DNA of 37,927 nucleotides from Pseudomonadota bacterium (lineage in GTDB: Bacteria > Pseudomonadota > Gammaproteobacteria > Xanthomonadales > Rhodanobacteraceae). The first letter of the stretch is position 1. Every line of letters begins with the position of its first letter. The notes beneath the pieces were generated by a model that saw nothing but the letters and a program-made list of their open reading frames with translations, ran no database searches and was not told the origin of the DNA. The translations under genes were made by a program, and so were the position numbers. Shown here piece after piece: positions 1 through 37,927 of the stretch. Where the stretch lies: contig JAJYQO010000016.1 in assembly GCA_021794575.1 (NCBI GenBank), forward strand, positions 6,168 through 44,094, given 5' to 3'.

Positions 1-1
1 A

Positions 2-127
2 AGCCGCCGGCCGGGTGACTTGACGAGGCAGGGATGTCGAGGCTAGTCACCGTCGCCGCGGTGATTGTGGATCGAGGCCAACGATGAAGCTGTGGTCGCT
101 ACAGGGCAATTCGCAGAAGCTGGATGG
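2..127. repeat. 126-bp exact direct repeat, copy 1
   Basis: Bases 2-127 are identical to bases 189-314 (offset 187) with no mismatch. The identity breaks at base 1 on the left and base 128 on the right. The unit holds 82 bases of upstream sequence, the GAGG ribosome-binding site and the first 44 bases of the coding region of the MBL-fold gene. The copies are separated by 61 bases. It may be a real tandem duplication or an assembly artefact, because it starts one base from the window edge. Confidence 0.95.
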
Positions 128-233
128 GCGCGCCGGAGTTGTCGCGGGCGGCCGCGGGCCGTACGCGCCGGCGCGCGCCGGCGGCAGGAGCCGCCGGCCG
201 GGTGACTTGACGAGGCAGGGATGTCGAGGCTAG
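84..233 (+). pseudogene. Truncated duplicate of the MBL-fold gene 5' end
   Basis: The first repeat copy keeps the ATG and the same GAGG ribosome-binding site as the intact gene. It encodes the first 14 residues ([14 protein letters not shown]) before leaving the homology. The frame then runs through an Arg/Gly-rich stretch and stops at TAG 231-233, giving at most 49 residues. It has no metal-binding motif and cannot be an enzyme. If transcribed, it would be a short upstream ORF ending 37 bases before the real start codon, and so could affect translation of the real gene. It is probably a by-product of the duplication. Confidence 0.5.
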
Positions 234-314
234 TCACCGTCGCCGCGGTGATTGTGGATCGAGGCCAACGATGAAGCTGTGGTCGCTACAGGGCAATTCG
301 CAGAAGCTGGATGG
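189..314. repeat. 126-bp exact direct repeat, copy 2
   Basis: This is the second, intact copy of the repeat at 2-127. It carries the functional start (ATG at 271) of the full-length MBL-fold gene. Inside each copy is a short inverted repeat, TCACCG and CGGTGA separated by six bases (47-64 in copy 1, 234-251 in copy 2), upstream of the start codon. This could be an operator or a weak hairpin. Confidence 0.95.
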
Positions 315-1143
315 CGGCGCCATGTTCGGCAACGCGCCGCGCGCGCTGTGGTCGCAGTGGTTGGCGCCGGATGAGCAGAACCGCATTCCACTGGCGTGCC
401 GCTGCCTGCTGGTGGAGGATCTCGACGGCCGCAATGTGCTGTTCGAGACCGGCATCGGAATGTTCTTCGAGCCGAAGCTGCGCGAACGCTACGGTGTGCA
501 GGAAGACCGCCATATGCTGCTCGACGCCCTGGCCGAGCACGGTTTCGGCGAGGACAACATCGACGCGGTGGTGCTTTCGCACCTGCACTTCGACCATGCC
601 GGCGGGCTGCTCGCCGCCTGGCAGCCGGGGGCACCGCCGCGGCTGCTATTTCCGCGCGCGACCTATCTGGTGGGCGCCGAACACTGGCAGCGCGCGCTCA
701 AGCCGCATCCGCGCGACCGTGCGTCGTTCATTCCCGAGTTGCCGGCGCTGCTCGAAGCCAGCGGCCGGCTCGAACGCGTGCGCGGCGCGCACAGCGCCAC
801 GCTGGGTCCGCGCGTGCGTTTCCACTATTCCGACGGCCACACGCCCGGGCTGATGCTGGCCGAGATTCAGCCCGCGCCGGATGCCGGCGGCGGCGTGCTG
901 TTCTGCGCCGATCTGATTCCCGGCACGCCATGGGTGCACGTGCCGATCACCATGGGTTACGACCGTTTTCCCGAGCGTCTGATCGAGGAGAAGCAAGCGC
1001 TGCTGGACGCTGCCCTGGCGCGCGGGGTGCGGCTGTTCTTCACCCACGACCCCGAAGTCGCGATGGCGGCGGTGACGCGCGATGTGCGTGGCCGCTACGG
1101 TGCCGCGCAGCCGCAGCCGGCGCTGACCGGCCAGGCGCTGTGA
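271..1143 (+). CDS. MBL-fold metallo-hydrolase
   Basis: The 290-residue protein has the full metallo-beta-lactamase ligand set. HLHFDH lies at residues 104-109 (H104, H106, D108, H109), H190 is in DGHTPG, D214 is in FCADLIP and H259 is in FTHDPE. This predicts a two-metal hydrolase of the lactonase/glyoxalase-like group, probably cytoplasmic because no signal peptide is seen. The substrate cannot be told from sequence; N-acyl-homoserine lactones, other esters or thioesters are all possible. ATG 271 is preceded by GAGG at good spacing. The stop overlaps the GTG start of the TMEM43-like gene, so the two are probably co-translated. The 5' end is duplicated immediately upstream. Confidence 0.88.
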
Positions 1144-2240
1144 AGCGCGCCACGCGCCGCATCCTCAAGCAGGAACGCGCGCGCCGCGCGGCGCCGCGCG
1201 CGGCGTGGAACTGGCGCGCCTCGCCGTGGCCATGGGCCGCAGCCGGTGCGCTGCTGCTGGTGCTGGCGTTGCTGGTGTCGTGGCGGATCGAGCAGGCCGC
1301 GGCGCGTTACCAGCAGGCGCTGCGCGGCGTGGCCGGCAGCGGCGCGCGGGTGGTCGATCTGGGCCGCGCCGCACTGCCTTCGCGCCAACTGCAGGGCGAC
1401 TGGGTGCGCGTGGTCGGCACGCCCAGGATCATCGAGGCGCCGCGCGATCCCGATTTCAACCAGAGCGCCGACGCCCTGCTGCTGCGTCGCGACGTGGCGA
1501 TGTTCCAGTGGCAGCAGGTCGACGTCGGCTACCCGGTGTACGAGCTGGAGTGGCAGGATGGGCGCGTCGATTCAGCAGCCTTCGCGCGGCCCGACGGCCA
1601 TGCCAATCCGACGCTGCCGGTGCGGCCCATGCTGTACCCGGCGCCGCGTGTGCGGCTGGACGGTTTCATCCTCGATCCTGCGCTCATCGAACGCATTCCC
1701 GGACACAATGCGCACCCGGTGGACGCGGCCGCGCTGCCGCCCAACCTCGCGGCGACCTTCAGCGCCTACGCGGGTGAGCTGTACAGCGGCGATCCGCGGC
1801 GGCCGCGCCTGGGCGACGTGCGCCTGCGTTGGAGCACGGTGGTGCCGCAGCAGGTGACGGTGCTGGCGCGTGTCGATGCGGGTCGTCTGGTGACCGCGCC
1901 GGGTGCCGGCGTGCAGCTCGGCGACCGCAGCCTGGGCGATCTGCTGCCGCAACTGCCGCCGCGCCCGCTGGCGATCTGGCCCACGCGGCTGGCGGCGCTG
2001 CTGCTGGCGGTGCTGGGCGTGGCGCTGCTGCTGCGCGCGCGCGCGTCGCGCGTCGATCCGCTGCTGGCGCTGCTGGGCGGCATCGCGATGGTGCTGATCG
2101 CGCCGGTGCCGGCGTGGATGGCTTACAGCATCGGTCTGGGCATCGGCCTTGCCGCGCTGCTGCTGGCCGTGCTGGTCCTGTTCGGCTGGCGCTGGCACTG
2201 GCGCGCGCGGTGCGGTGCGGTGGATCGCGCCGCAGCGTGA
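1140..2240 (+). CDS. TMEM43-family membrane protein
   Basis: The start is GTG 1140, overlapping the preceding stop (GTGA), and gives 366 residues. There is one membrane helix near the N-terminus (about residues 31-48), a long extracytoplasmic or luminal-type domain, and three C-terminal hydrophobic helices. The central domain carries TMEM43-type signatures: [11 protein letters not shown], and [20 protein letters not shown] before the last helices. Family members occur in bacteria and in animal nuclear and ER membranes. The bacterial role is not established. Coupling to the MBL hydrolase suggests they act together, possibly in membrane or lipid metabolism, but this is inference. The frame stays open upstream to about 396, but that stretch lies inside the MBL gene and is not coding. 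Confidence 0.75.
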
Positions 2241-2304
2241 AGCACCGACCTGACCGGGGTGCATACCGTTCCCGCGGCCGGCATCGCTGCCGCACAATCC
2301 ACGC

Positions 2305-3552
2305 ATGAATGCCGCCGACTCCAACGCGCGCCCGTCATGGCTGCTGCCCTTTGCCCTGATCGTCCTGTTGCCGTTCGGGCGTGCGGCCGAGGCGGGTACG
2401 CTGGCTCTCGTGGTGCTGTGCGCGGCGTTGCTGCTGCGGCGTCCGCGCAGCCTGATCGATCTGCCTGCCGCGCGCTGGGCGCTGGCGATCTGGGCCTGCT
2501 ACGAGCTGGCCGCGCTGGGCTCGACGCTGAGCGCGGTGATGCCCGCGCGCACCTGGGAGACGGTACTCGCCATGCTGCGCTACCTGCCGCTGGCGGCGGG
2601 CATCGCTTGGGTATTGCGCGATGCGCGGCAGTGCTCGCGCCTGCAGTCGGCCCTCGCGCTGCTGCTGTTGCTGTGGGTGTTGGATGCGTGGATGCAGGCG
2701 CTGACCGGCTGGAGCGTCCGCGGCCACGCCGAACCGCACCGGTTGACCGGCATCTTCGGTGCCGGCGATCCCAAGATCGGCCAGGTGCTGGCCACGCTCG
2801 CCCCGTTCCTGCTGGCGCCGGCGCGCGCCTGGCGCGGACGGCCGGCGCTGATCGTCGCCGCGCTGTTGCTGCTGGGGCCGATCCTGCTCTCGGGCTCGCG
2901 CGCCAGTTGGGTCACCTACGCGCTGGTGCTGGCGGTGTTCATCTGGCGCGAGGCGGGCTCGCTTAGGCGTTTCGCGCTGTGGTCGGGCGCGGCGATGCTG
3001 GCCGGAGCACTCGCTCTCGGCCTGGCCTGGCACGTTTCGACGCGTTTCGACGCGCGCATGCAGCGCACGCTGCTGGCACTGCAGGGCAGCGAACAGGGAC
3101 TCAACGCCGCGCTGTCCTACCGCATCAGCATCTGGGGCGACGCGCTGCGCATGATCGCCGCCAACCCCTGGACCGGCGTGGGCGTGCGCGGCTTCCGCTA
3201 CGCCTACCCGCGCTACGCGCTGCCGGGCGATCCCTTCGCCACGCCCGCCTCGCGCGAGGGCGCGTTCTACGCGCACCAGATCGTGCTGGAGATCCTCAGC
3301 GAGAGCGGCGTGCTGGGGCTGGCGCTGTGGCTGCTGGGCGCCGCGCTGGCGCTGCGCATGTGGCGGCACGCGCCACCGGATGCCCGCGCGCGCGCCTGGC
3401 CGGCGGGCGTGGCGGTGCTGGCGGCGGTGTTTCCGTTGAACACCACGCTGGCGTTCTACTCGGCCTGGTGGGGCCTGCTGTTCTGGTGGCTGCTGGCGCT
3501 GTGGATCGGCGCGTTAGGCAGCGTGGATGCGGAGCGCGCGCATGGCGCGTGA
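2305..3552 (+). CDS. O-antigen ligase family protein (WaaL/Wzy_C)
   Basis: This 415-residue polytopic inner-membrane protein has about ten to twelve hydrophobic segments. The typical Wzy_C/WaaL region appears as GSRASWVTYAL, then an extracytoplasmic loop ending in YRISIWGDALRMIAANPWTG and VGVRGFRYAYPRY, and then HQIVLEILSESG. Family members transfer undecaprenyl-linked glycans to lipid A-core or to proteins, or polymerise O-units. Which of these applies here cannot be decided from sequence. It overlaps by 11 bases the start of the downstream glycosyltransferase, consistent with a joint role in LPS or glycan assembly. ATG 2305 is the natural start, with 64 non-coding bases before it. Confidence 0.85.
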   Translation: MNAADSNARPSWLLPFALIVLLPFGRAAEAGTLALVVLCAALLLRRPRSLIDLPAARWALAIWACYELAALGSTLSAVMPARTWETVLAMLRYLPLAAGIAWVLRDARQCSRLQSALALLLLLWVLDAWMQALTGWSVRGHAEPHRLTGIFGAGDPKIGQVLATLAPFLLAPARAWRGRPALIVAALLLLGPILLSGSRASWVTYALVLAVFIWREAGSLRRFALWSGAAMLAGALALGLAWHVSTRFDARMQRTLLALQGSEQGLNAALSYRISIWGDALRMIAANPWTGVGVRGFRYAYPRYALPGDPFATPASREGAFYAHQIVLEILSESGVLGLALWLLGAALALRMWRHAPPDARARAWPAGVAVLAAVFPLNTTLAFYSAWWGLLFWWLLALWIGALGSVDAERAHGA

Positions 3553-4324
3553 GCCGCTGTCGCTGGTGGTGACCACGCTGGACAATGCCGCCACGCTGGC
3601 GCGCTGCCTCGATTCGGTGCCCTTTGCTGACGAGATCGTGGTGCTCGATTCGGGCTCCACCGACGCCACGCTGCAGATCGCCCGCGCGCATGGCGCGCGC
3701 ATCGAGCAGCAGGCCTTCGCCGGCTATGCCGCCCAGAAACAACGCGCCATCGACCTGGCCGCCCATCACTGGGTGCTGCTGCTGGACGCCGACGAGGCGC
3801 TCACGCCCGCCGCGGCGACGTCCATCCAGCGCGAGCTGGCTGCGCCGCGCGCCGTCGGCTACCGCCTGCCGCGCCGCGAACAGATGTTCTGGATGCTGCA
3901 GCCGCGCGGCAGCCGCATCAACGCCCACCTGCGCCTGTTCGACCGCCGCCACGGCGCCATGAACGACACCCCCGTGCATGCGGCGCCGCGGGTACGCGGC
4001 CGTGTGCGCAAGCTGCATCGGGCGGTGTTCTTGCACTACGGCGAGCCGGACATCGCCACCAAGGTGCGCAAGCTCAACGACTACTCCAGCGGCATGGCGA
4101 CGCCGGCGCGCGCGGCGCAGGCGCGCTTCCTGCGCACGCGCATGCTGCTGTACCCGCCGCTGTTCTTCTTGCGCCAGTACTTGCTGAAGCGCTATTTCCT
4201 GGGCGGCTGGGCGGGCTACATCAGCGCTGCCAGCGGCGCCTATTACGTCTTTTTGAAGTACGCCAAGCTGTACGAGCGGCAGCGTCTGCAGCGCGGCTCC
4301 GGCGCCCGGGAACGGATGCCGTGA
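3542..4324 (+). CDS. Glycosyltransferase family 2, WaaE/KdtX-like
   Basis: The 260-residue protein starts MAREPLSLVVTTLDNAATLARCLDS, the usual GT2 N-terminus. It has the nucleotide-sugar region EIVVLDSGSTDAT and the metal-binding motif LLLDADEALTP. The C-terminal half (LLYPPLFFLRQYLLKRYFLGGWAG) resembles the WaaE/KdtX group that adds glucose to LPS inner core. No transmembrane anchor is obvious, although the C-terminal region is amphipathic and hydrophobic. An in-frame start at 3527 is also possible; 3542 gives the more usual N-terminus. It overlaps the ligase gene and is likely in its operon. The exact donor and acceptor are unknown. Confidence 0.85.
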   Translation: MAREPLSLVVTTLDNAATLARCLDSVPFADEIVVLDSGSTDATLQIARAHGARIEQQAFAGYAAQKQRAIDLAAHHWVLLLDADEALTPAAATSIQRELAAPRAVGYRLPRREQMFWMLQPRGSRINAHLRLFDRRHGAMNDTPVHAAPRVRGRVRKLHRAVFLHYGEPDIATKVRKLNDYSSGMATPARAAQARFLRTRMLLYPPLFFLRQYLLKRYFLGGWAGYISAASGAYYVFLKYAKLYERQRLQRGSGARERMP

Positions 4325-4355
4325 CCTGTGGTGGGTAGCCAAGGGGCGTCATGTG

Positions 4356-4379
4356 AGTTAGTGTAGCAATACACTAACT
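4356..4379. promoter_or_regulatory. Perfect AT-rich palindrome upstream of the lipoprotein gene
   Basis: The left arm AGTTAGTGTA and right arm TACACTAACT are perfect reverse complements around a GCAA loop. The site ends 15 bases before the GTG start of the DUF2884-like lipoprotein and starts 31 bases after the glycosyltransferase stop. The arms are AT-rich in a very GC-rich setting. The symmetry and size fit a TetR- or LacI-type operator. Alternatively, as RNA it is a 10-bp stem with a GNRA loop followed by only three U residues, which would be a weak terminator. I favour an operator or 5'-leader structure, with low certainty. Confidence 0.55.
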
Positions 4380-4394
4380 TTCGAGGATCGTGCC

Positions 4395-4955
4395 GTGCGT
4401 CTGCTCCATGTATTCCGGGCTTCGATGCTGGCCACGATGGCCGTTGCGCTCAGCGCCTGCGGCAGTCCGCAGGACGGCGGCATGCAGATCGACGCCGGCA
4501 CGCACGGCGGCACACTGCATTTGCAAGACGGTGCGGTGGTGATCAGCGCGCGCGACCGGCCCGACGCGCGAGTCGACGCGCAGGGCGCTCTGCGCATCGG
4601 TGGCCGCCCGGTGGCGCTGACGGCGCCGCAGCGCGCGCTGTTCGTCCGCTATCACCGCGACGCCTACGCGCTGGTCGACAGCGGCGTGGCCATGGACCAG
4701 GCCGGCGCCGCGATGGCCGGCAGTGTGGTGGGCACGGTGGTCAGCCATCTGCTGCGCGGCGACACCCGGGGCATCCACAGTCGGGCCGCTGCCGAGGCCG
4801 GCGCGCTCAGGCGGAAAGCCGCAGTGCTGTGTACGCAGTTGGGCGCGCTGCGGCAGGACCAGGATGCTGCCGCCGCCGCACTGCCGGCGTTCGCGCCTTA
4901 CGCCGTGCTCAGACCCGACGCCGCCAGCCGTTGCCGGCGCGGTCTCGAGGACTGA
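4395..4955 (+). CDS. DUF2884-like lipoprotein
   Basis: The start is GTG, with GAGG eight bases upstream. The 186-residue product has a short basic N-terminus, a hydrophobic stretch and a lipobox LSAC with the lipidated cysteine at residue 22, so it is probably an outer-membrane lipoprotein facing the periplasm. The middle region (GALRIGGRPVALTAPQRALFVRYH) resembles the YggN/DUF2884 family of periplasmic proteins. A Gly/Ala-rich amphipathic stretch follows (about residues 98-118). Only the lipidated Cys and two later Cys residues (about 152 and 180) are present, so a disulfide is possible. The function is unknown. The palindrome just upstream suggests its own regulation. Confidence 0.7.
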   Translation: MRLLHVFRASMLATMAVALSACGSPQDGGMQIDAGTHGGTLHLQDGAVVISARDRPDARVDAQGALRIGGRPVALTAPQRALFVRYHRDAYALVDSGVAMDQAGAAMAGSVVGTVVSHLLRGDTRGIHSRAAAEAGALRRKAAVLCTQLGALRQDQDAAAAALPAFAPYAVLRPDAASRCRRGLED

Positions 4956-4987
4956 ACGCGCCGGCCAGGTGGGCCGCCGGACGCCCC

Positions 4988-6052
4988 TCAGGCGGCCTTG
5001 CCCAGGCTGGCGATGTCGATCACGAAGCGGTAGCGCACGTCGCCCTTGATCATGCGTTCGTAGGCCTGGTTGATCTGCTGGATGGGGATCAGCTCGATGT
5101 CCGAGGCCACGCCGTGCGCGGCGCAGAAATCGAGCATTTCCTGCGTCTCGCGGATGCCGCCGATCAGGGAGCCGGCCAGGCGCTTGCGCCCGCCGATCAG
5201 CGAGAACGCATGCACCGGCGTCGGGTCGGGCACGCCCACCAGCACCATGGTGCCGTCGCGGCGCAGCAGGCCGAGATAGGCGTTGTAGTCGTGCTGCGCG
5301 GAGATGGTGTCGAGGATGAAGTCGAAACGGCCGGCGTGCTGCGTGAACACGGTCTCGTCCTTGGTGACCAGGAAATCATCGGCACCGAGGCGCCTGGCAT
5401 CGTCGCGCTTCGACTCGGAATGGCTGAGCACGGTCACGTGCGCGCCCATGGCCTTGGCGATTTTCACCGCCATGTGGCCCAGACCGCCCAAGCCCACCAC
5501 GGCGATCTTGTCGCCGGCCTCGACGCCGAAGTGACGCAGCGGCGAATACGTGGTGATGCCGGCGCACAGCAGCGGTGCCGCGCGGTCCAGCGGGATGCCC
5601 GCCGGGATGCGCAGCACGTAGTTCTCGTCCACGGTGATGCGCGTGGAGTAGCCGCCGTAGGTGGGGCGACTGCGGTCGAGTTTGCCGCCGCTGCGCTCGT
5701 AACCGTTGTAGGTGACGCTCATGCCCTCGCTGCAGAACTGCTCCTCGCCGGCCCGGCAGGCCTCGCAGTGGCGGCAGGAATCGACGAAACAACCCACGCC
5801 GACCACATCGCCCGCATTCCACCTGGAAACCGCGTTGCCCACCTTGGCCACCACGCCGACGATCTCGTGGCCGGGCACCATGGGGAAGATCGAGCCGCCC
5901 CACTCGTCGCGCGCCTGGTGGATGTCGGAGTGGCACACGCCGCAGTACTTGATGTCGATCAGCACTTCGTGCGCGCCGGGTTCGCGGCGCTCGACGGTGA
6001 ACGGCGCCAGCGGCGCCTTGGCGGCGGGTGCGGCATAGGCGGGGGTTTTCAT
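4988..6052 (-). CDS. Zinc-dependent NADP alcohol/aldehyde reductase (YahK/CAD type)
   Basis: The product is a 354-residue medium-chain dehydrogenase. Catalytic zinc ligands are C40 (in CGVCHSDIH), H62/E63 and C163. Structural zinc cysteines are C93, C96, C99 and C107. The Rossmann motif is GLGGLG at 187-192. SHSESKRDDA after the second beta strand fits 2'-phosphate (NADP) binding, as in the cinnamyl-alcohol-dehydrogenase/YahK group. It likely reduces a broad range of aldehydes in the cytoplasm. The chosen ATG at 6052 has a GGAGG ribosome-binding site; an upstream in-frame start at 6091 adds unrelated residues. It is transcribed alone, with 208 non-coding bases upstream that contain two inverted repeats. 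Confidence 0.92.
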   Translation of the reverse strand: MKTPAYAAPAAKAPLAPFTVERREPGAHEVLIDIKYCGVCHSDIHQARDEWGGSIFPMVPGHEIVGVVAKVGNAVSRWNAGDVVGVGCFVDSCRHCEACRAGEEQFCSEGMSVTYNGYERSGGKLDRSRPTYGGYSTRITVDENYVLRIPAGIPLDRAAPLLCAGITTYSPLRHFGVEAGDKIAVVGLGGLGHMAVKIAKAMGAHVTVLSHSESKRDDARRLGADDFLVTKDETVFTQHAGRFDFILDTISAQHDYNAYLGLLRRDGTMVLVGVPDPTPVHAFSLIGGRKRLAGSLIGGIRETQEMLDFCAAHGVASDIELIPIQQINQAYERMIKGDVRYRFVIDIASLGKAA

Positions 6053-6130
6053 GGGTGGCCTCCAGTGGCGGTGAAAAGCAAGCGCGAACAATCTGCCGGA
6101 CCGGTGAGGAAAGCATGGCGCATGAGTCGG

Positions 6131-6140
6131 GTGACGTCAC
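6131..6140. promoter_or_regulatory. Palindrome GTGACGTCAC upstream of the reductase gene
   Basis: This is a perfect 10-bp palindrome 79 bases upstream of the reductase start codon, in the 208-bp gap between that gene and rluE. It could be an operator half or a chance GC palindrome. No assigned regulator can be named from sequence. Confidence 0.25.
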
Positions 6141-6184
6141 GGTCAAGCCTTGGTGGCGCGGCGGCGCGCAGCCTTCGATCAAAG

Positions 6185-6220
6185 CAGTGTTCGATGCCGC
6201 TCCCAAGGTCGTGAACACTG
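6185..6220. repeat. Inverted repeat CAGTGTTC / GAACACTG, 20-bp spacer
   Basis: Bases 6185-6192 and 6213-6220 are exact 8-bp reverse complements. They lie 133-168 bases upstream of the reductase start and about 40 bases beyond the rluE stop. They may be paired half-sites for a regulator or a loose hairpin. The spacing is too wide for a typical intrinsic terminator. Confidence 0.3.
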
Positions 6221-6260
6221 AGTTTTCGCATGGCGTCGCGGCTGTCGTCGAGCAGCGCGA

Positions 6261-6842
6261 TTACGGCGCCACGCGCAATGCACCGGGCGCGAGGTCGTCG
6301 AGCCGCCACGGACCGATCGCGATGCGCACCAACCGCAGCGTCGGGTGGCCCACGGCGGCGGTCATGCGCCGGATCTGGCGGTTGCGGCCTTCGCGCAGGG
6401 TGATCTCCAACCAGGTGTCGGGCACGTTTTTGCGATAGCGAACCGGCGGGTCGCGCGGCCACAGCCAGTCCGGCGCGGGCACGCGCCGCACCTCGACCGG
6501 GCGCGTGGGCCCGTCGCGCAGCACGATGCCGGAACGCAGTTGCGCGAGCGCGGCCTCGTCGGGCACGCGCTCGACCTGCACCAGATAGACCTTCGGCGCG
6601 TGCCGACGCGGATCGGTCAGACGTTGCGCCAGCGCGCCCTCGTCGGTGAGCAGCAGCAGTCCTTCGGAGTCGTGATCCAGGCGCCCTGCGGCATATAGCC
6701 GCCGCCACACCGGATCGCGCGCGAGCGGCGCGCCGGCCGGCGCCGGCGCAACCGGCGGCAGCAGCGCCGCCAGCGTGGGCCGCCCGGTGCGATCGGTGAA
6801 TTGGCAGAGCGTGCCGCAGGGCTTGTTGAGCAACACGCGCAC
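6261..6842 (-). CDS. rluE: 23S rRNA pseudouridine synthase, RluE type
   Basis: This 193-residue RsuA/RluE-family enzyme has no N-terminal S4 domain. It begins VRVLLNKPCG. The catalytic motif AGRLDHDSEGLLLLTDEG carries the essential Asp at residue 56, and the conserved C-terminal strand reads RQIRRMTAAVGHPTLRLVRI. In E. coli, RluE makes pseudouridine 2457 in 23S rRNA; the same role is inferred here. The likely start is GTG 6842 (GTG 6836 is also possible), seven bases after the stop of the NYN gene. The frame is open further upstream, but that part lies inside the NYN gene. The two genes are surely one transcript. Confidence 0.85.
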   Translation of the reverse strand: MRVLLNKPCGTLCQFTDRTGRPTLAALLPPVAPAPAGAPLARDPVWRRLYAAGRLDHDSEGLLLLTDEGALAQRLTDPRRHAPKVYLVQVERVPDEAALAQLRSGIVLRDGPTRPVEVRRVPAPDWLWPRDPPVRYRKNVPDTWLEITLREGRNRQIRRMTAAVGHPTLRLVRIAIGPWRLDDLAPGALRVAP

Positions 6843-6849
6843 GCGCGGT

Positions 6850-7560
6850 TCAGCCCTCGAACTGGGGCAGTTCGTTGCCGTTGCGCGCCGGCTGCGCGCT
6901 GCCCGGACGCGGACACACTGACTGCAGGCCGTCCACGTGTTCGTGCAGGCTGGCGGAAACGCCCTGCCACATCGGATCGAGGATGACATCGATGCCCTCG
7001 CGGCGCGCCAGCTTGGCGGCCGGCACGAAGTCGGCATCGCCGGTGACCAGTACCAGCTGGTCGACCAGGCGCTTGTGCGCCAGGGATGCGATGTCCAGGC
7101 CGATCTTCATGTCCACCTGGGTCTGACGCAGGTCCAGCTCGAAATGCTCGTCGCGCAGGTTTTCCCAGCGCAGCGCGCCGCTGCGCAGGTCCTGCAGCGT
7201 CTGGCGCCGCAGCACCCATTCGCCGCGTTCGGTCAGCCGGCCCAGGCGCAGCGCCAGCTTGCGCACGCGCTTCAGCTCGTTGTGCAGCTCGCGGCGGAAA
7301 GCGGCCGAGGCGCTGGCGCCGAAGTCCAGCGGTGTACCGCTGATCGGCCGTTCGATGACCTTGTCCAGCGGCGCGCAGTCGTAGAAGAAAATGCGGTACA
7401 GCGCGTCCTTGGGCCGCTCCAGTTGCTTCAGGTGATCCAGCGCCATGCCGAACAGCGTGCGCGCCACGGCGCGCGCGTCGCCGGCATCGCGGTCCTCGTA
7501 GACCTTGCGGTAGCGCGCCAGGAAATACGCACCGTCGATGAAGATGGCGGTTTTCTGCAT
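6850..7560 (-). CDS. NYN-domain (PIN-like) protein
   Basis: The 236-residue protein has an NYN/LabA-like (DUF88) fold. FIDGAYF carries D9, VDMKIGLDI carries D150 and D156, and LVTGDADFVP carries D175 and D177. These form the acidic cluster of PIN-like metal-dependent RNases. The middle region (about 85-145) is a charged helical insert. It is likely a cytoplasmic RNase or RNA-binding protein; the substrate is unknown. ATG 7560 follows GGAG at eight bases and is preferred over in-frame ATGs 12 and 24 bases upstream. It sits directly before rluE, which suggests a link to rRNA maturation or decay. Confidence 0.85.
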   Translation of the reverse strand: MQKTAIFIDGAYFLARYRKVYEDRDAGDARAVARTLFGMALDHLKQLERPKDALYRIFFYDCAPLDKVIERPISGTPLDFGASASAAFRRELHNELKRVRKLALRLGRLTERGEWVLRRQTLQDLRSGALRWENLRDEHFELDLRQTQVDMKIGLDIASLAHKRLVDQLVLVTGDADFVPAAKLARREGIDVILDPMWQGVSASLHEHVDGLQSVCPRPGSAQPARNGNELPQFEG

Positions 7561-7589
7561 GGGAAACTCCATAGGACTTCGCAATGGGA

Positions 7590-7617
7590 CCGGCGCGGCA
7601 TCGATAGGCCGCGCCGG
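7590..7617. terminator. Hairpin after icd (possible terminator)
   Basis: Arms CCGGCGCGGC (7590-7599) and GCCGCGCCGG (7608-7617) pair perfectly over an 8-base loop, 14 bases beyond the icd stop. There is no clear U tract. It may end icd transcription or attenuate reading into the NYN gene on the same strand. Confidence 0.5.
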
Positions 7618-7630
7618 CGTGGACCGCGCG

Positions 7631-8959
<1,329 letters not shown>

Positions 8960-9047
8960 GGCAACTCCTTCAAGCAGGGCGGCGGGGCCGCGAAAGCGTC
9001 TATTGTCGCCCCTCGCCTGCCGCGCAGAAAGCGGCGGATGCGGCGGC

Positions 9048-9854
9048 TCAGTTTCCGGGCGGGACTGCGCCAACACCGCCGCGGCGCATCGCCAGCGCGC
9101 GCTGGTCGGGCCAGGCCAGCGTGGCGCGGCGGTTGTGGCGCAGCAGCCATTGCCGCCAGCGGCGTTTGCGCAGCAGGCGCAGAAAGTGCGGCGAGGGCAT
9201 GCGGCCGCGCCCCAGCACGTGCAGCCAGCGACCGTCGCTGGCCAGCCGCAGGCCGAGCCGGCGCGCCAGTGCCTGCAGCGCCGGCACGCTGAAAAAACCG
9301 ATGTGCTGGCCGCCCTCGAGCATGTAGTAGTGCCACTGGCCGGGCCGGTTGTCGTGCGCCGGCAGCAGCTCGCTGCTGAGGATCAGCGTGTCGGCCTCCT
9401 GCGACCAGGCGTGCAGACTGCCCAGCGGATCCGGCAGATGCTCGATCACCTCGAAGGCGGTCAGCACGCCGTAGCGTGCGCCGGGCTCGGCCTCGAAGCC
9501 GCGCGCGAACAGGTTCTGGCAATACGGATCGCGCCAGCGGAAGTCGTAGCCGCGGTCGCGCAGCAGACGCACCAGTAGGCCGCTGCCGCCGCCGTGATCG
9601 AGGCAGGTGCCGGTATCGGGCCAGTGCCAGGCCAGCAGCGCGGCGGTGCGCTCGGCCAGGTCGATGTTGCGCGCCGCGATGCCGGTGTCCAACGCATCCA
9701 GCGCGTGGTCGGCATAGGCCTCCTGCAGCCAGTGCGGGTTTTCCACGCGCACGTAGCCGCAGGCCTCGCAGCGCAGGTAGCGGGCGGGATGGCGGCCGCG
9801 CACCAGAGCCTCGGCGAAGGGTGATTCCGGCGCGCCGCAGATCGGGCAGCTCAT
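9048..9854 (-). CDS. Class I SAM-dependent methyltransferase with N-terminal zinc ribbon
   Basis: This is a 268-residue protein. Residues 1-35 hold two CxxC pairs (CPIC, CEAC), a zinc-ribbon-like element. A Methyltransf_23-type domain follows, with SAM motif [12 protein letters not shown] and the later motif [11 protein letters not shown]. The C-terminal 70 residues are very Arg-rich. The family includes methyltransferases acting on sugars, quinones and other small molecules; the substrate here is unknown. It starts four bases after the stop of the small unknown gene and is the third gene of a bioD-led operon. Its presence beside bioD does not make it BioC: the zinc ribbon and basic tail argue against that. 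Confidence 0.8.
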
Positions 9855-9858
9855 GGCG

Positions 9859-10194
9859 TCATTTGACGTTGCGTAGATCCCAGTGCGGGCCGATTAGCCA
9901 GGTCAGGCGCTGCGCGATGATCTTCATCGGCAGGCCGCTGCGGATCTCCAACTCCACGTGCAGGTCGCGCTGCGTCGCGCGCACGCCGGCGCCGGCGTCC
10001 ACCGCAGCCAGCGCGGCGGGCACCTTGTCCGGCTCGGTCTGCAGCGCGCGCCAGCGTTCGAACAGCGTCGGTCGCTGCAGGGCGTCTTCGATGGCCTCGG
10101 CCAGCGCCTGCGGGCTATTGCCGGCGAAAGCCAGCGCCGGTTCGGCGCCGCGCGCGCGGGTGAAGTGCTCGATATGGATCAGGAACAGGCTCAT
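9859..10194 (-). CDS. Conserved-looking small protein of unknown function
   Basis: The 111-residue protein begins MSLFLIHIEHFTRARGAEP. It has no signal peptide, membrane helix or cysteine. It appears to be a compact alpha/beta protein: a beta strand at the start, helices around residues 28-50 and 60-70, then a strand LHVELEIRSGLPM and a C-terminal WLIGPHWDLRNVK. I do not recognise a family. The ATG at 10194 has AGGA upstream, 19 bases after the bioD stop, and the methyltransferase follows after four bases. Co-translation with both is therefore likely. The frame upstream of 10194 is Pro/Arg-rich and lies in bioD, so it is not coding. Confidence 0.7.
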   Translation of the reverse strand: MSLFLIHIEHFTRARGAEPALAFAGNSPQALAEAIEDALQRPTLFERWRALQTEPDKVPAALAAVDAGAGVRATQRDLHVELEIRSGLPMKIIAQRLTWLIGPHWDLRNVK

Positions 10195-10213
10195 GGCAAT
10201 TTTCCTGCGGCCG

Positions 10214-10900
10214 CTAACCGCATGATTGCAGAGCCGCCAGCACCGGCGCCAAGGTGCGCGCGGCGGCGGCGGTGGCGGCGTCGTGTGCAATCACGCCCAG
10301 GCAGGGTGCCGGCAGGCGCGTGCGCAGCGTGTCCAGGTTGCGTTCCGGCTCCAGCATGGCCGGATCGATGCGATTGCCGATCCAGCCCAGCAGCGTGCAG
10401 CCGTCGGCCGCGATGGCGCGTGCGCTGAGCAGCGCGTGGTTGAGGCAGCCCAGGCGCAGGCCCACCACCAGGATCACCGGCAGGCCCAGCACGCGCGCGA
10501 GATCGCCGGCCACGAGGGTATCGGACAGCGGCGCCAGCCAGCCGCCGACGCCCTCGACCACCACCACGTCCGCGCATGCGGCCAGGCGCGCATACGCCGC
10601 CTGTACCGGCGCCAGCTCGACGCGCCTGCCATCCGCGGCCGCGGCCAGGTGCGGCGAGACCGCCGCGGCGTAGGCCAGCGGATTGACGTCGGCATAGTCG
10701 GGCGATCCCGAACTCGCAGACTGCAGCGCCAGCGCATCATCGTTGCGCAGGCCCTCGGCCGTGGCCACGCAGCCGCTGGCGACCGGTTTCATGCCGACCG
10801 CGCGCAGGCCGGCGCCGCGCAGCGCGTGCAGCAGCGCCACGCTGACGAAGGTCTTGCCGATACCGGTATCGGTGCCGGTGATGAACACGCTGTTGCGCAT
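10214..10900 (-). CDS. bioD: ATP-dependent dethiobiotin synthetase
   Basis: This 228-residue P-loop protein closes the ureido ring of 7,8-diaminopelargonic acid with CO2 and ATP to give dethiobiotin, in biotin synthesis. The Walker A-type motif FITGTDTGIGKT lies near residues 7-17, followed by GMKPVASG and the carbamate-site region VVVEGVGGWLAP. The length is normal for BioD. The start at ATG 10900 (MRNSVFITG) matches the family; in-frame starts upstream (10918, 10936) are less likely, and no strong ribosome-binding site is seen. No other bio gene is in the window, so biotin genes are dispersed here. It leads the operon with the small unknown protein and the methyltransferase. Confidence 0.93.
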   Translation of the reverse strand: MRNSVFITGTDTGIGKTFVSVALLHALRGAGLRAVGMKPVASGCVATAEGLRNDDALALQSASSGSPDYADVNPLAYAAAVSPHLAAAADGRRVELAPVQAAYARLAACADVVVVEGVGGWLAPLSDTLVAGDLARVLGLPVILVVGLRLGCLNHALLSARAIAADGCTLLGWIGNRIDPAMLEPERNLDTLRTRLPAPCLGVIAHDAATAAAARTLAPVLAALQSCG

Positions 10901-10965
10901 GGCTGAGCATGGCCGCATGTGGACAGATGCGATCATTGTGCGTCGCTTTGTCCCGGAGGTCAGCC

Positions 10966-11457
10966 GTGCACGCCATGCAAAACCTGCAGCACTTGTCCAA
11001 GCGTGCGCTGTATGCCGCGCTGGCGCGCGAGGCAGAAGCCTTGCTGGCCGGCGAGCGCGACTTGATTGCCAACGCCGCCAACCTCGCCGCGCTGGTCTGG
11101 CAGCAGGTGCCGCAGATCAACTGGTGCGGGTTCTATCTGCTCAAGCCCGATGGCGACCTGCTAGTCGGCCCGTTCCAGGGCAAGCCCGCCTGCGTGCGCA
11201 TTGCCATCGGACGCGGTGTATGCGGCCACGCCGCGGCCACGCGGCGGACGCAGGTGGTGGCTGACGTCAATGCGTTTCCCGGGCACATCGCCTGCGATGC
11301 CGATTCGCGCAGCGAGATCGTGGTGCCGCTGTTGCGCGCGGACGGTGCTCTGCTCGGCGTGTGGGACGTGGACAGCCCCGAGCCGGGGCGTTTCGATGCC
11401 GAGGATCGGGACGGCATGGAGGCGCTGTGCCGGGTGTTCGTGGCCAGCATCGGCTGA
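10966..11457 (+). CDS. msrC: Free methionine-(R)-sulfoxide reductase (GAF domain)
   Basis: The 163-residue single GAF-domain enzyme reduces free Met-R-sulfoxide, usually with thioredoxin. The three catalytic cysteines are all present: C76 and C86 in ACVRIAIGRGVCG, and C110 in HIACDADSRSEIVVP. They are spaced 10 and 24 residues apart, exactly as in E. coli fRMsr. The chosen start is GTG 10966, six bases after GGAGG; the ATG nine bases later is spaced too far from this site. It is divergent from bioD and convergent with engB, so it forms its own transcription unit. It fits the redox-repair theme of the neighbourhood. Confidence 0.92.
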   Translation: MHAMQNLQHLSKRALYAALAREAEALLAGERDLIANAANLAALVWQQVPQINWCGFYLLKPDGDLLVGPFQGKPACVRIAIGRGVCGHAAATRRTQVVADVNAFPGHIACDADSRSEIVVPLLRADGALLGVWDVDSPEPGRFDAEDRDGMEALCRVFVASIG

Positions 11458-11541
11458 GAATCCGCGAGCGGACGCCTTTGCCGGACGCCCAGGACCGGCC
11501 CGGCAGCGGCACGCAATCCGTGCGCGGGTTCTGGGCGGCGT

Positions 11542-12156
11542 TCAGACGTTGCGGGGTGGCGCCGCCAGCATCGCGGCCAGCGCGCCGCGCGCTTCGTCCA
11601 GACCGGTGCCGGCAGGTGCGGAAAACGCCTGCACGGAGAGCACGCCGCCGATCTCCTGCAGCGCGCGCCGCACCTGCAGCAACGTTTGCGCGCACTGGCC
11701 GCGGCCCAGCTTGTCGGCCTTGGTCAACAGCACGTGGCAGGGCAGGGCGCAGGCGGCGCAGAAGGCCAGCATCTGCGTGTCGAAGGGCGTCAGCGGATGG
11801 CGGATATCCATCACCAGCGCCAGTCCGCGCAGGCTGCGTCGCCGTTCCAGATAGTCTTCCAGTGCCGCACGCCACTGCGCGCGCACGGCCGCAGGCACTT
11901 TGGCATAGCCGTAGCCGGGCAGGTCGACCAGGCGCCGCCCGTCGGGTAACGCGAACACCACCAGGTGCTGCGTGCGGCCGGGCGTGCGTGAGGTGCGCGC
12001 GAGACCGTGCACGCCGACCAGCGCGTTGAGCGCGCTGGACTTGCCGGCGTTGGAGCGTCCGGCGAAGGCGATCTCGGCGCCGGCATCGGCGGGCAGCGCG
12101 CGTGGGTCGGGCGCGGACAGCACGAAGCGTGCGCCGAGCAGGGGGTTGCTGGACAT
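11542..12156 (-). CDS. engB: Ribosome biogenesis GTPase EngB/YsxC
   Basis: The 204-residue TrmE-Era-EngA-EngB-Septin GTPase aids 50S subunit assembly. G1 is GRSNAGKS at residues 33-40, G3 is DLPGYG at 78-83 and G4 is TKAD. The basic switch region RTSRTPGRTQ is typical of EngB. The ATG at 12156 (MSSNPLLGARFVLSAP) matches the family; the frame is open for 324 bases upstream, but that part overlaps the divergent cytochrome c4 region and is not EngB-like. The gene is divergent from cytochrome c4, an arrangement I associate with Xanthomonadaceae and pseudomonads. Confidence 0.96.
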   Translation of the reverse strand: MSSNPLLGARFVLSAPDPRALPADAGAEIAFAGRSNAGKSSALNALVGVHGLARTSRTPGRTQHLVVFALPDGRRLVDLPGYGYAKVPAAVRAQWRAALEDYLERRRSLRGLALVMDIRHPLTPFDTQMLAFCAACALPCHVLLTKADKLGRGQCAQTLLQVRRALQEIGGVLSVQAFSAPAGTGLDEARGALAAMLAAPPRNV

Positions 12157-12179
12157 CGTGGCAGCGCGCGGCGAGCGGT

Positions 12180-12208
12180 TTGACCGTCCTCGGAGGCGCA
12201 AGGATAAT
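12180..12208 (+). promoter_or_regulatory. Sigma70-type promoter for the cytochrome c4 operon
   Basis: TTGACC (12180-12185) and GATAAT (12203-12208) are separated by 17 bases. Each box matches the consensus at five of six positions. Transcription would start near 12215, about 65 bases before the cytochrome c4 ATG. It lies in the 124-bp divergent gap with engB and probably drives the whole c4-dsbA-dsbA-EEP block. Confidence 0.7.
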
Positions 12209-12280
12209 CCAGCCGCATCAGGCATCGGCGCGTTGCATGCGCCTGCGCGCGACCGGTTCTGGCACTTGCGGAGAATATCC

Positions 12281-12979
12281 ATGAAGCTGATCAGCACGAT
12301 GGTTCTTGCCGGCGCCGCGCTGCTGCTGGCCGCCGGCGCACATGCCGAGGGCGCCATGCCCGCCGGCACTGCCGCGGCCGGCAAGGCCAAGTCTGCGGTA
12401 TGCGCCGCCTGCCACGGCATGGACGGCAACTCCACCGATCCGCAATATCCCAAGTTGGCCGGCCAGCAGGCGTCGTACATCTACCGCCAGCTCGTGCTGT
12501 TCAAGAGCGGCGTGCGCAAGAATCCGATCATGCTGGGCATGGCCACGCCACTGTCCAATCAGGACATGGCCGATCTTGCCGCCTACTTCTCCGCGCAGAA
12601 GATCATGACCGGCGTGGCCGATCCCAAGCAGGTAGCGATGGGGCAGGCGCTGTACCGCGGCGGTGACCGCGCCACCGGCGTGCCGGCGTGCATGGCTTGC
12701 CACGGACCGGACGGTCTGGGCAATCCCGGCGCCGTGTACCCGCATCTGGCCGGCCAGCACGCGCAGTACGTCAACGCGGTGCTCACCGCCTGGCACGGCG
12801 GCGATGCCTGGGGCACCAGCACGCATGCGCTGATCATGCCGACCATCGCCAAGCGACTGACCAGCGCGCAGATCGCCGCGGTGGCCAGCTACATCGCAGG
12901 CCTGCACACCGCGGCTCCGATCGCGCGCAATCCGTCCGGCGTCAACGCCTCGGCCTTCGCGCAGGGCACGACGCCGTAG
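12281..12979 (+). CDS. Diheme cytochrome c4
   Basis: The 232-residue periplasmic electron carrier has a Sec signal peptide with cleavage likely after HA at about residue 22. Two class I cytochrome c domains carry heme sites CAACH (41-45) and CMACH (137-141). Downstream Met ligands are likely M87 in MLGMATPL and the Met in LIMPTIAKRL. C4 cytochromes pass electrons to terminal oxidases, often cbb3 or caa3. The start at ATG 12281 has GGAGA upstream and is the only one giving a proper signal peptide, although the frame is open from 11972. It is followed by two dsbA genes, which makes a periplasmic redox cluster. Confidence 0.95.
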   Translation: MKLISTMVLAGAALLLAAGAHAEGAMPAGTAAAGKAKSAVCAACHGMDGNSTDPQYPKLAGQQASYIYRQLVLFKSGVRKNPIMLGMATPLSNQDMADLAAYFSAQKIMTGVADPKQVAMGQALYRGGDRATGVPACMACHGPDGLGNPGAVYPHLAGQHAQYVNAVLTAWHGGDAWGTSTHALIMPTIAKRLTSAQIAAVASYIAGLHTAAPIARNPSGVNASAFAQGTTP

Positions 12980-13029
12980 ATATGCCTCCACTCCGCGTGG
13001 ACCAGGTCCGCATCACGAGGTTGCACATC

Positions 13030-13932
13030 ATGTGGAAGTCCCTGCTTCTTGGCGGTGCGTTGAGCCTCGCGCTGGCGGCCTGTTCCTCTTCGCAGGCGCC
13101 CGCCGGCAGCGCCGCGGGTACGGCGGCGTCGACTGCCGGCGCGGCACAGGCCGGCAGCGTCGCGGTGCCCGTACCCACAGCGTCGGCGGCCGGCGCGGCC
13201 AGCGTCGCAGCAGCGGCCAGCACCGCGACGTCGAGCGTGCCGGCCTCCCCGGCAAGCAGCGGCGGCGGTACGCCGGTGGCAGCGCCTGCCGACACCGGGC
13301 AGTGGGTGGAGGGCAAAAACTACTTTCGCATCGAGCCGGCGCTGCCCACCGATCACCCCGACCATGTGGTGGTGACCGAGGTGTTCTCGTGGGGTTGCCC
13401 GGCCTGCAATCAGTTCCAGCCCTACGCCGATCTCATCCGCAAGAGCCTGCCGGCTTACGTGCACTGGCAGTATCTGCCGGCCGCGTTCATTCCGCCGGAG
13501 GACTGGCCGCTGTTCCAGCGCGCCTACTACACCGCGCAAGCGCTGGGTCTGGACAATCCGACCACGCACGATGCCATGTTCAAGGCGATCTGGACGCCCG
13601 GTGGTCCGCTCAACACCTACACTGGTCTGGGTACCGCGCAGCCGCGCGTCAAGCAGAACCTGCCCACCCTTGCCGACGTGGCCCGGTTCTATGCCAAGTA
13701 CGGCGTCGACCCCAAGACCTTCGAAGCCACCGCGGAATCGTTCGCGGTCAACGCGCGCATGAAACGCGCCGACCAACTGATCAAGGCCTACGGCGTGGAC
13801 AGCACGCCCACTATCGTGGTCAACGGCGCCTACCGCCTCAACGTGGCCTCCGCCGGTGGCCTGGCGCAGACGCAGCAATTGGTGCATTACCTGGCGCAGA
13901 AAGAAGCCGCCGCCATGCATTTGAAGCAGTGA
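13030..13932 (+). CDS. DsbA-family thiol:disulfide protein, lipid-anchored
   Basis: The 300-residue protein has a short signal peptide and lipobox LAAC, with lipidated Cys18 followed by Ser, which suggests outer-membrane sorting. Residues 19-90 are a low-complexity Ala/Ser/Gly/Pro/Thr linker. The thioredoxin-like DsbA domain follows, with active site WGCPACNQF (C123, C126) and the cis-Pro loop STPTIVVNG near the C-terminus. CPAC is less usual than the CPHC of classical DsbA. The protein could be an oxidant or reductant held at the membrane by a flexible tether. It is ten bases upstream of a second, soluble DsbA. ATG 13030 is the only start giving the lipoprotein signal. Confidence 0.9.
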   Translation: MWKSLLLGGALSLALAACSSSQAPAGSAAGTAASTAGAAQAGSVAVPVPTASAAGAASVAAAASTATSSVPASPASSGGGTPVAAPADTGQWVEGKNYFRIEPALPTDHPDHVVVTEVFSWGCPACNQFQPYADLIRKSLPAYVHWQYLPAAFIPPEDWPLFQRAYYTAQALGLDNPTTHDAMFKAIWTPGGPLNTYTGLGTAQPRVKQNLPTLADVARFYAKYGVDPKTFEATAESFAVNARMKRADQLIKAYGVDSTPTIVVNGAYRLNVASAGGLAQTQQLVHYLAQKEAAAMHLKQ

Positions 13933-13942
13933 GGCGCCCGTC

Positions 13943-14596
13943 ATGTTCAGGCCGCTGCTGACCGTCTTGCTGGCACTGCTATTCGCGGGTGCCGCGCATG
14001 CGCAGAGTGCGCCGGCCATGGTGATGTACCAGCCGGGCGTGAACTACCAACGCATCATCCCGGCGCGGCCGCTGGATGCGACGGCCAGGCGCATCCAGGT
14101 GATCGAGGTGTTTTCCTACGCCTGCCCACATTGCTACGAGTTTCAGCGCTATGCGCATGCATTGCGCAAATCGCTGCCGGCCAACGCTGAGTTCGTGCGT
14201 CTGCCGGCCGTGTTCTGGCCGCAGTGGGAGCCTTACGCACGCGCCTATTTCGCCGCGCGGAAGTTCGGTGTGGCCGATAAAGCCAACCAGGCGCTGTTCG
14301 ACGCGATCTGGGTCAAGCGCCAACCACTGCATTCGCTGGAACAGTTGGCGGGTTTCTACGCGCGCTATGGCGTGCAGCCGGCGGCGTTCTTGAAGATGGC
14401 GCGATCGCCGGCAGTGACCGGCGAAATGCGGCACGCCATGCAGCTCGAGCAGGCCTGGGGCGTCAACGGCACGCCGGCAATCGTGGTCGATGGCGCCTGG
14501 CGCAGCGGCGCGGTGCAAAGCTACTCGCAACTGGTCGACGTGGCGCGCTTCCTGGTGCAGCAGGCCGAGGCCGCGCGCGCGCCGCGCGCGCATTGA
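13943..14596 (+). CDS. dsbA: Thiol:disulfide interchange protein DsbA
   Basis: This 217-residue periplasmic oxidoreductase introduces disulfide bonds into exported proteins. The signal peptide is MFRPLLTVLLALLFAGAAHA, with cleavage after AHA. The active site FSYACPHCYEF has C61 and C64, and the cis-Pro region is NGTPAIVVDG. The length is that of classical DsbA. It lies ten bases after the lipid-anchored DsbA and ten bases before the endonuclease-like gene, all probably one operon from the promoter at 12180. No dsbB is in the window. Confidence 0.95.
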   Translation: MFRPLLTVLLALLFAGAAHAQSAPAMVMYQPGVNYQRIIPARPLDATARRIQVIEVFSYACPHCYEFQRYAHALRKSLPANAEFVRLPAVFWPQWEPYARAYFAARKFGVADKANQALFDAIWVKRQPLHSLEQLAGFYARYGVQPAAFLKMARSPAVTGEMRHAMQLEQAWGVNGTPAIVVDGAWRSGAVQSYSQLVDVARFLVQQAEAARAPRAH

Positions 14597-14606
14597 GGTC
14601 ACGCAC

Positions 14607-15425
14607 GTGACCGCGCGGCGCGTCCATTCGCGACGGCCGGCGCCGGTGCCGATAGCCGCGGTACTGCGCCTGCTCAGTTGTAACATTCTGGCCGGGGCGC
14701 GCATCGAGCGCTATCGCCAATACTTCACGCGCGGGCTGACCCATGTGCTGCCGGGTCCGGGCAAGCAGGCCAACCTCGACCGGCTGGCCGATCTGGTCGC
14801 GCAGTTCGATCTGGTCGGCCTGCAGGAAGCCGATGCCGGCAGTCTGCGCTCGGGTTTCCTCAACCAGACCCAGTACCTGGCGCAGGCGGCCGGCATGCCG
14901 TACTGGAGCGACCAGCCCAATCGCCATGTGGCGCGCCTGGCGCGATCGGCCAACGGTTTGCTCAGCCGTATCGCGCCGCATGAAGTACTGGATTACCCGT
15001 TGCCGGGGCGCATCCCCGGCCGCGGCGCCCTGCTGGCGCGTTATCGCGAGGGCACGCGGGCGTTGACGGTGGTGGTGGCGCACCTGTCGCTGGGGCCGCA
15101 AGCGCGTGCGCGCCAACTCGATTTCATCACCGAACTGCTGACCGACGACGGGCACGCGGTGCTGATGGGCGATCTCAATTGCGCCTGGCCCGGTCCGGAG
15201 CTGGAGCGGCTGTTCGCGCGCACGCGTCTGCAGCCGCCGCGCGATGCGCTGCCTACCTATCCCAGCTGGCGGCCGCGTCGCGCCATTGACCATATCCTGA
15301 CCAGTGACGGCATCGAAGTGCTGCAGCGTTGGACACCGCCGCTGGCGTTTTCCGACCATCTTCCTCTGGCTGCCGAGATCCGCCTGCGCGCATCATCCGC
15401 GATTGCCGGGTCGGCGCGGCAATGA
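14607..15425 (+). CDS. Endonuclease/exonuclease/phosphatase-family hydrolase
   Basis: The 272-residue EEP-fold enzyme starts at GTG 14607; the GAGG overlapping the dsbA stop serves as ribosome-binding site. Metal and catalytic residues of the DNase I-like fold are visible: N26 in LLSCN, E74 in GLQEAD, His in VVAHLSLG, the GDLN pair, and the C-terminal AIDHIL and FSDHLP. It has no signal peptide. The target could be nucleic acid, a phosphoinositide-like compound or a nucleotide; family members next to dsbA in related genomes are annotated only generically. It is followed directly by a strong terminator. Confidence 0.88.
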   Translation: MTARRVHSRRPAPVPIAAVLRLLSCNILAGARIERYRQYFTRGLTHVLPGPGKQANLDRLADLVAQFDLVGLQEADAGSLRSGFLNQTQYLAQAAGMPYWSDQPNRHVARLARSANGLLSRIAPHEVLDYPLPGRIPGRGALLARYREGTRALTVVVAHLSLGPQARARQLDFITELLTDDGHAVLMGDLNCAWPGPELERLFARTRLQPPRDALPTYPSWRPRRAIDHILTSDGIEVLQRWTPPLAFSDHLPLAAEIRLRASSAIAGSARQ

Positions 15426-15426
15426 A

Positions 15427-15452
15427 AAGGGCCACCCTCGCGGGTGGCCCTT
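15427..15452. terminator. Bidirectional intrinsic terminator
   Basis: Arms AAGGGCCACCC (15427-15437) and GGGTGGCCCTT (15442-15452) form a perfect 11-bp stem with loop TCGC. Read on the minus strand, the 3' arm ends in four T residues 26-52 bases after the TonB receptor stop. On the plus strand it follows directly after the EEP gene stop, with a shorter T tail. It separates two convergent units. Confidence 0.9.
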
Positions 15453-15477
15453 GCTGCATGCGACGGCAGTGCAACGC

Positions 15478-18339
15478 TCAGAATTTCAGCGTCGCCTGGA
15501 CATAGCTGAAGCGTCCCGGCAGGTCGTAGTTGCTGGCATCGTAGCCGTTCAGTGAGCACGACAGACACACCGGCGGCTCCTTGCCGAACAGGTTGTTGAT
15601 GCCGGCGTTGACGACCAGATCCAACGCCAGCGGCACGCGCCAGCTCACGCGCACGTCATGGTAGGTGACCGCGCCGAGGTAGTGCGTGTTGTTGGGCCCG
15701 TTGCAGATCGGAAAGCCGGTGGCGCCGGCGCAGTCCTCGGTCAGGCCGCTCATGTAGCGCATGCGCCAGTCGGCCGACCACGCGCCGCGCGACCACATCA
15801 GGTCGTTGATGGCGCGCCAGCGCGGAATGCCGCTGTCGTTGACCTCGACGCCGGGCTTGCGCGGGCCGTACACGCCGGGCGAGGTCTGCTCGCTGAAGGT
15901 GCCCACGTAGGTGGTGCCGAAGGTGTTGCTGAGGCGTCCGAACGAGAACTCCGGCAGCGTCCACTTGATGGTGAGATCGGCGCCGCTGGTGTCGATGCGG
16001 CCGATGTTGCGCAGGGTGTTGTTGAAGCCGTCGATGTTACCGGTGGCGTTGCGATGAATGCCCTGGCAGAAAGGCGAACCGGCGTTGCCGCTGGCCACAC
16101 AGTCGTCGAGCTGCGTCTGCGCATCCAGTGCCTGGATGGCGTTGCGCACGGTCACGCGGTAGTAGTCGGCGGTGATGTCCAGCCGCTGCGCCCAGCCGGC
16201 GCCAACCGCCCAGTCGGGGCTGTAGATGCCGCCCCAGGTCAGCGTACGCGCCTTCTCCGGCTGCAGCAGCCGGTTGCCGCCGGTGGTCACCGAGATCTGC
16301 GGGTTGGGCTGACTGTAACTGGCCGGCACACCCAGCGCCGCGCAGTTGGCCGCAGTGGTGGGATTGGCGATCGGCGCCGAGCAGGGATCCTGCAGGGTGG
16401 CGTCGAAACGCGCCGGCGAGCCGTACAGTTCGCCGATGGCGGGCGCGCGGAAACCCTGGCCCCAAGTGCCGCGCAAGGTCAGTTGCTTGTCCACCTGCCA
16501 GCGCAGGCCGGCCTGGCTGTTGGTGGTGCCGCCGAAGGTGGAGTAGTTGGAATAGCGCGAAGCCAGATCGATGTTCAGCGCTTCGACGAAGGGCTGGTTG
16601 GCCAGCAGCGGCGCATTGGCCTCCAGATAGAACTCGTTGACGTTGTATGCGCCGGAGGTGGGCAGTGAGGGAACGCCGTTGGATTCGCCGGCCACCACCA
16701 CCGCGTCGGGCTGGTAGTAGCCCGAATAGCGTCGCGACTCGACGCCGGTGGCGAACTTCACATCACCGGCCGGCAGCGCGAACAGCGGACCGTTCAAGTT
16801 GGCACTGTACAGCTCGATGTCGTTGGCGCTGTTGTCGTGCTCGATGTAGCCGATGTAGGCCAGCATGGCCGGGGTTATGGTGCCCGGGCCACCGAACAGA
16901 TTCAGCGGCACGCAGTTGCCGGTGCACTGGCTGACCGGGCCCAGCGCGCGCTGGATGTGGGCGATGTTGTAGGTGCCCTGCACGGTCTGCGTGGCGCTGT
17001 TGCTGCCGCGCGAGTAGTTGACGTCCCAGAAGTAGTCGCGGTCGTTCCAGCTGAAGCTGCCGGTGAGGCCGGTGGCGAACTCCCAGGTGTTGACGGTCTG
17101 GCTGAAGATGCGCGGTCCGCCCTCGAGCGGGCGGCGGCCGATCAGGATCAGGTTGCCGGTGGTGGGGTTGGCATCCAGCGTGAAACCGAACGGGTTGTAC
17201 GGGTTGGTCACGTCCACGCCGACCGTATCGGCCAGGCCGCCGGTGCCGGCGCCCGGACCCAGGAAGATCGGCTCCGGTGCCGCCTGGTTCTTGGAATTGC
17301 GCTGCACGTACAGGCCGCGCATGTACCAGGTGATGTCGTCGGTGAGCTGGTAGCGCGTGCTGGCGAACACCGCGTCGCGCTTGTTGGGCGTCAGCAGCAG
17401 ATTGTAGGGCGCGAAATTGAAACGGTCGGCGGTGGTGAAATTGTGGAAGTCGGTGGGATACACGGCGCCGTTGGGGTAGCTGCCGTTGAGGGTGATGTTC
17501 TCGAATTGATTGGTGTTGGGATCGATGAAGATGTAGCGCCCGGTCGGCGTGGCCGAGGAGCAGTTGGCCAGGCCGGTGCCCGGCACGCAGGCCGCGCCGG
17601 ACTGGCTCCACGCGCCCGAGCTGATGGCGTTCTGCTTGACGTGCTCGTAGTCGATGAAGAACTCGCCGCGATCGAACTTGCCCCCCAGCGAGGCGGTGCC
17701 GGTGCTGGTCATGCCGCCGGAAAGCTTGTCGTAGCCGCCGACGTAGTAGCTGACCGCGGCGCCGTTTTGCGTGCGCTTGGTGATGATGTTGACCACGCCG
17801 CCGACGGCGTCCGAGCCGTACAGCGCCGAGGCGCCGTCGGGCAGAATCTCGATGCGCTCGATGATGCTCACCGGGATGGTGTTGAGATCCACCGCAGCGG
17901 AAACGCCGGAAGCCGAGGATTCGTTCACCCAGCGCAGACCGTCGACCAGGATCAATGTGCGCTTGGCGCCGAGGTTGCGCAAGCTGAGCGTGGCCGAACC
18001 CGAACCCACGCCCGAACCGTCCGGCGGAAAGCCGAAGTTGCCAGCCGAGTTGAACTTGGTGTTCAGCGCCGAACCGGACTGTGAGAGTTGCTGCAGGATG
18101 TCGCCCAGACTGGTCAGGCCGGTCTGTGCGATCTGCTGCGCAGTGATCACGGTGGTGGGCGTCTGCGTGGCGATCTCGGCACCGCGGATGCGCGAGCCCA
18201 GCACCTGCACGGCTTGCAACTGTTTGGCGTTCTTGCTGTCCGGCGTGGTTGCGGTGTCCTGCGCATGCGCGATCATGGGCAGGCAGAAGACCGCGGCGAT
18301 GGCCGCGGCCAACATGCGCTGGCGTAAGGTATGTGTCAT
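15478..18339 (-). CDS. TonB-dependent outer-membrane receptor
   Basis: The protein has 953 residues. The signal peptide ends at AHA, about residue 26. A plug domain follows, beginning [13 protein letters not shown] and including [18 protein letters not shown] and the conserved [33 protein letters not shown] 22-strand beta-barrel comes next, ending in aromatic Phe ([11 protein letters not shown]) as recognised by the Bam machinery. It lacks an N-terminal signalling domain. This receptor type, common in Xanthomonadales, imports nutrients or siderophores; the substrate is unknown. Several Cys pairs occur in predicted loops (for example CTGNCVPLN and CLSCS), plausible disulfides given the nearby DsbA genes. 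It is transcribed alone and ends at the shared terminator. Confidence 0.95.
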
Positions 18340-18430
18340 GGCTATTCCCCGGGGATTTGGATGGATGCCGTAACTTTTCTGTAGCTAAGGCGCGCCGAAT
18401 CTAACGAACTATTGACGTTTTTGCTACAAG

Positions 18431-18859
18431 ATGGATACGACAACGGCACAATCGAGCAAGATTGATTCAGCTGCACGCGACAACCCCGGCCTGCGATTGC
18501 TGGCGCTGCTGCCGGCCGCCCTTGCCGCTGCGCTCGCCGTCTGGGCGCGCGATGGTCTGATCGAGCCGCATGCGCAGGCACAGGCCTGCCTGGCCGGCGC
18601 AGGTGGCGCGGCCTGCATCCTGCGGGAGTTGCTAGTGGCCGCCTTCAACAGCGGCGCGCTTGGCCTGGCAGCAGTGCTGGCCATGGCATTGGCCCTGCTC
18701 TGGCGACGCACGGCCAGCGCTGCGCTCAGCCTTGCGCTGGGCGCGGTGGCGCTGATCTTGTATAGCGTTCAGTCCGGGGCGTTGGCGCTGCTGGTGGGCG
18801 CGTTGCTATTGTTGCCGCCTGCCGCCGCCGCGTCCGCACGCCGGCGCAGCGTGGAATAG
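18431..18859 (+). CDS. Small polytopic membrane protein, unknown function
   Basis: The 142-residue protein has three or four hydrophobic segments, at about residues 22-40, 68-87, 95-112 and 114-131. A loop between the first and second carries two Cys (ACLAG, ACILRE), possibly oxidised in the periplasm. Codon use has the high G+C third position of its neighbours and the membrane pattern is regular, so I think it is real, but I recognise no family. It is divergent from the TonB receptor. Its last 91 bases overlap tail-to-tail the 3' end of the GH17 gene on the other strand. No strong ribosome-binding site is visible. Confidence 0.65.
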   Translation: MDTTTAQSSKIDSAARDNPGLRLLALLPAALAAALAVWARDGLIEPHAQAQACLAGAGGAACILRELLVAAFNSGALGLAAVLAMALALLWRRTASAALSLALGAVALILYSVQSGALALLVGALLLLPPAAAASARRRSVE

Positions 18860-20382
18860 GCCAGCAACGCATTGATCGCCAGCCAGCACCACGCGTAAGG
18901 ATTCAGCAGCGCTTCCTGCAGCACGCCGGCCAAACCCAGCAGCAGCGCCGCCAGTGCCAGCGCGCGTGCGCGTGGGCCATGCAGCAGCGGCGCGCCGTGC
19001 AGCAGGCGCAGCAGCGCCACCCCCAGCGCGATGGGGATGAACGCCGGCAGTGGCCAATCGCGATAGCGACCATCGAACACCAGCAGCAGATCCAGATACG
19101 TCGCCACAAACAACGCGGTGAAGCTCAGCTGCGCAAGGCGCTCGGGATGGGCAATGCGGCCGTTGCGCAGCAGCGTGCCCAGCGCATCCAGCAACAACCA
19201 CGCAGCGCACAGCAATCCCGCACCGAGCAGCCCCCACCAAACCCATTGCGCAGCGTCCCAGGCTGCCGCCGTGGCCATGCGCAGCAGTGCCCACGACGCC
19301 AGCCCAGTGCCGGCACCGGCCAGCGCACCGCAGATGCGCATGGTGCGGCCGCCGCGCCATGCGCCGATGACGGCGCCCAGCAGCAGCGGCAGCAGCGCCC
19401 ACCAAGCGCGTGGATCCTCGGTCACGGGACCGCTCCACGCGAACTTGGGGTGAGCTCGCGAATCGTAGATGCCCCACGAGCCACCGACGGTGCCCTCCAG
19501 CGCCCGCTTCCAGGGCTGATCGAAGGCCTCGATGAGGTTGTAGCGCTGCTGGTGCGCCTGTGCCCAGGCGACGAAACCGCGCAGATAAGCGGCTTCGTTG
19601 ACCCGGCTTGGTACGGCATCGCGACGCGCGCGGCCGGCACTGGGCCAGCCGGTCTCGCCGATGAACACCGGCTTGCCCGGAAACGCCTTCTGCACGCGTG
19701 CGGTCAACTGCGCCACCCGTGCGATCGCCGCGTGTACGGGTACCGGTCTGTCGGCCCAGTACGGCAGCATGTGCACGGTGATGAAGTTGACTGCCTGCGC
19801 CAGCGCTGGGTGGCGCAGCCATTCTCTCCAGACGTCGGCGTAGGTCACCGGCAGGCCGGTGGCCGCATGCACGGTGCGCAGGTCGGCCAGCAGCACGCGT
19901 GCGGGCTGATCGCCGCGCAGTAGTACCTCGTTGCCGACCACGATGGCGCGGATGCTGCCGGGTGGCGCGGTGCGCGCCACCGCGATGGCATGCGCGATTT
20001 GACGCGCGTTGGCGCGCGCATCCGGCCCGATCCACACGCCCAGCAGTACCTGCATGCCGTAGTGCGCGGCGATGGCCGGCACCTGGTCCAGCCCCTGCGC
20101 CACCGAGTAAGTGCGCACGCAGCTGAAGTGCCGGGCCAGCAGCGCCAGATCGCGCTCGATGTGAGCGCGACCGATATGCATATCGTGCCGCAGCGGACTC
20201 TCGCCGGGCAGATGGAACGGTTCGTAGGACACGCACTGCAGCCGCGCCGGGATGCTGCCCGGCAGCGCCACCGGCCACAGCAGCATGCCCAGCCACACCA
20301 GACCGCCGAGCAGGGCCAGTGCCAGCGCGGCCAGCACGGCGCTGCGCGCGCGCCGGCTGTGGTCGTCCGGGTACGCGCTCAT
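18769..20382 (-). CDS. Membrane-bound GH17-like glucanase/transglycosylase
   Basis: This is a 537-residue protein. One N-terminal membrane helix lies at about 14-36, followed by an extracytoplasmic glycoside hydrolase family 17-like domain. The acid/base is E152 in VVGNEVLLRG and the nucleophile is E243 in FIGETGWPSAG. Six to eight C-terminal membrane helices follow (about 325-520), then a low-complexity Ala/Asn/Ser tail. This architecture matches proteins annotated as beta-(1,6)-glucan synthase or branching enzymes in proteobacteria, which act on beta-1,3/1,6-glucans such as periplasmic osmoregulated glucans. The product here is inferred. Its ATG overlaps the stop of the TauE/SafE gene (ATGA), so the two are translationally coupled. 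Confidence 0.85.
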   Translation of the reverse strand: MSAYPDDHSRRARSAVLAALALALLGGLVWLGMLLWPVALPGSIPARLQCVSYEPFHLPGESPLRHDMHIGRAHIERDLALLARHFSCVRTYSVAQGLDQVPAIAAHYGMQVLLGVWIGPDARANARQIAHAIAVARTAPPGSIRAIVVGNEVLLRGDQPARVLLADLRTVHAATGLPVTYADVWREWLRHPALAQAVNFITVHMLPYWADRPVPVHAAIARVAQLTARVQKAFPGKPVFIGETGWPSAGRARRDAVPSRVNEAAYLRGFVAWAQAHQQRYNLIEAFDQPWKRALEGTVGGSWGIYDSRAHPKFAWSGPVTEDPRAWWALLPLLLGAVIGAWRGGRTMRICGALAGAGTGLASWALLRMATAAAWDAAQWVWWGLLGAGLLCAAWLLLDALGTLLRNGRIAHPERLAQLSFTALFVATYLDLLLVFDGRYRDWPLPAFIPIALGVALLRLLHGAPLLHGPRARALALAALLLGLAGVLQEALLNPYAWCWLAINALLAYSTLRRRADAAAAGGNNSNAPTSSANAPD

Positions 20383-21179
20383 CCGCCGCTGACGATCAGC
20401 ACGCCGACCACCAGCAGGAAGCCGGCGAAAACGCGCTTGAGCATGGGCGCGGGCAGACGGTGCGCCAGCCGCACGCCGAACTGCGCGGTGATCATCGAGG
20501 CGATGGCCGTGGCCGCGGCGGCGGGCAGAAACACATAGCCCAACGTCCCGGTCGGTAGCGGCTGTGCCGGCGCGCGCAGCGCGATCATGTAGCTGGTGGC
20601 GGCGGCCAGGCTAATCATCAGCCCGGCGGCTGCGCTGGTGGCCACCGCGCGCACCGGCTTGACGCCCAGCGTCACCAGCAGCGGCACTGTCAGTGAGCCG
20701 CCGCCGATGCCGACGATGGCCGAGATCGTGCCGATGCCCAGACCCGCCGGGAGCAGCCACGACGAGCGCGGCACGTGTTCCGCGTGCGGTTCGCGTGTCC
20801 GGCCGCAGGCCATGCGCCAGGCCATGAACAGACAGAACGCCGCGATCACCACACGCAGCAGTGGTCCGCTCATCAGCTGCGCCAGATGCGCGCCGATGAA
20901 GCCGCCCAGCAGCAGTCCTGGGGCCAGCCGCAGCAGGGTCGGAAACATCACCGCGCGGCGCCGCAGTTGGGCGTAGGTCGAGGACGCGGCCGTCAGCACG
21001 ATACCCGCTAGTGACGTGGCCACCGCGACGTGCATCACCTCGCTGTGCGGGATGCCCAGCGTCGGCAGGGTGAAGCTGAACGCCGCCACGATCAGCAGGC
21101 CGCCGCCGATGCCCAGCAGTCCACTCAGGAAACCGGCGCTGGCGCCAGTCAGCACATACAGCAGCAGGTCCAGCAGCAT
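20379..21179 (-). CDS. Sulfite exporter TauE/SafE-family transporter
   Basis: The 266-residue membrane protein has about eight helices. The two family repeats are visible, each with a Gly-rich motif: SGLLGIGGGLLIVAAF near residue 20 and SAIVGIGGGSLTVPLLVTLG near residue 140. Family members move sulfite, sulfoacetate or other small organic anions, usually with protons. The start at ATG 21179 (MLLDLLLYVLTGASAG) gives the family N-terminus; the open frame further upstream is in the divergent promoter region. It is co-translated with the GH17 gene, so a linked role, for example in anion movement tied to glucan modification, is possible but unproven. Confidence 0.88.
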   Translation of the reverse strand: MLLDLLLYVLTGASAGFLSGLLGIGGGLLIVAAFSFTLPTLGIPHSEVMHVAVATSLAGIVLTAASSTYAQLRRRAVMFPTLLRLAPGLLLGGFIGAHLAQLMSGPLLRVVIAAFCLFMAWRMACGRTREPHAEHVPRSSWLLPAGLGIGTISAIVGIGGGSLTVPLLVTLGVKPVRAVATSAAAGLMISLAAATSYMIALRAPAQPLPTGTLGYVFLPAAAATAIASMITAQFGVRLAHRLPAPMLKRVFAGFLLVVGVLIVSGG

Positions 21180-21257
21180 CGGCCAACTCGCGGACAGGAT
21201 GGGACGTGGCAACGCTTGATGCCGTGCGGCGCGCGGCGCTCCCGATGCGGTGCACGC

Positions 21258-21263
21258 TAGAAT
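21258..21263 (+). promoter_or_regulatory. Possible -10 box for the slt gene
   Basis: TAGAAT lies 24 bases upstream of the slt start, in the 107-bp divergent gap with the TauE/SafE gene. It matches the -10 consensus at five of six positions, but I see no good -35 box 17 bases upstream. Confidence 0.3.
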
Positions 21264-21286
21264 CGCGTGCTCGGGAGTGCCGCAGT

Positions 21287-23404
21287 ATGCCAAGGCTACG
21301 CACGCGCCGGCAGGCGCGCATCACACGCTGGCTCGCCGGCCTGATCATGGCTGCACTGGCGCTGCCGTACGCCGCGCGTGCCGTCGATGCCGGGCTGCAG
21401 CGGCAGCGCGAGCAGTTCGCGCAGGCTTACACCGAGGCGCAGCGTGGCGATCCCGGCTGGGTGCGCGCTGCGCGGGGGTTGCGCGACTATCCGCTGTATC
21501 CCTACCTGGAGGCAGCCTGGCTGCTGCACGATCCGGACAGTGACGATGCGGCGCGCGTGCGCGCCTACCTGGCCCATTACGGCAATCTGATTCCGGGCCG
21601 CGAGGTGCGCCGCGCCTGGCTCGACGCGCTGATCCGCCAGCGGAATTGGACGCGCTATCTCGAGTTTTATGCGCCGCATCTCGGCAGTGCCTATGACTGC
21701 CGCGCGCTGCAGGCGCGGGTGGAGCTGGGCGGCACGCTGGCCTACGACGGGCGCTTCGAGACCCTGTGGCTGCGGCCACGCCTGCCCGACGCCTGCGCCG
21801 CGCTGCTGGGCCGTGCCGCTGAACAGGGTCTGCTGACGCCGGCGCGGTTGTGGGCGCGCATCGAGCTTGCGGTCCGAGCGGGCGCGGCCGGCACGGTCAA
21901 GCAGACGGCAGCCTGGTTGCCGGCTTCGCAACGAGCCGGCGCGCTACGTCTGGCGCTGGCGTTGGACGATTCCGCCAGCGCGCTGGCCGGCGCTGCGCAG
22001 TGGCCCGACACTGAACACGCGCGCCAGGCGCTGGTATTGGCGCTGACGCGGCGCGCGCGCGCCGATGCTGACGCCGCGCGCGCCGCCTGGGACGCGCTGC
22101 GCGGACATTTCAATCTGGACACCAGCCAGCGCGATCGCGTCGAGGCAGCGCTGGCGCTGTTCGCCGCCACCAGCTTAGAGCCCGGCTCGTTGCAGGCCCT
22201 GGCGGCATTGCCGGATGCCGCACAGAACGCGCTGACCCGCGCGTGGCGCGTGCGCGTGGCGCTGGCACGAGGCGACTGGCAGGCGGTGCTGACGGCCGTG
22301 CGCGCCATGCCGCGGGCGCAGCGCGAGAACAACGAATGGCGCTACTTCGAGGCGCGCGCGCTGGCCAAGCTGGGCCACAAGGCGCAGGCCGAGGCGCGCT
22401 GGCGAGCGCTGGCGCGCAGTCCTACCTATTACGGGTTCCTGGCCGCCGACCGCGTGCGGCGCGACTACGCGTTGTGCCCGCGCGATCCGCCGACCAGCGC
22501 CGCGGCGCTGGCCGCGGTGCTGGCCGATGCCGGGCTGCGCCGTGCGTTCGAGTGGTACGCGCTGAACCGACTGACCCACGCGCGCCGCGAGTGGGATGAT
22601 GCGCTGCCCGGTCTGGATGCCGCGCAGCGCTATGCGGCCGCAGTGCTGGCGCATCGGCGCGGCTGGGTGGACCGACCGATTTTCCTGCTCGACCAAGGTG
22701 AGAACCTGCGCGACTACAGCTTGCGCTTTCCGCTGGCGGAGCGCCGCCAGGTGCTGCGCGACGCGCGCGACGCGGGCATCGACCCGGCCTGGGTGTACGC
22801 CACCATCCGCACCGAGAGCGCATGGGTGAGCAACGTGCGTTCCGGCGCCAATGCCATCGGCTTGATGCAGCTGCTGCCGGTAACCGCCGCGCAGCTGGCG
22901 CATCGCGATGGGTTGCCCTGGGCGGGCGCGGACAGCCTGGTCGATCCCGGCGTCAACATCCGGTTCGGCACCCGCTACCTGGCGCACCTTGCCGATCGCT
23001 TCGGTGGCCAGTGGCTGGCCAGCGCCGCCTACGATGCCGGCCCGCAGATCCTGCAGCACTGGCTGGATGCGCGCCCCGATCTGCCCGCCGACGTGTTCGT
23101 GGCCACCATCCCGTATGCTGAAACGCGCAGCTACGTGGAGAGCACGCTGGCCTTCAGCGTGATCTACGACTGGCGGCTTGCGCAAGATCCGGTGCGCATC
23201 AGTGCGCGCATGCTGCCCGCGGGCGATGCGTATCGGGTGCCCGATGCGCAGGTGCCGCACGCGGCGGTGGGGTGCAGCGTGGCCGATCTGGCCGCGCAGG
23301 GTGGAACGTCACTGCCGGAACCGCTGCCCGCACCGCCCGCGCGCGGCATGCCGGCGCCAACGGCCAGCGTGGCGGTTCCCGCGCCCGCGGAGAACCGGCG
23401 ATGA
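21287..23404 (+). CDS. slt: Soft lytic murein transglycosylase
   Basis: This 705-residue periplasmic enzyme cleaves the MurNAc-GlcNAc bond to give 1,6-anhydro-muropeptides. The signal peptide spans about residues 12-32. A long alpha-superhelical (U-shaped) region follows to about 480, then a GH23 Slt domain with catalytic Glu510 in ATIRTESAWVSNVRSGANAIGLMQLLP and a later YDAGPQILQHW. The C-terminal 40 residues are Pro/Ala-rich, beyond the usual Slt70 end. ATG 21287 has GGGAG upstream. The next gene starts at 23401 with ATGA overlap, indicating an operon with the quinone oxidoreductase and NDUFA9-like genes. Confidence 0.94.
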   Translation: MPRLRTRRQARITRWLAGLIMAALALPYAARAVDAGLQRQREQFAQAYTEAQRGDPGWVRAARGLRDYPLYPYLEAAWLLHDPDSDDAARVRAYLAHYGNLIPGREVRRAWLDALIRQRNWTRYLEFYAPHLGSAYDCRALQARVELGGTLAYDGRFETLWLRPRLPDACAALLGRAAEQGLLTPARLWARIELAVRAGAAGTVKQTAAWLPASQRAGALRLALALDDSASALAGAAQWPDTEHARQALVLALTRRARADADAARAAWDALRGHFNLDTSQRDRVEAALALFAATSLEPGSLQALAALPDAAQNALTRAWRVRVALARGDWQAVLTAVRAMPRAQRENNEWRYFEARALAKLGHKAQAEARWRALARSPTYYGFLAADRVRRDYALCPRDPPTSAAALAAVLADAGLRRAFEWYALNRLTHARREWDDALPGLDAAQRYAAAVLAHRRGWVDRPIFLLDQGENLRDYSLRFPLAERRQVLRDARDAGIDPAWVYATIRTESAWVSNVRSGANAIGLMQLLPVTAAQLAHRDGLPWAGADSLVDPGVNIRFGTRYLAHLADRFGGQWLASAAYDAGPQILQHWLDARPDLPADVFVATIPYAETRSYVESTLAFSVIYDWRLAQDPVRISARMLPAGDAYRVPDAQVPHAAVGCSVADLAAQGGTSLPEPLPAPPARGMPAPTASVAVPAPAENRR

Positions 23405-24429
23405 GCACGGCAACAACGATGCGGGTGATCGAGATCAGCGCGCCCGGCGGCCCCGAGGTGCTGCGTCTGGTCGAGCGCGCGCGTCCGCGGCCCGGCGCGG
23501 GCGAGGTGCTGATCGAGGTGCACGCCGCCGGCGTCAACCGGCCGGACTTGGCGCAACGCGCCGGCACCTATCCACCGCCGCCCGGCGCCTCCGATCTGCC
23601 CGGGCTGGAGGTGGCCGGGCGCATCGTCGCGCTGGGCCAGGGCGTCGCCGGCTGGCAGATCGGCGCGGCCGTCTGCGCGTTGTGCAATGGCGGCGGTTAT
23701 GCCGGATACGTCAGCGTTCCGGCGGGCCAGTGCCTGCCGTTGCCGCACGGCTTCAGTATGGTCGAGGGCGCGGCCGTGCCGGAAACCTTCTTCACCGTGT
23801 GGAGCAACCTGTTCATGCGCGGCCGGCTGGCCGCGGGCGAGACGCTGCTGGTGCACGGCGGCGCCAGCGGCATCGGCACCACCGCCATCCAACTGGCGCA
23901 CGCGCTGGGCGCTGTGGTGTACGCCACCGCGGGCGATGCGCAGAAGTGCTCCGCCTGCGAGCGCCTGGGCGCGCATCGCTGCTTCGACTACCGCAAGGAG
24001 GATTTCGTCGCCGGGTTGCTGGCCGCCACCGCCGATCGCGGCGCCGACGTCATTCTCGACATGATCGGCGGCGATTACCTGCCGCGCAATCTCGCCGCGC
24101 TGGCCATGGACGGCCGTCTCGTGCAGATCGCCACCCAGCGCGGACGCGAGGCGCAGCTGGACCTGGCGCTGCTGATGCGCAAGCGCGTCATGCTCACCGG
24201 CTCCACGCTGCGCCCGCAGTCGACCGCCGCCAAAGCCGCCATCGCCCGCGATCTGCACGCGCGCGCCTGGCCGCTGCTGGAATCGGGCCGCGTGCGCCCG
24301 GTGATCCAGCAGGTGCTGCCCTTTGCCGCAGCCGCCGAGGCGCACCGCCAGCTCGAGGCCGGTGCGCACGTGGGAAAATTCGTGCTGGCCCTGGCCGCCA
24401 CGGCCGCGCATCCCTTGTCTCCGGAGTGA
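23401..24429 (+). CDS. NAD(P)H-quinone oxidoreductase, PIG3/QOR type
   Basis: This 342-residue medium-chain reductase lacks zinc ligands. The N-terminal region EVLIEVHAAGVNRPDLAQRAGTYPPP is typical of the TP53I3/PIG3 quinone reductases. The nucleotide-binding motif is VHGGASGIGTTAIQLA at 151-166. It carries out NAD(P)H-dependent one- or two-electron reduction of quinones or related electrophiles in the cytoplasm. The ATG overlaps the slt stop by four bases. Four bases after its stop the NDUFA9-like gene begins, so the three genes share a transcript. The physiological acceptor is unknown. Confidence 0.93.
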   Translation: MSTATTMRVIEISAPGGPEVLRLVERARPRPGAGEVLIEVHAAGVNRPDLAQRAGTYPPPPGASDLPGLEVAGRIVALGQGVAGWQIGAAVCALCNGGGYAGYVSVPAGQCLPLPHGFSMVEGAAVPETFFTVWSNLFMRGRLAAGETLLVHGGASGIGTTAIQLAHALGAVVYATAGDAQKCSACERLGAHRCFDYRKEDFVAGLLAATADRGADVILDMIGGDYLPRNLAALAMDGRLVQIATQRGREAQLDLALLMRKRVMLTGSTLRPQSTAAKAAIARDLHARAWPLLESGRVRPVIQQVLPFAAAAEAHRQLEAGAHVGKFVLALAATAAHPLSPE

Positions 24430-24433
24430 CGCC

Positions 24434-25426
24434 ATGACCGCTGTCCCGCTTACGCCGCCGCACCGGTTGAATCTGGTGGTCCTGGGCGGCACCGGCTTCG
24501 TCGGCAGCCATCTGCTGCCGCGCCTGGCCGCGCACGGCCATAGCGTGCGCGTGCTGTCGCGCAACCGCGAGCGCCACCGCGAGCTTGCCGTGCTGCCAGG
24601 CATCAGCGTGCACAGCGCCGACGTCTACGATCGCGCCACGCTGGTACGCCACTTGCGCGGCGCCGATGCCGTCATCAATCTGGTCGGCATCCTCAACGAG
24701 ACCGGCGGCGCGCGTTTCCGCAAGGCGCACGTGGATCTCACCGCCACGCTGGTGGCGGCCTGCCGCGAATCCGGCGTGCGCCGGCTGCACCAGATGAGTT
24801 CCCTGCGCGCCGGCGAGGGTCAGTCGATGTACCTGATCACGCGCGGCGAAGCCGAGCGCGTAGTGCGCGCTTCGGGTCTGAACTGGACGATCTACCGGCC
24901 CTCGGTGATTTTCGGTCCTGGCGACGGCCTGGTCACGCGCTTCGCGGCGCTGCTGCGGCGGCTGCCGCTGCTGCCGCTGGCGCGGCCGCGCGCCAGGCTG
25001 GCGCCGGTGGCGGTGCAGGACGTGTGCGCCGCGATCGTGCGCGCGCTGGCAACACCCGAGAGTGTGGGCAGTATCTACGAGCTGTACGGGCCGGAAACGC
25101 TGCAGCTGATCCAGATCGTGCGCATGGTGCGTGACGCGGCCGGCCTGCGCCGGCTGATCTTGCCGCTGCCGGACACGCTGGGCTACCTGCAGGCGCGCAT
25201 CGGCGAACTGCTGCCGGGCACGCCGATCAGCGTGGACAACTTCAAATCGCTGGCGCTGGATTCAGTGGGCGAACAAGATGGCCTGGCCGCGCTCGGCATC
25301 ATGCGGCAGCGCTTCAGCGTCGCGCTGCCGCAACTGCTGGGCGGCCGTCACGATCACACCACGCTGCTGGACGCCGCCCGCCGTGTCAGCGGCCTGACCC
25401 CGGAAGATCGCGCGCGCCTGCACTGA
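24434..25426 (+). CDS. NAD(P)-binding protein, complex I NDUFA9-like
   Basis: The 330-residue atypical short-chain dehydrogenase begins with the Rossmann motif LGGTGFVGSHLLPRL (GGTGFVG at 18-24). INLVGILNE and YLITRGEAERVVRASGLNWTIYRPSVIFGPGD follow. The classical YxxxK dyad is not evident, as is usual for NDUFA9/NmrA-like members. In eukaryotes NDUFA9 is a complex I subunit with bound NADPH. Bacterial homologues may act as sugar-nucleotide or quinone-related reductases, or as NADPH sensors. It is the last gene of the slt operon and is followed by a convergent VirJ-like gene. Confidence 0.88.
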   Translation: MTAVPLTPPHRLNLVVLGGTGFVGSHLLPRLAAHGHSVRVLSRNRERHRELAVLPGISVHSADVYDRATLVRHLRGADAVINLVGILNETGGARFRKAHVDLTATLVAACRESGVRRLHQMSSLRAGEGQSMYLITRGEAERVVRASGLNWTIYRPSVIFGPGDGLVTRFAALLRRLPLLPLARPRARLAPVAVQDVCAAIVRALATPESVGSIYELYGPETLQLIQIVRMVRDAAGLRRLILPLPDTLGYLQARIGELLPGTPISVDNFKSLALDSVGEQDGLAALGIMRQRFSVALPQLLGGRHDHTTLLDAARRVSGLTPEDRARLH

Positions 25427-25479
25427 CCCTGGCCGGTGGCGCTGTCCCGCGCTTGACCGACGGCGTGGGCCCGGCAATC

Positions 25480-25499
25480 CCTGCGGGCATGTCCGCAGG
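25480..25499. terminator. Short hairpin between convergent genes
   Basis: CCTGCGG (25480-25486) and CCGCAGG (25493-25499) pair over a 6-base loop in the 134-bp gap between the NDUFA9-like gene (+) and the VirJ-like gene (-). There is no T tract on either strand. It could be a weak bidirectional terminator. Confidence 0.35.
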
Positions 25500-25560
25500 C
25501 TGCGGTCATCACTGCTCGATGTCGCCCCGGGGGGATGTCGTTCGATGCCCGCCGTGGCGC

Positions 25561-26589
25561 TTAGCGCAGGCCGCTAGACCACACGGCGGTGCGTGGGGCG
25601 GTGGGCGATTGCCGGGCCGGCCGCGCGGCGTTCGACCCGGCGGCGCTGTGCGCCACGGCGGCAGCGGCGGTCGGCATCGCCGGCAACAGCGTGTTCAGCG
25701 CCTGCTGGTACTGCGCCGCCCAGTTGCGCGGGTAGCCGAAACCATGGCCCACGTGCGGCAGCACCCAGGCCTTGGCGCCCGGCACGCCAGCCACGAAGTC
25801 GGGTGCGTAACGCGGCGCGCAGACCTCGTCGATGTCACCCTGCAGGATGTGCCAGGGCGCCTGCAGGTGCGTGTTCTGCGCCAGTGCGGGCCAGTGCGGG
25901 GGGATCTTGGAGCGCGCGAAGGTCAGATCGCCGGTACCTGGGCAAAACGGGTGGCGCGTTTCCATTTCCGGGCAGAAGCCCAGGCTCAACCCGCCCTGGA
26001 AGGTATCGGGTTTGGCCTGCACGAGCGCGGCGTAGACCAGCGTGGCGCCGGAGGAATAGCCGACCAGTACTACCGGCAGCGTCGGCGGCAGGCCGAGCTG
26101 CTGCTTGATGTTGCTGCCCAGCGCCTGCAGGGTGCCGGCGGCATTGACGCATTGGCTGACCGGCTGCGCGGCCAGACTCTTGAAATAACGTGGCGTGCTG
26201 AAGCCGGCTACCCACAGGCCGCTGGCGGCGGCTCGGCGCGCCATGTCGATCACGCCGAGATTCCAGCCGCCGTCGCCAGAGGCGAACAGCGCCAGGCCGC
26301 GCACCGGCTGACCGGCCGGCGGCGCGTACAGCGTCACCGGGCCCACCATCGGTGCCAACAGCGCGCCAGCCAGCCACGGCTGCGGATGCAGGACCGTGCC
26401 GACCGCTTCTTTGCGTGGCGTCGCGGTTGCGGCCAGTGTCGCACCCGGTGTCGCGCGTGGGGCTACGCTGCGCGCCGGTGCCGGGACGTTCTGCGCCAGC
26501 GCAGCGCCGGCCAGCAGGCCCAGCGCCAACACACCGCTGCGGCGCAGAAGAACAAAGTGCGGACGCTGCCGCGAGTGCTTCGGGTTCAT
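25561..26589 (-). CDS. VirJ/AcvB-family alpha/beta hydrolase
   Basis: This is a 342-residue exported protein. The signal segment is VLALGLLAGAALA, at about residues 20-32, and an Ala/Thr/Pro-rich linker extends to 65. The VirJ-type domain has LFASGDGGWN (101-110), GFSTPRYFKSL and the nucleophile elbow GYSSG (S179). An acid in QGDIDE (D252 or D254) and a His in HVGHGFG complete a likely triad. The C-terminal 40 residues are Ala/Ser-rich. AcvB/VirJ proteins in Agrobacterium and relatives hydrolyse lysyl-phosphatidylglycerol or aid virulence; no lpiA/mprF partner is visible here. ATG 26589 is preferred over TTG 26610; neither has a clear ribosome-binding site. Confidence 0.8.
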   Translation of the reverse strand: MNPKHSRQRPHFVLLRRSGVLALGLLAGAALAQNVPAPARSVAPRATPGATLAATATPRKEAVGTVLHPQPWLAGALLAPMVGPVTLYAPPAGQPVRGLALFASGDGGWNLGVIDMARRAAASGLWVAGFSTPRYFKSLAAQPVSQCVNAAGTLQALGSNIKQQLGLPPTLPVVLVGYSSGATLVYAALVQAKPDTFQGGLSLGFCPEMETRHPFCPGTGDLTFARSKIPPHWPALAQNTHLQAPWHILQGDIDEVCAPRYAPDFVAGVPGAKAWVLPHVGHGFGYPRNWAAQYQQALNTLLPAMPTAAAAVAHSAAGSNAARPARQSPTAPRTAVWSSGLR

Positions 26590-26948
26590 GGTCAGGAGTC
26601 CGGGGAACAAATAAAGTGGCGCTGCGGTGCAGCATAGAGCATGCTAGACCGCATGGCTGGCGCGAGGTTCCCGGTTGCCGTATTGATCAAGATGCCTTCG
26701 CGTGGCGGTTGCTGCAATACGTCCATGTGCGACCAGCAGCACGCTGCAAGCTCCGAACGCACCGTGCCTGCGACGGTTTGCCCGTCTCGCGTGCGAAGCG
26801 CGGGGACTAGACTTCACCCGGCACGCGCCGGGAGCGCGGCGCCTGCGGCAACGCGCCGCATGGTGGCGCGCTGCCGGCAGCATGTCGCGCGGGCCGCGAT
26901 GGCCCCCGTGATCGGACGGTCAAAGTTGAACGAGCGAGGCAGAACGTC
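26590..26948. other. 359-bp intergenic region, divergent promoters of the VirJ-like gene and cydA
   Basis: No convincing gene is present; short open frames here are Arg/Cys-rich with no domain. It should hold the promoters for the cyd operon (+) and the VirJ-like gene (-), but I cannot mark a convincing pair of boxes. It contains the palindromes TTGATCAA (26683-26690) and GCTGCCGGCAGC (26870-26881) and a long hairpin (26846-26876). A GAGG at 26935-26938 is the likely cydA ribosome-binding site. Confidence 0.6.
26846..26876 (+). promoter_or_regulatory. Long GC hairpin in the cydA leader
   Basis: Arms CGGCAACGCGCC (26846-26857) and GGCGCGCTGCCG (26865-26876) pair at 11 of 12 positions over a 7-base loop. 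It ends 72 bases before the cydA ATG. If transcribed, it would be a stable 5'-leader structure, or it could terminate upstream transcription. Such stems can arise by chance in GC-rich DNA. Confidence 0.35.
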
Positions 26949-28556
26949 ATGATCGATGGAACCGTTGTCGACCTCTCGCGCACGCAGTTCGCCGCCACTG
27001 CGCTGTACCACTACCTGTTCGTGCCGCTGACGCTGGGCCTGAGCTTCCTGCTGGCGGCGATGGAGACGGTGTACGTCACCACCGGCAAGCCGATCTACAA
27101 GCAGATGGCGCAGTTCTGGGGCAAGTTGTTCATGATCAACTTCGCCCTCGGCGTGGCCACCGGGCTGACCATGGAGTTCCAGTTCGGCACCAACTGGTCG
27201 TTCTACTCCAGCTTCGTCGGCGACATCTTCGGCGCGCCGTTGGCCATCGAGGGCCTGATGGCCTTCTTCATGGAGTCCACCTTCGTCGGCTTGATGGTGT
27301 TCGGCTGGGAGCGGCTGTCCAAGGGCCAGCATCTGGCGGTGACCTGGCTGGTGGCGCTGGGTTCCAACCTCTCGGCACTGTGGATCCTGATCGCCAACAG
27401 CTTCATGCAGGATCCCCGGGGCGCGGCATTCGATCCGACCACCCTGCGCATGCAGCTGACCAGTTTTCAGCAGTTGATCTTCAGCCCCGACGCGCAATCC
27501 AAGTTCGTGCACACCAGCATCGCCGGCTACGTGACCGCGGCGGTGTTCGTCGCCGGCATCAGCGCCTGGTACATGCTCAAGCGCCGGCACATGGACCTGG
27601 CCAAGCGCTCGTTCCGCATGGCGGCGCTGTTTGGCGTGCTGGCCACCATCGGCGTGATCACCCTGGGCGATGCACTGGGTTTCGTCGCCGCGCAGGCGCA
27701 GCCGACCAAGCTGGCGGCGATGGAAGGCCTGTGGAAGAGCGAGCCGGCGCCGATGCCGTTCAACCTGATCGCCTTCCCCGACCAGTCGTTGCAGAAGAAC
27801 GCGGGGGCGGTGCAGGTGCCGTATCTGCTGTCGCTGCTGGTGACGCACTCGCTGGACGGCACCGTGGCCGGCATCGATGCGCTGGAGCGTCAGGCGGCGC
27901 AGAAAGTCGAGAACGGCATTCCGGCGGTGCAAGCGCTGCAGGTGCTGTCCAAGAATCCGAAGGACGCCGCGGCGCTGGCGCAGTTCAAGGCGCACGAGCA
28001 GGATCTGGGTTACGGCTTCCTGGTGCAGCGCTACGCGCCCGACCTCCAGCACGTGACGCCGCAGCAGGTGCAGCAGGCGGCGCGCGACAGCATTCCGCCC
28101 GTCGCGGCGGTGTTCTGGTCGTTCCGGCTGATGGTGGGCTTCGGCCTGCTGATGCTGGCGTATTTCGTGTTGGCGGTGATTTACACCCTGCGCAACCGCG
28201 TGCAGGACCAGCGCTGGTTTCTCAGAGCCGCGGTGTGGATGATCCCGGTGCCGTTCCTGGCTAACGAGACCGGCTGGCTGGTGGCGGAGCTGGGCCGGCA
28301 GCCGTGGACCGTGTACGGCGTGCTGCCGACGTGGATGAGCGCCTCGACCCACAGCGTGGGCTACATGGCCTTCTCACTGATCGGATTCGTGACGCTGTAC
28401 AGCGCCTTCATCGTCGTCGAGATGTTCCTGATGCTGCGCGCCATCCGCCACGGACCCGACGGGCCCGGACAGCACCCGCCGTACACGCAACAGCGTCCGG
28501 CACTGGCGCCGCGGCCGGTGCCCGCGGCCGCCCACGACACCCATCTGGAGGGCTGA
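26949..28556 (+). CDS. cydA: Cytochrome bd ubiquinol oxidase subunit I
   Basis: The 535-residue inner-membrane protein has nine predicted helices. Heme ligands are H21 (b595), H188 and M395 (both b558). Proton-path acids are E101 and E109. The quinol-site residues K254 and E259 lie in QPTKLAAMEGLW, and GRQPW is at 449-453. The Q-loop is long, like E. coli bd-I (L-subfamily), not the short loop of cyanide-insensitive CioA. The enzyme oxidises ubiquinol and reduces O2 with high affinity without pumping protons. It is the first gene of cydABXDC. The C-terminal tail is Pro/Ala/His-rich and longer than in E. coli. Confidence 0.97.
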   Translation: MIDGTVVDLSRTQFAATALYHYLFVPLTLGLSFLLAAMETVYVTTGKPIYKQMAQFWGKLFMINFALGVATGLTMEFQFGTNWSFYSSFVGDIFGAPLAIEGLMAFFMESTFVGLMVFGWERLSKGQHLAVTWLVALGSNLSALWILIANSFMQDPRGAAFDPTTLRMQLTSFQQLIFSPDAQSKFVHTSIAGYVTAAVFVAGISAWYMLKRRHMDLAKRSFRMAALFGVLATIGVITLGDALGFVAAQAQPTKLAAMEGLWKSEPAPMPFNLIAFPDQSLQKNAGAVQVPYLLSLLVTHSLDGTVAGIDALERQAAQKVENGIPAVQALQVLSKNPKDAAALAQFKAHEQDLGYGFLVQRYAPDLQHVTPQQVQQAARDSIPPVAAVFWSFRLMVGFGLLMLAYFVLAVIYTLRNRVQDQRWFLRAAVWMIPVPFLANETGWLVAELGRQPWTVYGVLPTWMSASTHSVGYMAFSLIGFVTLYSAFIVVEMFLMLRAIRHGPDGPGQHPPYTQQRPALAPRPVPAAAHDTHLEG

Positions 28557-28559
28557 GTC

Positions 28560-29693
28560 ATGGAACTGTATGCAGCACTGCAGGTGATCTGGTGGCTGCT
28601 GCTGGGCGTGCTGCTCAGCGGCCTGGCGGTGATGGTCGGCATGGACATGGGCGTGGGCACGATCCTGCGCTACGTCGGCCGCAGCGACCTGGAGCGCCGC
28701 GTGGCGTTGAACATCATCGGGCCGCACTGGGACGGCAACCAGGTATGGTTCATCCTCGGCGGGGGCGCAGTGTTCGCGGCGTTTCCGCTGATCTACGCCA
28801 CCGCGTTCTCGGGCTTCTATGTGGTGATGCTGCTGCTGCTGTGGACGATGATTCTGCGTCCGCTCGGCTTCGAGTACCGCAGCAAGATCGACTCGCCAGT
28901 CTGGCGCAACGCGTGGGATTGGGCGTTGCTGGTCAGCGGCGCGGTGCCGATGGTGGTGTTTGGCGCCGCCTTCGGCAACCTGTTCCACGGCGTACCGTTC
29001 CATTTCGAGTGGAACCTCACCTCGGTGTACACCGGCAGCTTCCTCGGCTTGCTCAATCCGTTCGCCATTCTGTGCGGCCTGCTGGCGCTGGCGTTGTCGG
29101 TGATGATGGGTGCGCTGACGGTGATGAACGGCGCCGAGGGCGTGATGCAGCAGCGCGCGCGCACGCTGCTGCAAGTGGCCGCCGCCGCCGCCGTCGTGTT
29201 GTTCGCCATCGGCGGCGTGTGGCTGCATGCCATCCCCGGCTACAGCATGGTCAGCGGCCCCGGCGCCGGCGTGCCGCAGACACCACTGCAACAGGTGGTC
29301 GAGGTGATGCCGGGCGCCTGGCAGGCCAACTTCGCCGCGCAGCCGGTATTGTGGCTGCTGCCGCTGGCAGGCTTCGCCGGAATGCTCGGCGCGCTGTTCG
29401 CCGGCCGCGCCGGCCGCTCGTACCTCGGCTGGTGGCTGGGTGCGCTGGCCTGGATCGGCGTGATCGGCAGCGCCGGTGCCGCGCTGTTCCCGTTCCTGCT
29501 GCCTTCCAGCAGCGATCCGTCGGTGAGCCTGACCCTGTGGAACGCCAGTTCCAGCCGCCTGACACTGAGCTGGATGCTGGTCATGGCGCTGGTGTTCGTG
29601 CCGCTGATCCTCTGGTACACCAGTTGGGCGTTCTGGGTGATGCGCGGCAAGGTCAGGCCCGAGACCATCGCCCACGACGAGCATGCCTACTGA
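28560..29693 (+). CDS. cydB: Cytochrome bd ubiquinol oxidase subunit II
   Basis: The 377-residue membrane protein has about eight helices and is the non-heme-ligating partner of CydA. Typical CydB segments are VMVGMDMGVGTILRYVG, NIIGPHWDGNQVWFILGGGAVFAAFP and NPFAILCGLLALALSVMMGA near the middle, with the family C-terminus LILWYTSWAFWVMRGKV. It starts three bases after the cydA stop. The length is close to that of E. coli CydB (379). It is followed after ten bases by cydX. Confidence 0.97.
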   Translation: MELYAALQVIWWLLLGVLLSGLAVMVGMDMGVGTILRYVGRSDLERRVALNIIGPHWDGNQVWFILGGGAVFAAFPLIYATAFSGFYVVMLLLLWTMILRPLGFEYRSKIDSPVWRNAWDWALLVSGAVPMVVFGAAFGNLFHGVPFHFEWNLTSVYTGSFLGLLNPFAILCGLLALALSVMMGALTVMNGAEGVMQQRARTLLQVAAAAAVVLFAIGGVWLHAIPGYSMVSGPGAGVPQTPLQQVVEVMPGAWQANFAAQPVLWLLPLAGFAGMLGALFAGRAGRSYLGWWLGALAWIGVIGSAGAALFPFLLPSSSDPSVSLTLWNASSSRLTLSWMLVMALVFVPLILWYTSWAFWVMRGKVRPETIAHDEHAY

Positions 29694-29703
29694 GGAGCAC
29701 GCC

Positions 29704-29919
29704 ATGAAAACCTTCGCCTATTTTCTGCTGTTCCTGGTGCTGGCCTTCGTGGTGATCCTGTTGGCCGCGCTGCTGGGCGACGAGGGTGCCTGGTACTTCG
29801 CATGGTTGGTCGGTACCGCGATGATCGTGCTGATCGCCGCTGCCGGTGCCGCGCTGCTCGACACGCAGGAGGACCAGGCGGCGCAAGCGCATGCCGCGGG
29901 CGAACGGGCGGTACCCTGA
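29704..29919 (+). CDS. cydX: Extended CydX-like subunit of cytochrome bd
   Basis: This is a 71-residue two-helix membrane protein. Residues 30-71 carry the CydX signature WYFAWLVGT followed by a hydrophobic helix and an acidic DTQEDQ tail, as in the 37-residue E. coli CydX. Residues 1-29 add a further hydrophobic helix (FAYFLLFLVLAFVVILLAALL) ahead of the signature. The start is well supported: GAGGAG lies six bases before ATG 29704, and no in-frame Met occurs before WYFAW. CydX stabilises the heme b595/d site. What the extra helix does is unknown; it may occupy a CydH/CydY-like position. The gene lies between cydB and cydD. Confidence 0.85.
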   Translation: MKTFAYFLLFLVLAFVVILLAALLGDEGAWYFAWLVGTAMIVLIAAAGAALLDTQEDQAAQAHAAGERAVP

Positions 29920-31697
29920 GCGGACAGCACCGCGATGCGCCGCCGCCGTCCGCGATAGCGACGAATCGGCGCTCGCGGGCCGCGGACTGGCTGCGCGTCG
30001 AGGCGCGGCGAATCCGCAAGCCCCTGCAGGCAAGTGCCGCGCTGACTGCGCTGCAGACGCTGCTGCTGGTGGCGCAGGCCTGGCTGCTGGCCGACATCCT
30101 CAGCGCCGCGCTGCTGCGGCGCGCGTCGCTCCCGGCGCTGTGGCCGCAGTGGCTGGGCTTGCTGGTGCTGGCCGCGTTGCGCGCGGTGCTGATCGCGCAG
30201 GGACGACGGTTGGCCTTCGACGCCAGCCAGCAGCTGGGCAGCAGCCTGCGTGCGCGTTTGCTGCGTCAGGCACAGGCACTGGGTGTGCCCGGCCTGCGCG
30301 CGCAGGCGGGCGGCGATTGGGTCACACGCATGGTCGATGGCGTGGAGCAGGTACTGCCGTACTTCGCACGCTATCTGCCCGGCGCGGCGAGCGCGGCGCT
30401 GCTGCCACCGATCCTGGCTGTGTTCGTGTTTCCGGCGGACTGGGTCTCGGGCCTGGTGCTGCTGTTGACCGCGCCATTGATTCCACTGTTCATGGTGCTG
30501 GTGGGCAACGCCGCCGAGCGCGCCAGCCAGAAGCGTTATGCGCAGTTGCGCCGGCTCGGCGCCGCCTTCATCGACGCATTGGGCGGCTTGACCACGCTGC
30601 GTCAGCTGGGCGCGGCCGAGCGCGTGGCCGACCAGCTTCAGGCCGAAGGCGAGGATTACCGCCGGCTGACCTTGCAGGTGCTGCGCGTGGCGTTTCTCTC
30701 GGCGCTGGTGCTGGAGTTCTTCGCCATGGTCGGCATCGCCGTGGTGGCGGTACTGATCGGTTTTCGCCTGCTCTGGCATGAGCTGGCTTTCCGCGACGGC
30801 ATCTTCGTGTTGCTGCTGGCGCCGGAGTTCTATCTGCCGATGCGCGCGCTGGGCGGTTTGCGCCACGCGCGCATGGATGCGCTGGCCGCCGCGGGGGATC
30901 TGCTGGAATTCGCGCCGGCTCCGATCGCATCATGCGCGGGTGTGCCCGGCGAGCGGCCCGCCGGGCGCGGCGCGCCGACGGTGCGGATCGAAAACCTGCA
31001 CTACTCACTTCCCGGTCGCGGCGTGCTGCTGCGCGGTCTCAATGCCACGATCGGCCCCGGCATCACCGCGCTGGTGGGTGAAACCGGCGCCGGGAAAAGC
31101 ACGCTGCTGGATCTGCTGCTGGGTTTCGCAGCACCGGAATCGGGGCAGATCCGCATTGATGGAGTCGAACTCGCGCGGCTGGATCCGGCACAGTGGCGCG
31201 CGCGCATCGCCTGGGTGCCACAACGGCCGCATGTGTTCGCGGGCAGCGTGCGCGACAACCTGCTGCTGGCGGCCCCGGACGCGGCACCGGCAGCGTTGGC
31301 GCGTGCGCTGACCGCAAGCGGTCTGGATGTCGTATTGGCGCGATTGCCGCGTGGGCTGGACACGACGCTGGGCGAACAGGGTCTGGGGCTTTCCGGTGGC
31401 GAGCTGCAGCGCCTGGCGCTGGCACGCGCGCTGCTGCGCGAGCAGGCCACGCTGTGGCTGCTCGACGAACCTACCGCGCACCTGGACGCCGACAGCGCGC
31501 GCGCCATCGACACGATGATCCGCGCCGCCGCCGCCACGCGCAGCGTATTGCTGGTGGCGCACCGGCTGGAGGCAGCGCGGTCCGCCGATCAGGTGCTGGT
31601 GCTGCGCGCGGGCTGCATCGTCGAGCATGGCGCGCCGCGCGCGCTGGCGCACAGCCGGGGCGCCTTCGCCGCGCTGCTGGCTGCGGAGGCACCGTGA
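29916..31697 (+). CDS. cydD: Thiol reductant ABC exporter subunit CydD
   Basis: This is a fused membrane-ATPase half-transporter. With CydC it exports glutathione/cysteine or binds heme to allow bd oxidase assembly. Six helices are followed by an ATPase with Walker A VGETGAGKSTLL, signature LSGGELQRLALARAL and Walker B LWLLDEPTAHLD. The homologous region starts at about ADWLRVEARRIRKPLQ. No in-frame ATG, GTG or TTG exists between the cydX stop and that point. The best candidate is CTG 29916 overlapping the cydX stop (CTGA), giving 593 residues. The next in-frame ATG upstream (29802) would overlap cydX by 118 bases and add an Arg/Cys-rich stretch. Confidence 0.88.
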   Translation: MSGQHRDAPPPSAIATNRRSRAADWLRVEARRIRKPLQASAALTALQTLLLVAQAWLLADILSAALLRRASLPALWPQWLGLLVLAALRAVLIAQGRRLAFDASQQLGSSLRARLLRQAQALGVPGLRAQAGGDWVTRMVDGVEQVLPYFARYLPGAASAALLPPILAVFVFPADWVSGLVLLLTAPLIPLFMVLVGNAAERASQKRYAQLRRLGAAFIDALGGLTTLRQLGAAERVADQLQAEGEDYRRLTLQVLRVAFLSALVLEFFAMVGIAVVAVLIGFRLLWHELAFRDGIFVLLLAPEFYLPMRALGGLRHARMDALAAAGDLLEFAPAPIASCAGVPGERPAGRGAPTVRIENLHYSLPGRGVLLRGLNATIGPGITALVGETGAGKSTLLDLLLGFAAPESGQIRIDGVELARLDPAQWRARIAWVPQRPHVFAGSVRDNLLLAAPDAAPAALARALTASGLDVVLARLPRGLDTTLGEQGLGLSGGELQRLALARALLREQATLWLLDEPTAHLDADSARAIDTMIRAAAATRSVLLVAHRLEAARSADQVLVLRAGCIVEHGAPRALAHSRGAFAALLAAEAP

Positions 31698-33439
31698 CGC
31701 GCGCACTGCCCGCCGAGATCCGCCGGCTGCTGGCCGTGCTGCGCCCGCAGCGCGCATGGTTATGGGGCGGCGCCGTGCTGGCGCTGCTGGCGGCGCTGGC
31801 GGCGATCGGACTGATGGCGGTTTCCGGCTGGTTCATCGCGGCGATGGCGCTGGCCGGCGCCAGCGGCGCGGCCATCAACTACTTCAGCCCGGCCGCCGCC
31901 ATTCGCGGCCTGGCCATCGCTCGCAGCGGCGGCCGCTATGGCGAGCGGCTGGTCACCCACGAAGCGACGCTGCGCGGCCTGACTGATCTGCGCGCCTGGT
32001 TGTTCCGGCGGCTGATTCCATTGGCTCCGGCACGGTTGGCTGCGTTGCGCAGCGGCGAGCTGCTGGCGCGCCTGCGCAGCGATGTGGATGCGCTGGAGCA
32101 CTTTTATCTCGCCGTGCTGGTGCCGGCGGCGGTGGCGCTGGGTGGCACGGCATTGGTCTTGCTGGTGGCGACGCTGGTGCTGCCGATCGCGGCGCCGGTG
32201 CTGCTGATCGCGGCAGCGCTGGCCGGCGTCCTGCTGCCGGCGTGGACACGGCGCCGCGCGGCGGCGGACGCGGCGCACGCGGTGCGGGAAGCCGCCGAAC
32301 TGCGCGGATCGCTGCTGGATGCGCTGCGCGGTCACGCCGAGCTGCTGGCCTGGGGCGCGGTGGACGCGCATGCCGCGCGCATCGCCGGGCTCGACGTGCG
32401 GCTGGCCGCGCGTCGCCGGCGCATCGAGCGTGTGCAGGCCATGGGCAGCGGCGCGTCGATGCTGCTGGCGCAGCTCGCGGTGCTGGCGGTGCTGGTGCCC
32501 GGCCTGGCTGCCGTGCATGCAGGGGCCGTCGCGCCGCCGCTGCTGACGATGCTGGCGCTGCTGACGCTGGCACTGTTCGACGTGCTGGCGCCGCTGCCCG
32601 AGGCGTTGGCGCAGTGGCAGGCCACGCTGACCGCCGCGCGGCGCGTGTTCGAACTGGCCGACGCGCGGCCGGCCGTGGCCGATCCCGCCACCTCGGCGAA
32701 CATCGCGCAGCCGCCGGCGATCCGCTTCGAACGGGTATGCCTGCGCTATGCCGTGGATGCGCCCTGGGCGCTGAACGAACTCGATCTGGAGCTGGCGCCC
32801 GGCGCGCGGCTGGCCATCGTCGGCGCCTCCGGTGCCGGCAAGAGCAGCCTGCTGCTGGCACTGCAGAAGTTCTACCCCCTCCAGCGCGGCGAAATCCGGT
32901 TCGGCGGCCAGCCGCTGGCCATGTTGCGTGGCGACGACTTGCGCCGGCAGATCGCCGTCATCGCCCAGCACACGGTACTGTTCGATCGATCGCTGCTGGA
33001 CAACCTGCTGCTGGCGGCGCCCGCAGCCGGTGCCGCGCAGATCGAGCGGGCGGTGAGCCTGGCGCAACTGGATGCCTTTGTGTCGGCCCTGCCGCAGGGC
33101 TACGACACCCCGCTGGGCGATGCCGGCGCGCGGGTTTCCGGCGGCGAGGCGCGCCGCATCACCATCGCGCGCGCGCTGCTGCAGGATGCGCCGGTACTGG
33201 TGCTGGACGAGCCTACCGAGGGCCTGGACGCGAACACCGCGCGCGAGCTCTATGCCGCGCTGGATGCCGCCGCGCGCGGCCGCACGTTGCTGCTGGTCAC
33301 GCACCGCCTCGGCGGCCTCGCGCGTTTGGTCGATGAAGTCGTGGTGATGTGCGCCGGGCGCATCGCCGAGCGGCTGCCCGTGCGCGCCTATCTGGCGCGT
33401 GAATCAAGTATCGCTGTCACGATGCCCGGTGGCGCCTGA
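31694..33439 (+). CDS. cydC: Thiol reductant ABC exporter subunit CydC
   Basis: This 581-residue half-transporter is the partner of CydD. The N-terminal six helices include LMAVSGWFIAAMALAG and the CydC-typical INYFSPAAAIRGLAIARSGGRYGERL. The ATPase domain has Walker A VGASGAGKSSLL, signature RVSGGEARRITIARAL and Walker B VLVLDEPTEGLD. The start is GTG 31694, overlapping the cydD stop (GTGA), so translation is coupled. It is the last gene of the cyd operon. Gene order cydABX-cydDC places oxidase structural and assembly genes in one transcript, unlike E. coli where cydDC is separate. Confidence 0.96.
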   Translation: MTRALPAEIRRLLAVLRPQRAWLWGGAVLALLAALAAIGLMAVSGWFIAAMALAGASGAAINYFSPAAAIRGLAIARSGGRYGERLVTHEATLRGLTDLRAWLFRRLIPLAPARLAALRSGELLARLRSDVDALEHFYLAVLVPAAVALGGTALVLLVATLVLPIAAPVLLIAAALAGVLLPAWTRRRAAADAAHAVREAAELRGSLLDALRGHAELLAWGAVDAHAARIAGLDVRLAARRRRIERVQAMGSGASMLLAQLAVLAVLVPGLAAVHAGAVAPPLLTMLALLTLALFDVLAPLPEALAQWQATLTAARRVFELADARPAVADPATSANIAQPPAIRFERVCLRYAVDAPWALNELDLELAPGARLAIVGASGAGKSSLLLALQKFYPLQRGEIRFGGQPLAMLRGDDLRRQIAVIAQHTVLFDRSLLDNLLLAAPAAGAAQIERAVSLAQLDAFVSALPQGYDTPLGDAGARVSGGEARRITIARALLQDAPVLVLDEPTEGLDANTARELYAALDAAARGRTLLLVTHRLGGLARLVDEVVVMCAGRIAERLPVRAYLARESSIAVTMPGGA

Positions 33440-33501
33440 ACCGGAACTCGTCGGTTGCGCCGCGCGCAAAGCGGGCGGCGTCATTCCGGACGTGGTTCAG
33501 T

Positions 33502-34836
33502 TCATGCGGCGTCCAGCGCCGCAAACGCCTCGCGCGTGAGGTTGTGCGGGTCGCCGGTGGTGCACAGCACGTCGTCCTCGATGCGGATGCCGCCGCAGGG
33601 CAGCAATGCTTCGACGCGCGTCCAGTCCACGTCGCTGCCGGCGGACGTGGCGCGCAGCGCGTCCAGCAGCATCGGGATGAAGTACAGCCCCGGCTCGATG
33701 GTTACCACCATGCCTGGTTCCAGCGTGCGCGTCAGGCGCAGATAAGGATGCTCGGACGGTGGGGCCGTGCGACCGCCTTCGGGCGTGCTCTGGTGGCCGC
33801 CGATGTCATGCACCTGCAAGCCCAGCAGATGGCCCAGTCCGTGCGGCAGGAACGTGCGCGTGATGCCTTGCGCGAATGCCGCCTCCGCCGAGCAGCGTAC
33901 CAGTCCATGTTGTGCCAACACGCCGCCCAGCAGGCGGTGCGCCTCCTCGTGCAAGGCCGGATACGATTGTCCGGCGCGTACGCCCAGGCACAGGATCTGC
34001 TGCATCTCCTCCATCGACGCGATCAGCGCCGCGAAGTCGCCCTGGTCGGACGCGGCGTGGGTGCGTGTGATGTCGCTGGCGTAGCCGGCGTACTGGCCGC
34101 CGGCATCGATCAGCAGGCTGCGCGGCGCCGTCGGTCGGTCGCGCTGCAGCCGCGTGTAGTGCAGCACGGCGCCGTGCGTATCCACGCCGATGATGTTGGG
34201 ATAGGGCAGGGCACTTTCGCTCTGGCCGCTGGCGGCAAGATAGGCCAGGTGGATCTCGAACTCGCTGGCGCCATCGGCGAACGCCCGCGCGGCGGCGCGG
34301 TGGCCGCGCGCGCCGATGCGGCTGGCGGCGCGCATCAACGTGACCTCGTAGGGCGTTTTGCAGGCACGCGTCCAGTGCAGGCGGGCCAGTAGCGCGGGCG
34401 GATTGTTGGGCGCGATGTCCGAGCCGGCGGCCCCCTCTTCGCCGATGATGGCGCTGTGCTCACCCAGCAGTCGCTCCAGTTCGACTCGGGCGGCGTGCTC
34501 GTCGGTCGCGGTGATGATGTCGAAGTGCTCGACCCAGTAGCCCTGCGGTGTCTGCGGCACCACGTGCCAGTAGTCGCGCGGCTGCAGGAAGATCAGCCGC
34601 GGCTTCTGTCCGGGTACATGCACGATCCACGAGCCCGGTGCGTCCGCCAACGGCAGCCAGCGCAGGAAGTGCGGGCTGGCCACGAAAGGTGGCGCCTGAT
34701 CGTCCAGAAAGCGCAGCCGCGGCGTGCCGGCGGCGACCAGCAGCGCATCGTGGCCGCTGGCGGCGAGCGCGGCATCGGCCTGTTCGATGATCTGGGCGAG
34801 GTGCTGCGCGTACAGCGATGCGAGTGCGGCGCTCAT
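33502..34836 (-). CDS. pepQ: Xaa-Pro dipeptidase
   Basis: The 444-residue M24B metallopeptidase cleaves X-Pro dipeptides in the cytoplasm. The five metal ligands are present: D244 and D255 (LLIDAGGQYAGYASDITRT), H336 (PHGLGH), E381 (TIEPGLYF) and E420 (GIRIEDDVL). The length equals that of E. coli PepQ (443). The start at ATG 34836 (MSAALASLYAQHL) matches the family; the extra 24 codons upstream are not family-like. PepQ enzymes can also hydrolyse organophosphate triesters as a side activity. It lies 90 bases after the PilZ gene on the same strand and is convergent with cydC. Confidence 0.94.
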   Translation of the reverse strand: MSAALASLYAQHLAQIIEQADAALAASGHDALLVAAGTPRLRFLDDQAPPFVASPHFLRWLPLADAPGSWIVHVPGQKPRLIFLQPRDYWHVVPQTPQGYWVEHFDIITATDEHAARVELERLLGEHSAIIGEEGAAGSDIAPNNPPALLARLHWTRACKTPYEVTLMRAASRIGARGHRAAARAFADGASEFEIHLAYLAASGQSESALPYPNIIGVDTHGAVLHYTRLQRDRPTAPRSLLIDAGGQYAGYASDITRTHAASDQGDFAALIASMEEMQQILCLGVRAGQSYPALHEEAHRLLGGVLAQHGLVRCSAEAAFAQGITRTFLPHGLGHLLGLQVHDIGGHQSTPEGGRTAPPSEHPYLRLTRTLEPGMVVTIEPGLYFIPMLLDALRATSAGSDVDWTRVEALLPCGGIRIEDDVLCTTGDPHNLTREAFAALDAA

Positions 34837-34926
34837 GGCGAAACCCGGGTGACGAAATGCGCGCAGTGTTGCCGTTCGCGGCGCGGCGGGCAAGCCGCCT
34901 GATGCCACGGCGACGCGGTCGTGGCG

Positions 34927-35274
34927 TCAGCGCGTGGCGTATTCGGGCTGCTTCAGCCAAGCGTCGAGCACGGCCTGGTCGGCATCGCTGATGTCGATGA
35001 TGCGCATGCCGATCCAGAACTGGCCCGGCGTGATCGCGGCCGATGTCCACTGCTCGTGCACGCCGATTTCCAAAGTGTGCGTGCGGTTGTCGGCGCCGGG
35101 TAGGGCGAAGCTGATCTGGAACAGCGCGTTCTCGCGCAACCGGCGCGGCGCGATCAGCATCACGCCGCCGTGGGAGATGTTGCCCACGCGGCCGAGGCTG
35201 GCGCCATTGAGGCTGTTCTCGACCAGCACGACGCCGCTGACCGGCTTGCGCTGGGCGCGCCGTTGCTCGTTCAT
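34927..35274 (-). CDS. PilZ-domain protein (probable c-di-GMP receptor)
   Basis: The 115-residue single PilZ domain has the c-di-GMP contacts RxxxR (RRAQR, residues 5-9) and N/DxSxxG (NISHGG, residues 32-37). It has no membrane helix or signal peptide, so it is cytosolic. Single PilZ proteins act as small receptors that control motility, pili or exopolysaccharide. Its ATG overlaps by four bases the stop of the DUF1631 gene (ATGA), so the two are co-translated and likely act together. The target is unknown. Confidence 0.92.
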   Translation of the reverse strand: MNEQRRAQRKPVSGVVLVENSLNGASLGRVGNISHGGVMLIAPRRLRENALFQISFALPGADNRTHTLEIGVHEQWTSAAITPGQFWIGMRIIDISDADQAVLDAWLKQPEYATR

Positions 35275-37670
35275 GCTGGCGCCCGCGCATCTGCCGCAGC
35301 TTCGGGACCGCGCCCGACGAACTGCTTGAGTGTGCCGACGATGGCATTCCAGGCGCGGTCGACCAGACTGGTCTGGGTTTCGACCACCAGGCGAATCTGG
35401 CCGCGCGTCATGTCGCGCGCCAGCCGCGCCAGGGTACGCTCCTCGGCGCGTTGTCCGCGCTGGTTGACGAATAGGCAGCGCCCGGTGGTGGGCGAAAACC
35501 AGGCCAGCTTGCGGCGCACGGTGTCGCCTTGCTGATTGCGCTGGAATTCGAACCAGCTGCCGAATGCGATGCCCTTCAGGCTCTGCAGCATGCGCTCCTC
35601 GTCGGCGTTGAGCGGAGCTTCGACGGGTTTGCCCGCCGCGTCGCCGCCGTCCTCGCCCAGGCGCTGCCGCTGCTTGAGCTTGAGCGCCAGTTCGGTTTGC
35701 GAGACCGGCTCGCCGCTGAAATCGATCACCGGCTGGTCCAACACCTTGCGCGCGATGGCCTCGGCATCGGGCGTGTGCAGGCCCACCTGCTGCAAGCCGT
35801 GCTGCACATCGGTCTGCAGTTTGCCGGTGTCGTCGCCGGGATTGCGCCGCAGCAGCGCGTCGACGGTGGCGATGCGCTCGCGGAATACATCGCTGTCCTC
35901 GCCATGGCGCAGGATGGCCAGCGCCAACGCGTCGGTCCAGGCTTGCTCCAGCAGCGTGCGCACCAGGCTGGAAGGCCGCGTGCCGACCAACCGCTGGGCG
36001 ATGATTTCCCCGGCGCGTGCGCGCGCGGCGTCCAGGCGATCGCGGCCCTGCGCGGCTTCGATGTGGCGGCGTTCGCTCATCTCGGCGCGCCGCGCCAGCG
36101 TCTGCATGTGCCGATCGAGATCTTCGAGCAGATGCGCGTAAAGGCGCGAGTCGCCGTCGTAGTCGTGCAGCAGCCGCTCGGTCACCGATTGCATCTTCTG
36201 CACCAGTGACGGATCGGCTTCGCCGTCGCTGCTGTCCACCCAGTACGCGGCGGTTTCGGTGACAGTGTTCAGCAGTCGACGTGCCGGATGGTTGCGTTCT
36301 GAAAAGAACGTCGGGTCATCGAGCGCAGTGCGCAGCAGCGGCACCTGCAGCTTGCCCAGAAAGCGCTGCGCGGCGCCGCCCATGCGTACCTCGCGCTGCA
36401 GGTTGTCGAACAGCATCGACACCAGATCGACGGTGTCGCGCTGCACCGGTGCCATCTGCGGCGTCTTGCCGTTGTCACTGAAGCGGCGCAACTGCCCCTG
36501 CAGGTCCTGGCGCAGATGCTGCGCCCCGCTGCCGGGCTTGCCGCCCCCGACACGCGGCGGGCGCGCCTGCAGCGCCTGCAGTGCCGCCTGCATCTGCTGC
36601 GGCGTCACTTCCGGGCCATCGCCGGGCGCTTCGTTTTCGCCGATCATGCGGCGGCGCTGTGCCAGCAGCTCGCGCAGCGTGTCGAACAACGGCAGCGCGT
36701 CGCTGTCACCGGCGGCGCCGGACAGTGCGTGCTGGCCGACCGCGCCTCCCATTCCGCCATGTCCGGACAGCCCGCCTCCGCCACCGCGATGGCCGGCACC
36801 GGCGTGGCCGCCTGCCCCGCTGCCGGCCGGACCGCCCATGCCGCCGCCCACCACCCCGGCCGACATGGCGCTTGAGTCGCCCACGGCTGCGTCGGCACGT
36901 GCCGCAGCACCTTGCGGCGCGCGCGCGGGCTCGCTGGAGGTGCTCTCGCCGGCGCCGCGGCTATGCCGGTAGACGATCAGATTGGGCAGGATGCGCCGTG
37001 CGACCAGCAGTTGGTTGATCTCGGCGTAGAGCGCGGCGGCGTCGTGCAGTGCGCGCTTCTCGAACAGGCGCCAGCCCAACACCCGGTGCGCGGTAGGCAA
37101 ATCCATCTCGGCGACCGCGCCGCGCAGCGCCAGCAGCACGCGTTGCGGGCCACCCGGAACACGCTCGACCTCGAACAGGGGCAGCGCGGCCAGCACCGCG
37201 AACCGGTGGCACAGCTCGTACAGCTGCTCGCTGGCGCGCACTTCGGCGCGGCTGGCCACTTCGCGCAGGGCCAGGTCTTCCTCGAACACGTGTTCCTGCA
37301 TCAGCTCCAGCTTGGACATGGCGACGCTGGCCGGCAGTGGCTCGGGCTCGCGGTCGAAGCAGGCCATATCCGACTCGATGGCCGCGACGAAGCGCGGACC
37401 GATATCGGCACGGCTGCGTTTCACCTCGCGCAGGCTGGCGTAGGCCAGTTCCTGCTCGGCGTTGCTGTGCGCCTGTTCGGCCAGCTTGAACAGTTGCTGC
37501 TCGAGATCGTTCAGGGCATCGCGCAGCGCCGGCTCGAAGCGCGCGTTGAACGTCTTGCATAGTTCATCGAGCACGCCGCGCACACGCGCGGCGACATCCG
37601 AGCGCTCGGCAATGCGTGCCACGCCTGCGCGTTTGCGCGTCTGCCGGCGCCGGTCCACAGGCAACGCCAT
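35271..37670 (-). CDS. DUF1631-family protein
   Basis: The 799-residue protein is mainly alpha-helical with no signal peptide or membrane helix. The N-terminal helical domain spans about 20-240. A low-complexity, Gly/His-rich linker follows (about 270-325, including GGHAGAGHRGGGGGLSGHGG). A second helical domain runs to about 690. The C-terminal segment has WFEFQRN, KLAWFSPTTGRCLFVNQRG and a final TLARLARDMTRGQ; this strand-rich end looks PilZ-like to me (inference). DUF1631 proteins occur in beta- and gammaproteobacteria. I know of no established activity. ATG 37670 is preceded by GAGGGG. It is co-translated with the PilZ gene, so a c-di-GMP link is plausible. Confidence 0.88.
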   Translation of the reverse strand: MALPVDRRRQTRKRAGVARIAERSDVAARVRGVLDELCKTFNARFEPALRDALNDLEQQLFKLAEQAHSNAEQELAYASLREVKRSRADIGPRFVAAIESDMACFDREPEPLPASVAMSKLELMQEHVFEEDLALREVASRAEVRASEQLYELCHRFAVLAALPLFEVERVPGGPQRVLLALRGAVAEMDLPTAHRVLGWRLFEKRALHDAAALYAEINQLLVARRILPNLIVYRHSRGAGESTSSEPARAPQGAAARADAAVGDSSAMSAGVVGGGMGGPAGSGAGGHAGAGHRGGGGGLSGHGGMGGAVGQHALSGAAGDSDALPLFDTLRELLAQRRRMIGENEAPGDGPEVTPQQMQAALQALQARPPRVGGGKPGSGAQHLRQDLQGQLRRFSDNGKTPQMAPVQRDTVDLVSMLFDNLQREVRMGGAAQRFLGKLQVPLLRTALDDPTFFSERNHPARRLLNTVTETAAYWVDSSDGEADPSLVQKMQSVTERLLHDYDGDSRLYAHLLEDLDRHMQTLARRAEMSERRHIEAAQGRDRLDAARARAGEIIAQRLVGTRPSSLVRTLLEQAWTDALALAILRHGEDSDVFRERIATVDALLRRNPGDDTGKLQTDVQHGLQQVGLHTPDAEAIARKVLDQPVIDFSGEPVSQTELALKLKQRQRLGEDGGDAAGKPVEAPLNADEERMLQSLKGIAFGSWFEFQRNQQGDTVRRKLAWFSPTTGRCLFVNQRGQRAEERTLARLARDMTRGQIRLVVETQTSLVDRAWNAIVGTLKQFVGRGPEAAADARAPA

Positions 37671-37697
37671 CGAGTTCCCCTCACAGTCGCTTGCGCC

Positions 37698-37703
37698 TTT
37701 ATA
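37698..37703 (-). promoter_or_regulatory. Possible -10 box for the DUF1631 gene
   Basis: TATAAA on the minus strand lies 27 bases upstream of the DUF1631 start codon. The hexamer 17 bases further upstream (TGGCTG) is a poor -35, so support is limited. Confidence 0.3.
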
Positions 37704-37758
37704 GCGCGGGCGTGGCGGCGCAGCCAGCGATCATGCCATTTGGCACAGGGAGGTGCCG

Positions 37759-37805
37759 ACACGGCTACGCCGTGTTCCGGTGCTGCGGCTTGGCCGCAGC
37801 ACCGG
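37759..37805. terminator. Pair of tandem hairpins between the TonB receptor and DUF1631 gene
   Basis: The first hairpin has arms ACACGGC (37759-37765) and GCCGTGT (37769-37775) with a 3-base loop. The second has arms CCGGTGCTGCGGC (37777-37789) and GCCGCAGCACCGG (37793-37805), a perfect 13-bp stem with a TTG loop. They lie about 40-90 bases after the TonB receptor stop (minus strand) and before the DUF1631 promoter. There is no long T run. They may be a terminator/RNA-end protector or a REP-like element. Confidence 0.55.
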
Positions 37806-37846
37806 GTGAGCACACCGCGGCAGGATGCCCGGTTGTGCGGATAGAT

Positions 37847-37927
37847 TCAGAGATTCCAGCTCAACGTCACCCAGCCCGAACGGCCCGGCATGGTATAGCC
37901 ATAGGCCAGGCTGTAGTTGCGGTCGGC
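37847..37927 (-). CDS. TonB-dependent receptor, C-terminal end (partial)
   Basis: The last 26 codons of a minus-strand gene enter the window and end in TGA at 37847-37849. The peptide finishes NYSLAYGYTMPGRSGWVTLSWNL, with alternating hydrophobic residues. This is the typical last two strands of a TonB-dependent receptor barrel (the GYTMPGR turn, then VTLSWNL). The final residue is Leu rather than the more common Phe. The rest of the gene lies outside the window, so the substrate class is unknown. Confidence 0.75.
   Translation of the reverse strand, partial: ADRNYSLAYGYTMPGRSGWVTLSWNL

Follow-up and report, generated by a model that had tools for sequence, protein, structure and literature searches.

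A CydX with a second hydrophobic helix in a cydABXDC cluster of a Rhodanobacteraceae genome is a further member of a described variant

The small subunits of the two Escherichia coli cytochrome bd oxidases, CydX of bd-I (37 aa) and AppX of bd-II (30 aa), are encoded after cydB and appB, respectively. Each has one helix only, which begins with WY directly behind the initiator methionine. A further small hydrophobic bd helix of E. coli, CydH (also named CydY or YnhF), is encoded by a separate gene and is bound on the other side of CydA; a review (among PMC8951039, PMC8585947, PMC6853902, PMC6005532 and PMC8324918) places CydH in the TM1/TM9 cleft and CydX on TM1/4/5/6/7. The motif YxxWxxGx15[E/D] has been described for CydX by Allen et al. 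2014 (PMC4325964). The same paper describes CydX proteins with an N-terminal extension and a second hydrophobic helix within a "grey clade" of Alpha-, Beta- and Gammaproteobacteria, for which horizontal transfer was proposed, and the legend of its Figure 7 names Frateuria aurantia and Thiomonas intermedia, apparently among the grey-clade species. Two-transmembrane CydX-like proteins encoded after cydB were also reported by Degli Esposti et al. 2015 (PMC5322542) from acetic acid bacteria, Acidiphilium angustum, Salinisphaera hydrothermalis and others; the legend of their Fig. 7 lists Dyella ginsengisoli with a cluster called cydABDC and does not itself state a two-segment CydX. Our literature search found no structure of, or experiment on, a two-helix CydX.

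The window, i.e., the whole 37,927-nucleotide stretch analyzed here, holds a cydABXDC cluster, all of it on the forward strand. The cydA gene (26949..28556, 535 aa, Pfam PF01654 574.8 bits) encodes cytochrome bd subunit I of the long Q-loop type, with a Q-loop span of 136 residues, the same as in E. coli, and is the single PF01654 match in the genome. It is followed by cydB (28560..29693, cytochrome bd subunit II, 377 aa, TIGR00203 399.3 bits, cut-off 117.3) and, after a gap of 10 nt, by a small ORF of 71 aa plus stop (29704..29919). The next two frames hold cydD (29802..31697, TIGR02857 555 bits, cut-off 435, matched over residues 72-601) and cydC (31193..33439, TIGR02868 430.3 bits, cut-off 329.05, matched over residues 177-706), the true start of each being uncertain. 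A search of a plasmid collection for a close copy gave no match at E<=0.01.

The small ORF encodes a CydX with a second hydrophobic helix. The sequence 5' of its ATG (TGAGGAGCACGCC) contains the ribosome-binding site AGGAG (29693..29697), which shares the final base of the cydB stop codon and is separated from the ATG by a spacer of 6 nt. The extra N-terminal helix 1 (residues 3-24, 29710..29775) is followed by a connecting turn (residues 25-29, GDEGA, 29776..29790), for which we infer a periplasmic location, and by helix 2 (residues 30-53, 29791..29862), whose W30 opens the CydX signature WYFAW. The Kyte-Doolittle mean over 19 residues reaches 3.21 in helix 1 and 2.26 in helix 2, and YxxWxxGx15[E/D] is present with exact spacing. 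Thus, the first-pass annotation was right that the CydX signature starts at residue 30 behind an additional helix and that the upstream ATG has a ribosome-binding site. A profile built from the two-helix alignment matches E. coli CydX (6rko_X) from its W2 at profile positions 30-61 (E 0.0022). This was the best of 11 matches at E<=10 in a search of solved structures, none of which was a two-helix relative.

The same annotation had presented the second helix as a departure from known CydX, which does not stand given that the 2014 and 2015 papers already describe it. The window CydX is a new member of a variant already recorded in one branch of Alpha-, Beta- and Gammaproteobacteria, and we found no difference from the variant as the text of Allen et al. 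describes it. What is added is a further genome with a form that the curated CydX models miss: the window protein scores 12.8 bits with PF08173 (cut-off 26.2) and 13.9 bits with TIGR02106 (cut-off 31.6), these cut-offs being model limits and not biological criteria. At E<=0.1, PF08173 matches 73 and TIGR02106 matches 74 of the 80 aligned two-helix members. The Pfam model was judged too stringent by Allen et al. (PMC4325964). Automatic annotation may miss the window CydX, as it is below both cut-offs. An identity with CydZ (DUF2474, PF10617) was considered and rejected: this family is not among the 11 Pfam matches that the window protein has at E<=1 or among the 25 of 35 families listed for the 80 two-helix members, and the CydA Q-loop is long, not short.

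Relatives with only the short form would have spoken against the long reading. This outcome did not occur: the two-helix frame follows cydB in all 80 loci fetched by CydB, in addition to the window (the best 80 of 181 relatives were kept, a sample picked by CydB similarity that does not give a rate). The CydX motif is present in all 87 distinct two-helix and all 43 distinct one-helix members, and W30, Y31, W34, G37 and L43 are invariant among the 80 aligned two-helix members (this alignment leaves out L067, in which the stop was not reached, and takes L034 from its GTG, not from the upstream ATG). The distance from the start to the tryptophan is 29 residues in 76 of the 87 and 27-31 in the rest, and 74 of 80 starts (79 loci plus the window) have a Shine-Dalgarno match of four or more nucleotides upstream. 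Across 148 pairs of 77 sequences, dN/dS is 0.225 for codons 2-29 and 0.098 for helix 2; in 27 non-overlapping pairs the values are 0.200 and 0.066, and over codons 3-24 dN/dS is 0.24-0.28. The conserved two-helix frame, the Shine-Dalgarno matches, the steady start distance and the dN/dS values make it very likely that helix 1 is translated and constrained, less so than helix 2. In the turn, G25 is found in 97% and G28 in 87% of two-helix members (weighted). The conservation moment of helix 1 is non-significant (p 0.05-0.43 depending on the angle) and does not reveal a packing face.

These data bear on the reading that takes helix 1 for an untranslated extension or for a signal peptide that is cleaved off, with the usual one-helix CydX as the working subunit, a reading that we regard as very improbable. 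The hydrophobic N-terminus is signal-like, the second residue being K or R in 71 of 87 two-helix members, and alternative starts exist inside helix 1: the start codons nearest to W30 on its upstream side are a TTG at 10 residues, with GGTGAT upstream of it, and GTG codons at 13, 14 and 18 residues. However, purifying selection extends across helix 1 and its length is nearly constant, and neither the window nor any of the 80 related loci has an ATG, GTG or TTG directly before the tryptophan. Moreover, the residues preceding it (such as DEGA, ARGA, DYAS and DYGP) display, by inspection, no consistent small-x-small cleavage pattern.

The first-pass annotation had further suggested that the two-helix form merges CydX with a second accessory position such as that of CydH (CydY). 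In such an arrangement, helix 1 would occupy the CydH site, the protein would replace both CydX and CydH, and the lipid-side oxygen route to heme b595 would be closed. CydH does align to helix 1 with slightly higher scores than shuffled CydH (mean 27.7 vs 22.1, p 0.017, uncorrected and one of five tests), and this weak similarity is the chief argument for such an arrangement. In addition, CydH was detected above the cut-off in none of 40 genomes, while one control genome was positive; 21 of the 40 are two-helix and 19 one-helix genomes, assigned by classification or by match start. However, the 19 one-helix genomes likewise have no CydH above the cut-off, so its absence does not track the form of CydX. 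Weaker CydH matches (E<=1) occur in 13 of the 40 genomes, the best being 1.6e-4 in a one-helix genome and 0.0056 in the two-helix genome G692, and the window's own genome has no CydH match even at E<=1. The CydH model NF033411 matches none of the 80 two-helix members at E<=0.1, and CydH is opposite CydX across CydA, a distance probably too great for a turn of about five residues. A fusion with CydH was rejected, and occupation of the CydH site by helix 1 is accordingly left with a very small probability. Comparisons of helix 1 with other small helices gave a score of 22.2 against its own helix 2 (shuffles 20.1, a test of duplication), p 0.19 for E. coli CydX and p 0.17 for YbgE as a possible source of helix 1, the fetched stretch containing only part of YbgE.

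Beyond the observed reading frame, its cydABXDC context, its conservation, the purifying selection on helix 1 and the motif match of helix 2, we consider it probable that the protein is the two-helix CydX of a long-Q-loop bd quinol oxidase and forms a hairpin next to the CydX seat, with its short turn in the periplasm. By analogy with E. coli, helix 2 would take the CydX seat on CydA (TM1/5/6) and may be required to assemble the di-heme site, as CydX is there. The paper on the E. coli bd-I structure describes CydX as contacting TM1, 5 and 6 of CydA, with its hydrophilic C-terminal part facing the cytoplasm. With a cytoplasmic C-terminus, helix 2 would enter the membrane at its periplasmic face and helix 1 would begin in the cytoplasm, so that both ends of the predicted hairpin would be cytoplasmic and its short turn would be periplasmic, near the Q-loop. 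In 85 of 87 distinct two-helix members, at least one of the first six residues is a lysine or arginine, which agrees with a cytoplasmic N-terminus. The six residues before the tryptophan include D or E in 70 of 87 members, likewise in agreement with the hairpin, and K or R in 15 of 87. Acidic residues outnumber basic ones in the C-terminal tail (mean D+E 4.34, K+R 2.01), which lends no positive-inside support to a cytoplasmic C-terminus. The opposite topology, with a periplasmic C-terminus, was given before the structures by Allen et al. 2014 (PMC4325964) and inferred by Degli Esposti et al. 2015 (PMC5322542), whereas the cryo-EM description favors a cytoplasmic C-terminus. AlphaFold2, run on the lone protein with 80 aligned rows, predicts one continuous helix over residues 2-68 (pTM 0.48) and not a hairpin, with lower confidence at residues 21-30.

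In the hairpin arrangement, helix 1 would pack beside helix 2 on its membrane-facing side. The bd-I dimer interface is formed by CydX via Met1-Trp2 and a leucine zipper, with a phosphatidylglycerol that touches R298 and a ubiquinone between CydA S233 and CydX T10 (PMC13189123). Because the turn replaces Met1, helix 1 should be at or near this dimer face, a placement deduced from the sequence and not from coordinates. By the same analogy, the face taken by helix 1 may be the one at which E. coli bd-I has the CydX-CydX contact, the interface lipids and the bound ubiquinone. The extra helix would then most likely add stability or alter the pairing of two enzymes, and its predicted position beside helix 2 at the dimer face makes such a role likelier than a place in the CydH site or a part in oxygen gating.

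The two forms were compared across CydB and CydA. In the first set of loci, CydB identity to the window is 57.6-100% for two-helix and 39.9-52.1% for one-helix loci. This clean split of the forms failed once more genomes were added: L084 (54.1%), L116 (53.0%) and L118 (50.7%) have a two-helix CydX, so identity alone no longer separates the forms. L084 was scored "none" at first and as two-helix once the stretch before cydB was also read, and the pattern gave "none" for L118, which was read by eye as two-helix; a longer stretch of the same genome (L167) was scored two-helix. In trees of CydB (135 rows, L118 not counted) and CydA (117 rows), the forms are on two sides of one branch. A 70-row CydA tree (41 two-helix, 29 one-helix) places the split at 100/100 support and in 100% of 200 bootstrap trees. 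All trees are without an outgroup and do not polarize gain versus loss of helix 1. The trees exclude L081, which duplicates the window; L097 and L122 were dropped because they had no cydB match, and the CydA alignment omits L026, L044, L148 and L174. In the 117-row tree, long branches meet where the two-helix L141 joins the one-helix rows; in the 70-row tree, E. coli AppC is found among the one-helix enzymes on a long branch (1.26), and its place is unsure.

The CydA subunits of the two lineages differ at positions close to the quinol and CydX sites (E. coli numbering). Among 86 two-helix and 31 one-helix rows (four more were skipped), residue 233 is G or A in 85 of 86 two-helix rows (76 G, 9 A, 1 C) vs S in 28 and C in 3 one-helix rows. 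Residue 240 is A in 84 of 86 (with 1 S and 1 V), 243 is F in 79 of 86 (with 5 Y, 1 R and 1 E) and 298 is H in 84 of 86 (with 2 R), vs E, Y and R, respectively, in all 31 one-helix rows. From the alignments, the window CydA has G233, A240, F243 and H298. Under the thresholds used, 10 of 522 columns are sharply diagnostic, and four of the ten are within 233-241, a segment picked after seeing the data. H19, E99, H186, M393, E445, D239, K252 and E257 are unchanged wherever aligned. In E. coli bd-I, the substitutions S233A, Y243A and R298A abolish activity, and Y243 and R298 are described in a structure paper from 2026 as conserved uniquely among long-Q-loop enzymes (PMC13189123). In the literature searched, the sequence-variation tables of PMC13189123 aside, we found no paper that names the difference at CydA 233/240/243/298.

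The co-occurrence of these residues with the two-helix form suggests a tentative reading, possible although clearly less favored than a stabilizing hairpin, in which helix 1 would keep the enzyme monomeric or else build a dimer contact of four helices, and would be linked to the altered quinol site of this lineage. However, the tree shows a single change in the form of CydX, which reduces the link between helix 1 and the quinol site to one event, while residues 233, 240, 243 and 298 need 3-9 changes each on the CydA tree. Furthermore, AppC of E. coli bd-II has both G233 and H298 together with a one-helix AppX, which rules out an exclusive tie of the two-helix form to H298 and G233; these residues seem to have more than one origin and not to depend on helix 1 alone. 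A slightly more doubtful proposal is that the two-helix enzymes form a long-Q-loop bd oxidase type of their own: the extra helix would cover the CydA-CydX face that serves dimerization and ubiquinone binding in E. coli bd-I, the quinol site would be rebuilt (G233, A240, F243, H298), and the oligomer state or quinol specificity might differ. Because CydA of the two-helix lineage is mostly without Y243 and R298, conclusions on quinol binding and CydX-mediated dimers derived from E. coli may not carry over to it.

The distribution of the forms was surveyed with the two-helix family profile at E<=0.001, which may miss divergent one-helix forms. At the level of the phylum, 45 of 398 genomes match, five full-length and 40 starting at profile position 20 at least (only those with loci being read). 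Within the class, 18 of 185 genomes match: four reach helix 1 (profile start 1-4) and 14 start at 22-30, with the initiator methionine directly before the tryptophan in the 13 that were checked (L097 was not checkable). Within the order, 17 of 101 genomes match (three are full-length and the other 14 one-helix, each of the latter checked), and within the family 23 of 59 (15 full-length and 8 short-type, the latter by match start only). The window's own genus has the full-length form in 4 of 4 genomes of the family-search sample. Both forms are thus found in the window's family, even under one genus label (two-helix in G282, one-helix in G256).

Dyella, Rhodanobacter and Frateuria are among the named relatives in which CydB identity is high, and a two-helix CydX is encoded in Frateuria defendens (L033), Dyella acidiphila (L020) and Thiomonas loci. 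In the taxonomy listing, Dyella belongs to the Rhodanobacteraceae and Frateuria shares many species synonyms with Dyella. Frateuria is in the same family as Dyella.

Two departures from the usual gene arrangement were seen among the relatives. In one genome (L084 at G148:C32, L141), the two-helix CydX ORF is between cydA and cydB, not after cydB. In five Thiomonas-type operons, the first CydX ORF is followed by a second, tandem two-helix CydX-like ORF of 65-73 aa that includes the stretch GSNASWYFAW (L052:5444-5641, L065:1643-1864, L071:5445-5648, L074:5493-5699 and L077:5447-5650), and L079 has one CydX ORF only. One Thiomonas-type operon may therefore encode two alternative CydX subunits.
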